Below the pieces are notes generated by a model, which saw only the letters and a program-made list of their open reading frames with translations, searched no databases and had not been told where the DNA came from. A stretch of DNA of 47,216 bases from a virus, in the IMG/VR virus record IMGVR_UViG_3300045925_000054, positions 1-47,216 of that record. The stretch is one strand, 5' to 3'. Shown here one piece after another: positions 1 to 47,216 of this stretch. The first letter of the stretch is position 1, and every line of letters begins with the position of its first letter. Made by a program: the position numbers and the translations under genes.

Positions 1-127
1 GCCGAGATCCTCGAGCTCCCGGACGGCTCCGTCGTCACCTGGGCGCGGAACGAGGACGACGCCGAAGACGTGCTGCTCCACATCTCGAGCGGCGGCACGC
101 TCCTGCACTCGTACACCTACGCACACG
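1..127. repeat. Terminal direct repeat, left copy (circular overlap)
   Basis: Bases 1-127 are identical to bases 47090-47216, and the reading frame of a tail gene passes through both copies without a break. The repeat is exactly 127 bp, a common maximum k-mer in short-read assembly, so the simplest reading is a circular contig (47,089 bp unique) rather than a biological terminal repeat. Circularity fits either a circularly permuted genome or cohesive ends. Confidence 0.93.
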
Positions 128-480
128 CGAGCCGGCAGATCAATCACCTGGGGCGGCCGCCCGGCGGCGGGTCCGATCACATCAACGTCTGGTTCTATAC
201 GCCCGACGACGATACGGCGCGGTTCGCGCTCGTCCTGCTCGCCGACGGATCCGAGGTCGCGTTCTTCGATACGTCCATGTTCACGCAAGGCCGGAACATG
301 GAGGCGAATACCCAGCAACTCTTCGGGCCGTCGACGTCCTGCACGATGGTGACGCTGCTCTTCACGGAGGTGCCGAGCGAGGCGTCGGAGGGCAGCGGCA
401 GCGTCGGCGATCCGGAACCGGTGCCGACCGGCGCCATCGGGCCGATCTCGTGGATCGAATGGCCGGAGGCCGACGACTAG
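1..480 (+). CDS. Tail protein, C-terminal part (gene split by window edge)
   Basis: This is the 3' end of the gene that begins at 46178; the frame is open from base 1 and stops with TAG at 478-480. Joined across the circle the protein is 463 residues (304 + 159). The segment continues a series of beta-rich blades with 'LPDGSVVTW' and 'LLADGSEVAFF' motifs resembling beta-propeller repeats, then ends in an acidic Ser/Gly/Glu linker and a Trp-containing tail. It lies between the distal tail gene (45207) and the tail-hub-like gene (482), so a tail-tip role is likely. The family is not recognised with certainty. Confidence 0.85.
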   Translation, partial: AEILELPDGSVVTWARNEDDAEDVLLHISSGGTLLHSYTYAHASRQINHLGRPPGGGSDHINVWFYTPDDDTARFALVLLADGSEVAFFDTSMFTQGRNMEANTQQLFGPSTSCTMVTLLFTEVPSEASEGSGSVGDPEPVPTGAIGPISWIEWPEADD

Positions 481-481
481 C

Positions 482-2191
482 ATGTTCATCTACTCCGATC
501 TCGATCTCGCGGATCCCGAGTCGTATTACGGCGGGTTCAAGGAAGGCCGCGTCATGCAGTGGGGCACCGCGGAACGCGCGATGTCCTCACGCTTCACCGG
601 CGACTGGACGGGCTCGCAGTTCAATCTCAAGGTGTCGGATTACGACCGCTCGATCCGGCAGCGGTTCGCGAGCACGACCGAGCGCATCTGGACGCAGCCG
701 CTGACGGTCCGGATGACGAATCGGATCAATCGCGCCGCGCTCGGTGCGCCCTACACGGTCTTCAACGGCGTGATCGTGAGCGCACAGCCAGGCGACGGCC
801 TGACCTGGGACTTCACGCTCTCCGACTTCGTCTCGTCGCGGCTGCTGACCGACTCCGCGATGATCCCGTGGCGGATGATCAAGGACGGCTTCCTCGAGCA
901 GATGGACGAGGTCGCCGAGGTCCTCGATCGCGAAATGCCGGAGCCGATCATCTACGGCCGGCACCTGCGGATCCCGGACGAGACGCCCCCTGTCGGTGCC
1001 GGATTCGTCTACGAGCCGATGTACCTCGGGATCATGGGCGGCCAACATATTTGGCTGATCGCCGGGCACGCGTGCGCGAATACCGGGCCGCTCTACATCG
1101 ACGGCGAGGAGACCACCGGGGCCTTCATCATTCCGGGGCCTGGCGACTTCGAGGACTTCGTCTCCGACACCTTCGGCGACACACGGCGCTATACGCTGCT
1201 CCGCGCGCCGGTCGGTGACGAGCTCGCCGACGAGACCGCGCGCGGCGACCACGAGATCGCGATCGCGGTCGACGGCATCGAGCCGAACGGCGACGGCTCC
1301 GGCGAGGTCATCACGGACCGGTTCGAGCAGTACAAGCATTTCCTGATCAACTTCGTGTGTCATCGAGGGCAGGCGTCGTACCAGTCCGGCGCGTGGCTGA
1401 CAAATCCCGAGTGGAATATCCAGTTCGAGGACACGCCGATCCTGATGGTCGACGAGCAGTCGTTCGACGACGGGAGCGCGATCGCCTTCACCTGCCTCGA
1501 CGACGGGTACATCGGCGCGGCCATCATCGGCGCGCGCGCCGGCGACCGCTCGAGCGCGAAACGGTGGATCGCCGAGTGGAACCGGTCATGCCGGGCGCAA
1601 TTCGGGATCACCCGGTACGGGCAGATGCGGATCGCGCTCCTGCATCCGACGCAGGCGATCAAGGATGCGGCCGTCCTCTATACCGGCGCCTACGAGATCC
1701 TGCGCGACAGTTTCCAGCCGGGCGACGTTGGCTGGCAGGATCACTGCAACATTCTCCCGGCGCGCGGCGACTACGAGCACGTCTCCGGCCAATGGAAGAC
1801 GAACGTGATCAATCGCCACGATCAGTCGCTCGCCGACTACGGGATCGAGATCCCGGGCGACACGCGCGACTACCCCTTCGCACCGGGGATCACGCACATC
1901 AATCACCTGGCGGTGCTCGAGGGGCGCGTCCGCGCCTATCCGCGCTGGCGGATCGCCTTCGACGGGACGGTCGGGCCGGATCCGGTGACGCTGGACTCGC
2001 CGGGGTACCGGGAGCTCGGCGACTACATCCGGTATACGCATCATGCCGCGATCGGCGAGCCGGATCAGATCCGACTCGCCCAGATCGAGAGGATCCAGGT
2101 CAACCCAGGGACGCGGAAGGTCCGGATCGTCGCCTTCGACTGCGAGGACCTGATCGACTTTGACGCGCCTGACGACGGGTCGCCGGCCTGA
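482..2191 (+). CDS. Tail-tip / hub-like structural protein
   Basis: 569 residues, starting one base after the previous stop. Position is the main evidence: it follows tape measure, distal tail and beta-propeller-like tail genes, where siphoviruses encode the tail hub or tail-associated protein. The N-terminal ~120 residues read like a baseplate-hub beta domain ('WTGSQFNLKVSDYDRS', 'YTVFNGVIVS'). The remainder is mixed alpha/beta with repeated 'TH.NHL' and 'IERIQVNPGTRKV' beta segments near the end. No peptidase or lysozyme motif was seen. The stop TGA overlaps the next ATG (TGATG), implying coupled translation. Exact hub identity is inferred. Confidence 0.7.
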   Translation: MFIYSDLDLADPESYYGGFKEGRVMQWGTAERAMSSRFTGDWTGSQFNLKVSDYDRSIRQRFASTTERIWTQPLTVRMTNRINRAALGAPYTVFNGVIVSAQPGDGLTWDFTLSDFVSSRLLTDSAMIPWRMIKDGFLEQMDEVAEVLDREMPEPIIYGRHLRIPDETPPVGAGFVYEPMYLGIMGGQHIWLIAGHACANTGPLYIDGEETTGAFIIPGPGDFEDFVSDTFGDTRRYTLLRAPVGDELADETARGDHEIAIAVDGIEPNGDGSGEVITDRFEQYKHFLINFVCHRGQASYQSGAWLTNPEWNIQFEDTPILMVDEQSFDDGSAIAFTCLDDGYIGAAIIGARAGDRSSAKRWIAEWNRSCRAQFGITRYGQMRIALLHPTQAIKDAAVLYTGAYEILRDSFQPGDVGWQDHCNILPARGDYEHVSGQWKTNVINRHDQSLADYGIEIPGDTRDYPFAPGITHINHLAVLEGRVRAYPRWRIAFDGTVGPDPVTLDSPGYRELGDYIRYTHHAAIGEPDQIRLAQIERIQVNPGTRKVRIVAFDCEDLIDFDAPDDGSPA

Positions 2192-3144
2192 TGGCACAGA
2201 CGGGGCCCGAGGGGCGCTTCCGGGTTCGGCTGCACGAAATCCTGATGCTGCGGCGCAGGGTGATCGAGTTGATCGACCAGCTGGAGGAGATGTTCTTCCC
2301 GACCGCGGTCGACGCAGCCGGGGCGCTCGACGGCGACGGCACCGACGGCGATCCCCTCGCCGTGCGGGTCGACGGCGTCACGATCACGATCAACGGCTCG
2401 AATCAACTCGAGGGCACGCCCGGCACGCCGTCGGACACGGTCGCGGCGCTCGATGGGACCGGCGTCGCCGGCGCCTCGACGGCATACTCCCGCGGCGATC
2501 ATCGCCACGCCGACGCGAATCGGCCGACGGACGACCAGAAGGCGGCGCTCGTCGGGACCGGGACGCCGAGCGCGTCGAATCCCTACGTGACGCTCGACAC
2601 GCTCGAGGCCGAGACCGGGGCCGGGGCCAGTCCCGGCGACCTTCCCCCGCACGCCGAGACGCACGAGGAAGGCGGCGACGACGAAATCGACATTACGCAG
2701 CTCGGGGGCTACAGCGGCGATCCCGATGACGTCCTGCACGGCGACGGGACCTGGGGACCGGCCGGCGGCGGCAGTCCTGGCGGGTCCATCTCGGGCACGC
2801 TCTACCCGATCAAGTTCACGGCCGACGGACAGGGCACGGACGTCACGACCGGCGTCAAGAACTACACGGCCCTGATCCCGATCGACACCTACGACGGCAC
2901 GATCACGGCCTGGAACCTGCGGTCGCCGGTGGCCGGGAGTCTCGAGGTCAACGTCCGGAAGAACGGCGCCTCGGTCACGTCTGGGAATAACCCGGCGCTG
3001 ATCGCCGACGACGAGGCCGAGGACACGAACCTCGGCGACTGGGCGGACGTGTCGGTCGCCGGCGGGGATCGCTTCTCGATCAATGTCCTCTCCTGCTCGG
3101 GGATCGAGTTCTTCGAGCTGCAGTTGACGGTGGAGCGGACGTAG
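2191..3144 (+). CDS. Tail fibre-like protein
   Basis: 317 residues. A short N-terminal amphipathic helix (about residues 12-32) is followed by repetitive Gly/Asp/Thr-rich shaft sequence containing 'YSRGDHRHADANRPT', a motif commonly seen in phage tail fibres ahead of trimeric beta structure. A second linker has 'VLHGDGTWGPAGGGSPGG'. The last ~120 residues form a beta-rich domain ('LEVNVRKNGASV', 'SINVLSCSGIEFFELQLTV') that resembles repeated units in the next gene, suggesting a shared sandwich fold. Start ATG overlaps the upstream stop. Probable receptor-facing or tail-tip appendage. Confidence 0.68.
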   Translation: MAQTGPEGRFRVRLHEILMLRRRVIELIDQLEEMFFPTAVDAAGALDGDGTDGDPLAVRVDGVTITINGSNQLEGTPGTPSDTVAALDGTGVAGASTAYSRGDHRHADANRPTDDQKAALVGTGTPSASNPYVTLDTLEAETGAGASPGDLPPHAETHEEGGDDEIDITQLGGYSGDPDDVLHGDGTWGPAGGGSPGGSISGTLYPIKFTADGQGTDVTTGVKNYTALIPIDTYDGTITAWNLRSPVAGSLEVNVRKNGASVTSGNNPALIADDEAEDTNLGDWADVSVAGGDRFSINVLSCSGIEFFELQLTVERT

Positions 3145-4407
3145 ATGTCGAAGCAGATCGCCGTCTGGAAATCGAATGGGCAGCCGTCGCAGCTCGATCC
3201 GACGTACTGCCATCCGATGCAGTCGCAGAACGCCTTCGACGGCGACGAGGCGGATCACACGATGGTCGTCTCGGCGCCTGGGACCTTCAGGAACTTGCGC
3301 GTCGTGGTCTCGGCGGCGCCTGGGTCTGGGAAAAGCTGGGAAGTGACGCTGCGCGTCAACGGGGCCGACACGGCCTTGATGGTCACGATCAGCAATAGTG
3401 ACACTGACGAGGAGAACACGGCCGACGAGGTCACGGTCGCGGCGGGCGATCTGATTGCGCTCGAGTTCCGTCCGCCGTTCCTGAATCCGCCGGCGCTGAT
3501 GTCGCCGTCGGTCTCGCTCGAGTTCGATAGCGATGTGGCAGGGACGTCGATCTACGGCGGGTCACAACCGCAGGACATGACCACGACGCGCACGACGGCG
3601 CTGCTCGGCGGGACGAATGCCGGCGGCGGATGGTCCGATGAGGCGTCGATCGTCGCTGTGGCGGGCACGTTCACGCGGCTGGATGTGTCGCTCAATGCGA
3701 GCTCTGGCACCGGGACGTACACGTTCAACATTCTCAAGAACGGCGTCGTCCAGGACGGGTCCGGCGGGACCGTCGACACGACGCTCGTCATCACGGCGCC
3801 GGCGACGTCTGGCTCGTCGACGTTCTCGCTCTCCTGCGATCCGCTCGACGAGTTTCAGCTCCGCGCCGTGCCGTCCGGCCTCACCACGAATCGCCGCCCA
3901 CGCTACGGCGTCGCCTTAGTCGCGGACATCGTCGGGAACTCGAACTTCCACGCGTCGCCCCCTGATGCCACGGACGGAGGATCGACCACGAATTATCACG
4001 GCTTCGGCGACTCGTGGACGCAATGGTCGACGACGGAGGCCGATCATCAGGCGACGGTCGGCGTGGCCTTCGAGTTGAGATTCCTCGCGGTCAGCGTCAC
4101 GGAGGCGCCAGGGGCGGGCAAGGGCTACGGCTTCACGCTCCGCAAGAATGGCGCGGCGACGAGTCTCTCGGCGGGCGTGATCGGCACGAACTCGAGCGGC
4201 TCCGATACCGGGTTCGTCAGTTTCGCGCCGGGCGATCTCATCAACGTCGAGACGGTGCCGATCGGATCGCCGACGGGCCTCGGCTTCCGGTTCGCGTGCT
4301 GTCAGTTCATCGACGATGGCGCAGGGAGCGAGGGCAGTCCAGGATCCGAAGGCAGTCCGGGCGAGGAGACGGGAGTCGAGACCGGGTTCGCGTCGGTCGG
4401 TGGATAG
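3145..4407 (+). CDS. Tail appendage protein with repeated beta-sandwich units
   Basis: 420 residues, ATG immediately after the preceding TAG. Three homologous blocks of roughly 130 residues can be seen, each with 'GTFRNLRVVVSAAPGSGKSWEVTLRVNG', 'GTFTRLDVSLNASSGTGTY.FNILKNG' or 'LRFLAVSVTEAPGAGKGYGFTLRKNG'-type cores (quoted in parts), followed by an 'AGDLI..E..P' strand. These resemble the C-terminal domain of the upstream gene. The protein ends in a Gly/Ser/Glu linker ('GSEGSPGSEGSPGEE'). Likely a multivalent tail-tip or decoration protein; binding target unknown. Confidence 0.65.
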   Translation: MSKQIAVWKSNGQPSQLDPTYCHPMQSQNAFDGDEADHTMVVSAPGTFRNLRVVVSAAPGSGKSWEVTLRVNGADTALMVTISNSDTDEENTADEVTVAAGDLIALEFRPPFLNPPALMSPSVSLEFDSDVAGTSIYGGSQPQDMTTTRTTALLGGTNAGGGWSDEASIVAVAGTFTRLDVSLNASSGTGTYTFNILKNGVVQDGSGGTVDTTLVITAPATSGSSTFSLSCDPLDEFQLRAVPSGLTTNRRPRYGVALVADIVGNSNFHASPPDATDGGSTTNYHGFGDSWTQWSTTEADHQATVGVAFELRFLAVSVTEAPGAGKGYGFTLRKNGAATSLSAGVIGTNSSGSDTGFVSFAPGDLINVETVPIGSPTGLGFRFACCQFIDDGAGSEGSPGSEGSPGEETGVETGFASVGG

Positions 4408-4443
4408 GGCGACGGACACGCAAGGACTGTACAAGGGGCAGTG

Positions 4444-4773
4444 ATGAGCGGCAACGGACTCGACGGCAGCGGTACACCGGTGTGGTTGAAGGCGGCAGTG
4501 CAACTCGGCGTGACGTCGATTATCGCGATGGGCCTCGTCTATTGGATGGCGACGACCCTCTATACCCAGAACCGTGAGATGAAAGCGCAGCTCGAGGGCC
4601 ACGCCCAGGAATATATGTTCCTGAAGGGCGCGATCACGAGTCACATCGATCAGACCGGCCGGACGAACGCGCTGATCCTGCACTACCTACAGTCGATGTG
4701 TTTCAACACAGCGACGGACGTCGAGCAACGGCGCCGGTGCATTCCGCCGAGAGACAGCAGCATCGAGCCATAA
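4444..4773 (+). CDS. Small single-pass membrane protein (holin-like candidate)
   Basis: 109 residues. ATG at 4444 has AAGGGG five bases upstream; a GTG at 4441 would be too close to that site. One hydrophobic segment lies at about residues 17-38, followed by a charged helix rich in Gln/Glu/Lys and a Cys-containing basic tail. It sits right after the tail-fibre genes, where siphoviruses often carry lysis genes, so a holin or holin-like role is possible, but a single TM and this tail are not diagnostic. Two CDSs later another tiny membrane protein (6688) is an alternative holin. Confidence 0.6.
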   Translation: MSGNGLDGSGTPVWLKAAVQLGVTSIIAMGLVYWMATTLYTQNREMKAQLEGHAQEYMFLKGAITSHIDQTGRTNALILHYLQSMCFNTATDVEQRRRCIPPRDSSIEP

Positions 4774-4784
4774 AGGGGATCCCC

Positions 4785-6398
4785 ATGATGCGTCGACTAC
4801 TGATCGCGGGTCTGCTGTCGCTGCTCCCTGTGTCCGCATACGCACAGACGATGGTCGAGATCCCGCCGGGGCAGGCGTGGCAGCCGATCATCAACAAGGC
4901 GCCGGCGGGCTCGACGTTCGTGATCAAGGCCGGCGTCCATCGGATGCAGCAGATCACGGCGCGTACCGGGGACACCTTCCTCGGTGAGACGCAGGGCGGC
5001 ATCCTGCTCGCGATCGTCTCCGGCGCGAAGGTCCTCGACGGCTGGCAGCGTGACGGGAGCGCGTGGTTCGTCACCGGGCAGACGCAGCAAGGACAACGCC
5101 TCGGCGGCGTCTGCTGGTCGACGCATCCGCGGTGCGACTACCCCGAGGATCTGTTCTTCGATAACGTGATGAAGAAACACGTCGCCTCGCGCGGGCAGGT
5201 GGGCGCCGGGACGTGGTTCTTCGACTACGCGGCCGATCGGATCTACGTCGGCGACGATCCATCGGGCCGCGTCGTCGAGACGAGCGTGACGCCGAATCTC
5301 TTCCACCTGAGCGCGGCGTCGCGCGTCACAGTCGACCGGCTGATCGTCGAGAAATACGCGGCGGCGAGTGGGACGAGTGCACTCAGCATCGGCGCGTCGG
5401 CGTCTGGCGGCGTCGACTGGTCAGTGCGGAATTCGATCGTCCGGTGGAATCACGGCGGCGGCATCGGCACCGACTCGAGGACGTCGGCGATCAATAACCT
5501 CGTGCACCATAACTGCGGGTTCGGGTTCACCGGCGCAGGGTCGGACATTCTGATCGAGGGCAACGAGATCGCGTACAACAACATCGCCGCGGGCGCGACG
5601 GTCACGAGGTGGAGCGCAAACGGCTCGGATGGGACCTGCGGCTATAACTCCTACTGGGGCGCCGGCGGATCGAAATGGGTGTGGACGACGAATCTGATCG
5701 TCCGGAACAACCGATCCCATCACAACGACGGGCCAGGCCTCTGGACGGACATCAATAACATCGGCACGCTCTACGAGCAGAACGTCGCCTTCGAGAACGC
5801 GCGATCAGGCATCTTTCACGAGATCAGCTACGACGCCGTCATTCGGAAGAACACGCTCAAGCGGAACGGCCTGTCGCGCGACTACCCGTGGTGGACGACG
5901 AGTGCGGGCATCGAGGTCACGAGCTCGCGGAACGTCGAGGTCTACGAGAACACGCTCGAGGACAACTTCCAGGGGATCACCGGACTCAACGATCATCGGG
6001 GCGCCGGCGAGTACGGACCGTGGACGCTGATCAATCTGCTGGTGCACGGTAATGTGATCACCTACACGACCGAGCCGGCCGCCGGCACCGGGCGTACTGG
6101 GGTGATCGATAGCGCGAACCTCGACGCCTTCAGGCCGCAGGCGAACAACCGCTACACGAACAACGGCTATACCCGCGGCGGCGATTTCCTCTGGCTCAAT
6201 CAGACAATGTCGAAGGCGACCTGGCACGGGCAGGGGATGGACGTCGAGAACGCGACCGGCGGAACGGCGCCGCCAGGCATCGTCGCTCGAGTGACGGACC
6301 TGATCGCTGTCACGTTCTACGGGTCGTATGCCGCGGTGGCACTGTCGCTGCTCGCTGGGATCTTTTGGCTCACACGAGATGCGCACGACAGGAAGTGA
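4785..6398 (+). CDS. Exported, membrane-anchored parallel beta-helix protein
   Basis: 537 residues. ATG 4785 was chosen because it has AAAGGGGA upstream and starts a textbook Sec signal peptide: MMRR, a Leu/Ala core and an A-Y-A/Q cleavage site near residue 20. The body has right-handed parallel beta-helix repeats typical of the pectate-lyase-like superfamily, with recurring N-N-x-x-x-x-N-x-G/S turns such as 'IRKNTLKRNG' and 'VEVYENTLEDN'. The last ~30 residues contain one hydrophobic membrane segment ('AVALSLLAGIFWL') followed by a charged end, so the protein probably sits in the host envelope with its helix outside. That is unlike a virion tailspike. It may be a polysaccharide-active enzyme or a surface-altering protein; substrate unknown. 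Confidence 0.75.
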   Translation: MMRRLLIAGLLSLLPVSAYAQTMVEIPPGQAWQPIINKAPAGSTFVIKAGVHRMQQITARTGDTFLGETQGGILLAIVSGAKVLDGWQRDGSAWFVTGQTQQGQRLGGVCWSTHPRCDYPEDLFFDNVMKKHVASRGQVGAGTWFFDYAADRIYVGDDPSGRVVETSVTPNLFHLSAASRVTVDRLIVEKYAAASGTSALSIGASASGGVDWSVRNSIVRWNHGGGIGTDSRTSAINNLVHHNCGFGFTGAGSDILIEGNEIAYNNIAAGATVTRWSANGSDGTCGYNSYWGAGGSKWVWTTNLIVRNNRSHHNDGPGLWTDINNIGTLYEQNVAFENARSGIFHEISYDAVIRKNTLKRNGLSRDYPWWTTSAGIEVTSSRNVEVYENTLEDNFQGITGLNDHRGAGEYGPWTLINLLVHGNVITYTTEPAAGTGRTGVIDSANLDAFRPQANNRYTNNGYTRGGDFLWLNQTMSKATWHGQGMDVENATGGTAPPGIVARVTDLIAVTFYGSYAAVALSLLAGIFWLTRDAHDRK

Positions 6399-6493
6399 TC
6401 GCCGGCGTGGCTGGTGGGCGTCGGCCACTGGGACCACTGGCTCCCCCGGGTCGGTGGAGGCGGACGGCCGATCACGAACGGCCGGCGATCACT
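6394..6493. repeat. 13-bp inverted repeat enclosing a structured spacer
   Basis: AGTGATCGCCGGC (6394-6406) is repeated as its exact complement at 6481-6493, with 74 bases between. Inside is a second stem, GGCCG (6466-6470) with CGGCC (6479-6483). The left arm overlaps the stop codon of the beta-helix gene and the element ends 24 bases before the next ATG (6518). It could be a transcription terminator without a T-run, or an RNA processing or translation-control structure. Confidence 0.6.
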
Positions 6494-6517
6494 GCACGTC
6501 CTGTGTGTGGTTACCGG

Positions 6518-6697
6518 ATGAGTAACTTCCTCGAGGCGATCGTCGAGCAGAACCGACGGCTCCGTCTGGCGCTGGTGACGATCCGCGATGTGCCGGGGAT
6601 CGACGTCGAGCGGCTCAGGCAGATCGCGCGCCGGGCGCTCGAGGACGCCGGCGAGGACGCTCGGATTCTCGAGATCAAGGGGGAACGATGGCTCTAA
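6518..6697 (+). CDS. Small helical hypothetical protein
   Basis: 59 residues, high in Leu, Arg and Glu; predicted to be almost entirely helical with a heptad-like pattern in 'LEAIVEQNRRLRLAL' and 'LRQIARRALEDAGED'. No family recognised. It overlaps the downstream two-TM gene by 10 bases, so the two are probably co-translated. By position it may belong to the lysis or membrane group, for example as a partner of the small membrane protein, but that is inference only. Confidence 0.55.
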   Translation: MSNFLEAIVEQNRRLRLALVTIRDVPGIDVERLRQIARRALEDAGEDARILEIKGERWL

Positions 6698-6828
6698 CGA
6701 TAGTCGGTCTGTTGGCGCTGGCGGCCTTCGTCGTGGCGATCGCGTCGGCGCTCGGCAAGGCGCCGCTCTGGGTCGCGGTGCTCCTGCTCTGCCTGATCGC
6801 ACTCCTGCAGGCGATCCCGGTCCGCTGA
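6688..6828 (+). CDS. 46-residue two-TM membrane protein (holin-like)
   Basis: ATG 6688 preceded by AAGGGGG at a good distance; stop TGA at 6826-6828. The peptide has two hydrophobic stretches, about residues 3-22 and 27-43, joined by a short G-K-A-P turn, and almost no soluble part. This is the architecture of small class II-like holins and of many uncharacterised phage membrane peptides. It overlaps the upstream helical gene and faces the convergent minus-strand gene at 6855. Holin is the leading guess; no endolysin partner could be identified. Confidence 0.6.
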   Translation: MALTIVGLLALAAFVVAIASALGKAPLWVAVLLLCLIALLQAIPVR

Positions 6829-6854
6829 GGCCTGGACGTGTATCAGTCCTAATG

Positions 6855-7043
6855 CTACGCGACCTGTCGCGTGGTCGCCTTCTCGAACTCGCGCCGGTAG
6901 ACGGCCTCGGTGACCTCGACGCCGTCGACGAGGTACTGCCTCGCCGTCCCGTCGCTGCGCACTTCGAATCTGAGGATGAGATCGCGGAGCTCGGTCTCGG
7001 TGACGTGGCAGGTCTCCTCGCCGATCCTGATGGTCATGGTCAT
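6855..7043 (-). CDS. Small hypothetical protein next to attP
   Basis: 62 residues, with the start chosen at 7043 because AGGGA lies 7 bases upstream; the frame is open further upstream but without a ribosome site. The sequence is acidic/amphipathic: an N-terminal beta strand ('MTIRIGEETCHVTE'), a helix, then a 'YLVDGVEVTEAVYRREFE' segment. It could be a small regulator or recombination directionality factor because it flanks the attachment site, but no DNA-binding motif is recognisable. Confidence 0.5.
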   Translation of the reverse strand: MTMTIRIGEETCHVTETELRDLILRFEVRSDGTARQYLVDGVEVTEAVYRREFEKATTRQVA

Positions 7044-7130
7044 GATGTCGTCCCTGAATGAGGTCGCTCGATCGCGGCCGAACGGAACGACGGGCAAACG
7101 TCAGGCCAGGATGCGGTCCGACCGGTGTCG

Positions 7131-7176
7131 GTCCCTGTAGTTGTCCCTGTACCACCGGCAGAAATGAGTCCCTGTA
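7131..7176 (+). repeat. Candidate integrase arm-type sites, left arm (3 copies)
   Basis: GTCCCTGTA occurs three times in direct orientation at 7131-7139, 7143-7151 and 7168-7176, and the same word recurs on the other side of the core. Short direct repeats flanking the core on both sides are what arm-binding sites of lambda-type integrases look like. Role inferred from position. Confidence 0.6.
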
Positions 7177-7213
7177 CTGCCAATGAATTGTGAGGATTGT
7201 CTAAGGAATTACG

Positions 7214-7259
7214 TGGTGAGCCGGGGGGGAATCGAACCCCCAACCCGCAGATTAAGAGT
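7214..7259 (-). other. attP core: 3' half of tRNA-Lys(CUU)
   Basis: Read on the minus strand, 7259-7214 gives an anticodon loop CTCTTAA (anticodon CTT, Lys), the 3' strand of the anticodon stem, a variable loop GGGTT, a perfect 5-bp T-arm (GGGGG/CCCCC with loop TTCGATT), the 3' acceptor strand CCGGCTC, discriminator A and encoded CCA. Upstream of the anticodon loop the sequence cannot form the anticodon stem, so only the 3' half is present. This is the usual identity segment that restores a host tRNA on integration, and the integrase gene ends 63 bases away. Confidence 0.87.
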
Positions 7260-7277
7260 TTCGCCCCCGCAGATTGT

Positions 7278-7304
7278 GCAACTCTTCCCGTCTCAACCAG
7301 TTGC
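7278..7304. repeat. Inverted repeat between attP core and integrase
   Basis: GCAACT (7278-7283) and AGTTGC (7299-7304) form a 6-bp stem with a 15-base loop. Just before it, CCCGCAGATT occurs twice (7244-7253 inside the tRNA half and 7266-7275). These may be core-type or accessory protein sites of the integration complex, or a weak terminator for integrase. Confidence 0.4.
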
Positions 7305-7322
7305 GAAGAATGCGTGCGGGGA

Positions 7323-8600
7323 TTACGCACGTAGCTGGGCCCCGGATTTGTTCGGGTTCGCGCGGGTTTTCGCGGCGTGGTCCTGTACTTTTCCCTGTAC
7401 AGCGTCCACTAATTGCACCTTCGATCCGAGCCGCTCGAGGGGTGCGGTTTTCGCGAGCGCGGCGAGGTGCGTGTACTTCTTCGTGGTCGCTGGTGACAGG
7501 TGTCCCATCACGAGTTGTCGGACCGCGTCGCCTTCGCCCCACTCGGCCAGCATCGTGGCCATCGAGTGCCGGATCGAGTGGAACGTCACGCCGCGCTTCA
7601 CGCCGTAGTGAAACCGGTGCGCCTTGGGGAGCGTGGCACTGGCACGCGTCGCCGCGGCGCTGAGCGTCGTTTCGAGACGGTGCACGCGCTCGCCGAAATA
7701 GGCGACGACATACTTGCGGCGAGGATGCGTCTTCCTCGCCCACGTCAGGATCTCGTGGAGCTCCGGCGACACCGGGATGATCTGCGGCCGTTGCGTCGCC
7801 GCGGCCGTCTTATGCCGTTTCACGACGATCCGTGTCAACTCGGGATTGAGGTGCACCTTCCACTGCAGATCGAGGATCGACTCCAGCCGGAGCTCTGGGG
7901 CGTAGACGGCGATCGCCATCGCCAGGCGCGCGTGCGGCGCCGCGGCGGCGATCCAGGCGCGCAGCTGCTCCACCGTCAGTACGGCATCACGCTCCGGCAC
8001 GACGTCGCGCTCAATGTCGCGAAACGGATTCACGCTGACCTTCGTCTTTGCGCGGAACGCCGGCAGGAGCGCGGTGCGGTACATCATGCTCATCGCGCTG
8101 CGATAGTGATTCTTCCGCGGGCCGCTCAACGTCAGCGACGTCATCCAGTCTTCGAAGCGTTCGATCCAGTCCGGATGCGTGATCGGATCTGCGAGCCGGA
8201 GGTCGTGATACGGCGCCGACTCGGCGCGCGCGCGAGCGGCGGCGACGGACTTGCGCCACTGCGGCTTCGCCTTCGTCGGGTCCGGGAGTGTCGCCGGACG
8301 CTTGCCGAAAAACTGCAGCACGAGGCGCAGCGTGTCTTGGACGACGTCGAGCCGTCGCACCCTCCCCTTCTTCCGGACGTACTTCAGATGCTCGAAGGCC
8401 CAGGAGGAAAAGCTCGGCGTCTGCGTGCGATCGAAGGGCGCGATGCCGTGCGCGTCCTGGCGCACGCGCTCCATGATCTTCCCTTCGACGATGTCCGCGT
8501 CTTGCTTTGACAGCTGCCCCGTCGTGCCGGTGTGACGGCGGCCGTCCCACCAGAAGTCGTAGCGAAACGTCTTGCCACGCGGGTGTCTGAACGTGGTCAC
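7323..8600 (-). CDS. int: Tyrosine recombinase (phage integrase)
   Basis: 425 residues. The catalytic domain carries R238 (in 'LRLESILDLQW'), a Lys-containing beta hairpin near 261-264, H341-x-x-R344, H367 and the nucleophile Y376 ('GHLSPATTKKYTHL'), the full set of the tyrosine recombinase family. The N-terminal ~60 residues look like an arm-binding domain and 62-185 like the core-binding SAM-like domain. The gene ends beside an attP with tRNA-Lys identity. Start GTG at 8600 overlaps the TAG of the upstream exported-protein gene by one base, so integrase is probably made from the lysogenic transcript by translational coupling. Confidence 0.95.
   Translation of the reverse strand: MTTFRHPRGKTFRYDFWWDGRRHTGTTGQLSKQDADIVEGKIMERVRQDAHGIAPFDRTQTPSFSSWAFEHLKYVRKKGRVRRLDVVQDTLRLVLQFFGKRPATLPDPTKAKPQWRKSVAAARARAESAPYHDLRLADPITHPDWIERFEDWMTSLTLSGPRKNHYRSAMSMMYRTALLPAFRAKTKVSVNPFRDIERDVVPERDAVLTVEQLRAWIAAAAPHARLAMAIAVYAPELRLESILDLQWKVHLNPELTRIVVKRHKTAAATQRPQIIPVSPELHEILTWARKTHPRRKYVVAYFGERVHRLETTLSAAATRASATLPKAHRFHYGVKRGVTFHSIRHSMATMLAEWGEGDAVRQLVMGHLSPATTKKYTHLAALAKTAPLERLGSKVQLVDAVQGKVQDHAAKTRANPNKSGAQLRA
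7381..7400 (+). repeat. Candidate integrase arm-type sites, right arm
   Basis: TCCTGTAC (7381-7388) and TCCCTGTAC (7392-7400) match the three repeats left of the attP core in sequence and orientation. They lie inside the 3' end of the integrase gene, as arm sites do in several phages. Role inferred. Confidence 0.5.
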
Positions 8601-9100
8601 TACTCACGTCCGAGCGTCTTGAGCGCGTCGAGTTGCTGCTGCTCACAGGCGTTCCGCATCGTGAAATTTTGTGGGAACATCTTGAGGCATTCCCGTCGAA
8701 TGGTCGCACGATCTCCGCTCGCCATCTGTCGGGCCGTGAGAGCTCGATAGGCATCCTGTTGCTGCGTACGACACGCGGCCTGCATCGTGAAGTTCGTTTC
8801 GAACATCTTGGCGCATTGGGCGTTGATCTGCGCGGTCGCGTCAGACGAGGACTCCGTGTCGTCCTTACCGGTGGACCTAGAAAACGTCTGCGTGCTCTTC
8901 GTAAGTTCCAAGTCGATGTCACTGAGTGGCACCGTGATACGCGTGCCAGAGCGCAACGTGATCGTCACGTTCCCGTTGAGCGGCTCGCCAAAAGAGGCCA
9001 TCGTCGGCCCGACCCTCAAAACGATGATGAGATTCTGGGCGGAGACGTCGGTGGCAATCAGGACCACGCCAGCGACCATGGCGAGTCGGGGGAGTCGCAT
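8600..9100 (-). CDS. Exported protein with two Cys-paired repeats (lysogeny-linked)
   Basis: 166 residues. ATG 9100 has AAGGAGG seven bases upstream. A Sec signal peptide (hydrophobic core then S-A-Q near residue 22) is followed by a beta-rich domain ('NGNVTITLRSGTRITVPL') and two tandem 30-residue repeats at 92-121 and 134-163. In each repeat two Cys are spaced 14 apart (C96/C110, C138/C152) around a K-M-F-x-x-N-F-T-M core and a Q-Q-x-D-A end. The gene lies between repressor and integrase on the lysogenic strand, so it may be expressed in the prophage and act in the periplasm, for example in superinfection exclusion or lysogenic conversion. Family not recognised. Confidence 0.75.
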   Translation of the reverse strand: MRLPRLAMVAGVVLIATDVSAQNLIIVLRVGPTMASFGEPLNGNVTITLRSGTRITVPLSDIDLELTKSTQTFSRSTGKDDTESSSDATAQINAQCAKMFETNFTMQAACRTQQQDAYRALTARQMASGDRATIRRECLKMFPQNFTMRNACEQQQLDALKTLGRE

Positions 9101-9309
9101 CACGAAACCTCCTTCAATAAATCATTTATAAGTTCTTCAACGAGTTCGGCGGCGACTGGTCTGAGTGCGTGCAACCGCGCGGCCTTCTCGGCCACGGACG
9201 GCAACGTCAAAGAGCGACTTCGCAAGGGCTTGAACTTCACCCCATTTAGCTTTGAGATCTTCGAGTTCTTGTTCGAGTCCTGCGATGCGACGAGCCGAAG
9301 CTGGGACAT
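9100..9309 (-). CDS. Small protein overlapping the repressor 3' end (or its shifted C-terminus)
   Basis: 69-residue frame overlapping the repressor gene out of phase. ATG 9309 has AGGGAGG eight bases upstream. Its last 35 residues ('ARLHALRPVAAELVEELIND') use strongly G/C third positions and look like a natural helical protein end, while the repressor frame in the same stretch becomes Arg-rich and poor. Its TGA overlaps the ATG of the exported protein gene (TGATG). Either it is a true overlapping gene, or a one-base insertion has separated the original repressor C-terminus from its body. Confidence 0.5.
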   Translation of the reverse strand: MSQLRLVASQDSNKNSKISKLNGVKFKPLRSRSLTLPSVAEKAARLHALRPVAAELVEELINDLLKEVS

Positions 9310-9637
9310 CGGCGGTACCTCCCTGTGAGGCCGTCGATCGTTCAACGCCGTCGTGACGGAGAAGGTCAATTCCATAACGCTCGACGAGAAACCGACTCGC
9401 GAGGTCCTCGTACGTCGTGTCATACAAACTCGCCAGGCCGCGGAGTAACTCCGGATCAGGGTTCTGATTTTTCCCTTCCTCGATCCACCTGATGGCCGTG
9501 TAGGTCACGGGCAGGCGCTTCCGCCGCGCAATGTTGGCGGCCTGTGATTGATTCCACGTTTTCAGGTTCCTCAGTTCAATCAAGTACTTAGCGAGATTCG
9601 GGAGAATGACCGGACGGTGCTGGGGCGACGGCGCCAC
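9137..9637 (-). CDS. XRE-family repressor (CI-like)
   Basis: 166 residues from GTG 9637. Residues about 11-70 form a helix-turn-helix of the XRE type ('WNQSQAANIARRKRLPVTYTAIRWIEEG'-region, quoted in part: 'LPVTYTAIRWIEEGK'), followed by 'PELLRGLASLYDTTYEDLA', typical of Cro/CI domains. A Leu/Glu coiled coil ('AGLEQELEDLKAKW') could dimerise it. It is divergent from the Cro-like gene at 9732, with a perfect dyad between. The frame's last 25 residues are Arg-rich and may follow a frameshift. A TACGAT -10 element ends six bases before the GTG, so the mRNA may be leaderless. No LexA-type Ser/Lys peptidase domain is visible. Confidence 0.82.
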   Translation of the reverse strand: MAPSPQHRPVILPNLAKYLIELRNLKTWNQSQAANIARRKRLPVTYTAIRWIEEGKNQNPDPELLRGLASLYDTTYEDLASRFLVERYGIDLLRHDGVERSTASQGGTADVPASARRIAGLEQELEDLKAKWGEVQALAKSLFDVAVRGREGRAVARTQTSRRRTR

Positions 9638-9643
9638 GGCGTG

Positions 9644-9671
9644 ATCGTAGCGGCGAATCGCGACAGCGCAA
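9644..9671 (-). promoter_or_regulatory. Candidate leaderless repressor promoter
   Basis: On the minus strand TTGCGC (9671-9666), a 16-base spacer and TACGAT (9649-9644) fit a sigma-70 promoter. The predicted start falls on the first base of the GTG at 9637, and there is no Shine-Dalgarno sequence, so repressor translation would be leaderless as for lambda cI from PRM. Inference from spacing only. Confidence 0.5.
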
Positions 9672-9691
9672 CGTCCTGCAAAACTTTGCTG

Positions 9692-9721
9692 TTGACAGTG
9701 TAACGACACTGCGCGTAGTCT
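9692..9721 (+). promoter_or_regulatory. Early rightward promoter
   Basis: A consensus TTGACA -35 box at 9692-9697 is followed after 18 bases by TAGTCT (9716-9721) as a weak -10. It would start transcription just before the Cro-like gene. A perfect dyad lies across the -35 and spacer, so repressor binding would block polymerase. Confidence 0.55.
9696..9711. promoter_or_regulatory. Operator dyad
   Basis: CAGTGT-AACG-ACACTG is a perfect 16-bp palindrome overlapping the early promoter. A further half-site CAGTG occurs at 9730-9734. It lies between the divergent CI-like and Cro-like genes, the expected place for the lysis-lysogeny operator. Binding by either protein is inferred. Confidence 0.7.
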
Positions 9722-9731
9722 CCTCGCTACA

Positions 9732-9953
9732 GTGCAGCGAGCATTTACGTTCGACGTCGATCTGATGCAGCGAGACATGGCCGAGCGTGGCTGGCAATCC
9801 ACGGACATGGCTCACCGGGCGGATTGTGCGGTGTCAACCGTGACTCGGTTCCTGCGCGGCGAATACCAGACACCGAGGACGGCCAAGAAGCTGTCGAAGG
9901 CGCTGGGTCGATCCGTCCGCCGTTACCTCATTGATGCCTCGGCGGTCGCATGA
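9732..9953 (+). CDS. Cro-like HTH regulator
   Basis: 73 residues from GTG 9732; an internal ATG at 9765 is a possible shorter start, but the 'FTFDVDLM' segment before it fits the usual N-terminal strand/helix of this family. The helix-turn-helix is clear in 'STDMAHRADCAVSTVTRFL' (residues 23-41) with a 'TPRTAKKLSKALG' third/fourth helix. It is the first gene of the rightward operon and is divergent from the repressor, so a Cro role (early repression, lytic choice) is likely. No strong ribosome site precedes it. TGA overlaps the next ATG. Confidence 0.78.
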   Translation: MQRAFTFDVDLMQRDMAERGWQSTDMAHRADCAVSTVTRFLRGEYQTPRTAKKLSKALGRSVRRYLIDASAVA

Positions 9954-10348
9954 AGCCCTCACAGAATCAGGCTCATCCGGGGTTAGGGGAAGTCCGAAGT
10001 CCGGACCCGCTGAAGGCGACGGTCCGAAAATCGGACCCGAGAGAAGAGACGGTCAGGACGCCGGACCGGGCGGATGCGGCGGCGCTCGCCGCGACAATCT
10101 TCAGTAACGCCCTTGAGTCCGCGCGCATCACGCGCGACGAAGCCGCGTACCTGTTCGGCGTGAGTCGGTCGCTTGTCGACAAGATGACGACCGGTGAGAA
10201 GGCGCCATCGCTCGTGCAGCTCCTCATGCTCCCCCCGCAGTTCCACCTCGCGTTGATTCGCGAACTCGACGCGCACTTCGGTCTCGGTCGCTCCGTCCTC
10301 GCCCAGGTGCAGCAGGCGATCGGGACGCTCGGCCTCCTGGTGCGGTGA
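9950..10348 (+). CDS. Second HTH-type early regulator (CII-position)
   Basis: 132 residues. The N-terminal ~45 residues are unstructured and contain three copies of a V-R-x-(P/S)-D element encoded by GTCCG/CGGAC inverted repeats (9992-10006 and 10021-10037). The middle has an HTH ('TRDEAAYLFGVSRSLVDKM') and the end an amphipathic helix bundle. It overlaps the Cro-like gene by ATGA. By position it may be a CII-type activator or replication-linked regulator; sequence alone does not decide. Confidence 0.65.
   Translation: MKPSQNQAHPGLGEVRSPDPLKATVRKSDPREETVRTPDRADAAALAATIFSNALESARITRDEAAYLFGVSRSLVDKMTTGEKAPSLVQLLMLPPQFHLALIRELDAHFGLGRSVLAQVQQAIGTLGLLVR
10021..10037. repeat. Perfect 7-bp inverted repeat within early gene
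   Basis: GGTCCGA-AAA-TCGGACC is a perfect dyad with a 3-base centre. A related dyad, GTCCG-AAGTC-CGGAC, lies at 9992-10006. Both are in the N-terminal coding part of the CII-position gene. They may be protein-binding sites or a by-product of the encoded peptide repeat. Confidence 0.45.
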
Positions 10349-10461
10349 TGCGACTGATCTTCGACGTGGTCTTCGAGGTGGTGTTCTGGGCGGTGATTGG
10401 CGTCGGCGTGATCGGCGTCTATTCGGCGCTGCGTCTCTGGCAGATCCGGAGGTCGCGGTGA
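10348..10461 (+). CDS. 37-residue single-pass membrane peptide
   Basis: ATG overlaps the upstream TGA (TGATG) and its own TGA overlaps the next GTG (GTGA). Almost the whole peptide is one hydrophobic helix (about residues 8-28) ending in a basic tail 'RLWQIRRSR', consistent with an inner-membrane, cytoplasm-facing C-terminus. Function unknown; one of a series of tiny membrane peptides in the early operon. Confidence 0.55.
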   Translation: MRLIFDVVFEVVFWAVIGVGVIGVYSALRLWQIRRSR

Positions 10462-10715
10462 GCACTCGCCCGCTGCTCACCGTGAAGCAGGTGTGCGCGC
10501 AGCTCGCGATCGGCCGCACGCAGCTCAACGGTCTCTTCCGCGCCGGCACGCTCACGAAGATCGCGCTCGGCCCGAAGTCGATCCGCGTGGACCCTGACGA
10601 CCTCGATCGCTACATCGATCGGTCACGCCTGGTCACGCAGAAGGTGCGTGACTCGGTCGCGCGCGCCTTCGACGCCGACCAGCAATTCGACCAGACGGAC
10701 AACCCGTTCCGGTGA
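10458..10715 (+). CDS. Excisionase-like winged HTH protein
   Basis: 85 residues from GTG 10458. Residues 6-52 match the MerR/Xis-type helix-turn-helix of the excisionase family: 'LLTVKQVCAQLAIGRTQL' followed by 'GTLTKIALGPKSIRVDPDDLDRYI' (in part), including the characteristic wing and 'V.P.DLD.YI' end. A basic/acidic helix follows. It may act as Xis with the integrase, or as an early transcription regulator. Overlaps both neighbours by 4 and 1 bases. Confidence 0.75.
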   Translation: MSTRPLLTVKQVCAQLAIGRTQLNGLFRAGTLTKIALGPKSIRVDPDDLDRYIDRSRLVTQKVRDSVARAFDADQQFDQTDNPFR

Positions 10716-10807
10716 TGGCTGACGTGCTCACGCTCCTGGCCGCGGTCGTCACGACGCTGCTGCTGTCCCTCATCGGCCATGCCCTGATCGGCAAGGTGTC
10801 GCGGTGA
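10715..10807 (+). CDS. 30-residue membrane peptide
   Basis: ATG inside the preceding TGA (TGATG). The peptide is one hydrophobic helix from about residue 4 to 26 ending in G-K-V-S-R. No family recognised. Coding is supported by the tight overlaps on both sides and the same layout as the peptides at 10348 and 10804. Confidence 0.5.
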   Translation: MADVLTLLAAVVTTLLLSLIGHALIGKVSR

Positions 10808-10911
10808 AGACGGCGGACTTCCTGTGGTTCGTGCTATGCGCGTCGGTGCTCGGCGCGGCGCTCTCGGGTGTGGCGTATGTCGCGGCGGCCTACGTGGAGT
10901 TGAGCCGGTGA
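10804..10911 (+). CDS. 35-residue membrane peptide
   Basis: GTG 10804 overlaps the preceding TGA (GTGA) and the gene's own TGA overlaps the next GTG. A hydrophobic helix spans about residues 6-30. Function unknown; together with its neighbours it forms a chain of overlapping tiny genes. Confidence 0.5.
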   Translation: MKTADFLWFVLCASVLGAALSGVAYVAAAYVELSR

Positions 10912-11021
10912 AGCTGCGCACCTGGTGGCGGGCGTTCCGTCTGCGCCGCGGCTGGATTCAGATCGACGCGCTGCGCGGCGAGGGTCTGTACGCACGATTG
11001 CGGGCGGTGATGCGCGGGTAG
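10908..11021 (+). CDS. 37-residue basic peptide
   Basis: GTG 10908 in a GTGA overlap. Rich in Arg and Trp ('LRTWWRAFRLRRGW'), with no membrane segment; could bind nucleic acid or a host protein. Not recognised. Ends just before a structured intergenic element. Confidence 0.45.
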   Translation: MKLRTWWRAFRLRRGWIQIDALRGEGLYARLRAVMRG

Positions 11022-11027
11022 GTATTC

Positions 11028-11077
11028 GCGGGCCTGCCGCGCGGCGTGGGAGCGCCGTCGGTCGCAGTCAGGCCCGC
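11028..11077 (+). ncRNA. Nested hairpin in early intergenic gap
   Basis: GCGGGCCTG (11028-11036) pairs perfectly with CAGGCCCGC (11069-11077); inside, CGGCG (11042-11046) pairs with CGCCG (11053-11057). The gap (11022-11124) has no gene and interrupts a run of overlapping genes. It may be an attenuator, mRNA-stability element or small RNA. Typed as ncRNA only because it is a structured RNA; no promoter was seen. Confidence 0.4.
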
Positions 11078-11124
11078 ATGGAGTGAGTGATGCACAGTCT
11101 ACAGCAATCCCGTCAGGTGCCGCG

Positions 11125-11373
11125 ATGAGAGCCACGGTCTACCTGTTCGAGGACGGTGCCACCAGTCAGCCGACGACCGAGTTCTATAAGGGCGCGTTTG
11201 ACGGCGCGTACCGGATCACGGTCTATACCGACAATCTGAGCCTGGGGCTGCCTGGCCGCGACCTCACGAGCGTCGCCTTCGCGCGGGCCCTGGCGGCAGC
11301 ACTCATCAAGGTCGCGAACGAGGTCGAGGCCGCGATCGCGCCGGCGCCGACGGCCGCGGAGGTGGTGCGCTGA
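11125..11373 (+). CDS. Hypothetical early protein
   Basis: 82 residues from ATG 11125 (CAGGTG upstream); a GTG at 11083 in the same frame is less likely because the added residues are low quality. Starts with a beta strand ('RATVYLFEDG'), then 'YKGAFDGAYRITVYTDN' and a C-terminal amphipathic helix. No family recognised. TGATG overlap with the next gene. Confidence 0.6.
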   Translation: MRATVYLFEDGATSQPTTEFYKGAFDGAYRITVYTDNLSLGLPGRDLTSVAFARALAAALIKVANEVEAAIAPAPTAAEVVR

Positions 11374-11510
11374 TGGTGCTCGTCGCCACGTATCTGCTGG
11401 GCGCCATCTGGGCGCTCGCCTGGACGATCGCCTGCGCGCGCCAGGCCATGCGGCTGCGCCGGGCGCTCTATCCGCGCGGCGTCAAGTTCGTCTTCCAGCT
11501 TCCCAAGTGA
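11373..11510 (+). CDS. 45-residue membrane peptide with basic tail
   Basis: One hydrophobic helix (about residues 3-21) followed by a basic amphipathic part ('RQAMRLRRALYPR'). ATG in a TGATG overlap; the stop overlaps a possible GTG start of the next gene. Another of the tiny membrane peptides; function unknown. Confidence 0.52.
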   Translation: MVLVATYLLGAIWALAWTIACARQAMRLRRALYPRGVKFVFQLPK

Positions 11511-11521
11511 GGTTCACCGAC

Positions 11522-12541
11522 ATGGATCCCGCAGGTCTCGTCCGCACTGGCACGCTCACGCTCGACCGCGGCGTGCTGCCCACGACCGACGTCGTCGCAC
11601 GCGTGCATCGCATTCAGGAAGTCATGCGCGCACTCATGAAGGACTCGATCCACTACGGCACGATCCCGGGCACGCCGAAGCCGACGCTCTACAAGCCCGG
11701 CGCGGAGCTGCTCCTGATGACGTTCCGCATCGCGGCGAGTCCGTCGCTGATCGAGGACCTCTCGACACCGGACGAGATCCGCTACCGGGTGACGGTGCGC
11801 GGCACGCACCAGGTGACCGGCGAGATCGTCGGCGAGATGGTGGGCGAGTGCTCCTCGAGCGAGGAAAAGTACCGCTGGCGCAAGCCGGTCTGCGACGAGG
11901 AATTCGACGAGACGCCGGCGGACCGGCGCCGCGAGAAGTGGGCCAAGGGCCGCGACGGCGCCTACAAGCAGAAGCAGGTGCGCACGTCGCCGGCCGACGT
12001 GGCGAACACGATCCTCAAGATGGCGACGAAGCGCGCGCTGATTGCGCTGACCCTGGTCGCGCTCGGCGCGTCGGACATCTTCGCGCAGGACCTCGAGGAT
12101 CTCTCGGCGGAACTTCGCGAGTCGGTCGTCGACGAGACGGCCCCGAAGCCGGCGGCCAAGGAGCCGCAGCGGAAATCGGCGGCCGGCGGCGCCATGCGTA
12201 TGGCCAAGGCGATGCCGTCCGACGCGCAGACGATCGTGGGACTCGTCGCCGCGAAGGTCTACGACGACAAGAAGCCGTTCGCGTTCTACTTGAAAGGCGC
12301 GCAGACGAAGTACACGACATTCGACGACGCGCTCTTCAAGGAGGTGAAGGCGTTCGCGGGCACCGACCACCAGGTGACCGTCAGCTTCACCGTGACGCAG
12401 AAGGACGGGCGCACGTATCACAACGCGGTCGGCATCGCGATCGTTGACGCGGAGCCGGCGAAGGCCTCGCCGTCAACGCCACCGCAACTGCACGCTGACG
12501 ACATTTTTGGCGGCGCCGGCCGTGAGCCAGGTGAGGACTGA
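11522..12541 (+). CDS. Putative DNA recombination/ssDNA-binding protein
   Basis: 339 residues from ATG 11522 (GAGG upstream); GTG 11507 is an alternative. It belongs to a widespread phage family marked by 'HYGTIPGTPKPTLYKPGAE' (about residues 46-64) followed by 'GEIVGEMVGECSSSEEKYRWR' (in part) and a 'TILKMATKRALI' helix. Members sit next to RecB/YqaJ-like nucleases, as here, which suggests an annealing or recombination-mediator role, but the biochemical role is inferred from neighbourhood. The C-terminal ~100 residues form a separate beta-rich domain ('VAAKVYDDKKPFAFYL') ending in the acidic tail 'GGAGREPGED'. TGATG overlap with the nuclease gene. Confidence 0.7.
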   Translation: MDPAGLVRTGTLTLDRGVLPTTDVVARVHRIQEVMRALMKDSIHYGTIPGTPKPTLYKPGAELLLMTFRIAASPSLIEDLSTPDEIRYRVTVRGTHQVTGEIVGEMVGECSSSEEKYRWRKPVCDEEFDETPADRRREKWAKGRDGAYKQKQVRTSPADVANTILKMATKRALIALTLVALGASDIFAQDLEDLSAELRESVVDETAPKPAAKEPQRKSAAGGAMRMAKAMPSDAQTIVGLVAAKVYDDKKPFAFYLKGAQTKYTTFDDALFKEVKAFAGTDHQVTVSFTVTQKDGRTYHNAVGIAIVDAEPAKASPSTPPQLHADDIFGGAGREPGED

Positions 12542-13278
12542 TGACGCTCGCGGCCTCCCCACTCGCGTTCGACGCTGACGTGCACGTCTACCGCCTCCAC
12601 GGGCGGATCGTGCCGAGCGTCACGCAGGTCCTGCGCGCGAGCGGTTACATAGACTTTTATCGCGACCTCTCGCAGAAGATTGCCGAGGGCGAGCTCTCGG
12701 CGAGCGACGGCGTCTATGCCCTGCAGCAGCGCGGTCGACGCCTGCTCGAGGCGCGCGAGCGCGGGCGCCGGGTCCATAACGCGATTCATTTCCTCCTCGA
12801 GGACGACCTCGACAACGACTCGCTCGATGAGGAGACGCGCGGCTATCTCGAGTCGGGGCAGAAGTACCTCGCGGCGTATGTCCACCGCCTGTACCGCGCG
12901 GAGTTCCGGGTCTACAGCACGCGGTTCGGCTGCGCCGGCACGCTCGACCTCCTCGCGCTGCACGCCGACGGACAACTCTTCGTCGGCGATTGGAAGTCGG
13001 GCAACCCCGAGGATGTGGCGGCGTTTCTGCAGACGTCTGCGTACCTCGGCTTCGCGCTGGAGATGGGGGCCAGCGATCCAGACCTGGCGCGCGAGCTCCG
13101 GGCGCACGGGCCCGTCATCCAGCGGCGCTCGATGCGGCTGTTCGCCGATGGCCGCATCGCGCGCGAGACGCTCTACACCGACCCGTCTGATTATTCGAAG
13201 TTTCTCGGCGCACTCGCGCTGGTCCACGACCAACAACGTCGCCCGCTGCCGATCCAGGCGTGGGACGACGAGCGATAG
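12541..13278 (+). CDS. RecB-like PD-(D/E)XK exonuclease
   Basis: 245 residues. Motifs of the PD-(D/E)XK superfamily are visible: H79 ('RRVHNAIH'), G-T-L-D136, G-D150-W-K152 and Q164-x-x-x-Y168, in the order and spacing of RecB/YqaJ-type nucleases. Its start overlaps the stop of the putative annealing protein, forming the familiar nuclease plus annealing-protein pair that drives phage homologous recombination and end processing. Size is typical. Next gene begins 12 bases downstream. Confidence 0.85.
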   Translation: MTLAASPLAFDADVHVYRLHGRIVPSVTQVLRASGYIDFYRDLSQKIAEGELSASDGVYALQQRGRRLLEARERGRRVHNAIHFLLEDDLDNDSLDEETRGYLESGQKYLAAYVHRLYRAEFRVYSTRFGCAGTLDLLALHADGQLFVGDWKSGNPEDVAAFLQTSAYLGFALEMGASDPDLARELRAHGPVIQRRSMRLFADGRIARETLYTDPSDYSKFLGALALVHDQQRRPLPIQAWDDER

Positions 13279-13290
13279 GAGAAGGCCACT

Positions 13291-14031
13291 ATGCAGAGCC
13301 CTGCGGGCCCCGTGCTCGCGTTTCCCGCGCCGGACGAGGCCCAGTCCCAGGCGCTCAGCGCCGACATCCAGGGGCAGCTGGCGCAACTGCCGGCGGCGAT
13401 CGCCGACGTGGAGACGTACCGGCGCGCGAAAGAATCCCTGCCGCTGCTGAAGCGCGCCGAGGTGCGCGTCGTGGACTTCTTCCGCGACATCAAGAGCGCG
13501 GCGTCCAAGGCGCACCGCGCGATCTGCGAGAAGGAGAACGAGCAGCTCCGGCCGATTCAGTCGGCGAGGCAGCGGGTGTCGTCGCTCATCTACGGCTACG
13601 AGCAGACGCTCGAGCGGCAGCGTCGCGAGGAAGAGCGGCGCGCGGCAGAGGACGAGCGTCGGCGGATCGAAGCGCAGGCCGTCGAGGAGGCCGCGGTGTT
13701 GTCGGGCATCGCGCCGGAGATGGCCGAGCAGATCCTCGAGCAGGCGATCGCGGCGCCGGCGCCGAGCATCACGCTCCCGAGCACACGCGTCGACGTCGCC
13801 GGCGTCAGCACGACAGCGAATTGGCAGTGGAAGTTCGCGGGCTGCGCGTCCGGCCTGGCGTGGGAGGCGTTGCCAGAGGACGACCGCCAGCGCGTGCTGC
13901 GCGTGATCCCGAGGGAGTATCTCCGACCCGACGACAAAGCGATCGGGAAGGTGGTCAAAGCGCTCCGAGGCGGCACGCGCATTCCCGGGATCGAGACCTT
14001 TGACGCCGGCACGATTCGGGTGCGCGGATGA
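13291..14031 (+). CDS. Coiled-coil protein of the recombination cluster
   Basis: 246 residues, with GGAGAAGG before the ATG. A long Arg/Glu coiled coil spans about residues 45-130 ('LERQRREEERRAAEDERRR'). The C-terminal ~75 residues are a small alpha/beta domain ending 'PREYLRPDDKAIGKVVKALRGG' (in part) and 'IPGIETFDAGTIRVRG'. This tail is common in phage hypothetical proteins encoded beside annealing proteins. It probably assists recombination or ssDNA handling. The last 24 coding bases resemble the end of the gene at 14974. Confidence 0.7.
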   Translation: MQSPAGPVLAFPAPDEAQSQALSADIQGQLAQLPAAIADVETYRRAKESLPLLKRAEVRVVDFFRDIKSAASKAHRAICEKENEQLRPIQSARQRVSSLIYGYEQTLERQRREEERRAAEDERRRIEAQAVEEAAVLSGIAPEMAEQILEQAIAAPAPSITLPSTRVDVAGVSTTANWQWKFAGCASGLAWEALPEDDRQRVLRVIPREYLRPDDKAIGKVVKALRGGTRIPGIETFDAGTIRVRG

Positions 14032-15017
14032 ACGTGACGAACGCGGACGTCATGCGTATTCCGATTGCGTCGATTGTCATTGGCGTTCGTCGCCGGAGTT
14101 CTCTCGGGCGACTTGTCTCGTTGCAGCGGAGCATCGCCGAGAACGGATTGATCCATCCGATTCTCGTTCGCAACGGGAACGAACTTGTCGCCGGTGCACG
14201 TCGTCTCGAAGCCTGCAAGCGTCTGGGCTGGAAACAGATTCCAGCGCGTCGCATCGATCGAATGTCAGACGAGGCGCTGCGCGCGATCGAGGTTCACGAG
14301 AACCAAGAGCGAGAGGCGCTCAATACCTTCGACACGAGCAAGGCGCGCCTCGCGGAGATCCGGCAGGCGGAAGCGGACCTCAAGGCGAAGGCGGAGCGGG
14401 AGTTTTCAGGACACAGTCCGAAAAACTCAAAGCGCGGACGCAAGGGTGAAGGTCGGCCTAAGTCGGTTGCCTCAAAAAAGGCGATCGCTGATGCAGTCGG
14501 CATGAGCGAGAGAGGCGTCGACAAGGTCGAGCAGCACGTCGCGCTCGCGGAGCAGTACCCGTTCCTGCAGCGACCTGGTTGGGTGCAACACAGCGTTCTC
14601 GAAGCCGGCTCAGCGATCGAGCGTGTCCCGGAGAAGGACCGCCCGAAGGTCGCGGCACTGCTCGACCAAGAGGCGATCCCGCCGAAGAAGGCGATCGCCA
14701 TCATCGAGCACCTCGCCGACATGGATCGCGCCGAGCGGCAGTCCATATTCGACCAGGCGCGATCCGATGACGCCTTCGAACGTACGACCGCACTCACGCG
14801 CGCGGCGCACGTTCCGCCACCAGTCGATCCAGGCCTCACGCTGTTAGCAGATGGGCGCGATGCGCTCGTGCGCGCGGCCAAGACGTGCCGGTCGCAGACA
14901 TTCAAGCCGCGGATGGAAGCGCTCGCCAAAATGGCGACGGATCTCTATTCGGCATTTCGAGAGGACGACGCCAATGCAAGGCGACATGATCAAACTGCAG
15001 AAGCCCGCGCTGTTTAG
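14028..15017 (+). CDS. ParB-like nuclease-domain protein
   Basis: 329 residues, ATGA overlap with the upstream gene. Residues about 9-95 are a ParB/Srx domain: 'RIPIASIVIG', 'LIHPILVRNGNELVAGARRL' and 'ENQERE'. Residues about 150-175 are an HTH-like segment ('SKKAIADAVGMSERGVDKVE'). The C-terminal part is helical. In phages such proteins act as DNA-binding regulators, nicking enzymes or partition-like factors; the lack of a ParA partner argues against plasmid-type partition. Its 3' end overlaps the next gene by 44 bases. Confidence 0.82.
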   Translation: MNVTNADVMRIPIASIVIGVRRRSSLGRLVSLQRSIAENGLIHPILVRNGNELVAGARRLEACKRLGWKQIPARRIDRMSDEALRAIEVHENQEREALNTFDTSKARLAEIRQAEADLKAKAEREFSGHSPKNSKRGRKGEGRPKSVASKKAIADAVGMSERGVDKVEQHVALAEQYPFLQRPGWVQHSVLEAGSAIERVPEKDRPKVAALLDQEAIPPKKAIAIIEHLADMDRAERQSIFDQARSDDAFERTTALTRAAHVPPPVDPGLTLLADGRDALVRAAKTCRSQTFKPRMEALAKMATDLYSAFREDDANARRHDQTAEARAV

Positions 15018-15414
15018 GACGCTCCGGGATCTCTTCGTCGAATTGGGCGGCGCGATGCCGCCGAGGGTGCTCGCGGAACATGCGCTGAGCCGCAACATCA
15101 TCCCGGCTGACGTGCTCGCGACCTGTCAACACCGCGGACTTACTGCGCTCTGCCGTGATGCGCTGAAGGGTGAGACCGAAGATGGATTGCCATTCGCCAA
15201 ACCGACGACTGGCGAGAAGGGTGCTTGGTGGGCACAACTGGAATTATTCAGTTCGACCGAGTTCGAGAGTCTCTTGGCACGCGAAAGCCAGGGACTGATG
15301 AACGACCACCGCGCCTTGGCGAAGTTACAACGGTGGGGTGAACAGAAGTTCGGGCGGACGTTCGATATTCCTGAATTGCGCGAAGTCGAAGGCACGATTT
15401 GGGTGCGGGGATGA
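14974..15414 (+). CDS. Hypothetical protein of the recombination cluster
   Basis: 146 residues from ATG 14974 (GAGG eight bases upstream). The first half is a winged-helix-like segment ('PALFRTLRDLFVELGG', 'PADVLATCQHRGLTALCRDAL'). The end, 'GTIWVRG', closely matches the end of the coiled-coil protein at 13291, including 22 of 24 bases through the stop/start junction. Not assigned to a family. ATGA overlap with the Fe-S nuclease gene. Confidence 0.62.
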   Translation: MQGDMIKLQKPALFRTLRDLFVELGGAMPPRVLAEHALSRNIIPADVLATCQHRGLTALCRDALKGETEDGLPFAKPTTGEKGAWWAQLELFSSTEFESLLARESQGLMNDHRALAKLQRWGEQKFGRTFDIPELREVEGTIWVRG

Positions 15415-16061
15415 CTGAACCTCGCCGCCACGGCCGACCATTCGTGTGGGTGACCTGGCTGACCGGTCTGCTGAGTGGCGACAAACACTGCCAGTGGGCC
15501 ACGTGGTATCGCGCGCACTTCCGGTTTGCGAAACGCCCAGACACCTCATTCGACCTCGCGGCCTGGACGGCCGATCACAACACCCTCGTGTATCGGCGCC
15601 GGACCGAGCTCGAGGCCGAGCGGTGGACGTGCAGTGTCGAGGGGCAGAACGACGTGAAGTTGGCCGGCAAGACCGCGCTGCTCTCGGGGAAGCCGGATCT
15701 CATCGCGACGCGTGGCGTACAGGTGCGCGTCAGTGATGCGAAGACCGGCACCCAGCGTGCGAGTGATTTCTGGCAAGTGTTGATCTATCAACTCGCGATT
15801 CCCCTGATGCGACCGGAGTTCGCGCGGCCGGATGGGATCGAGGGCGAGGTCGTGTATCCGACCACCATCGTCCCGGTGTCGCCGCGCGACCTCACGGCGG
15901 AACGTCGAGACGCGATTTTCGCGCTGATGCGCACGATGGGCGACGAGGCTGAACCGCCACGCACGCCGAGCGCACACGAGTGCAAGTGGTGCGACGTCCT
16001 GGCGTGCCCGGATCGGATCGTCGTCGAGGACGTCGAGGCGGTGGCGGTGCAGGAGTTTTAG
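15411..16061 (+). CDS. Cas4/RecB-type nuclease with Fe-S cluster cysteines
   Basis: 216 residues from ATG 15411 (ATGA overlap). PD-(D/E)XK motifs: G-K-P-D96-L-I, S-D109-A-K111 and Q122-x-x-x-Y126. One Cys near the N-terminus (C27, 'SGDKHCQWATW') and three near the C-terminus (C191, C194, C199 in 'CKWCDVLACPDR') reproduce the 1+3 cysteine layout of the 4Fe-4S cluster in Cas4 and AddB-type nucleases. A second recombination nuclease beside the one at 12541 is noteworthy. Probable 5'-3' ssDNA exonuclease or end-processing activity in replication or recombination. Confidence 0.83.
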   Translation: MTEPRRHGRPFVWVTWLTGLLSGDKHCQWATWYRAHFRFAKRPDTSFDLAAWTADHNTLVYRRRTELEAERWTCSVEGQNDVKLAGKTALLSGKPDLIATRGVQVRVSDAKTGTQRASDFWQVLIYQLAIPLMRPEFARPDGIEGEVVYPTTIVPVSPRDLTAERRDAIFALMRTMGDEAEPPRTPSAHECKWCDVLACPDRIVVEDVEAVAVQEF

Positions 16062-16070
16062 GCGGCGGGC

Positions 16071-16098
16071 AGGTTCGTAGAGACCCGAAGGTTCGTAG
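16071..16098 (+). repeat. Direct repeat AGGTTCGTAG x2
   Basis: AGGTTCGTAG occurs at 16071-16080 and 16089-16098 in the gap between two operon segments. Spacing of 18 bases is close to two helical turns, so a regulator site is possible. Confidence 0.35.
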
Positions 16099-16125
16099 GG
16101 CCCCCCATCTTCACAACTCAACGGA

Positions 16126-16145
16126 GCGCCGACCGGTCTCGGCGC
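16126..16145 (+). terminator. Stem-loop upstream of the DUF1376 gene
   Basis: GCGCCGA-CCGGTC-TCGGCGC makes a perfect 7-bp stem with a 6-base loop, ending 23 bases before the GTG at 16169. There is no T-run, so it is either a weak or factor-dependent terminator or a leader structure controlling the downstream gene. Confidence 0.4.
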
Positions 16146-16168
16146 GTTACACGAGCTCAGGAGTCGCT

Positions 16169-17103
<935 letters not shown>

Positions 17104-17107
<4 letters not shown>

Positions 17108-17580
17108 CGACCGCGACGGCGGCACCGGCGGTTCACGTCACGACGCTCTCCGAGGAGCAAGTCCTCGATTACTTCTGGACCGCGCAGGCGGATGCCGAAG
17201 TCGATCGCCTTCAGCTACTCAAACAACTGTCGGTCGTGGCGATTAAGCGGCCGCCGGAGTGGGACGCCGCCGAGGTCCGCCGCGCGTGCGCGAATGACAA
17301 CCTCGACGCCGATCGGTGCTTCGCCTGCCGGTCAGCCGATCGCCGGCTGTATTGGCATCACGTCATCGAAGTCCATCACGGCGGGACGAACGCGCCGCGT
17401 AATCGCGTGGCGTTGTGTTTCCTCTGCCATCGGGAGATTCATCCGTGGCTGGAGCCGTGGCCTGGTGACATGGGCCCCTGGGTGCAGGTAGGCGAGATTG
17501 TCGACGCGTTGCAGAGCGGCCGGTATGTCGTCGATCCCAGATCTGCGCGGCCGCAGGTCTACGACGACGAAGGGCACTGA
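17104..17580 (+). CDS. HNH endonuclease-like protein
   Basis: 158 residues, ATGA overlap. A zinc-bound HNH fold is visible: C72-x-x-C75, H85-H86, H91-H92, N100 and C105-x-x-C108-H109...H113 ('VALCFLCHREIHPW'). The N-terminal ~65 residues are helical. It lies in the replication/recombination operon, far from the terminase, so it is more likely a recombination or replication nuclease (or a homing-type relic) than a packaging factor. Another HNH protein at 26627 has the packaging position. Confidence 0.8.
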
Positions 17581-17581
17581 G

Positions 17582-17818
17582 ATGACCTGCGGCGCCACAA
17601 AGTCCATCCCCGGCGGCACGTCGCTCGTCTGTGCGCGCGACGCGAGCCATGCCGGTCCGCACGCGGTGCTGCACCTCGGGCAGCCGTTGGCGCAGTGGGG
17701 CGAGGGTATCGGGTGGAGCGCGGACGACCAGGCGCGGTTCGTCGACCGGCACACCTGGCACAAGCGCCACGTGCGGCGCGCGTATCAGACGCTCGCCATG
17801 TGGAAGGCGGGACGGTAA
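17582..17818 (+). CDS. Hypothetical protein with Cys/His pattern
   Basis: 78 residues. 'MTCGATKSIPGGTSLVCARD' and 'SHAGPHAVLHLG' resemble a small zinc-like fold with C3, C17 and several His, followed by a basic helix ('WHKRHVRRAYQTLAMW'). Not assigned. Its TAA overlaps the next ATG (TAATG). Confidence 0.6.
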   Translation: MTCGATKSIPGGTSLVCARDASHAGPHAVLHLGQPLAQWGEGIGWSADDQARFVDRHTWHKRHVRRAYQTLAMWKAGR

Positions 17819-18309
17819 TGGCGTCGATGAAGCAACCGGCGATGTTCGCGCTGCGGAAGGTTGGCCAGGCTGAGCGCCCACCGATCGAGGCGCTGATGCT
17901 CGCGCATCGGTTGCCGACGCCGGAGCAGGAGTATCAATTTGCGAAAGCGGCGATCGGGCGGCTGTGGGCCTTCGATTATGCGTGGCCCGACGTCAAGGTC
18001 GCGCTCGAAGTCGAGGGCGGCGGATTCGGACGCTACATCGTCGTCGAGCGCGGCCATGAGCGGCGCCGCGGCACGAGCATTCCGCTCAAGCCCAACACGG
18101 CGATCCGCGTCGGCGGACGGCACAACACGGGCGAGGGGATGCAGGAGGACGCGCGGAAATACAACCGCGCCGCGATCCTCGGGTGGCTCGTGGTCCGCGT
18201 CACGACCACGATGATCCGCGACGGCGAGGCGATGGAGTTTCTGCTCGCGGCGATGCAGTCGAGAGGATGGAGGGCGAACGACGATGGCACACCTATGCCC
18301 GCTGTGTAA
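17818..18309 (+). CDS. DUF559/Vsr-like PD-(D/E)XK endonuclease
   Basis: 163 residues. 'FDYAWPDVKVALEVEGGGFG' carries the Asp and E-x-E pattern of small phage endonucleases of the DUF559/Vsr-like fold. 'GMQEDARKYNRAAILGWLVVRVT' (in part) and 'DGEAMEFL' complete the typical second half. Such proteins occur in phage replication operons and may nick or resolve DNA structures; the substrate is not evident. TAATG overlap upstream and a 26-base overlap downstream. Confidence 0.77.
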   Translation: MASMKQPAMFALRKVGQAERPPIEALMLAHRLPTPEQEYQFAKAAIGRLWAFDYAWPDVKVALEVEGGGFGRYIVVERGHERRRGTSIPLKPNTAIRVGGRHNTGEGMQEDARKYNRAAILGWLVVRVTTTMIRDGEAMEFLLAAMQSRGWRANDDGTPMPAV

Positions 18310-18448
18310 CGAGGAGTGCGCGTGCCGCGGTGATGACGGCCGCGTCGTGAGCCTGCACATGCCCGAGGACTGCGAGCACTGTGAGGCCGAGGATGACGAC
18401 GACCTCGACGCGGATGACCAGGACGACGGCGACGAGCTCGATTGGTAG
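18284..18448 (+). CDS. Small Cys-rich acidic protein
   Basis: 54 residues. Six Cys (C5, C8, C12, C14, C30, C33) in 'CPLCNEECACRGDD' and 'DCEHCEAE' suggest a zinc knuckle. The last ~20 residues are nearly all Asp/Glu. Acidic-tailed small phage proteins often mimic DNA or bind host nucleic-acid enzymes, so an inhibitor role is conceivable. The start lies in the end of the upstream gene. Confidence 0.6.
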   Translation: MAHLCPLCNEECACRGDDGRVVSLHMPEDCEHCEAEDDDDLDADDQDDGDELDW

Positions 18449-18457
18449 GAGGAGCGC

Positions 18458-19099
18458 ATGGCCAAGCCGAGGAGAGTCAGTTACGAATTGATCGAGCGCG
18501 ACAGCGTGATCGGTCATCCGATGTACGCCCTGCTCGACGAGCTCGTGCACGCGCACCACGACGAGCTGCGCCAGGCGCGGATCGCGCTCGCCTGGAATCT
18601 CGCGTGGAGGCCTGACGTCGACGGCCACTGCACGCTCGGCAAGTGCAAGCGCGCCGGCGACCTCGATCGCGAGCTCACACAATTCGACTTCATCATCCTG
18701 CTGCTGCGGCCGTTCTGGCGACATGAGTCCGTGACGGACCTGCAGCGGCGGGCGCTGCTCGATCACGAGCTGTGTCACGGCGCACTGAAGTACGACAAGC
18801 ACGGCGAGCCCGTCGAGGACGAGCGCGGCCGCAAGGTCTACCGCACGGTGAAGCACGACCTCGAGGAGTTCTCGATCATCGTCGAGCGGTACGGCGCGTA
18901 CACGAAGGACATCGAGACATTCTTCGCGGCGCTGCGGCGCTCGGGGTATCCGGAGTTCCGCGGCTGCGCAGCGTGCGCCGAGGATCCTGCGGGGATCGGG
19001 TGGCGGACGGTGCTGGTGGACACCACGAGCCGCACGACGGTGCGCCGCTGCGCGTGCTGGGTCGAGTGGCAGCAGGTGCGCGAGGAACTGTCGGCGTAG
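18458..19099 (+). CDS. Putative phage metallopeptidase
   Basis: 213 residues with GGAGG before ATG 18458. H103-E104-L-C-H107 ('LLDHELCHGAL') is a zincin HExxH, and 'RIALAWNLAWRPDVDGHCTLGK' (in part), 'FDFIILL' and 'KHDLEEFSIIVERYG' match the phage metallopeptidase family (SprT-like fold). Cellular target unknown; often encoded in early or middle operons. The C-terminal ~50 residues add three CxxC-like pairs ('GCAACAED', 'RRCACWVEW'). Confidence 0.82.
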   Translation: MAKPRRVSYELIERDSVIGHPMYALLDELVHAHHDELRQARIALAWNLAWRPDVDGHCTLGKCKRAGDLDRELTQFDFIILLLRPFWRHESVTDLQRRALLDHELCHGALKYDKHGEPVEDERGRKVYRTVKHDLEEFSIIVERYGAYTKDIETFFAALRRSGYPEFRGCAACAEDPAGIGWRTVLVDTTSRTTVRRCACWVEWQQVREELSA

Positions 19100-19101
19100 A
19101 G

Positions 19102-19437
19102 GTGCGGTCGCGATGGGTGGTGCTCGGACGATGGACGCACGTCGACGGCGGCGGCCGGCTCGTGCTGCTGCGCGACAAGACCTGGTGCACGTGGCGCCAC
19201 GTCCTCCACATGCGCGGCTGCCCGGCGGTGTGGGTCTTCCGGTCACGCGCCGATGCGACGCGGGTGATCGGGCAGTGGAGCCGCGACGCGCGCGCGGCGA
19301 TGACGGTGGAGGGTGTCGATGATCAGGGCCGACCCGCACGTGTACGCGCTCGCCGAAGCCTTCGTGAACGAGGTGCTCGATCAGGTCGGGACACAGGCGC
19401 TCTCGGTGCGCGTGGTCGAGCAGCAGCGGCAGCGTGA
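19102..19437 (+). CDS. Hypothetical basic Trp-rich protein
   Basis: 111 residues from GTG 19102, two bases after the previous stop. The first ~70 residues read well ('RWVVLGRWTHVDGGGRLVLL', 'CTWRHVLHMRGCPAVWVF'). After about residue 75 the sequence becomes Arg/Ala-rich where the next gene starts in another frame, so the functional protein may be shorter in relatives. Family not recognised. Confidence 0.5.
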   Translation: MRSRWVVLGRWTHVDGGGRLVLLRDKTWCTWRHVLHMRGCPAVWVFRSRADATRVIGQWSRDARAAMTVEGVDDQGRPARVRARRSLRERGARSGRDTGALGARGRAAAAA

Positions 19438-19522
19438 GGCGCTGGTCTCTCGCGCCGCGGCCGCCATGCAGCAGGCCGTCGAGCAGGAGCTCGAGGCCAT
19501 CCGCGCGGAACTGGTCGGATGA
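19319..19522 (+). CDS. Small helical protein
   Basis: 67 residues from ATG 19319 with GGAGGG upstream. Almost entirely helical with Gln/Glu/Ala heptads ('VVEQQRQREALVSRAAAAM', 'VEQELEAIRAELVG'), suggesting a coiled-coil oligomer. Overlaps the next ATG (ATGA). Confidence 0.58.
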   Translation: MIRADPHVYALAEAFVNEVLDQVGTQALSVRVVEQQRQREALVSRAAAAMQQAVEQELEAIRAELVG

Positions 19523-19770
19523 CCTGTCCGAAGTGCGGCGGCAAGACCGGCGTCTACGGCACACGGGGCCCGCACCGGTACCGGTGCTGCATCAGCGCCA
19601 CGTGTGGGCACAAATTCCGCACGCGCGAAGTCCTCTTTGACGAGAAACCGTCCATTACTGGACAGCGCCCAAAATTAGCCACCAAAACAGCCGAGCGACC
19701 TGCGCACACTACAACGCATGCGACACAGCCTGCTGCGTTTGGTCGTGGCGGTGCTCTGTCTCGCGACTGA
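19519..19770 (+). CDS. Zinc-ribbon protein (Ogr/NrdR-like N-terminus)
   Basis: 83 residues. C3-P-K-C6 and C23-C24...C29 around 'RYRCCISATCGHKF' form a zinc ribbon similar to those of Ogr/Delta late activators and NrdR. The basic tail is probably disordered. Position just before late-type genes makes a transcription role possible, but ribbons are also used in other contexts. The 3' end overlaps the exported-protein gene by 53 bases. Confidence 0.65.
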   Translation: MTCPKCGGKTGVYGTRGPHRYRCCISATCGHKFRTREVLFDEKPSITGQRPKLATKTAERPAHTTTHATQPAAFGRGGALSRD

Positions 19771-20266
19771 CGTCCTCGCAGCTGGCCCTGTTCCCGCCCA
19801 GCAGATCACCTGGCTCCAGCCGAACACCTCGGCGACCACGGCGCAGGGCTACACCTACACCCTGACCCTCACCGAAGAAGGCAAGGCGCCGCGCGACATT
19901 CCGGTCGCGAGCGTCCTCTGCGGCGGTCTGACGATCCACGCGGAATGTGCGGTCGCGCTGCCGGCCTCCGCTGAGCCAGCCATCATCAGCGGGAACGTCA
20001 GCGTCCTGCGGGCTCTGGATACGGCATTCCCCACGGATCCGACGTCGAGCCTCCCGTTTACCGGCGATCAAGGGTGCATCTTCCGGACGCTGCTGTATGC
20101 GCTCAATGAGCGCGGCACCGCACAGTCGAATAAGCAAAATCTCACGGCGGTCTACGCCGAATTCCAGACGGCGAAGTTCCGGCACGTCCGGACCCAGCCA
20201 CTGCCGAAGGGCAACCAGTTTCAAGTCATCGGCGACTGTGCCGGCCAGATCGTGCCGTGGCCCTGA
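19718..20266 (+). CDS. Exported Ig-like protein with four conserved-looking cysteines
   Basis: 182 residues. Sec signal peptide (residues 1-28, ending V-P-A-Q) with cleavage before 'QITWLQPNTSATTAQGYTY', an immunoglobulin/fibronectin-like first strand. Mature-protein Cys at 68 and 77 plus two near the end ('GDQGCIF', 'GDCAGQI') could form disulfides in the periplasm. No ribosome site is visible and the start overlaps the preceding gene. Possible envelope-acting factor; not recognised. Confidence 0.7.
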   Translation: MRHSLLRLVVAVLCLATDVLAAGPVPAQQITWLQPNTSATTAQGYTYTLTLTEEGKAPRDIPVASVLCGGLTIHAECAVALPASAEPAIISGNVSVLRALDTAFPTDPTSSLPFTGDQGCIFRTLLYALNERGTAQSNKQNLTAVYAEFQTAKFRHVRTQPLPKGNQFQVIGDCAGQIVPWP

Positions 20267-20283
20267 TGACGCGAGGAGTACGA

Positions 20284-20967
20284 ATGCGACGTGTTGCTGC
20301 TCTGATGGTGCTCTTACTGGTCGCGGTGGACGCGGTGGCTCAGACGTCCTACCCCGCACCCTATCCGGCGGGGATGCGCGTACAGGTCGCACAAGCGGCG
20401 CTGGCTCGGAATACGCCGTCGCTGACGGGGACCTGCGGGGCCGATAACCATCCCTGCACGGCGGTCGACGCCATCTTGCCAGGGGTCTTCGGTGTGGTGC
20501 TCACCGATGCGCCGGTGCTCGACGCGGCCGGCTTCTGGTGGCTCCGCGTGACGTTCGATACACAAGTGACGGGATGGGTGTCGGCCTATCCGCCCTTTCT
20601 GATCACGCTCACTCCGCCGGAAATGATCGCCGGGTCGAGTTTCCGCATCGCGGCGGATTACACAGGCCCGCCGTTGACGGCTGGGCGATGTCTCTATGAC
20701 GGGTTGCAGGTCACGGCCACACTGGCACTACAGCCAAGCGGGACGAGTGTCAGCGGCACGATTCAGTGTGCCGTCTGGGACAAGCCTCCGGTCGGGAATC
20801 ACATCGCGGTCGTGCAGGCGATCAATCTCGGCAAGGACGGCGCCACGCAGACGACGCCGAGCACCGAGTTCCAGTTCATCGTCACGGACTCACCGAAGCC
20901 GCTCCCTCCGACCGCGCCATCGAATCTCCGGATCGGTCCGGTGACGGCGCCGACTGTGAACAAGTGA
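20284..20967 (+). CDS. Exported protein with SH3-like and Ig-like domains
   Basis: 227 residues; GAGGAG six bases before ATG 20284. Signal peptide to residue ~20 (A-V-A-Q). Residues about 30-101 resemble a bacterial SH3 domain ('GMRVQVAQAALARNTPSL', 'FWWLRVTFDTQVTGWVSAY'), a cell-wall-binding module. Residues 105-200 are an Ig-like beta sandwich and the end is a Pro-rich linker stopping just where a fibronectin repeat would start. Together with the exported gene upstream it may modify or guard the host envelope; it could also contribute to cell-wall binding during lysis. Confidence 0.72.
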   Translation: MRRVAALMVLLLVAVDAVAQTSYPAPYPAGMRVQVAQAALARNTPSLTGTCGADNHPCTAVDAILPGVFGVVLTDAPVLDAAGFWWLRVTFDTQVTGWVSAYPPFLITLTPPEMIAGSSFRIAADYTGPPLTAGRCLYDGLQVTATLALQPSGTSVSGTIQCAVWDKPPVGNHIAVVQAINLGKDGATQTTPSTEFQFIVTDSPKPLPPTAPSNLRIGPVTAPTVNK

Positions 20968-20970
20968 CCG

Positions 20971-21201
20971 ATGACTCGCGAGCGTCGTCAGATCCGACTC
21001 CTGCAGCTCGCGATCATGCGCGCGCACTGGTCGCGGCCGAGACGGCGTGCATACCTCGTGAAGAAGCTGCACCTCGGGCCCACGCCGTGGGCGAGTCGGT
21101 TGCCGCGCGGCGTGTATCGCGGACCGTGGCCGGCCCTCGTGGAGGCGATCGCGGACGCGTCGCCATTGCCAGACAAACCGCACACTCGAGAAGTAGCGTA
21201 A
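20971..21201 (+). CDS. Small basic protein
   Basis: 76 residues, very basic N-terminal helix ('RERRQIRLLQLAIMRAHW', 'RPRRRAYLVKKLHLG') followed by a compact part ending in Asp/Pro-rich sequence. Possible nucleic-acid binder. No family recognised. Confidence 0.5.
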   Translation: MTRERRQIRLLQLAIMRAHWSRPRRRAYLVKKLHLGPTPWASRLPRGVYRGPWPALVEAIADASPLPDKPHTREVA

Positions 21202-21229
21202 ACCCGGGCGACGTGAAGGAGAACGGACG

Positions 21230-21892
21230 ATGAACAGGGCCAACAACCTGGCACTCGCGGGCGCGGTGGTCGCGACCTTGATACCGAAGCATGGGTTCTA
21301 CGATCGCGGGATGCCGGCGGATCTCCCGGTGCGCTACCGTGTGCGCGGGCTCTGGCTCGAGCTCTGCCTGCGGGTGCGGCTGTTCTTCACGGGCGCGTAC
21401 CGCGGCCTGAAGGGGACGGGCGTCTTCGGCATCGGCCGACTCTACGCGTCGGTGATTCGCGCCGACGGTACGATCGAGCACCTGGGGCTACTCTCGACGA
21501 AGTCGATCACGGACGCCGGCGTCGCCTATCTCGTCGACGACTGGGACAACGACGCGACCGACATCACGAGCCTGCACTTCCACGGGTGCGGCACCGGCAC
21601 GAACGCCGAGAACGTGACGGACGTCGCCCTGCAGACGGAGTCGACGACCGCGCTCAACCCTGACAACACGCGCGCGACCGGCACCGAATCGCAGCCGGCG
21701 GCGAATCAACTCCGGACGATCGGGACGGTGACCTTCGACAACACGGCGGCGATCACGGAGCACGGCATCTTCAGCCAGGCGGCCACCGGCGGCGGCACGC
21801 TGTGGGATCGCTCGGTGTTCAGCGCCATAAACGTGGTTTCAGGGGATAGCATTCAGTTCACGTATACCTTAAGCGTCAGCTCTGGAGGCTAG
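21230..21892 (+). CDS. Phage accessory structural protein
   Basis: 220 residues; AAGGAG upstream of ATG. The N-terminal ~70 residues are basic/hydrophobic. From residue 75 it is a beta-rich domain ending 'FDNTAAITEHGIFSQA', 'TLWDRSVFSAINVVSGDSIQ' and 'TYTLSVSSGG', a pattern frequent in phage virion accessory proteins. First gene of the accessory structural block, so a late virion component is likely. Precise location in the particle unknown. Confidence 0.65.
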   Translation: MNRANNLALAGAVVATLIPKHGFYDRGMPADLPVRYRVRGLWLELCLRVRLFFTGAYRGLKGTGVFGIGRLYASVIRADGTIEHLGLLSTKSITDAGVAYLVDDWDNDATDITSLHFHGCGTGTNAENVTDVALQTESTTALNPDNTRATGTESQPAANQLRTIGTVTFDNTAAITEHGIFSQAATGGGTLWDRSVFSAINVVSGDSIQFTYTLSVSSGG

Positions 21893-21978
21893 TGGATACT
21901 TTGCCTGTTGGTGGATAAAGGCGATGAACGCGCGAGGCCCGTCGCCGTCAGCACTCCCCCCTCTCTCGAAGAATTGAT

Positions 21979-22650
21979 ATGAGTCTCTATACGCGCCTGC
22001 TCGGTCAGGACGCGCCTGGCATCCAGGTTCATACCTTCATGTCTGCCATTGGCGAGTGGCAGCGCGGATTCATGACGCAGGCGCAAGTCGTCGCGCTGTT
22101 CACGCTCTCGCCGTCCGAAGAAACGGAAGCCGCGGCGCTTCTGGCCCGCATCGTCGACCCGCGCGAGTCGGTGACCCTGGCGACGGTGCCGGCGGGCCAT
22201 ACGTTGACCAACGTCGGGACCACGTTCGACGCGATCCCCGGGAGTCAAAATCTGGGGTTTGCCGCGGTGCAATCGGCCGGGATCACGCAGGTGACCTTCG
22301 GCGTGCGGGTGAACAAGGTCGGCGCGGGGACGCAGTTCTGGCAGCTGTGGAACGACACCGACGGCGTCGAGGTCGCCGTGATCAGCGACGCGGGCGCGAC
22401 CGGGATCAAGTATCTGCAGACGACGCAGACCTTCCCGTCGCCGCTCGGGCCTGGGATCAAAATCGCGCGCGTGCGCGCGCGCAGTACGACCGCGGCCGAC
22501 GACCCGGTCTTCTTCAGCGCGTTCATGTCGATTCAGCGGGCATCGAATTTGACGACGCTGGAACTGCACGAGGTGCTGCTGCTTGGGGAATACCGTGGCT
22601 CGCCGTATACGACGGAAGCGGCGCTGAAGGCGCGACTCGGGGTCGCGTAA
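21979..22650 (+). CDS. Hypothetical structural-module protein
   Basis: 223 residues; no strong ribosome site before ATG 21979, which follows a C-tract (21956-21961). Helical N-terminus ('QVHTFMSAIGEWQRGFMTQAQ', in part), then a beta-rich C-terminal half ('TQVTFGVRVNKVGAGTQFWQ', 'KIARVRARSTTAADDPVFF'). Fits a fibre or decoration protein by context. Family not recognised. Confidence 0.6.
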   Translation: MSLYTRLLGQDAPGIQVHTFMSAIGEWQRGFMTQAQVVALFTLSPSEETEAAALLARIVDPRESVTLATVPAGHTLTNVGTTFDAIPGSQNLGFAAVQSAGITQVTFGVRVNKVGAGTQFWQLWNDTDGVEVAVISDAGATGIKYLQTTQTFPSPLGPGIKIARVRARSTTAADDPVFFSAFMSIQRASNLTTLELHEVLLLGEYRGSPYTTEAALKARLGVA

Positions 22651-22653
22651 CGC

Positions 22654-24003
22654 ATGGGCGTGTCGTGCAAGGTCGGCGCATTTAGCACCGGCACAGGCGC
22701 GGTCGACAGTACGCAAGATGTGACCTGCGGCTTCCAGCCGAAGGCGATCATTTTTTGGTGGAGTGGGCACACGTCGTCCACGGACTCCTGCACGTTTGGC
22801 GATTCCAAGATGGGTGTCGGGTTCGGCACCCAGACCGAACGCGGGTGCGTTACGAGCACAGACGACAACGGAGCCGGTAGTCAGGGTGCGAGCAGCGGCG
22901 TGCGAGAGGATGCCTGTATCGCCTCGCTCACCGTCAACTCTACGACGTGGGACGGGTTGATCGACCTCGATGCCTTGGCGAATTGGCCGAGTGATGGGTT
23001 CCGGTTGATCGTTGACGATGTCATGCCCATCGACATGCGAGTGAGTTTCATTGCCTTTGGCGGCAGTGACATCACCAACGTGGATCTCCATCGGTACAGC
23101 GAACTGGCTGGGGCCACTGGAACCTTCGATATTGCCATCACCGGGGCATTCCAGCCGGACATCGTCTTTTTTACGAACTGGCAAGGCACTACAAACCCGC
23201 CGCAGGCCGGAGGGAGCACCGGTCATTTCTGTTTCGGTGCTGCTCGTACGGGCAGCGAGGCGGCGATTTTGTACGGTGCCACCGATGCAGGTTCAGCGAG
23301 TTCGGACACGGCGTCGTACTGTACGGACGTCTTAGATGTGACGGGTCTGGAGAGTTTGACTGATCCAACGGCCCTCAGCATCTCTCGCGTGGCGTTCGTC
23401 CAGATGAATTCAGACGGGTTCCGTCTGAATAAGGTGGCTTTCACGGGTGTGAATACCTTCCAAGCCTTTGCGCTGTGTATTAAGGGCGGGCTCTGGAAGA
23501 TCAACCCGATCACGACCCTGACCAACACGACGAACGACATCACCATCAGCGGGATCGGTGGCACGCCGAAAGGCGTCATCGTGGCGTCGGCAGCTCGCGC
23601 CGAATCAGCCGCAGGCACACCCACCGCGCCTTGGCACACGTCCATTGGCGCAGCGACGTCTACGTCCGAGCGGACAGCGCAGGCCGTCATATCCAGTTCT
23701 GGTGACGCGAACATGCGCGTCATCCGTGCGGTCGAGACGGACGAGATCTATATCAACATTCAGGATCCCGGATCTGATGGAGCGGACGGCGCCTCGGGAA
23801 CCGTGCAAGGTCTGATGGACGTGCAGAGCGTGGATGCGGACGGGTTCTCATTTCGCATGGATGACGCGGATCCGTCTGGGTGCTTTGCGTGGACGGTCAT
23901 GATCGGCGAGGCGGCCGCGGCGGCACCCAAGACCGCGCCGGGATTTCTGCGGTTCGCCCATCACCCACGGCTTCGCTATCTCGGCTCGAGAAGGAGCGCG
24001 TAA
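22654..24003 (+). CDS. Structural protein with two related beta-rich halves
   Basis: 449 residues. Each half starts with a conserved type of strand pair ('CGFQPKAIIFWWSG' near residue 25; 'GAFQPDIVFFTNWQG' near 165; 'GIGGTPKGVIVASAA' near 300), so the protein is built of about three repeats. Each has a central 'SDGFRL' / 'ADGFSFRM' strand. Cys are unusually frequent. Likely a virion surface protein; the repeat family occurs in several phages but function is unknown. TAATG overlap with the next gene. Confidence 0.62.
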   Translation: MGVSCKVGAFSTGTGAVDSTQDVTCGFQPKAIIFWWSGHTSSTDSCTFGDSKMGVGFGTQTERGCVTSTDDNGAGSQGASSGVREDACIASLTVNSTTWDGLIDLDALANWPSDGFRLIVDDVMPIDMRVSFIAFGGSDITNVDLHRYSELAGATGTFDIAITGAFQPDIVFFTNWQGTTNPPQAGGSTGHFCFGAARTGSEAAILYGATDAGSASSDTASYCTDVLDVTGLESLTDPTALSISRVAFVQMNSDGFRLNKVAFTGVNTFQAFALCIKGGLWKINPITTLTNTTNDITISGIGGTPKGVIVASAARAESAAGTPTAPWHTSIGAATSTSERTAQAVISSSGDANMRVIRAVETDEIYINIQDPGSDGADGASGTVQGLMDVQSVDADGFSFRMDDADPSGCFAWTVMIGEAAAAAPKTAPGFLRFAHHPRLRYLGSRRSA

Positions 24004-24494
24004 TGCTCGGGAGAATCTATCGCGTACCGATCAGCGGCACGATCGCCCAGTCGAGTGGCGATTACGATCTGCTGAACGTCTCACCGGCGGATGACAAGCC
24101 GTGTATGCTCTTCGGCTGGTCGTTGGGCCAGATTACCGAAGCGGGCGACGCGGCGGCGGAAATGCTCGACCTGTCGATCCGCAAGGTCACCGGCAGCATT
24201 ACGGACAGTAGTGGCGGCGACTCGATCACCGTTTTAACCCCCCCTGGTTACGCAAGCGTCGGATTTACCGCTCGATCGCGAGACTCGGCGATCACGACGC
24301 AGACCGGCGGTGCGGATGATCTGATCGAGCGTCGCGGCTGGAATCTGCAAGCCGCTCCCTACGATATGTATCTCCCGGAAGAGTTGATCCCGGCGACGCT
24401 GGTCAGACAGGGTGAGCGGCTGATCGTTCGGCTCGAGACGGCCGTCGCCGACGATCTCACGATCAAGGGTGTCTTCTACGTCATCGAGATCTAA
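24003..24494 (+). CDS. Hypothetical structural-module protein
   Basis: 163 residues, ATG 24003 in a TAATG overlap. Beta-rich with 'FGWSLGQITEAGDAAAEMLD' and 'RQGERLIVRLETAVADDLTI', compatible with a trimeric decoration or fibre-support protein. Contains one of the TTAACCCCCC tracts (24235-24244). No family recognised. Confidence 0.6.
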   Translation: MLGRIYRVPISGTIAQSSGDYDLLNVSPADDKPCMLFGWSLGQITEAGDAAAEMLDLSIRKVTGSITDSSGGDSITVLTPPGYASVGFTARSRDSAITTQTGGADDLIERRGWNLQAAPYDMYLPEELIPATLVRQGERLIVRLETAVADDLTIKGVFYVIEI

Positions 24495-24497
24495 GAC

Positions 24498-25997
24498 GTG
24501 CCACTGATCACGCGGTCGCGGATCGTTCGGTATCTGCCGACGCGACGCTTCGTCACGTCGAAGTTGACGAATCTGATCCTGCAGTCTGTCGACGGGACGC
24601 TGACGACCGCCGGTGCACTTTCGAAGCAGATCGGGAAGATCACGTCGGCGACGCTGACGACCGCTGGGGCGCTGACGAAACAGACCGCCCGAGTCCTGAC
24701 CGCGACGCTGACGACGGCCGGCGCACTCACCAAGCAGACAGCGCGCGCACTCGAGGCGACGCTGACCTCGGCCGGCGCCATCACCAAACAGACACAGAAG
24801 GTCCTGGTCGGGACGCTCTCGAGCTCCGGGACGCTGATCGTCCTCTGTCTGAAGGCGCTCAGCGGCACACTGACGACTGCTGGCGATCTGGTCAAGCAGA
24901 CCGCCAGGGCGCTCGACGCGACGCTGACCTCGAGCGGGGCGCTCGCGGCGATCAAGATCGCCCTGAAGTCGCTCGACGCGACGTTGACGACGGCCGGCGC
25001 ACTCCTGAAGCAGACACACAGGGCGCTGACGGCGACGCTCACGACTGAGGGCACGCTCGCCACGTCGACGATCAAGTTGCTCGAGGCAACACTGACGACA
25101 TCCGGCGCCCTCACCACGATTAAAGCCGCGCTGAAGTCGCTCGAGGCGACCGTCACGACCGCCGGCGCGCTCGCCAAGCAGGCCCAAAAAACGCTCGCGG
25201 GCACGCTGACGACGTCCGGAACATTAACCCCCCTGCTTCAGAAAACGCTCGCGGCGACGCTCTCAACGGCCGGGACGCTGCTGAAGCAGACCAGCCGGGA
25301 GCTGCTGGCGACGCTCTCGACGTCCGGCGCACTGACCGCGGCCAAGATCGCGCTCCGGTCGCTCGAGGGCACCCTGAGCACGGCCGGCGCACTGACGACA
25401 CAGACTGCCCGGTCGCTGACGGCGACCCTCTCGAGCTCCGGCGCACTCGTGAAGTTGACGGCGAAGGCGCTCACAGCGACCCTGTCGAGCTCCGGCACGG
25501 TCACGGCGATCAAGACGGCGCTCCGATCATTCGACGGAACGCTGACCACCGCCGGCGACCTCTCGAAGTCGACTGCGAAGACATTCGTCGCCTCGCTCAG
25601 CACGGCCGGCGCACTCACGAAGAGCACGGCCAAGTCGCTGGCGGCGACGCTGACGACGGCCGGCACGCTGACGATCGTGCGGGCGAAGGCCTTCGTCGCG
25701 ACGCTCACCTGCTCCGGCGCGCTGTCCCGACACATTGCCAGGGCACTGTCCGGCGAAATAACCCCCCTCTCTACGCTAAATAAACAGACGTCGACGTCGA
25801 CGGCCGGGACGCTCGCGATCACGGCCGTGCTGACGGCGGTACTCTTCGCGCCGCCGCCGGAAGGATTCGTCCGTCAGGCCAGGACGAAGGCGCCGAAACT
25901 GTCGACGGTCTCCACCTCCTCGCCGACCATCCGACCGAGCTCAACGTCGGAGCCAACACTTCGCCCGACGCAGACGAAGAAACCGAGGATCATCTGA
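24498..25997 (+). CDS. Tandem-repeat fibre-like protein (22 repeats)
   Basis: 499 residues from GTG 24498. After a basic N-terminus of 32 residues come 22 tandem repeats of the form (A/G)-T-L-(T/S)-(T/S)-x-G-x-L followed by K-Q-T-x-(K/R)-x-L. Eighteen repeats are 18 residues; four (numbers 7, 10, 14, 17) are 20 residues and carry '(I/A)KxALKSL'. Such strand-turn-strand repeats suggest a long solenoid or shaft. The C-terminus is Thr/Pro/Lys-rich and ends K-K-P-R-I-I. Likely an elongated virion appendage; repeat number could vary by recombination. Confidence 0.72.
   Translation: MPLITRSRIVRYLPTRRFVTSKLTNLILQSVDGTLTTAGALSKQIGKITSATLTTAGALTKQTARVLTATLTTAGALTKQTARALEATLTSAGAITKQTQKVLVGTLSSSGTLIVLCLKALSGTLTTAGDLVKQTARALDATLTSSGALAAIKIALKSLDATLTTAGALLKQTHRALTATLTTEGTLATSTIKLLEATLTTSGALTTIKAALKSLEATVTTAGALAKQAQKTLAGTLTTSGTLTPLLQKTLAATLSTAGTLLKQTSRELLATLSTSGALTAAKIALRSLEGTLSTAGALTTQTARSLTATLSSSGALVKLTAKALTATLSSSGTVTAIKTALRSFDGTLTTAGDLSKSTAKTFVASLSTAGALTKSTAKSLAATLTTAGTLTIVRAKAFVATLTCSGALSRHIARALSGEITPLSTLNKQTSTSTAGTLAITAVLTAVLFAPPPEGFVRQARTKAPKLSTVSTSSPTIRPSSTSEPTLRPTQTKKPRII
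24594..25805 (+). repeat. 22 tandem 54/60-bp coding repeats
   Basis: The 1,212-bp array consists of eighteen 54-bp and four 60-bp units (18 x 54 + 4 x 60 = 1,212), always in frame. Units are diverged, not identical, so it is an old array under selection. The 60-bp units recur every third or fourth unit. Confidence 0.85.
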
Positions 25998-26401
25998 TGG
26001 CGCTTCGACCTGTCCGCCTGGCCGTGCTCGAGGGAACCTCAGGGACGGTCGTGCTGTTCCTCGAGGATGAGAACGGCGACGCGATCCCGTTGACCTCCGT
26101 CAATTCCCTCACGCTCGACCTCTTCGACGTCAACACGCAGGAGACGATCAACGACCGCGAGGATCAGGACGCGCTCAACGCGAACGGCGTCGCCGTGGCT
26201 GGTCTGTCGGGCCAAGTCACCTGGCAGTACGACGCGGAAGATACCCCCTACCTCGGGGAAGACGACGACGAGCTGCCGCAGGAAGAAGAGCACGTCGCCC
26301 ACTTTCGAGCGACGTGCACGCTCAACGATCGGACGGTCACGATCGCGCGAGAAGTGCGGTTTCGGGTGAAGAACGTGCAACGGTATAGCCCGACGGGGTA
26401 A
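25997..26401 (+). CDS. Baseplate/fibre-type beta protein
   Basis: 134 residues, TGATG overlap with the repeat protein gene. A single beta-sandwich ('GTVVLFLEDENGDAIPLT', 'LSGQVTWQYDAEDTPY', 'EVRFRVKNVQRY') resembling upper-baseplate BppU-type or Ig-like phage domains, which carry an extra polypeptide appendage. It may attach the repeat fibre to the virion. Function inferred from fold-like pattern and neighbour. Confidence 0.6.
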   Translation: MALRPVRLAVLEGTSGTVVLFLEDENGDAIPLTSVNSLTLDLFDVNTQETINDREDQDALNANGVAVAGLSGQVTWQYDAEDTPYLGEDDDELPQEEEHVAHFRATCTLNDRTVTIAREVRFRVKNVQRYSPTG

Positions 26402-26431
26402 AGGCGCACCCCATGGGCGAATTTCAAATAT

Positions 26432-26438
26432 CCCCCCC
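26432..26438 (+). repeat. C-tract of the 21.9-26.6 kb series
   Basis: One of six tracts of 6-7 C preceded by A/T-rich bases and often followed by TCTCT: 21956-21961, 24238-24244, 25228-25233, 25762-25767, 26432-26438 and 26600-26606. All are on the plus strand in the accessory structural block and the start of the packaging block. Confidence 0.5.
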
Positions 26439-26463
26439 TCTCTGGCAGAACGAGGTGGTGTAG

Positions 26464-26643
26464 GTGGGAAGGCCAACAGGTTCGAAGAACCGTCCGCGCA
26501 GGAATCAGATCATTGATCGAAGTGAGATGGTCAAAAGAATCCGCGACTTCGATACGAAGATCGCGCCCAAGGTGACGGCCTTTCTCGCGGCCAAAAATAC
26601 CCCCCCATACATCCGGACATCGAACAATGCCGAGTGCGACTGA
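26464..26643 (+). CDS. 59-residue DNA-binding-like protein upstream of HNH
   Basis: GTG 26464 with GAGGTGG upstream; ends TGA 26641-26643, overlapping the HNH start by 17 bases. The N-terminus 'MGRPTGSKNRPRRNQ' is an AT-hook-like G-R-P motif often found at the start of small phage packaging proteins; the rest is a basic helix. It may help terminase or HNH bind DNA. The overlap with the HNH start supports coding. Confidence 0.6.
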   Translation: MGRPTGSKNRPRRNQIIDRSEMVKRIRDFDTKIAPKVTAFLAAKNTPPYIRTSNNAECD

Positions 26644-26962
26644 TCGCTTTTGTCTCACTCAAGGTTGCCGTGTGCTCGTCAAATCTGGCAGTCGTTGCCC
26701 AGAACATGCTCGAACTGCAGCGAAACGTAGTCATCCGTTCTCATGGGTCTACGACGATCCGCGGTGGCGTCAGTTGTCGCGGTTGGTTCGACGAGAGGAA
26801 CCGTTGTGTCGGCTGAAATTTCCAGGCTGCACGATCGCCAGTGAAGTCGCCGATCACATCGTTCCGCATCGTGGCAACCCGGCGCTCGCGTTCGACAGGG
26901 CGAACCTCCAGGGAGCATGTCGATTCTGTAATTCGGTGAAGGGGCGGGGGGGAGGAAACTAA
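26627..26962 (+). CDS. HNH endonuclease (packaging-associated)
   Basis: 111 residues. C61-x6-C68, D76-H77, H81, N93 and C98-x-x-C101 ('ADHIVPHRG', 'ANLQGACRFCNSVKG') form the HNH/zinc core of the family that sits beside terminase genes and is needed for specific cleavage of packaged DNA in HK97-type phages. An additional N-terminal C9, C14, C24, H27 cluster is likely a zinc knuckle. The position directly before TerS/TerL supports the packaging role. Confidence 0.88.
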   Translation: MPSATDRFCLTQGCRVLVKSGSRCPEHARTAAKRSHPFSWVYDDPRWRQLSRLVRREEPLCRLKFPGCTIASEVADHIVPHRGNPALAFDRANLQGACRFCNSVKGRGGGN

Positions 26963-27038
26963 CGCTGTGGTTCACATCCTCCCATCGCCGCGCGGCTCTG
27001 CGTGCTTGAAAGCTAATCTGGGGCCCCACGTTTTCACA

Positions 27039-27062
27039 CTTGAAACCGTCCCACTTTTCAAG
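27039..27062. repeat. Inverted repeat before the small terminase gene
   Basis: CTTGAAA (27039-27045) and TTTCAAG (27056-27062) form a 7-bp stem with a 10-base loop, and GGGGCCCC at 27019-27026 is a palindrome. The 26963-27078 gap has no gene and is AT-richer. It could be a promoter region, a terminator or the terminase recognition (cos/pac) site. Confidence 0.4.
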
Positions 27063-27078
27063 ATGTCCAATTTTTACA

Positions 27079-27513
27079 ATGCCTTGGGGCGGTAAGCGTC
27101 ACGGATCGGGCCGGAAGAAACGAAGTCCAAGGACGCCACAGGCCGACGTCGTCAGGCATCCGTCTGTCCCGACGACGAATCCGGCCAGTCCGATCGAGGA
27201 GTTCGACGCACCAGACGATCTGACTATGGACGAGCGGGCGGTCTGGTTAAAGCAGGCGCCGCATGCGTTCAGTGCTCGGACGCTGACGAAGGCCACGGCC
27301 CTCGCGTTTGAGAGGTATTGCAAAACGGTCGTCCTGGAACGAAACGAATCGAGGAGTTCTGGCGTCGGCGGTCCCAATCACCGGGGCCTGCTGAAGCAGA
27401 TCCGGGAGTACGAGAAAGACTTCCTCTTGACTGCTAGCGGACGCCCGCTGGTAGAGCCGGCAGCGGTGCCGAAACAGGATGACGATGACGCCTTCTTCAG
27501 TCGCGGCGCCTGA
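27079..27513 (+). CDS. terS: Terminase small subunit (P27-like)
   Basis: 144 residues from ATG 27079, without a clear ribosome site. 'PWGGKRHGSGRKKRS' is the basic G-S-G-R-K-K start common in small terminases. A disordered Pro/Thr linker, then a helical region ('LTMDERAVWLKQAPHA' in part; 'ALAFERYCKTVVLE') and an end 'LLKQIREYEKDFLLTASGRP' follow, all typical of the P27 family. It recognises the packaging site and regulates TerL. The next gene starts inside it. Confidence 0.83.
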   Translation: MPWGGKRHGSGRKKRSPRTPQADVVRHPSVPTTNPASPIEEFDAPDDLTMDERAVWLKQAPHAFSARTLTKATALAFERYCKTVVLERNESRSSGVGGPNHRGLLKQIREYEKDFLLTASGRPLVEPAAVPKQDDDDAFFSRGA

Positions 27514-29215
27514 GTGCTGGTGGGGCGTCGGCGAGCCTCCACATGAGCGGTGGTCTGGTGTCACGATCGCGGTGGATTCGTGCGGGGGTCGATACCGGTT
27601 CGATCCGGTGTTGGCCGGGCGTGCGTGCGACTTCTTCCCTCGGTTCTGTAGCCATTCGAAGGGGGAGGTCGCGGGGAAGCGGTTCGATCTTCTGGACTAC
27701 CAAGCGCAGCTGATCCTGCGTCCGTTGTTTGGATGGGTTGACGTCGAGACTGGCCTTCGACGGTTCACGAAGTCGTACATCCAAATCCCAAAGAAGAACG
27801 GGAAGACGCAACTCATCGCCGGCCTGGCGCTCTACATGCTCCTGGCCGATAACGAACCTGGCGCCGAGGTCTATGTCGCGGCCGCTGACCGGGAGCAGGC
27901 GAGGATCCTGTTCCGTGCGGCGTCGGCGATGGTTGAGGCGTCGCCGGCGCTGAAGAAGCGGCTCGTCCTCTACAAGAACCAGATTGTCCGAGCGGATGAC
28001 CCAACGGCGTTCTTCCAGGTGCTCTCAGCGGACGCGGCGACGAAGCACGGGCCGAACATCCACTGCCTCATCATCGACGAACTGCACGCGCAGCCGAACC
28101 GGGAACTCTTCGAAGTTCTGACACGCGGCATCGTCGCCAGGCGGCAGCCGTTGATTCTGCTGATCACGACGGCCGGCGACGATGACGAGTCGATTTGCTA
28201 CGAAGAGCGGGAGTATGCGCTGAAGGTGCTGAGCGGGACGGTTCCCGACGAGCATCATCTGCCGGTGATCTTCGAAGCGACACCGAAAGACGATCCATGG
28301 GATCCGGTCGTCTGGAGTCGTGTCAATCCAGGGTTAGGCGTCACCATTCGCGTCGACAAGCTCGCCTTGATGGCGATGGAGGCGAAGGCGGAGCCGAGGA
28401 AGCGCAACGACTTCCTTCGGTATCACCTCAACCGATGGGTCAATCAGGCGACGGCGTGGATCCCCGTCGATTGGCACGACGCCTGCCGAATGTCGTTCGA
28501 CGATTCCCTGCTCGTCGGTCTCGAGTGCGCGGCCGGTCTCGACCTCGCGCAGAAGTGGGACCTCGCGGCGTTCGTGGTCCTGTTCCGCCGTTTCATCTCG
28601 GACGCTGTCCGGCTCGATGTGGAAGGCGAGGAGGCCGGTCCGAAGTCGATCGATCTCAATTTCGAGACGTTCGTCCTTCCGTTCTTCTGGATTCCTGAAG
28701 AGACCATGCGACAGCACGAGAAGGACGACGGCGTTCCGTATTCGCTCTGGGTGAAGGACGGTTTGGTAACTGCGACCGGGGGCGCGATCATCGACTACTC
28801 GCGCATTTATCGGGACATCACGACAAAGATCGTCCCGAGGTTTCCACTCTTGAAGCAAGCGCTGATCGGATACGACCCGGCGTTCGCGACGGACCTGGCG
28901 ACTCAACTCCGGGATCGCGCAGGGCTGAAGGTCGTCGAAGTCCTTCAGAACTACACACACATGAGCGAGCCGGCGCAGATTTTCGAAGCGCTCGAAAAAT
29001 CAGGCCGGGCGCATCACGACGGCAACCGTGTGATGAGGAATCACGTCGAGAACGTCGCGGTCAAACGAGACGACGCCGGCAGGATTCGGCCGGTCAAGCC
29101 GAAGAAGGCGAGTAAACACATCGACGGGTGCGTGGCGAATTTGATGGCGCTCAAGTCGCTGATGCTGCAGGAGCCGGCGCCGCAGTATCAGGCGCTCATA
29201 TTTTCGGGGCGGTGA
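27479..29215 (+). CDS. terL: Terminase large subunit
   Basis: 578 residues from ATG 27479 (ATG 27485 also possible, with AGGA upstream). Walker A-like P104-K-K-N-G-K-T110, Walker B C-L-I-I-D200-E201, and a C-terminal RNase H-like nuclease with G-L-D355-L-A...D361 ('GLDLAQKWDLAAFVV'). This is the HK97/phage terminase-1 family that translocates DNA into the prohead and cuts it. Full length for the family. The adjacent HNH gene is the usual cutting partner. Confidence 0.95.
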   Translation: MTMTPSSVAAPECWWGVGEPPHERWSGVTIAVDSCGGRYRFDPVLAGRACDFFPRFCSHSKGEVAGKRFDLLDYQAQLILRPLFGWVDVETGLRRFTKSYIQIPKKNGKTQLIAGLALYMLLADNEPGAEVYVAAADREQARILFRAASAMVEASPALKKRLVLYKNQIVRADDPTAFFQVLSADAATKHGPNIHCLIIDELHAQPNRELFEVLTRGIVARRQPLILLITTAGDDDESICYEEREYALKVLSGTVPDEHHLPVIFEATPKDDPWDPVVWSRVNPGLGVTIRVDKLALMAMEAKAEPRKRNDFLRYHLNRWVNQATAWIPVDWHDACRMSFDDSLLVGLECAAGLDLAQKWDLAAFVVLFRRFISDAVRLDVEGEEAGPKSIDLNFETFVLPFFWIPEETMRQHEKDDGVPYSLWVKDGLVTATGGAIIDYSRIYRDITTKIVPRFPLLKQALIGYDPAFATDLATQLRDRAGLKVVEVLQNYTHMSEPAQIFEALEKSGRAHHDGNRVMRNHVENVAVKRDDAGRIRPVKPKKASKHIDGCVANLMALKSLMLQEPAPQYQALIFSGR

Positions 29216-29218
29216 CGC

Positions 29219-29449
29219 ATGGGTGAACCGCAGCTCGTGATCGTGTCGCGTGGCCGTGGACGACCGAAGGCGAAGGAGCAGGGATCCAGCGTGTCCACGT
29301 GGATCCCGGAGACACAACACGACTTCCTCGTGCGACTCGCCGACGAACGATCGACGAGTGTGTCTCAAGTCCTTCGAGACCTAGTGGATACCGCGCATCG
29401 AGTCGTCCAAAAACGGCGCGCGGCGGTCAAGTCTCCCGGGTTGAAGTAG
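29219..29449 (+). CDS. Ribbon-helix-helix/AT-hook protein
   Basis: 76 residues. 'SRGRGRPKAKEQ' (10-21) is an AT-hook, followed by a ribbon 'SSVSTWIPETQHDFL' and 'SVSQVLRDLVDTAHRVV' typical of Arc/CopG-type RHH folds. It lies between TerL and the capsid gene in the packaging operon; it may regulate late transcription or bind DNA during packaging. Function inferred from fold. Confidence 0.7.
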   Translation: MGEPQLVIVSRGRGRPKAKEQGSSVSTWIPETQHDFLVRLADERSTSVSQVLRDLVDTAHRVVQKRRAAVKSPGLK

Positions 29450-29490
29450 CCATTTTCCTAACTACAAAAATCACCGCGTAGTCCAAGCGG

Positions 29491-29520
29491 CTGAGCATGG
29501 ACGGCGATCCCCATGCTCAG
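29491..29520 (+). promoter_or_regulatory. Hairpin covering the protease-capsid start codon
   Basis: CTGAGCATGG (29491-29500) is exactly complementary to CCATGCTCAG (29511-29520), with loop ACGGCGATCC; G-T and two further pairs can extend it. The ATG start (29513-29515) is inside the 3' arm and there is no good ribosome site, so the structure probably limits initiation of the full-length fusion. Confidence 0.65.
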
Positions 29521-31480
29521 TCGGGCGTTTTCCGTTCTCACGGTCAAGTCGATCGACGAGGATCAGCGCATCATCCGCGGCGTCGCGACGACGCCCGAAG
29601 CTGACCGGATCGGCGACATCGTCGAGCCGCTCGGCGCCATCTTCAAGAATCCCCTCCCACTGTTGCTGTTCCACAAGGCCGACAAGCCGGTCGGGACGGC
29701 GGTCTTCGATACGCCCACGAAAAAAGGCATCGAGTTTACGGCGAGCCTGCCGCGGATCAACGAGCCGGGCACGCTGAGAGACCGCGTCGAGGAAGCCTGG
29801 CAGTCGCTGAAGGCCGGCCTGATCCGCGGCGTCTCGATCGGGTTCAACGCGCTCGAGGACGGCGTCGAGCTCCTCAAGACCGGCGGCCTCCGGTTCACGA
29901 AGACCGAGATCCTCGAACTCTCACTCGTTACGGTGCCGGCGAACGCGTCGGCGTCGATTCAAACGATCAAAAGCATCGTCGCCGAGCAATTCGCCATGCC
30001 TGCGCGAAACGCTCGCGGCTCTTCCTCGTCCGGTGCCTCGGACACATCTCGAAGGACTGGACCGATGAAGAAAACGATCGCGGAACGGAAGCAGGTCTGC
30101 GTCGCCGAGAAGGCGGCCAAAGTCGCGCGCATGAATGAACTCATGGGCGAGGACGACGGCGCGACACTCGACGCGGCCGGGCAGGAAGCATTCGCCACGC
30201 TGACCGACGAGATCAAGGCGATCGACGATCAGCTCGCGCGTCTCGAGACGCTCGATCGTGTGACTCGCGAGTCGGCGGTCGTCGTCAAAGGGGGGACTCC
30301 CGAGGAGGCCTCGACGGCGCGGTCGACGCAGACGTCGCGCGTGATCACGTTCAAAGAGAACCTGCCGCCCGGGTATCAGCTCGCGCGCGCGGTCATCTGC
30401 AAGATCAACGCGTACATCAATCACGTCAACGCGTACGAGGTGGCGAAGGGACTCTTCCCGAGCGACACGCGCGTGCAGGAATACCTCCGGCCGCAGTACC
30501 AGCGTGGCACCGTCGCGGCTGGCACGACCACCGACACGGACTGGGCGACGGCGCTCGTCGATCCGACGAACCTCGCGAGCGAGTTCATCGAGTATCTGCG
30601 TCCGATGACGATCGTCGGGAAGTTCGGGACCGGCGGCATTCCGGCGCTGCGGAACGTCCCGTTCAATGTGCGCATCGTCGGCCAGACGACGGGCGGGACG
30701 GCGAACTGGGTCGGCCAGGCGAAGCCGAAGCCGCTCACGAAGTTCCACTTTGCGCCGACCACGCTCACGTGGGCGAAGATCGCCGCGATCTCGGTCATCT
30801 CCGACGAGCTCGCGCGGTTCTCGGTGCCCGGCGCGGAAGGTCTCGTCCGCGATGCCCTGTCGGAGACGATCGTCGAGAAGATCGATACCGACTTCATCGA
30901 TCCCGATGTCGCGGTCTCGGCGGACGTCTCGCCGGCGTCGATCACGAACGGCGTCACGCCACTTTCGTCTGCGGGCACGTCGGCGGATAACATCCGCTCG
31001 GACATTCAGAACCTGCTCGAGCAGTTCATTCTCAATAACCAGCGGGTGACCGGTCTCGTGCTGATCATGCCGGAGACGCTGGCACTCGCCGCGTCGATCA
31101 TGGTCAACGACCTCGGGCAGCGGGAATTCCCGGACCTCGAAGTCGGCGGCGGTCGTCTGCTCGGGATCCCGGTCATCACGTCGCAGTATGCGGCGGACGA
31201 AGGGACACACGGGAACCTGCTGATCGCGGTCAACGCGCGCGAGGTCTTCCTGTCCGACGACGGGCAAGTCTCGATCGACGTGAGCCGCGAGGCCGCACTC
31301 GAGATGCTCGACACCGGGTTCACGCAAAGTCAGCCGACCGGCGCGTCGCTCGTGTCGCTGTGGCAGAACAACTTGCTCGGCATCAAGGCGGAGCGCTACA
31401 TCAACTGGAAGAAGCGGCGCGCCGAAGCCGTGTCGTACATGGACGACGTGAACTGGGGCAGCGTAGGCAGCCCGGCGTAG
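29513..31480 (+). CDS. Prohead protease-major capsid protein fusion (HK97-like)
   Basis: 655 residues in one frame. Residues 1-155 are an HK97 prohead protease (S78/U35 type): H54 in 'LLLFHKADKPVGTA', S108 in 'IRGVSIGFNALEDG' and E135 in 'EILELSLVTVPANA'. A Ser-rich linker leads to a coiled-coil delta/scaffold region (about 185-270) and an HK97 capsid fold ('TDWATALVDPTNLASEFIE' in part; 'VLIMPETLALAASIMVND' near 530). M185 (base 30065) has GAAGGA eight bases upstream, so free scaffold-capsid can be made internally. The gene follows terL directly and precedes portal, reversing the usual portal-protease-capsid order. Confidence 0.92.
   Translation: MLSRAFSVLTVKSIDEDQRIIRGVATTPEADRIGDIVEPLGAIFKNPLPLLLFHKADKPVGTAVFDTPTKKGIEFTASLPRINEPGTLRDRVEEAWQSLKAGLIRGVSIGFNALEDGVELLKTGGLRFTKTEILELSLVTVPANASASIQTIKSIVAEQFAMPARNARGSSSSGASDTSRRTGPMKKTIAERKQVCVAEKAAKVARMNELMGEDDGATLDAAGQEAFATLTDEIKAIDDQLARLETLDRVTRESAVVVKGGTPEEASTARSTQTSRVITFKENLPPGYQLARAVICKINAYINHVNAYEVAKGLFPSDTRVQEYLRPQYQRGTVAAGTTTDTDWATALVDPTNLASEFIEYLRPMTIVGKFGTGGIPALRNVPFNVRIVGQTTGGTANWVGQAKPKPLTKFHFAPTTLTWAKIAAISVISDELARFSVPGAEGLVRDALSETIVEKIDTDFIDPDVAVSADVSPASITNGVTPLSSAGTSADNIRSDIQNLLEQFILNNQRVTGLVLIMPETLALAASIMVNDLGQREFPDLEVGGGRLLGIPVITSQYAADEGTHGNLLIAVNAREVFLSDDGQVSIDVSREAALEMLDTGFTQSQPTGASLVSLWQNNLLGIKAERYINWKKRRAEAVSYMDDVNWGSVGSPA
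30051..30067 (+). promoter_or_regulatory. Internal ribosome site and start for capsid-only product
   Basis: GAAGGA (30051-30056) is 8 bases before ATG 30065-30067, in frame with the fusion gene and exactly at the start of the delta/scaffold region. It would give a ~471-residue capsid precursor without protease, so the protease-containing form could be kept minor. Confidence 0.6.
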
Positions 31481-31502
31481 CGTCGTTTCGGATCGTTTGG
31501 GG

Positions 31503-31532
31503 GCCGGGTCAGGCGGGCGAGCCTGGTCCGGC
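31503..31532 (+). terminator. Strong hairpin after the capsid gene
   Basis: GCCGGGTCAGGC (31503-31514) pairs with GCCTGGTCCGGC (31521-31532) over 12 bp with two G-U pairs and a 6-base loop. It lies in the only gap of this operon section. The following bases (CGTGTTGTGAT) are weakly T-rich, so it may terminate part of the transcripts or protect the 3' end of the abundant capsid message. Confidence 0.55.
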
Positions 31533-31545
31533 CGTGTTGTGATCT

Positions 31546-31782
31546 ATGCACCTGACTCCGATGGTCGCGCTCGTCGACTTTTCCTTCCGCACACGCACGG
31601 CGAAGGCCGGCGAACGATTCGACGCGACGCCGGTCGAGCGGATCGTGCTCAAAGCACGCAAGCAGGCGCGAGTCGCGACGGCCGCCGACGATGTCGCGGT
31701 CGATCCGGCGCCTGACACACCGACACGCAAGCGCAAGCGCACATACAGGCGACGCGACCTCGTCGCGGAGCCGAAGGCGTGA
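31546..31782 (+). CDS. Small basic head-region protein
   Basis: 78 residues. N-terminal beta part ('PMVALVDFSFRTRTAKAGER') of the type seen in small phage head-tail proteins, then a basic Thr/Lys/Arg tail ('TRKRKRTYRRRD'). Not assigned; the basic tail suggests DNA contact inside the head. Overlaps the portal GTG by 4 bases. Confidence 0.6.
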   Translation: MHLTPMVALVDFSFRTRTAKAGERFDATPVERIVLKARKQARVATAADDVAVDPAPDTPTRKRKRTYRRRDLVAEPKA

Positions 31783-33203
31783 CGTTCAAGGCCTTCGTCG
31801 GTCGGGTCCGAGACTTCTTCTTCTACAAAGCCGCTCCGCAGAACCTGTCCTCGGTCAATAGCCAGGGCGGCTGGTGGCCGCTCATCCGGGAACCCTACGC
31901 CGGCGCCTGGCAGCAGAACGTCACGATCGACGTCACGACGGTGCTCTCGCATCCGGCGCTGTTCGCCTGCGCGACGCTGATCGCGTCCGACGTCGCGAAG
32001 ATGCGGCTCAAGCTGGTGCAGCAGCGGATGCCGGGGCTCTGGGTCGAGGCCGAGAACGTCGCGTATGGGTCGGTGATCCGCAAGCCGAACCACTATCAAA
32101 ACCGGATCCAGTTCTATGAGTCGTGGGTGCTCTCGAAGAATACCCGCGGGAACACCTACGTCCTGAAGTCGCGCGATAACCGCAGCGTCGTCGACGGAAT
32201 GTATGTCCTCGACCCGCTCCGCTGCCGTCCGCTCGTCGCGCCAAACGGCGACGTCTTTTACGAACTGAAGACCGACAACCTGTCGGCGCCGGCACTCGAG
32301 CAGATCCCAACCCTCGAAGGCGCGCAGATCGTCGCGCCGGCGACCGAGGTGATCCACGACCGGATGAACACGCTGTTCCATCCGCTCGTCGGCATCGCAC
32401 CGATCTACGCGTGCGGCCTGGCGGCGATGCAGGGGATCCGGATCCAGGAGAACTCGACCGTCTTCTTCTCGAGCGGCTCGAATCCCGGGGGCGTGCTGAC
32501 GGCGCCTGGGTTCATCAACGACGACACGGCCAAGCGGCTGAAAAAGTACTGGGAGGAAAACTTCACCGGCGCCAACGTCGGGAAGGTCGCGATCCTCGGC
32601 GACGGGCTGAAGTTCGAAAAAATGTCGGTCAACGCCGTCGACTCGCAGCTGATCGAGCAGGACCAGTCGACGTCGCTGAAGATCTGCACGGCCTACAAAG
32701 TCCCGCCGTACAAGATCGGGATCGGCCCGTATCCGAATACGAACTCCGTCGAGGCGCTCGATCAGCAGTACTACTCCCAATGCCTGCAGATTTATCTCGA
32801 GGCGATCGAGATCTGCCTTGACGAAGGCCTCGGCATGGCGAAGGCCGGGGCGCCGCAGGAGTGGGGGACGGAGTTCGATCTCGACGACCTGATGCGTATG
32901 GATACGGCGACGCTCGTCCGGACGGCGTCGGAGTCGCTGAAGGGCGGCATGTCGCCGAACGAGGCGCGGCGGAAGTTCTTCGGCCTCGGGCCCGTCACGG
33001 GCGGTGATTCGCCATACCTGCAGCAGCAGAACTTCTCGCTCGAGGCGCTCGCGAAACGCGACGCGCAGGACGATCCGTTCGCGAGCAAGAGCAGCAGTAC
33101 ACCGGCACCGGCGCCGCAGTCGTCAGGGGCGAGCGACGACACCGCGGCACAGGAGCGCGACATGGTGGAGATGTTGAGGAAAGAACTCGGGCTCGCCGCA
33201 TGA
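31779..33203 (+). CDS. Portal protein (HK97-like)
   Basis: 474 residues from GTG 31779. Typical HK97 portal sequence: 'SHPALFACATLIASDVAKM', 'RIQFYESWVLSKNTRGNTYV', 'PIYACGLAAMQGIRIQENST', 'LDQQYYSQCLQIYLEAIE' and 'MSPNEARRKFFGLGPVTGGD'. It forms the dodecameric ring through which DNA enters and to which connectors bind. It follows the capsid gene rather than preceding it. C-terminus is acidic and overlaps the collagen-like gene start. Confidence 0.92.
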   Translation: MTFKAFVGRVRDFFFYKAAPQNLSSVNSQGGWWPLIREPYAGAWQQNVTIDVTTVLSHPALFACATLIASDVAKMRLKLVQQRMPGLWVEAENVAYGSVIRKPNHYQNRIQFYESWVLSKNTRGNTYVLKSRDNRSVVDGMYVLDPLRCRPLVAPNGDVFYELKTDNLSAPALEQIPTLEGAQIVAPATEVIHDRMNTLFHPLVGIAPIYACGLAAMQGIRIQENSTVFFSSGSNPGGVLTAPGFINDDTAKRLKKYWEENFTGANVGKVAILGDGLKFEKMSVNAVDSQLIEQDQSTSLKICTAYKVPPYKIGIGPYPNTNSVEALDQQYYSQCLQIYLEAIEICLDEGLGMAKAGAPQEWGTEFDLDDLMRMDTATLVRTASESLKGGMSPNEARRKFFGLGPVTGGDSPYLQQQNFSLEALAKRDAQDDPFASKSSSTPAPAPQSSGASDDTAAQERDMVEMLRKELGLAA

Positions 33204-33973
33204 CGTCCGAGGATCGGGCCGCGGTGATCAGAGCGATCGCGCCAGTCATTCGGGAATATGTCGCCGCAGAGATCGCGATACGAGACACGAAGATCGCGAT
33301 CCTGACGAACGCGATCTCGGAATTGAAGGCCGTCGCGCCGGTGCCGGGGCCGCCTGGGCCGCCGGGACCGCCCGGAGAACGAGGCGAGACGGGCGGCAAA
33401 GGCGATCCAGGGGTGCAAGGGGAAAGAGGCGATCAAGGGATCAAGGGCGACACCGGCGATCGAGGCGACCGAGGCGAGAAAGGCGATCAAGGGATCGCCG
33501 GCCGAGACGGGTTGCCCGGCGTGACGGGGCCTGTCGGGGACAGAGGTCCGCAGGGTGATCGAGGTGAGCGAGGCGATCGGGGCGAGAAGGGCGACACCGG
33601 CGACCGCGGCGAAGACGGGCTCGGGTTCGATGACCTGGACGTCGTGTACGACGGCGAGCGAACGCTGACGCACCGGTACATGAGGGGCGAGCGCGTGAAG
33701 GAAGTCACGGTCGTCTTCCCGGTGACGATTTACCGCGGCGTCTGGACGAATGAGACGCCGTACGAGCGCGGCGATCAGGTGAGCGACGGCGGGTCGACGT
33801 GGACGGCGCTCGCGGCGAGCAAGGGGATCAAGCCCGGACAACGGCTCGAGGCCTCGCGGTGTTGGCAGTTGTCCTCGCAGCGTGGCCGGCAGGGCGAGCG
33901 CGGCGCGAAGGGCGAGACGGGCGATCGCGGGCCGAAGGGCGACCAGGGCGAGCGAGGTCCGAAGGGGTACTAA
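33200..33973 (+). CDS. Collagen-like virion protein
   Basis: 257 residues. An N-terminal helix (1-45) that could trimerise is followed by 30 uninterrupted Gly-x-y triplets (residues 50-139), starting G-P-P-G-P-P-G-P-P and rich in charged G-D-R/G-E-K units. A globular beta region follows (about 141-225; 'YRGVWTNETPYERGDQVSDG' is a carbohydrate-binding-like pattern), then a second set of about ten Gly-x-y triplets to the end. Between portal and connector genes, it could be a head fibre like SPP1 gp12. Its closeness to the glycosyltransferase cassette makes it a candidate substrate. Confidence 0.85.
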   Translation: MTSEDRAAVIRAIAPVIREYVAAEIAIRDTKIAILTNAISELKAVAPVPGPPGPPGPPGERGETGGKGDPGVQGERGDQGIKGDTGDRGDRGEKGDQGIAGRDGLPGVTGPVGDRGPQGDRGERGDRGEKGDTGDRGEDGLGFDDLDVVYDGERTLTHRYMRGERVKEVTVVFPVTIYRGVWTNETPYERGDQVSDGGSTWTALAASKGIKPGQRLEASRCWQLSSQRGRQGERGAKGETGDRGPKGDQGERGPKGY

Positions 33974-34318
33974 ATGGCGATCGTGTCACTCGACACCGCG
34001 ATGGCGCATCTGCACCTGAACCTCGACGGGGACGGCTCGCCGAATCCCTACGAGTCGGACGTGCAGTTGAAGCTCCACCAGGCGACAGCGATCGTCCTCA
34101 TGCACATCAAACGGCATGAGTATGCCGATTGGAGCGAGGACACGGATCCGGCGACGGATCCGGAATACGCGCTCGCGTCCGCGGCGATCTTGAAGGTGCT
34201 CGGGAACCTGTGGAAGTTCCGCGGCGACGATGCGCAGACGCCTGGCGCCGTCGAAGGTCCGCTGACGCCTGACATCGTGCTCCTGCTGTCCGGAATGCGG
34301 GATCCGACGATCGCATGA
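33974..34318 (+). CDS. Head-tail connector (gp6-like)
   Basis: 114 residues, helical, starting right after the collagen-like stop. Pattern 'LDTAMAHLHLNLDGDG', 'LKLHQATAIVLMHIK', 'ALASAAILKVLGNLW' and 'DIVLLLSGMRDPT' matches the HK97 gp6/SPP1 gp15 adaptor family that stacks under the portal. ATGA overlap with the first gene of the modification cassette, which separates it from the other connector genes at 39401 onwards. Confidence 0.85.
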   Translation: MAIVSLDTAMAHLHLNLDGDGSPNPYESDVQLKLHQATAIVLMHIKRHEYADWSEDTDPATDPEYALASAAILKVLGNLWKFRGDDAQTPGAVEGPLTPDIVLLLSGMRDPTIA

Positions 34319-34944
34319 AGGCGCCCATCGTTCCTCGAGCGGCGCGCGTCGAGCGAGACTGGCCGGGATCGACGGTCGTGTGCATCGGCAGCGGTCCAAG
34401 CCTGACGCAGGCCGACGTCGACGCCGTCCGCGGACGCGCGAAGGTGATCGCGGTGAATGACGCGTACCGTCTCGCGCCGTGGGCAGACGCGCTCTATGCG
34501 TGCGACGCGAAGTGGTGGAGGTGGCACGATGGCGCGCAGGCCTTCGCCGGCGAAAAGTGGGCGATGCAGAGGCCGTCGGCGCGGTGGCCGGGCGTCAAGA
34601 TCCTGCGGAACACCGGCGCGAACGGCCTCGAGACGAATCCGACCGGCCTCCGGACGGGGCGGAACAGCGGTTACCAGGCGATCAATCTGGCCGTGCACAA
34701 AGGGGCGCGGCGGATCATCCTGCTCGGCTACGACATGAGCGGCGGCCGGCAGCACTTCTTCGGCGAGCATCCGGATCGCACCGGGGCGCCGTTTGCGTCC
34801 TGTCTGCGCGCGTTCGCGACGCTCGTCGAGCCATTGCAGGCGCGCGGGATCGAGATCGTCAACTGCACCCGGAAGACCGCGCTCGTCTGTTTCCCGTTGC
34901 TGCCGCTCGAGGAAGCGCTCCGCGTCGAGGTCGCGGCCGCGTGA
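34315..34944 (+). CDS. DUF115/MAF-like Rossmann protein (modification cassette)
   Basis: 209 residues. 'STVVCIGSGPSLTQADVDA' is the Rossmann-type G-S-G-P-S-L motif of DUF115/MAF proteins, some of which are glycosyl- or pseudaminic-acid-transferase-like. 'AKVIAVNDAYRLAPWADALY', 'GYQAINLAVHKGARRIILLG' and the 'YDMSGG' loop complete the fold. First gene of the seven-gene cassette, overlapping both neighbours by 4 bases. Likely transfers or recognises an activated sugar; the substrate is unknown. Confidence 0.75.
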   Translation: MKAPIVPRAARVERDWPGSTVVCIGSGPSLTQADVDAVRGRAKVIAVNDAYRLAPWADALYACDAKWWRWHDGAQAFAGEKWAMQRPSARWPGVKILRNTGANGLETNPTGLRTGRNSGYQAINLAVHKGARRIILLGYDMSGGRQHFFGEHPDRTGAPFASCLRAFATLVEPLQARGIEIVNCTRKTALVCFPLLPLEEALRVEVAAA

Positions 34945-36011
34945 GGTTCATCACGCCGTCGAAGGTGTTCTCGCATCTCGACCGGATGGCGGCCTGGCAG
35001 CACGGCCAGAAGGCGGCGCCGGTGACCGTCGAGTGGGATCTCTCGAATCGGTGCGTCCTCGGCTGCCAGTCCTGTCACTTCGCCCATACCCATACGCGCG
35101 GGCCCTGGGTGATGCGCGATCGCCGTCTCCCGATGGCGTTCGAGGACGTCGGCGACTACGCGGACACGACGCTCGTCCGTCGCGCGCTCGAGCAGATGGC
35201 CGCGGCCGGCGTCAGGGGCGTCGTGTGGACCGGCGGCGGCGAGCCGACCACACATAGCCAGTGGCCGGAGATCGTGCAACACGCGGCGAGCCTGGGCCTC
35301 GAGCAAGGCATGTACACGCTCGGCGGTCTCTTGCGTCCGGAGTCGGCGCGCACACTCGCCGAGGCGGCGACCTGGGTCGTGGTCTCCCTCGACTGTGCCG
35401 ATCCGGTCACCTATCACCACGAGAAAGGCGTCCCGACGGATCGCTTCTGGCGAGCGGTCGACGGGATCCGGTGGCTCGCCGAGCCGAAGCTGACGACGGT
35501 CGGCGTGTCGTTCCTGCTGCACGCGGGCAACTGGCGCAAGGCCGAGACGATGGTCTATCTGGCGCGGCAGCTCGGCGCGACGTATACGACGCTCCGGCCG
35601 ACGATCGAGACCTCCCCCGACGCGCCGGCGACGTGCACCGGCGACCGGTCGTGGATCGCCGAGGCCTTCGAGACGCTCGTCGCGATCGCCAAAGAACCAG
35701 ACGTCGAGTGCGACGTCGAGCGGTTCATGGAGTATCTGGACTGGAACGGCCGGACGTATTCGACCTGCTACGGCGTGCGGTTCAACGCGACGATCACGCC
35801 GGACGGCCGCGTCTGGCTGTGTCCGCAACGGCGCGGCATCCCGGACTCGCTGCTCGGCGATCTGCGGACGGAGTCGTTCGCCGACATCTGGGCGCGGCAT
35901 CCCGGGCAGCGGACGGACCTCTCCGACTGCCGCGTGATGTGTCGCCTGCACCTGATGAATCAGCAGTTGTCGCAGGTCTACGCGCCGCGCGCACACGAGG
36001 CCTTCGTGTGA
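34941..36011 (+). CDS. Radical SAM/SPASM enzyme
   Basis: 356 residues from GTG 34941 (GTGA overlap). C38-x3-C42-x2-C45 ('CVLGCQSCHF') binds the 4Fe-4S/SAM cluster; G-G-G-E-P-T at 98-103 is the SAM-binding motif. The C-terminal SPASM-like domain has C276 ('TCYGVRFNATITPDG'), C294 ('VWLCPQRRG') and C330-x3-C334 plus the 'LGDLRTESFADIWAR' signature. SPASM enzymes typically modify peptides or proteins, or carry out sugar dehydrogenation. In this place it probably alters a virion protein or a sugar donor. No precursor peptide gene was seen nearby. Confidence 0.9.
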   Translation: MRFITPSKVFSHLDRMAAWQHGQKAAPVTVEWDLSNRCVLGCQSCHFAHTHTRGPWVMRDRRLPMAFEDVGDYADTTLVRRALEQMAAAGVRGVVWTGGGEPTTHSQWPEIVQHAASLGLEQGMYTLGGLLRPESARTLAEAATWVVVSLDCADPVTYHHEKGVPTDRFWRAVDGIRWLAEPKLTTVGVSFLLHAGNWRKAETMVYLARQLGATYTTLRPTIETSPDAPATCTGDRSWIAEAFETLVAIAKEPDVECDVERFMEYLDWNGRTYSTCYGVRFNATITPDGRVWLCPQRRGIPDSLLGDLRTESFADIWARHPGQRTDLSDCRVMCRLHLMNQQLSQVYAPRAHEAFV

Positions 36012-36688
36012 GGGCGATCATCGTGTCGGTCAACTACGCCGATTTCCTGGCGGTGACGCTGCCGGCGTGGAAGGCGATCCTGCCTCCGGGGACGCTGTCG
36101 GTCGCCACGGCGCCTGGCGATCCCTCGATCGAGCTCGCGGTCGCGCACGGGGTGACGCCCATCGTCACCGACGCGTGGACGCGGCTCGACGAGACGTGTC
36201 ACGTCGGCGGGACTCCGACCTTCAACGCGGCGTACGGGATGGATGTCTGTCTCGGGTTGGTGGATGAACTGATCGACCCGCCCGAATACGGGGAAGTCGT
36301 CGTGAACATCAATGTCGACTGCTACCCGGTCGGCGCGTGGCCGCAGGACAAGCACATTCTCCCGACGATCCTGTACGGGGCGTGGCGGTATCACTGCCTG
36401 ACGGCGAAGGACTTCACCACATTCCAGGCGGACGGCTCGCTCGATCGGTTTCCGCGGATGAAGAACTCGGGCGGGCGGCCGGTCGGCTACTTCAACGCCT
36501 GGCGCTGGGTGAAAGGTCGCCGGTTCGGCTCCTATCCGACCGCCGGCAAGTACGACACGAACTTCATCGAGCTCTATTACCGCAAGCGGTGGGACTACTT
36601 CGAGGGGCTGTCGCTGCTGCATCTCGGTCCGCAGGCCGGATGGGAGAACTGGCGCGGCCGCTCGGTGCCAGCGTGGGGGGCCGCGTGA
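36008..36688 (+). CDS. Glycosyltransferase-like protein
   Basis: 226 residues from GTG 36008. A GT-A-type start ('RAIIVSVNYADFLAVTLPAW'), 'VVNINVDCYPVGAWP' where the usual D-x-D is replaced by N-x-D, and a later 'RPVGYFNAWRWVKGRRFGSY' acceptor-side segment. Aromatic residues and a 'LHLGPQAGWENW' end fit a sugar-binding fold. GTGA overlaps on both sides tie it to the cassette. Glycosyltransferase assignment is probable, not certain. Confidence 0.65.
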   Translation: MRAIIVSVNYADFLAVTLPAWKAILPPGTLSVATAPGDPSIELAVAHGVTPIVTDAWTRLDETCHVGGTPTFNAAYGMDVCLGLVDELIDPPEYGEVVVNINVDCYPVGAWPQDKHILPTILYGAWRYHCLTAKDFTTFQADGSLDRFPRMKNSGGRPVGYFNAWRWVKGRRFGSYPTAGKYDTNFIELYYRKRWDYFEGLSLLHLGPQAGWENWRGRSVPAWGAA

Positions 36689-37407
36689 AGGCGTCAGCGT
36701 ATCCACACGTCCTCGGCGAGCTCGAGACGCTGCAGGCGATCTGTGCGGGTCAGTCGATCGCGCGCTACGGCGACGGCGAGTTCGCGATGGCGGCCGGCTA
36801 TGCGATGAAGACGCAGACGCACGATCCGGCGCTGAGTACGCGTCTGCGGCAGATCCTCTTCGACTCTGGCGACTGCCTCGTCGGCGTGCCGAACATTCAC
36901 CCGAGCATCGAGACGCCGAAGCGGACCGGATGGAACAAGCATCTCGAGCGCGGCTGCCGACTCCTGCGGCCGGGGCGTGCGTACGCGAGCTCGTTCATCA
37001 CGCGGCCGGACTCGGCGCCGTGGATCAACACGCCAGACTATTGGGCGCTGCTCGAGACGCTCTGGGTCGGGCGGGACATCGTCCTCGTCCGCGGCAGTGA
37101 TAAGTCGCTCCGGCCGACGGACCTCGTCGGCGCGACACGTATCCGAGAGGTGATCGGGCCTGAACAGCACGCGTGGACGGAGTACCCGCGGCTGATGGAC
37201 GAGATCGGCGTCCCGACGGCGCGCGTCCTGATCTGCCTTGGTGCGACGGCGACCGTGATCGCGAACGATCTGTGCGCGAAGGGCGTGCACGCGGTCGACC
37301 TCGGGCACATCGGCGGGTTCCTCCGCAAGCATCGTCGCGGCGAGCCGATGTGGCTCCCGAAGGACATTCGGCAGCCGGACGGCTTTACGAAGGTGGCGAC
37401 GGCATGA
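36685..37407 (+). CDS. GT-D-fold glycosyltransferase (DUF1792-like)
   Basis: 240 residues. 'SIARYGDGEFAM' (R27-Y-G-D-G-E32) is the signature of the GT-D/DUF1792 family, in which this D-G-E motif binds the nucleotide-sugar and metal. Later segments ('GWNKHLERGCRLLRPGRAYA', 'RVLICLGATATVIANDLCAK', 'DLGHIGGFLRKHR') match the same fold. GT-D enzymes glycosylate serine-rich adhesins; here the acceptor is presumably a phage structural protein. Confidence 0.82.
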   Translation: MKASAYPHVLGELETLQAICAGQSIARYGDGEFAMAAGYAMKTQTHDPALSTRLRQILFDSGDCLVGVPNIHPSIETPKRTGWNKHLERGCRLLRPGRAYASSFITRPDSAPWINTPDYWALLETLWVGRDIVLVRGSDKSLRPTDLVGATRIREVIGPEQHAWTEYPRLMDEIGVPTARVLICLGATATVIANDLCAKGVHAVDLGHIGGFLRKHRRGEPMWLPKDIRQPDGFTKVATA

Positions 37408-37952
37408 CGGCCGAGGCCTTCGCCGTGCGTGCGCACACGATCCCCTACGTCCGGAAGGGCGTCTGGTATTCCGAGATCTATCTCTTCCTGTCGTGCTGTC
37501 TCAATGCCGGGGTGACGCTGGTCGTGGAGTCGGGCGTCAAGTACGGCATGTCGACGCGCCTGCTCGCCGCGACGTTCGGCGGGCCGGTGATCTCGATCGA
37601 CCGGGACTTCGAGATCGAGGCGCCGGAGCGCGTGCACTTCATCGCCGGCGACGTCCAAGAGATCCTGCCGCGGGTGCTCGCCGAAGCCCGGCGTCAGACG
37701 ATCGGGTTGCTGATCGATGGACCGAAGGACGCGATCGCGATCGCGCTGAAGGACGCAGCCTTCATGTATCCGCACGTCGCCGTCGTCGGCGTGCACGATC
37801 TCGACGCCTCGTGTGGCGCGGACTTTCATAGCCACGCCGAAGGGTTCCGGGCGACCTATGGGCGGGCGCTCGACCTCCCAGTGATCGAACCGTACGCGAG
37901 CAAGTATCCGGACGGGCCCGGGATCGGCGTCTGGGTGCGGAGGGCGGCATGA
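37404..37952 (+). CDS. SAM-dependent methyltransferase-like protein
   Basis: 182 residues, ATGA overlap. Class I methyltransferase Rossmann pattern: 'VVESGVKYGMSTRLLA' (motif I, residues 41-55), 'VISIDRDFE' (motif II) and 'IGLLIDGPKDAIAIALK' (motif IV-like). It resembles sugar-O-methyl or cephalosporin-hydroxylase-like phage enzymes that act on glycans. In this cassette it may methylate a sugar added by neighbours. Confidence 0.72.
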   Translation: MTAEAFAVRAHTIPYVRKGVWYSEIYLFLSCCLNAGVTLVVESGVKYGMSTRLLAATFGGPVISIDRDFEIEAPERVHFIAGDVQEILPRVLAEARRQTIGLLIDGPKDAIAIALKDAAFMYPHVAVVGVHDLDASCGADFHSHAEGFRATYGRALDLPVIEPYASKYPDGPGIGVWVRRAA

Positions 37953-38692
37953 GGGAGCTCACGCTGATCCTGCCGTACTACAGGAATGCCGGGATGCTGC
38001 TCGAGCACTTTCGGACCTGGCGCGCGTATCCGTGCGATCTCAAATCGCGGTTCCACGCGATCGTCGTCGACGACGGATCGCCGGAGCACGTCGCGAAGAA
38101 GTGCATCGAGCCGACCGGGATCGCCTCGTTCCGCCTGTATCGGATCGAGGTCGACGTCCGGTGGAACTGGCTCGCCTGTCGGAACCTCGGGGTCGACCAG
38201 GCGCGCACGTCATGGGTCCTGCTCACCGACATCGATCACCTGCTGCCGGAAGGGACGCTGCGACGCCTGGTCTACGGCGAGCTCGACCCGGCGACGGTCT
38301 ACCGGTTCTCGCGAGTCGACGCGCCATACGCGACGCCGTACAAACCGCATCCGAATTCGTGGCTGCTGACACGCGGCATGTTCGACGCGATCGGCGGCTA
38401 CGACGAGCGGTTCTCGGGCTACTACGGGACCGACGGCGAATTCCGCGATCGCGTGCAGGCGACGGCGCGCGTCGAGATGCTGCCGGAGCCGCTGATCCGT
38501 GTGCCGCGCGACGTGATCGCGGACGCGTCGACGACGACCTACGGCCGGAAGGAACAAGGCGACAAGGTCAACGTCGCGAAGATCCGCGCCGAGCGCGGGG
38601 CGCTCAAAGAGTGGCGGCCGCTCCGGCTGACGTTCCCGTGGTCGCATCAGGTGACGGTCCTCCCGCCGGTCGAGGTGCCGCAGGCGTGCTGA
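37949..38692 (+). CDS. Family 2 glycosyltransferase
   Basis: 247 residues. GT-A fold with 'LTLILPYYRNAGMLLEHF', D-D-G-S at 41-44 ('IVVDDGSPEHV'), D94-x-D96 ('VLLTDIDHLLPEG') and an acceptor-site 'IGGYDERFSGYYGTDGEFRD'. This is the standard inverting GT2 arrangement. It overlaps the next glycosyltransferase by 7 bases. Confidence 0.87.
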   Translation: MRELTLILPYYRNAGMLLEHFRTWRAYPCDLKSRFHAIVVDDGSPEHVAKKCIEPTGIASFRLYRIEVDVRWNWLACRNLGVDQARTSWVLLTDIDHLLPEGTLRRLVYGELDPATVYRFSRVDAPYATPYKPHPNSWLLTRGMFDAIGGYDERFSGYYGTDGEFRDRVQATARVEMLPEPLIRVPRDVIADASTTTYGRKEQGDKVNVAKIRAERGALKEWRPLRLTFPWSHQVTVLPPVEVPQAC

Positions 38693-39426
38693 CGGTCGTC
38701 TGCTGGAAATGGGCGCCGCGGACGGGCTACCGCTCGACGTTCGGGCCGGAGACGGTGAACGTCCTGCGCGCGATGGTGCGTCGCCACTACTCGCACCCGC
38801 ACCGGTTCGTGTGCGTCACCGACGACGCCGTCGGCATCGATCCCGACATCGAGATCCTGCCAGCGTGGAACGACTTCGCGACGGTGCCCAGTCCGCACGG
38901 CGGGAAGCACCCGAGCTGCTACCGGCGCCTCCGTCTGTTTCATCCGGACGCGGCGCAGTGGTTCGGCGATCGGGTCGTGTCGCTCGACCTCGACCTCGTG
39001 ATCTGCCGAGACCTGTCCCCGCTCTGGAATCGGACGGAAGACGTCGTCTTCTGGGGCGACACGAATCCGCAGCCGGGCAGCCACTACAACGGCTCGATGA
39101 TGCTGCTCACGACCGGCAGCCGTCCGCAGGTGTGGACCGACTTCGATCCGGCGTCGTCGCCGCGGCGGTCGCTCCTGGCAAAGTGTTGGGGATCGGATCA
39201 GGGCTGGATCTCCTATCGCCTCGGGAGGGGCGAGGCGAAGTGGACGCGCGAAGACGGCGTCTATAGCTTCCGAAACTGGATCCAGAAACGGCGGAACGTG
39301 CTGCCGTCGAATGCGCGCGTCGTCGTGTTTCACGGCGCGATCGATCCGTGGTCGTCGCAGGCGCAGGCGCTGCCGTGGGTGCGGGCACATTGGAGGCGGG
39401 ATGCCTACCTGGAACACGCCGTATAA
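38686..39426 (+). CDS. Glycosyltransferase with D-x-D motif
   Basis: 246 residues from GTG 38686. 'HRFVCVTDDAVG' then D101-L-D103-L ('VVSLDLDLVICRDLSPLW') is the D-x-D arrangement of GT8/GT32-like retaining transferases, with 'HYNGSMMLLTTGSRPQVW' and 'SDQGWISYRLG' as the second half. 'VVVFHGAIDPW' near the end matches the 'FHG..KPW' type signature of that group. Last gene of the cassette; it overlaps the head-tail adaptor gene by 26 bases. Confidence 0.8.
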   Translation: MLTVVCWKWAPRTGYRSTFGPETVNVLRAMVRRHYSHPHRFVCVTDDAVGIDPDIEILPAWNDFATVPSPHGGKHPSCYRRLRLFHPDAAQWFGDRVVSLDLDLVICRDLSPLWNRTEDVVFWGDTNPQPGSHYNGSMMLLTTGSRPQVWTDFDPASSPRRSLLAKCWGSDQGWISYRLGRGEAKWTREDGVYSFRNWIQKRRNVLPSNARVVVFHGAIDPWSSQAQALPWVRAHWRRDAYLEHAV

Positions 39427-39778
39427 CCCGAAGGCGGCGGGATCCGGGCGGCGCGATCGTCCGGTGCTCGTGCAGTTTGTCACCGACGCGACGGAGGACT
39501 CCGGATTCCCGACGGAAGCCTGGGAGACGTTGATCGACATCTACTGGTGCTCGAAGCAAGACATCAGCGGGTACATCAAAGTAGAAGCCGGGCAAGCGTC
39601 GGCGCCGTTCCAGACACGCTTCGAGGGGCACTACCGGACGGACATGGATCCGGAGCGGATCAACATCGTGAAGGAACGGCGCTTCGTCTTCGCCGGCCGG
39701 ACCTACGACATCATCGCCGCGTCGCTGATCGGCATGCATCACGGCGTGGAATATCTGACGATCGGGAGAATGGGGTGA
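39401..39778 (+). CDS. Head-tail adaptor / head closure protein
   Basis: 125 residues from ATG 39401 with GGAGG upstream. Beta-barrel pattern ('RPVLVQFVTDATEDSGFP', 'VFAGRTYDIIAASLIGMHHG', 'EYLTIGRMG') typical of SPP1 gp16/HK97 gp7 head-closure proteins. It resumes the connector series that the modification cassette interrupts. GTGA overlap with the next gene. Confidence 0.8.
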   Translation: MPTWNTPYNPKAAGSGRRDRPVLVQFVTDATEDSGFPTEAWETLIDIYWCSKQDISGYIKVEAGQASAPFQTRFEGHYRTDMDPERINIVKERRFVFAGRTYDIIAASLIGMHHGVEYLTIGRMG

Positions 39779-40011
39779 TCACGGTCGAGCGCTGTGACAA
39801 GTCAACGATCAAAAAGATCGCGGAGGGCCTCGAGAAGGCGGCCCTCGGGAAAACGGTCTCGTTCGTGTTCGAGGAAGGGATGCACCGGATCGAGGACCAG
39901 GGGCAGGTCTACGAGCAACCGAACGGGACGGCGACGTTCCGACTGTTCATCAATGGCGGCGCGAAGGATTCAGGGAACGAGGTCGAGGCGGATGGTCACA
40001 GTTCGGTTTGA
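39775..40011 (+). CDS. Small hypothetical connector-region protein
   Basis: 78 residues from GTG 39775. N-terminal helix ('KSTIKKIAEGLEKAALG') and a short beta part ('VSFVFEEGMHRIED', 'GTATFRLFINGG'). Not assigned. Sits between head-closure and gp10-like genes and overlaps the latter by 20 bases. Confidence 0.58.
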   Translation: MITVERCDKSTIKKIAEGLEKAALGKTVSFVFEEGMHRIEDQGQVYEQPNGTATFRLFINGGAKDSGNEVEADGHSSV

Positions 40012-40471
40012 GGGCGGCGCGGAGCTCGCCGCGGCACTGCGGAAACTGTCGACGCGCATCTCCCGCCGGATCGCGCATGAATGTCTCGTCGAGGCCGCGG
40101 AGCCGATGCGGCGTCGGATGTCGTCGCTCGCGCCGCACGAACCGGGCAAGCCGGACCTCCGGGACACCATCGTGATCAGCCGCGCGCGTGGCGAGGATGC
40201 CCAGGAATCGGCGGTCGCGGTCGGGCCGAGCAAGTTCGGCTTCTACGGATCGTTCCTGGAGTTCGGCACGAAGCAGATGGCGGCGCAGCCGTTCGCGCGG
40301 CCGGCGTTCGACCAGACGCACGAGCAGTCGCTGCAGATCCTGGGGGCGGCCTGTTGGCGTGAACTCGCGGCCAGGGGCGTCTCGAGGAGCATCAGCCGGG
40401 AAGGGCCCGTCGAGGAGCTCGGCCTGGAGTGGGAGTCTGAGGGCACGACGATCCCGAGGGGCGGGCGATGA
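39992..40471 (+). CDS. HK97 gp10-like head-tail joining protein
   Basis: 159 residues from ATG 39992. 'VRFEGGAELAAALRKLS', 'ECLVEAAEPMRRRMSSLAP' and 'KFGFYGSFLEFGTKQMAAQP' then 'FARPAFDQ' are the hallmarks of the HK97 gp10/phage tail-joining family. It acts at the head-tail interface. The usual position before the tail-completion gene is kept. Confidence 0.9.
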   Translation: MVTVRFEGGAELAAALRKLSTRISRRIAHECLVEAAEPMRRRMSSLAPHEPGKPDLRDTIVISRARGEDAQESAVAVGPSKFGFYGSFLEFGTKQMAAQPFARPAFDQTHEQSLQILGAACWRELAARGVSRSISREGPVEELGLEWESEGTTIPRGGR

Positions 40472-40902
40472 GTCCGGAGGAAGCCGTGCGCGAACGGATC
40501 CTCGAGATCACGGCGGTGACGGATGTCGTCGACGATCGGGTCTATCAGTTGAAGCTGCCGGACCTCGCGCCACTGCCGGCCGTGCGCGTGCAGATGGTGA
40601 GCGGCGAGCAGTCGCTGCTCCACCTCCGCGGAGGGATCGGGATCTATCGGTCGCGGATTCAGGTCGACACCTACGCGGCCGAGGCCGACGGCGGCGATCC
40701 GTATCGGATCGCGATGTCGATCGGGGAAAGCATTCACGGGGACGACGCGGGCGGCGGGCTCGCAGGATTCACAGGGGACATCGGCGATGTACGGGTGCTC
40801 GCCATCCGTCGGGCGGATCGTCGAACCGAGTACGACTCGGAAGAACGCAAAGAGGTTCGGTGTAGGCAGGACTTCTTCGTCGATTGGAAGCGGATCGCCT
40901 GA
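40468..40902 (+). CDS. Tail completion protein (DUF3168/gp17-like)
   Basis: 144 residues. 'MSPEEAVRERILEITAVTDV' then 'DRVYQLKLPDLAPLPAVRVQ' and 'RSRIQVDTYAAEADG' match the SPP1 gp17-like/DUF3168 tail-terminator family. It forms the ring that ends tail growth and joins tail to head. ATGA overlap with gp10-like gene; followed by the major tail protein. Confidence 0.87.
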   Translation: MSPEEAVRERILEITAVTDVVDDRVYQLKLPDLAPLPAVRVQMVSGEQSLLHLRGGIGIYRSRIQVDTYAAEADGGDPYRIAMSIGESIHGDDAGGGLAGFTGDIGDVRVLAIRRADRRTEYDSEERKEVRCRQDFFVDWKRIA

Positions 40903-40929
40903 CGGCACACATCAGAGGAGCGAGCAGCA

Positions 40930-41436
40930 ATGGCAAATCGGACCGATCAATTCTACGCAGCCGACGCCGCGATCCACGGCTACGGCGCGCAGCTCATGGT
41001 GGGCGACGGTGCAACACCGACCGAAGGGTTCGAAGCCGTCGCCACACTCGTCACGATCACGCCGGGCGAGATGTCGACGGAGGACATCGACCGGACGCAC
41101 CTCAGAAGCCCTGACGCGCACAAGGAACATATGCCGGGGATGCGCGACTCTGGCGCCTTCGAGGTCGAGGGGATCTGGCTGCCACTCGAGGAGAGCCAGA
41201 ACAACGACGGCGGCGGATCCGGGTCGTTCGCGACTGGTGGCCTGATCTCGATGTGGCGCGATCGCCAGATCCGCAACTTCAAAATCGTCCTCTTCGCCGA
41301 CGGCTCGCCGTCGATCGAGTGGCCGTTCCGCGGGTATGTCTCCCAGTTCCAACCAGGGGAGATCACGACCGAGGACAAGATCAACTTCACGGCCGGATTC
41401 CAGCCGACGGAAGCGTACGACGAAGCATTGCCGTAG
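40930..41436 (+). CDS. Major tail protein
   Basis: 168 residues; GAGGAG upstream of the ATG. 'GAQLMVGDGATPTEGFEAVA', 'STEDIDRTHLRSPDAHKEHM', 'GAFEVEGIWLP' and 'ITTEDKINFTAGFQPT' are typical of the lambda gpV/HK97 tail-tube family, with its 'GFQPT' end. Tail tube subunit. The following gap holds a terminator, as expected for a highly expressed gene. Confidence 0.9.
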   Translation: MANRTDQFYAADAAIHGYGAQLMVGDGATPTEGFEAVATLVTITPGEMSTEDIDRTHLRSPDAHKEHMPGMRDSGAFEVEGIWLPLEESQNNDGGGSGSFATGGLISMWRDRQIRNFKIVLFADGSPSIEWPFRGYVSQFQPGEITTEDKINFTAGFQPTEAYDEALP

Positions 41437-41484
41437 TTCGCCCACTACGGCAATCGTGGGCGGCGCGTCGTCGGTCCTCAGGCC

Positions 41485-41506
41485 TGGCGGCGCGTCGTCC
41501 GCCTTT
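41485..41506 (+). terminator. Intrinsic terminator after the major tail gene
   Basis: GGCGG (41485-41489), loop CGCGTCGT, CCGCC (41498-41502), then TTTT (41503-41506). A second copy of the GGCGGCGCGTCGTC word lies just upstream (from 41460), so two tandem hairpins may be present. Partial termination would raise major-tail message relative to later genes. Confidence 0.6.
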
Positions 41507-41536
41507 TCATGGGGCGACTGAAAAGGACGGACTGAC

Positions 41537-41956
41537 GTGGCAACGACGAACGAAGCGAATCCGCATCGCGGCGAGGTCGACTTCCCGGTACGCAACGCCG
41601 GAGGCGACATCGAGCGCAATTACATCTTGAAGCTCAGTCTCAACGCCGGCGCGGCGCTGCAGAAGAAGTTCAAGGGCAAGCCGATGGGCGAGATCGTGGC
41701 TGGGCTCGACAAGATGGACTTCGACACGATCAAGGAGCTCGCCTTCATGCTCCTGCAGAAACATCACGCCGACGAGGTGACGACGCCGGACAAGGCCGGG
41801 GACGTCGTCGACGACGGCGGCGGGATCGTGAAGTTCGCCGAGGCGTTCAAGGCGCTGCTCGGTGTGAAGGATGCGAGCGAGGGTAATGGAAACCCTCAGA
41901 CGGCTCAGACGTCGACTTCGGGCAGCTCTACGTCAACGCCCGGCGCGTCGGCCTGA
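41537..41956 (+). CDS. Tail assembly chaperone (gpG-like)
   Basis: 139 residues from GTG 41537. 'ILKLSLNAGAALQKKFKGKP' and 'FDTIKELAFMLLQKHHADE' match the gpG/GTA-type small tail chaperone. The C-terminal ~20 residues after the slippery site are low-complexity Ser/Thr. A fraction of ribosomes shift to the -1 frame at 41890-41896 to make the longer chaperone. Lies just before the tape measure gene, as usual. Confidence 0.86.
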   Translation: MATTNEANPHRGEVDFPVRNAGGDIERNYILKLSLNAGAALQKKFKGKPMGEIVAGLDKMDFDTIKELAFMLLQKHHADEVTTPDKAGDVVDDGGGIVKFAEAFKALLGVKDASEGNGNPQTAQTSTSGSSTSTPGASA

Positions 41957-42279
41957 GCGGGGGCGATGCCTTCTGGGACTTGTCGGCGATCGAAGTCACG
42001 CACGAGATCGAGGCGGCGCGGCTGCGACGGATCGACCAGATGAACGCGGCGATCTTTCACGCGTGGCAGATCGAGAACATCAAGGCCCTGACGAAGAAGA
42101 CGGAACGCAAGGTCGGGAAGAAAACGCAGATCAAGATCACGCTACCGAAGCTGGAGAAGCTGTTGATCCCTGATCAGGAAAAGAAGCATCAGACCGTCGG
42201 CGAGATGCGCGGGGCACTGGCGGTGCTCTCGGCGCGTACCGGGTTCCCGCTGAAGAAGGCGCCGCCGCGTGGCGACTAA
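41887..42279 (+). CDS. Tail chaperone -1 frame extension (gpT-like)
   Basis: The -1 frame opens after a TAA at 41884-41886 and runs to TAA 42277-42279, with no good start codon. It reads naturally from the slippery site: 'DFGQLYVNARRVGL', 'DAFWDLSAIEVTHEIEAAR' and 'MNAAIFHAWQIENIKALTKK', like the gpT part of tail chaperones. Fusion of 120 residues of the first frame with 127 of this one gives a 247-residue product. It binds the tape measure to start tail assembly; the last 11 bases overlap the tape-measure start. Confidence 0.83.
   Translation, partial: WKPSDGSDVDFGQLYVNARRVGLSGGDAFWDLSAIEVTHEIEAARLRRIDQMNAAIFHAWQIENIKALTKKTERKVGKKTQIKITLPKLEKLLIPDQEKKHQTVGEMRGALAVLSARTGFPLKKAPPRGD
41890..41896 (+). 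promoter_or_regulatory. Programmed -1 ribosomal frameshift site
   Basis: AAACCCT is in the zero frame as A-AAC-CCT, fitting X-XXY-YYZ. It lies in the only window (41887-41956) where the two open frames overlap. After slippage reading continues with TCA at 41896. Confidence 0.82.
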
Positions 42280-45205
42280 CATCACCGTAGGCGTCCTGCG
42301 GGCGCTGCTGACGCTCGATACCGCGCAGTTCCAGAGCGGGATGCGGGAGTCTGCCGGGTCGGCGAAGAAGTTCGAAGGCCAGCTCCGCAGCATCGGCGGG
42401 AATCTGACGCAGATCGGCGGGACGTTGACGGCCGCCGTCACCTTGCCGATCGTCGCGGCGTTCGGTGCCGCCACGAAATCGGCGATCGACTTCGAGTCGA
42501 GTTTCGCCGGCGTCCGCAAAACCGTCGACGCGTCCGAGGCGGAGTTCGCCGCGATGTCGGCACAGTTCCGCGGCCTGTCGAAGGAGATCCCGGTCAGCGT
42601 CCACGAGCTCAACCGACTCGGCGAGGCGGCCGGGGCGCTCGGCATTCCGAAGGAAGACGTGATCGAGTTCGCGGAAGTGATGGCGAAGCTCGGCGTTACC
42701 ACGAACGTCACCTCCGACCAGGCCGCCGAGAGCATCGCCAAGATCCAGAACATCTTCGGCGCGTCCGGGAAGTTCACGGAGGAGTTTGCCTCGACGCTCG
42801 TCGACCTCGGGAACAAAGGGGCGTCGACCGAAGCCGAGATCCTCGCGCTCGCGACACGGATCGCGTCAGCCGGCAATACCGTCGGGATGACGCAGGCGCA
42901 GGTCCTCGGGTTCTCGTCGGCGATCGCCAATGTCGGCATGGAGGCAGAGGCTGGCGGCTCGGCGTTCTCGCGTGTCGTGCTCAGCATCTCGCAGGCCATC
43001 ACCGCAGGCGGCGCAGAGCTCGCGCGGTTCGCGCAAGTCGCCGGAATGTCGACGCAGCAGTTCGCGACGCTCTTCCAGACGGACGCAGCCGGCGCGGTGA
43101 CGGCGTTCATCGGCGGACTCGGTCGAATCAAACAGAGTGGGGGCGACCTCAACGCGACACTCGACGCGCTCGGCTTCACGGAGATCCGGCAGTCCGATCT
43201 GCTCCGTCGACTCGCCGGGGCGAGCGATATGGTCGGCCTATCGCTGCAGACGGCGAACACGGCGTGGCAGCAGAACACCGCACTGTCGGCCGAGGCCGAG
43301 AAGCGGTTCGTCACGTTTCAATCGCAGCTGACGATCTTCTGGAATCGCCTCACGGACATCGGGATCACGCTCGGCACGGCGCTGCTGCCGGTCCTCACGG
43401 CCTTTCTGAATATCCTCGGCGCGATCATGCCGGTGATCGAATTCCTCGCGCAGTCGTTCGCGGCGATGCCGATGCCGATGCAACTCATGGCGATCGGCTT
43501 GGCGGGACTCGTGGCGGCGATCGGTCCGCTCCTGCTGATCGGCGGACAACTGGCGATGGGCCTGGCCGCGCTGATCGGCCTCGGCGGATTCGCCGGCGTC
43601 ACGGCGGCGATGACGGCGGTCGCGACGTTCATTACGGGCGGGCTCACCGCGGCCTTCACGATGATCCTGCCGTGGCTCGGTCCGGTCGGGCTGATCGCTG
43701 CCGGCGTGACGGCGATCGTCCTCGCGTGGAAGTACTGGGATCAGATCGTCGCGTTCTTCCAGGGCGCGTGGCAGTTCGTCGTCCAGAACTTGACGAAGGT
43801 TCCGGACCTGTTGCTGCTGCTACTCGGGCCGATCGGTCAGGTCGCGCTCGCGTTCAAGCACTGGGACACGATCGCCGCGATCGCGCAAACCGTGTATACC
43901 GCGGTGAAGACGTGGCTCGTCGACAAGTTCAACGCGATCGTCGAGTCGATCCGTCAGAAGGTCGCCGCGGTCACCGGGTTCTTCCGTGACATGTACGTCA
44001 AGGTTGTCGGCCAGTCCTACGTGCCGGACATGGTCAGCGGGATCGGCTATGAGTTCGGGCGCCTCGACGATCTCATGGTCGGCCCAACGGAGCGGCAGAC
44101 GTCGATCGTGCAGGATATGTTCCGGAGCATGTCCGACGCCGTGAGCTCGACGGTGCAGGACATGCTACGCCGCGTCTCGTCGATGCTCACCGGATGGCTC
44201 GATAAGTACATGCCGTCGTGGGCCGCGAATCTGGTGAGCGGCGTCGCGGATTCCGTGATGCGAGGCCTCGCGGATCGGTTCATCGGCGGCGGCGGCGGCG
44301 GATTCGGCGGCGGCGGCGGCGGGATCTTCGGCGGCGGCGGCGGTGGCGGCGGCATCGGCGGGAACCTCATAAACCAAGGCGTGAACCGGTTGTTCGGGTT
44401 AGGTGGCGGTGGCGGCGGTGGGCTCGGGAGCGGTGCCGCCATGAATGCCAGGATCGACGCGCTCAGCGGAGGCGGTGGCGGCGGGTTCGGCGGGCTGTCG
44501 GCGGCGCAGTGGGGGCAGTACGGCGGCGGCGCCGCTCTGGCGATCGGCGGCGCGATCATGTTCGCCAAAGCGAAGTCGACGGGCTCGTCGACGCTCGGCG
44601 GCGCAATGACCGGCGCCGGGATCGGCACGATGATCCTCCCGGGGATCGGCACGGCGATCGGCGCCGGCATCGGGGCGCTCGTCGGGTTCGCGCGCGGGAA
44701 GTTCGCCGGCGGTGAGGAAGGCATGACGGTCAATCCTCGCCGCGATAAGTTTTTCTCGCAGTTCGGCGACCCGAGCAAGAAAGGTGTCGGCGGGGCGGGC
44801 TGGAACCTCGCCTCGCGGCTCGTCGCGCTCGGGCAAGGCGAAGGCGGCGGGCCGTTGTTCGCGGCACTGCAAAAGGCCGACACGGTCAAGCTCTGGGAAA
44901 AGGCGCAGGCCGACGTCGTGACGCTGCTCCGGCGCACCGGCACGGAGGTGCAGTCGTTCGCACGAGGCGGATTCATTCCGCCGGGCGTCGTGACGCCGGC
45001 AATCCTGCACGGCGGATCGTCAGGTGAGATCGTGGCGCCGCTCGACAAGATGCAGACGGTCGTCACGTTCGCCCCCACGATCGTCGCCTGGGACGGCGCC
45101 GACGTGAAGCGCGCCATGCCGGCGCTCATTCGCGAACTCAAGATGGCGATGCTCCTGAACACCGACGGCCTGAACACGGCGCAACGGCGGGCGCTCGAGG
45201 CCTGA
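42269..45205 (+). CDS. Tape measure protein
   Basis: 978 residues from GTG 42269. Residues ~60-330 match the TP901-type core domain ('SAIDFESSFAGVRKTVDAS', 'HELNRLGEAAGALGI', 'STEAEILALATRIASAGNTV'). Hydrophobic segments lie at about 370-500. A Gly-rich stretch (about 672-740) of G-G-G-G-F and G-G-G-G-I units and a further hydrophobic 'GTMILPGIGTAIGAGIGALV' follow. At roughly 1.5 Angstrom per residue it would set a tail of about 145 nm. No lytic domain is recognisable. It lies right after the tail chaperones. Confidence 0.93.
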   Translation: MATNITVGVLRALLTLDTAQFQSGMRESAGSAKKFEGQLRSIGGNLTQIGGTLTAAVTLPIVAAFGAATKSAIDFESSFAGVRKTVDASEAEFAAMSAQFRGLSKEIPVSVHELNRLGEAAGALGIPKEDVIEFAEVMAKLGVTTNVTSDQAAESIAKIQNIFGASGKFTEEFASTLVDLGNKGASTEAEILALATRIASAGNTVGMTQAQVLGFSSAIANVGMEAEAGGSAFSRVVLSISQAITAGGAELARFAQVAGMSTQQFATLFQTDAAGAVTAFIGGLGRIKQSGGDLNATLDALGFTEIRQSDLLRRLAGASDMVGLSLQTANTAWQQNTALSAEAEKRFVTFQSQLTIFWNRLTDIGITLGTALLPVLTAFLNILGAIMPVIEFLAQSFAAMPMPMQLMAIGLAGLVAAIGPLLLIGGQLAMGLAALIGLGGFAGVTAAMTAVATFITGGLTAAFTMILPWLGPVGLIAAGVTAIVLAWKYWDQIVAFFQGAWQFVVQNLTKVPDLLLLLLGPIGQVALAFKHWDTIAAIAQTVYTAVKTWLVDKFNAIVESIRQKVAAVTGFFRDMYVKVVGQSYVPDMVSGIGYEFGRLDDLMVGPTERQTSIVQDMFRSMSDAVSSTVQDMLRRVSSMLTGWLDKYMPSWAANLVSGVADSVMRGLADRFIGGGGGGFGGGGGGIFGGGGGGGGIGGNLINQGVNRLFGLGGGGGGGLGSGAAMNARIDALSGGGGGGFGGLSAAQWGQYGGGAALAIGGAIMFAKAKSTGSSTLGGAMTGAGIGTMILPGIGTAIGAGIGALVGFARGKFAGGEEGMTVNPRRDKFFSQFGDPSKKGVGGAGWNLASRLVALGQGEGGGPLFAALQKADTVKLWEKAQADVVTLLRRTGTEVQSFARGGFIPPGVVTPAILHGGSSGEIVAPLDKMQTVVTFAPTIVAWDGADVKRAMPALIRELKMAMLLNTDGLNTAQRRALEA

Positions 45206-45206
45206 G

Positions 45207-45998
45207 ATGTTCGGACGCTACGCGCTCCCGTCGGACGATTACGCGGGACTGTCGAGCAGTGTGTCGGCGAGTGCCGAGGATCCGGAATATCCGGCCGGGA
45301 ACCTCGTCGCGCTCGCGAATACCGGGCACCTGAACCTCCCGAGCCGTCCGGCGAAGCTGGTTTCCAGCTCCGGGTCGTGGACGGTGTCGTTCGATGCGCC
45401 GGTGACGGTCGAAGCGGCCGCGCTCATCTATCACGACCTCGACGCCGGTCTCGACGTCACGATCAACGGCGAGCCGATCATCATCCCGCCGCACATCGAG
45501 GGCGGGATCGCAAACGTGACGCCCGAGACGGTCAACGCCTGGGTCGAATTCGACACGCCGTTGACGGCGTCGAGTTTCACGCTCTCGATCAACGAGGCCA
45601 ACAGTCTCGACGTCGTCGTCGGACGACTGCTCCTCATCGGGACACTCCGGCAGCTCGAGACGGACGTCCGATGGGGCGAAGAAGAGATGGAGGACTTCAG
45701 CCTGATCGAGCATCCGACCGAGCTCGGCGTCGAGACGATGTACGACCTCCCGGGCCGTCGTCGTGCGTTCGCCGGCGAGCTGAAGGTCCGCGACGCTGAG
45801 GCGACGAGTTTGATCTCGCTCGCCCGATCTGCGCGAGGCCGGATCCTGCCGTGGCTCCTGATTCCCGATGAGGACGTCAACGACGCGTGGCTCGTGCGAT
45901 TCGAGGAGTCACGATGGAGTCGGACGCGCGAGACGATCAACTTCAATAGCTTCCCGTTTCGCGTGCGCGAGTTGTCGCGCGGTCTCCCCTGGCCGTGA
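45207..45998 (+). CDS. Distal tail-like protein
   Basis: 263 residues, ATG one base after the tape measure stop. Beta-rich with 'WVEFDTPLTASSFTLSINEA' and 'GRLLLIGTLRQLETDVRWG', then a C-terminal half with 'RRAFAGELKVRDAEATSLIS' and 'FNSFPFRVRELSRGLPWP'. The pattern of an adhesion-type beta domain plus a tail-ring domain and the position directly after the tape measure fit a distal tail (Dit) protein. Sequence family not certain. Overlaps the next gene by 4 bases. Confidence 0.7.
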   Translation: MFGRYALPSDDYAGLSSSVSASAEDPEYPAGNLVALANTGHLNLPSRPAKLVSSSGSWTVSFDAPVTVEAAALIYHDLDAGLDVTINGEPIIIPPHIEGGIANVTPETVNAWVEFDTPLTASSFTLSINEANSLDVVVGRLLLIGTLRQLETDVRWGEEEMEDFSLIEHPTELGVETMYDLPGRRRAFAGELKVRDAEATSLISLARSARGRILPWLLIPDEDVNDAWLVRFEESRWSRTRETINFNSFPFRVRELSRGLPWP

Positions 45999-46177
45999 GT
46001 CGGAATAGCACCGCCGGCCGGGCGAGACTGACGAAGGCCGAACGGGCCGCCGTGTTGGCGCTGCTCGACGGGACGCCTGAGGGGGAGGATCGCGCCTTCA
46101 AGGAGCAACTCCGGATCGCGCGCCGCAAGATCACAGAGACGCGACAGGCACGACGCGAGCGAGGGCGCGGCCAGTAG
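45995..46177 (+). CDS. Small basic tail-region protein
   Basis: 60 residues from GTG 45995 (GTGA overlap). Entirely helical and charged ('RLTKAERAAVLALLDGTPEG', 'RIARRKITETRQARRERGRG'). No family recognised. Its stop directly abuts the ATG of the beta-propeller-like tail gene. Confidence 0.6.
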   Translation: MSRNSTAGRARLTKAERAAVLALLDGTPEGEDRAFKEQLRIARRKITETRQARRERGRGQ

Positions 46178-47216
46178 ATGCCTCCCCCTGCCAGTTACGT
46201 CGACATCGATACGATCCCCTTCGCGGCCGTCGTGACGCAGGCGGCCTTTAACGTCGCGAACGAGCGATGGTTCCGTCTCGTCCTCGCGTCCGATGCCGTC
46301 GCCGGGTTCTTCACGGAGATCGGGGGGACCTTCACGCCGCGGTATGACCTCTTCGAGGACGACGGATCGACGCTCGTCCGGACGATCAATAACGCCAACA
46401 ATAACGCCTGGAACTTCCCGCTCGAGTCGGGGACCTACTACCTGCAGGTGCGGAAGTTCGGGGGCGGCGCCTCGAACTTCGACTTTACCTTCCACGCCGA
46501 CACGCGGCCGCTCGACGGGTTCACGGTGCCGGAGGACGCGATCGTCATCAATGACGATACCGGGCTGTTTCCGGCGACCGTGATGCAGATGGACGGGACC
46601 GTCGTCGGGTATCTGCGGATGCCGGCGGGCGAGATCGGCGGGTCGCTGCCGACGGGCGAGTCGATCTGGCAGGATCGCTTCGGTCGGCGCGCGGCGTCGG
46701 GGACGCTGGCCGTCTTCGACAATACCGGCGCCTATGTCGACTCGACGTCGCAGACGTTTTCGGACTTCCCGATCCCGGTCTCGATCACGGGCTCCGATAC
46801 CGACTTCTATGCACACGAGCCGACGACGGGCAACGTCTATCGCATCACGACCGCGGGCGCGGTGACGCTCGTCGCCACGATTCCGCAGGCGACAGCGATC
46901 GGCGTCTCGGCGGACGGGACGGTCCTCTACTACGTCGACGCGACGGACTACCTGACGCTCTTCGACGCCAGCGATAACGTGATCCACCGCTGGGATCTGG
47001 TCAACGACGAGGCCGATCCGGACTTCTACACCTACGCGGGACTCGCGACCGACGTCGGCGGCCTCGCGGTGACGGCAAACTTCTGGCCGGCCGAGATCCT
47101 CGAGCTCCCGGACGGCTCCGTCGTCACCTGGGCGCGGAACGAGGACGACGCCGAAGACGTGCTGCTCCACATCTCGAGCGGCGGCACGCTCCTGCACTCG
47201 TACACCTACGCACACG
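46178..47216 (+). CDS. Beta-propeller-like tail protein, N-terminal part (continues at 1-480)
   Basis: 346 residues are encoded before the window ends; of these 304 precede the repeated 127 bases, and with 1-480 the full protein is 463 residues. N-terminal domain of about 110 residues is beta-rich ('RYDLFEDDGSTLVRTINNAN', 'GTYYLQVRKFGGGASNFDFT') and resembles carbohydrate-binding or pre-peptidase-like modules. From about residue 180 come repeated 'ITGSDTDFYAHEPTTGNVYR' and 'IGVSADGTVLYYVDATD' blades typical of six/seven-bladed propellers. Probably a tail-tip receptor-contact protein. Confidence 0.8.
   Translation, partial: MPPPASYVDIDTIPFAAVVTQAAFNVANERWFRLVLASDAVAGFFTEIGGTFTPRYDLFEDDGSTLVRTINNANNNAWNFPLESGTYYLQVRKFGGGASNFDFTFHADTRPLDGFTVPEDAIVINDDTGLFPATVMQMDGTVVGYLRMPAGEIGGSLPTGESIWQDRFGRRAASGTLAVFDNTGAYVDSTSQTFSDFPIPVSITGSDTDFYAHEPTTGNVYRITTAGAVTLVATIPQATAIGVSADGTVLYYVDATDYLTLFDASDNVIHRWDLVNDEADPDFYTYAGLATDVGGLAVTANFWPAEILELPDGSVVTWARNEDDAEDVLLHISSGGTLLHSYTYAH
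47090..47216. repeat. Terminal direct repeat, right copy
   Basis: Identical to 1-127. The tail gene frame is the same in both copies, so the two ends are the same locus. Confidence 0.93.

Follow-up and report, generated by a model that had tools for sequence, protein, structure and literature searches.

The window analysed here, the 47,216 nucleotides of IMG/VR record IMGVR_UViG_3300045925_000054, is a phage genome of 47,089 bp, complete and either circular or permuted, because its ends carry a 127-bp exact repeat (1-127 and 47090-47216) and their junction is crossed by two other contigs. Terminase, portal, fused protease-capsid, major tail protein, tape measure and integrase genes were recognised, and the phage is a temperate siphophage. 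A single 655-aa ORF (29513-31480) fuses the prohead protease to the major capsid protein. Read through the junction, the tape measure gene is followed by two genes, by genes for a 463-aa protein, a 569-aa hub-like protein and two fibre-like proteins, and then by those for a 110-aa TM protein, the exported beta-helix protein considered here (P0001), a 59-aa protein and a 46-aa protein, ahead of a convergent gene (Table 1); the labels hub-like and fibre-like were given from position and composition alone. A sequence-only reading of this locus had set P0001 between fibre genes and tiny membrane proteins. The neighbours do match this description, whereas their fibre character is a matter of composition only, and the two fibre-like genes upstream of P0001 have no family match.

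The P0001 gene is one of the last in the late tail operon, and 11 bp separate it from the preceding stop. It begins with ATGATG, with AAGGGG upstream, and its GC3 of 0.85 is of the coding type; a scan limited to promoters of the E. coli type showed no promoter-like site for this gene alone. A second IMG/VR contig carries the gene with 100% identity, and a search for phages sharing its neighbouring genes gave only near-copies of the same phage. A related phage from another sample (L098, IMGVR_UViG_3300045967_000031; 96-98%) is represented by a contig that ends before the beta-helix gene. Elsewhere in the window, a family-2 glycosyltransferase gene (37949-38692), the second carbohydrate-active gene of the phage, lies between the head and tail genes, and three more products have signal-peptide-like starts and no family found (19718-20266, 20257-20967 and, on the minus strand, 8600-9103).

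Table 1. Features of P0001 and its surroundings, with positions in the window.
Feature	Position	Strand	Remarks
110-aa protein, one N-terminal TM segment	4441..4773	+	same operon, upstream of P0001 gene; no family match
GH120-like exported beta-helix protein P0001	4785..6398	+	537 aa
Sec signal peptide of P0001	4785..4844	+	predicted cut after A20 (AYA/QT); sequence reading and rule-based scan
Right-handed parallel beta-helix of P0001	4848..6245	+	residues 22-487; Pfam and AlphaFold
Insertion in P0001 helix	5037..5294	+	about residues 85-170
Loop 265-292 of P0001, beside predicted active site	5577..5660	+
D322 of P0001	5748..5750	+	aligns with XylC nucleophile D382
E346 of P0001	5820..5822	+	aligns with XylC acid/base E405
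C-terminal TM segment of P0001	6306..6374	+	residues 508-530, then RDAHDRK
59-aa protein	6518..6697	+	no family match
46-aa hydrophobic protein, two candidate TM segments, holin-sized	6688..6828	+
Probable attP	7214..7258	-	45 bp identical to 3' half of tRNA-Lys(CTT) gene
Tyrosine integrase	7323..8600	-

From the sequence alone, P0001 had been described as a Sec signal followed by a beta-helix and a C-terminal TM segment. The first two elements are confirmed and are not the product of chance. Direct reading of the N-terminus reveals two arginines, an uncharged hydrophobic stretch and A-Y-A ahead of Q21, and a rule-based signal-peptide scan is also positive there. The beta-helix is matched by PF13229 (E=3.4e-14) and appears in an AlphaFold2 model with a mean pLDDT of 85, in which 362 residues score at least 90 and the core lies above 90. 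The third element is probable. Residues 508-530 form the most hydrophobic stretch of the protein, 23 residues long with a basic tail at its end, and are equalled by 28 of 5000 composition-matched shuffled 50-mers (0.6%). Their approximate apparent insertion energy is +0.7 kcal/mol, i.e., moderately hydrophobic, and the AlphaFold2 model has low confidence in this region. No such segment was found in any of 45 relatives, making it unique among the 46 proteins. We consider it likely that this segment serves as a membrane anchor.

Used alone as a query, P0001 had no match in the genome scan, hit a single phage-collection record (36%, covering one quarter of the protein) and retrieved 13 plasmids, mostly from Azospirillum (37% over 82%). 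An alignment-based search extended the family to 7 more viral contigs (6 distinct) and 357 genome places. The relatives, which share the conserved motifs GGxK, HxNxGxGLWTD and HEISYDA, are mostly secreted bacterial proteins, in support of the earlier placement of P0001 on the host envelope. A simple rule assigns signal peptides to 5 of the 7 distinct viral members and to about 27 of the 38 cellular members, and recognises none in the sister phage proteins L010 and L011. The signal peptide of P0001 is inherited from the cellular family. It is thus not the phage peculiarity it had been taken for, and what is really unusual about P0001 is its C-terminal anchor, together with the altered pocket described below. 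Nothing direct on phage-encoded exported beta-helix enzymes was found in the literature searched.

The gene context of the cellular relatives points to polysaccharide metabolism. In six of the seven cellular neighbourhoods that were read (three orthologous Azospirillum loci, Skermanella, Streptomyces and L111), exopolysaccharide genes adjoin the family member, and the genes found beside such relatives encode glycosyltransferases, O-antigen ligase, sugar transferase and nucleotide-sugar epimerases. In L111, which belongs to the probable host family, the relative is located inside a cluster of glycosyltransferases, a DegT aminotransferase and an epimerase. On the one readable side of L110, a chromosomal relative, polysaccharide genes are absent (the other side is the contig end). 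Together with the conserved catalytic pair discussed below, this context backs the earlier suggestion that P0001 acts on host polysaccharide.

Several family members deserve separate mention. An insertion of 86-96 aa interrupts the helix in nearly all of them and is missing from one viral member (L016, 9773-11026). In two unrelated phages, signal-peptide-bearing relatives lie directly behind fibre-like genes (L013, 9318-11260; L015, 9263-11416). One Acidimicrobiia genome (G008, contig C12, 88277-93389) carries three adjacent family copies, two of them with an internal TAG. Finally, L003 (MT835644.1, 'Bacteriophage sp.') is unannotated and its ORFs are not phage-like at a glance; it is possibly a bacterial scaffold.

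Comparison of folds and active-site columns led to a retaining glycosidase, the GH120 beta-xylosidase XylC, rather than to the pectate-lyase-like families that had been proposed for an active-site search. XylC ranked first by fold for the P0001 model (1.0e-11) and for a separate model of a bacterial relative built from an overlapping alignment (pLDDT 95.8; 8.9e-15, TM 0.65), and was the best PDB match of the family profile of 41 members (3.7e-12); PDB searches with single sequences came up empty, with no XylC match at E<=1. Residue pairs were counted back from XylC 408, where the printed profile alignment ends. In this alignment, D322 and E346 of P0001 correspond to the nucleophile D382 and the acid/base E405 of XylC, and K297, H312 and W320 to K358, H373 and W380. 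E346 and K297 are conserved in 41 of 41 members, D322 in 40 and H312 in 39. In three GH120 enzymes, mutation of the equivalents of the catalytic Asp and Glu abolishes activity (PMC8954004). The helix of XylC also carries an inserted domain (PMC6887791), and both models, as well as the length of the insert, likewise point to a right-handed beta-helix in the P0001 family, into which a putative second domain is inserted. By the available tests, P0001 looks like a GH120-type glycosidase and is a candidate member of that family.

The predicted pocket differs from that of XylC at position 292. In this column (XylC E353), where glutamate prevails among the members, P0001, L010 and L011 have Gly and L014 has no residue, the 'E' of this column being a consensus letter and the alignment being doubtful in four Streptomyces/Kribbella-type rows. 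Just before this position, P0001 carries about 17 extra residues, in loop 265-292, that are unique to it. A glutamate at XylC 353 is not known to be a GH120-defining residue. L110, the chromosomal sister of the phage proteins, keeps it ('HWESGGSKW'); its loss therefore probably came after the split between L110 and the phage clade. Because this glutamate is lost and the adjoining loop has grown, the activity or specificity of P0001 may differ.

Other assignments were rejected. No polysaccharide lyase family was found in Pfam or NCBIfam, and lyases fell below XylC and BT1002 in the fold comparison. For mannuronan C5-epimerase, AlgG reached 12 bits against a curated NCBIfam cut-off of 700 and the profile gave E=0.002. 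For NosD, TIGR04247 reached 17 bits against a cut-off of 300; the looser Pfam NosD cut-off was passed by 4 bits, as beta-helix repeats do.

On the tree, P0001 groups with L010 and L011, from two other phages (support 99/90), and the sister of this clade is L110 (100/99), a 247-aa fragment encoded on a chromosomal Acidobacteriota contig. With three to five label changes required on this tree to account for the viral copies, more than one acquisition by phages is probable. The 45 bases of the probable attP, next to the integrase gene, match exactly an intact tRNA-Lys gene from a genome in the bacterial family that also includes L110 and L111, in a search that covered Acidobacteriota and Alphaproteobacteria and with the caveat that tRNA halves are conserved. 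An alphaproteobacterial host was rejected, with 0 of 240 genomes bearing an att-site match. The host thus likely belongs to the Acidobacteriota and would therefore have two membranes.

Our main reading, to which we give a probability of about one half, is that, late in infection, P0001 works on the exopolysaccharide of the host as an exported, inner-membrane-tethered GH120-type glycosidase. Most likely, its gene was borrowed from bacterial slime-polysaccharide clusters, and the protein trims the sugars of the host surface rather than forming part of the virion. Directly observed are the protein's architecture and family, the way its catalytic pair aligns, its place in the operon and the polysaccharide-cluster setting of its cellular relatives; we infer membrane insertion, catalysis, substrate, timing and benefit as follows. 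P0001 would be produced late, with the tail proteins, and exported by Sec; signal peptidase would cut off the first 20 residues, and the beta-helix would fold in the periplasm. The C-terminal TM segment would then keep the protein on the periplasmic side of the inner membrane and leave its basic tail in the cytoplasm. A glycosidic bond, most likely in the host's own exopolysaccharide or in another envelope glycan during its assembly, would be cleaved with retention, D322 serving as nucleophile and E346 as acid/base. With the slime coat thinned or stopped, progeny would not be trapped at release. Secreted phage endolysins provide a precedent for phages using Sec for enzymes (PMC6116005). Counting against this reading are the identity to XylC of only 12-16% in the fold alignments, the moderate hydrophobicity and low model confidence of the TM segment, the glutamate missing from P0001, L010 and L011 with the adjoining loop insertion in P0001, and the lack of a recognisable signal peptide in L010 and L011. 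In addition, tethered P0001 could reach only the nascent polymer, not the finished coat.

Four alternatives deserve to be weighed against this reading. First, P0001 could be expressed from the prophage and alter a receptor glycan, resulting in lysogenic conversion or superinfection exclusion. The phage is indeed temperate, with its integrase and tRNA-Lys attP, and its family-2 glycosyltransferase raises the prospect of host glycans being modified twice; nevertheless, the tight placement of the P0001 gene within the late tail operon, and the lack of a promoter-like site of its own under E. coli-type models, make this explanation unlikely. Second, the hydrophobic ends could have been misread and P0001 could be a virion tailspike or fibre digesting polysaccharide at adsorption. 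The position of its gene behind fibre-like genes, shared by the relatives in L013 and L015, and the sister proteins devoid of a signal peptide speak for such a role. However, a tailspike is expected to have no export signal and to bear a virion-attachment domain, whereas P0001 combines a textbook signal peptide with an AxA site and a C-terminal TM segment, resembles secreted bacterial proteins over nearly its full length and has no tail-family match in PHROGs, which renders the tailspike role improbable. Third, and with an equally low probability, P0001 may be a soluble periplasmic or secreted enzyme that its C-terminal hydrophobic stretch does not anchor, as the slightly positive insertion energy and the absence of the anchor from all relatives would allow; against this stand the rank of the segment as the most hydrophobic of the protein, its length and basic tail, and the fact that nothing similar occurs in the relatives. 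Fourth, P0001 may be catalytically altered or inactive and only bind glycans. The loop insertion would fit, as would a position-292 glutamate lost by the phage clade and kept by the chromosomal sister, but the retention of the nucleophile, the acid/base, K297, H312 and W320 makes this very unlikely. A direct role in lysis had also been raised. Whether this took the form of an attack on peptidoglycan or of a spanin-like function, no positive evidence emerged, and we regard it as highly improbable: the gene does sit between small membrane-protein genes and no endolysin was recognised among the phage genes tested, yet P0001 has no similarity to peptidoglycan enzymes and its family is linked to exopolysaccharide clusters.

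Polysaccharide enzymes of phages are known mainly as tailspikes working from outside. If the tethered-glycosidase reading is true, P0001 would be a phage enzyme exported by Sec and held at the inner membrane, where it would attack the polymer as it is made. Moreover, the predicted GH120-type catalytic pair provides a testable function for a family of secreted beta-helix proteins that is widespread, uncharacterised and present in the exopolysaccharide clusters of bacteria. In a broader and rather doubtful scenario, the exopolysaccharide clusters of hosts would repeatedly have supplied several phage lineages with secreted enzymes of GH120-like type; in the present phage the enzyme would have acquired an inner-membrane anchor and a remodelled loop at the active site, and would thereby intercept the polysaccharide during synthesis, blocking slime from inside rather than digesting it from outside as tailspikes do.

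Among known systems, XylC of Thermoanaerobacterium saccharolyticum (3VST/3VSU) resembles P0001 in its beta-helix with insert and in the aligned Asp/Glu pair, Lys, His and Trp; it differs in the low identity of the fold alignments and in E353, replaced by Gly in P0001, while export and the C-terminal TM segment are features of P0001. The GH141 enzymes BT1002 and Xyn141E are the second-best fold match, with an E-value at least 3 orders weaker than that of XylC, and have an Asp/Asp catalytic pair (PMC5593877) instead of the Asp/Glu of P0001. Tailspike depolymerases, such as those of Klebsiella phage K64-1 and Dettilon gp208, share the beta-helix fold and a polysaccharide target, but are virion parts without a signal peptide and match the structure less well than XylC. 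The beta-helix proteins of exopolysaccharide clusters (Azospirillum WP_051658436.1, Skermanella WP_203100726.1 and L111) have about 33-45% identity to P0001 over most of the helix and all three conserved motifs; unlike P0001, they have no C-terminal TM segment, mostly keep the position-292 glutamate and are encoded with glycosyltransferases rather than with tail genes. A functional parallel is offered by PslG of P. aeruginosa, which we take to belong to a different glycosidase family from P0001. Like the proposed P0001, this exopolysaccharide-cluster hydrolase is tied to the pathway and occurs both at the inner membrane and in the periplasm; its overproduction lowers Psl output, an example of an inner-membrane-associated hydrolase governing how much polymer a pathway yields (PMC6813494). 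PslG, however, serves the cell, whereas P0001 is encoded by a phage.

Follow-up and report, generated by a model that had tools for sequence, protein, structure and literature searches.

A tRNA-Lys(CUU) 3' half between two sets of arm-type repeats: a probable lambda-like attP in a temperate tailed phage of Acidobacteriota

Why would a virus keep half of a tRNA gene beside its integrase gene? The window considered here, by which we mean the whole stretch of DNA that was analysed (47,216 nucleotides, IMG/VR record IMGVR_UViG_3300045925_000054), raises precisely this question. We put at roughly 0.94 the probability that the locus serves as attP in a temperate tailed phage that infects Acidobacteriota, forming a lambda-like intasome that targets tRNA-Lys(CUU), with crossover at the anticodon loop. 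The relevant features are the following, distances being counted in the direction of the tRNA, negative from the anticodon loop and positive from the CCA end.

1 to 127, no strand: end repeat that equals 47090-47216, where a circular assembly overlaps itself
7131 to 7139, plus strand: candidate P-arm site, exact copy of GTCCCTGTA, +75 from the CCA end, its neighbour 12 bp off
7143 to 7151, plus strand: candidate P-arm site, exact copy of GTCCCTGTA, +63 from the CCA end
7168 to 7176, plus strand: candidate P-arm site nearest the core, exact copy of GTCCCTGTA, +38 from the CCA end
7214 to 7259, minus strand: attP common core, the tRNA-Lys(CUU) 3' half running from anticodon loop to CCA (sequence reading and host-gene matches)
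7323 to 8600, minus strand: lambda-type tyrosine integrase, 425 aa (PF00589, phrog_1, alignment, model and fold match)
7380 to 7388, plus strand: candidate P'-arm site, imperfect copy GTCCTGTAC, one C short, at -130, within the int 3' coding tail
7391 to 7400, plus strand: candidate P'-arm site TTCCCTGTAC (octamer copy TTCCCTGTA at 7391), at -142, within the int 3' coding tail
47090 to 47216, no strand: end repeat, identical to 1-127

The 46 bp of the core correspond exactly to a tRNA-Lys(CUU) 3' half. On the minus strand, from 7258 down to 7214, it spells in succession the anticodon loop CTCTTAA with its CUU, the 3' anticodon strand TCTGC, the variable loop GGGTT, a perfect T arm (GGGGG, TTCGATT, CCCCC), the acceptor strand CCGGCTC, an A and the terminal CCA. 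This base-by-base reading bears out the original prediction, which had recognised a tRNA-Lys T arm, anticodon loop and CCA end at 7214-7259 and had seen no matching 5' half: ARAGORN finds zero tRNA genes in the whole window, so that a 5' half is indeed missing there. Just beyond the core on the int side, a 10-bp direct repeat (CCCGCAGATT) at 7266-7275 copies the core segment 7244-7253, and is possibly an old core remnant or due to chance. A perfect hairpin at 7313-7331 (CGTGCG, 7-base loop, CGCACG), not followed by a T run, overlaps the int stop codon.

A lone 3' half next to int would also be expected at the attR end of an integrated prophage (loci L151 and L152 may be compared), in which case the window would represent an integrated phage with bacterial DNA alongside, and not a free one. 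We hold this to be very improbable. The first and last 127 bp of the window are identical, and a second contig (IMGVR_UViG_3300045934_000099, G001 hereafter) runs from window position 26995 to the end and then from 1 to 11053, sharing the 127 bp across the join; because of this overlap and of this second contig, the genome is a circle of 47,089 bp, and we are therefore dealing with the attP of excised or replicating phage DNA and not with the end of a prophage. The site is unbroken in both contigs, where the phage P side follows the core without interruption at its CCA end, and arm sites flank the core on both sides within one molecule. The genome codes for TerL, capsid, portal and tape measure proteins. 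The two contigs differ by five mismatches and one gap, all within 1-11053, and are identical over 26995-47216. Elsewhere in the window, a gene at 4698-6398 codes for a 566-aa right-handed beta-helix protein (PF13229, NosD-like), perhaps a tail or surface-degrading protein, and the large ORFs ahead of it, at 482-4407, have no Pfam or PHROGs match; tandem-like repeats (GACGCTGA every ~54 bp) occupy 24540-25000, inside an ORF at 24498-25997. No excisionase was identified among the window genes.

The integrase matches PF00589 (E 2.5e-12) and phrog_1, with an arm-binding-like domain at about residues 1-50 and a catalytic domain at about 205-380. The latter has the R, K, H-x-x-R, H and Y signature that places the protein among tyrosine recombinases (R238, K264, H341, R344, H367 and Y376); five of these six residues are invariant across 13 members of the family, H367 being replaced in a few. 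An AlphaFold2 model built from the 13 aligned sequences (pLDDT 84) predicts at residues 3-50 a beta-beta-beta-alpha domain (strands 3-5, 12-18 and 21-26, helix 32-50), and it replaces an earlier model from 3 sequences, which was poor (pLDDT 56). Lambda Int (1z1b) aligns over model residues 1-372 with Z 16.1 and an rmsd of 14.1 over 300 residues, a high value because the individual domains match while their relative placement differs from that of lambda Int. By its fold, therefore, the protein is predicted to have the N-terminal arm-binding domain of lambda-type (heterobivalent) integrases.

Which bacterium would such a phage enter? In a collection of 84,980 species, the exact core 45-mer is present in five contigs of four genomes, all named Acidobacteria. 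Three of these contigs reach far enough upstream, and there the 45-mer ends a complete tRNA-Lys(CUU), in which GGGCCGGTAGCTCAATTGGCAGAGCAGCAGA precedes the core; the other two are cut inside the tRNA gene or at the core. Identity between phage and host spans 46-47 bp, starting one base ahead of the anticodon loop. Joined in silico, the host 5' half, the phage core and the P side make a complete tRNA-Lys(CUU) at attL, while the reciprocal attR junction gives no tRNA: the core is the part of the host tRNA that lies 3' from the anticodon loop, and it restores the gene, as is typical of anticodon-class tRNA-targeted attP sites. The genomes carrying the core are metagenome-assembled, and in a phylum sample of 396 Acidobacteriota genomes ten have it with at most three mismatches. 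The four exact-core genomes gave short catalytic-domain matches and no full-length relative of the integrase. Among viral contigs, the P-arm sequence matched in G001 only, hence gave no host junction, and no integrated copy or junction of the window phage was found, near-identical contigs from other samples, G001 apart, stopping short of the site. The original prediction had supposed that both host site and family could be read from the locus, and that bacteria should have tRNA-Lys(CUU) genes whose last 45 bases are these, with prophages there. Such genes do exist, in the 84,980-species collection only in Acidobacteriota; the core match points to tRNA-Lys(CUU) and to that phylum, whereas class and family are beyond its reach. 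Unsequenced bacteria having an identical tRNA gene could be further hosts.

As for prophages at this gene, an Acidobacteriota genome (G126) offers a case in point. Its sole copy of the core is a 3' half cut off at the anticodon loop and lying between a catalase-peroxidase-like gene and a Terminase_2 gene (L123 9874-11777), and a scan of that genome with at most three mismatches detected no intact tRNA-Lys(CUU). The remnant and the terminase gene are a prophage end at the same tRNA-Lys(CUU) site. In another genome (G247), a serine-recombinase ORF (L125 9876-11464) reads into the tRNA-Lys(CUU) gene; in a third (G007, L085/L134), the flank after the tRNA is similar to that of G247, with a second core copy at the contig edge, an element of another type at this same tRNA. 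Because of this prophage end, this serine recombinase and these similar flanks, the gene looks like an integration hot spot. At a further locus (L089, about 7740-7918), the last 21 bases of an intact tRNA-Lys(CUU) recur (CGATTCCCCCCCGGCTCACCA) ~80 bp beyond the gene, perhaps as the scar of an element with T-loop crossover.

The window integrase matches nothing in the annotated phage records (50,697 of them, at E 1e-5), which gave no match in DNA or protein searches. Searches with the integrase and its alignments retrieved relatives at 34-44% identity from viral contigs and Acidobacteriota genomes. All well-aligned members with enough sequence adjoin a tRNA 3' half (from the anticodon loop) or a tRNA, mostly tRNA-Leu. 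Anticodons, as given below, were read from the loops, with ARAGORN confirmation where the gene is intact (G469, G507 and G358).

Leu(CAG) target: G064/L128, L137, L142, L144, G358
Leu(GAG) target: L138, L141, G469
Leu(CAA) target: L145, G507
Poor Ser-like half: L139

In the tree of the family the window integrase sits on a long branch whose place is uncertain, and a switch of target from Leu to Lys is likely. Three relatives are complete prophages, with an intact tRNA-Leu at one end and an anticodon-to-CCA remnant at the other (contig coordinates converted from locus coordinates).

G469, contig C133: tRNA at 16566-16652, remnant at 71552-71607, 56-bp repeat, about 55 kb
G507, contig C112: tRNA at 63285-63371, remnant at about 105620-105674, 56-bp repeat, about 42 kb
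G358, contig C4: intact tRNA at about 258765-258851, remnant at about 210430-210487, 58-bp repeat, about 48 kb

In G469 and G507 int adjoins the remnant, which is also the arrangement predicted for the window. From core to core, the G064 contig spans 41.9 kb, and it codes for a TerL 45% identical to that of the window. Phages do carry tRNA genes, and the fragment could in principle be one of these, decayed and devoid of any role; yet a perfect 46-bp match to one bacterial group, stopping at the anticodon loop beside int, in a family where relatives repeat the same anatomy at other tRNAs, leaves this idea almost no credit.

The same boundaries bear on the place of strand exchange. It might involve the T loop or the acceptor end, the longer identity being kept merely to preserve the tRNA: such classes are known (Islander, PMC4383910), and identity alone cannot reveal a crossover. 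Still, identity stops 0-2 bases from the anticodon loop in the window as in G469, G507 and G358, and the G126 remnant likewise starts at this loop, so that we find a crossover further inside the tRNA unlikely. For an anticodon-loop attP, exchange is expected at the corresponding end of the core, about 7252-7259, at an exact point that we infer.

What, then, of the repeats? The octamer TCCCTGTA has four copies in the whole 47 kb, all of them around the core (0.21 expected; 0 of 100 shuffles reach four), and five of the six GTCCCTGTA-like sites of the genome, one mismatch allowed, fall at 7050-7399. Five direct copies had been announced: four are exact octamers, and the fifth, at 7380 rather than 7381, lacks one C. 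Two were said to lie inside int, and they do so at about codons 401-407 of 425, in the tail past the conserved part. Taken by itself, the window repeat is only suggestive, since some octamer with four copies in 300 bp turns up in 9 of 60 shuffles and is hence not rare in such sequence; a test for any octamer common to both sides of the core does not discriminate. What makes the arm-site reading convincing is that the register is conserved in relatives, octamers being located as follows.

Window: -142/-141 and -130; +38, +63 and +75
G064: -140 and -128; +36, +60 and +72
L138: -129; +42, +66 and +78
L137: -139 and -127; +18 and +42
L144: -141 and -129; +43 and +67
G469: -141 and -129; +18 and +42, with a weaker +54
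L145: -150 and -138; +63 and +75
L142: -139; +20 and +53
G507: -138; +79; weaker partners 12 bp away

A pair spaced by 12 bp at -152 to -136 is present in seven of nine members (null mean 0.25, maximum 3 in 5,000 draws), and a 12- or 24/25-bp spacing beyond CCA in eight of nine (null mean 1.4, maximum 6 in 4,000 draws), figures to be read with the proviso that members are related, not fully independent, and that ranges were chosen after looking. The octamers themselves differ between members while the register persists, in the form of a pair near -141/-129 and, past CCA, of as many as three sites at intervals of 24 and then 12 bp, and simple shared descent of the letters is disfavoured because of these differences. 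Arm-type repeats thus occur on both sides of the core, as in lambda-type (heterobivalent) integrases, and the window integrase presumably binds its own. They might instead serve as operators, say of int itself or of a repressor. The repeats adjoin small genes, and in Cluster J phages arm-like repeats have been discussed as possible regulators of int (PMC3706429); what is conserved, however, is their placement with respect to the tRNA core rather than to any gene. On the int side the sites fall outside int in L128 and L138 and within its 3' tail in the seven other members of the same orientation, and are almost equally far from the core in all of them, which makes operators an improbable reading. 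As regards other signals, no promoter-like sites were found, and terminator-like sites came in about the number expected by chance.

Arm sites they would be, then, and perhaps of a common design. In L141 and G358, unlike the other relatives, int is found beyond the CCA end of the tRNA half; L141 nevertheless holds the arm register despite this opposite side, while in G358 arm pair and core are mirrored relative to other members. On balance we lean towards a single attP scaffold, fixed to the tRNA half and made of up to five arm sites on a 12-bp grid, upon which arm sequence (TACAGGGA, TGTTGCGA, GGGGGTAC, GGAGTCAC, GGTGGGAC), tRNA target (Leu CAG, GAG, CAA; Lys CUU), int position and, once, core polarity vary, the int-side sites being mostly placed in the variable 3' coding tail of int. 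Were this correct, the integrase family would be a natural series in which to study the arm-recognition code and target switching.

We infer that the window phage itself integrates, and the sequence of events might be the following. The integrase (7323-8600) would bind core-type sites around the anticodon loop, while its N-terminal domain would hold the direct repeats, of which three lie beyond CCA and two in the 3' tail of int; attP would so be folded into a lambda-like intasome able to capture tRNA-Lys(CUU) in the host. Exchange of strands at the anticodon loop would split that tRNA gene and supply an identical 3' half. Hence attL would consist of a complete tRNA-Lys(CUU) with phage DNA after it, and attR of int and then the orphan 3' half, which would leave int at the opposite end from the intact tRNA.

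Few phages of Acidobacteriota have been isolated, and a literature search found no paper on the attachment sites of such phages. An exact 46-bp match here gives a nameless virus a likely host at the level of the phylum, at a tRNA-Lys(CUU) target that other elements use too, and the series of relatives could be used toward recognition rules and integration vectors for Acidobacteriota.

This type of attP is already well known from other phages. Lambda has a three-domain integrase to which that of the window, about 18% identical, aligns from the N-terminal domain on, and arm sites on both sides of its core; its attP differs in that the target is not a tRNA gene. Very similar sites are found in the mycobacteriophages Pixie and Omega, in a group where cores of 30-45 bp rebuild the tRNA (PMC10865867). 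Another scheme is tRNA-dependent lysogeny, where a short core leaves the tRNA unrestored and the phage brings a full replacement tRNA (PMC10865867); the window does not fit this scheme, with a 46-bp core that restores the tRNA and a phage without a tRNA gene. Pixie (Cluster K3; PMC3203893) also targets tRNA-Lys, with a 47-bp core and five direct arm-type sites, of which two flank it on one side and three on the opposite one, while differing in its actinobacterial host and in a sixth, inverted site. Omega (Cluster J) resembles the window in an attP located 3' of int, in a core with its left boundary inside the anticodon loop and in direct arm repeats on both sides, and differs by having arm pairs only, a 44-bp tRNA-Leu core and an actinobacterial host; arm sites lie within the int 3' coding tail in the window and are not placed there for Omega in the available text (PMC3706429). 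More broadly, Islander lists 2,083 islands with an anticodon-centred site (PMC4383910) that show, as do the complete prophages among the window's relatives, an intact tRNA at one end and a displaced fragment at the other, the family described here standing apart by its placement in Acidobacteriota and by an int found mostly at the remnant end.
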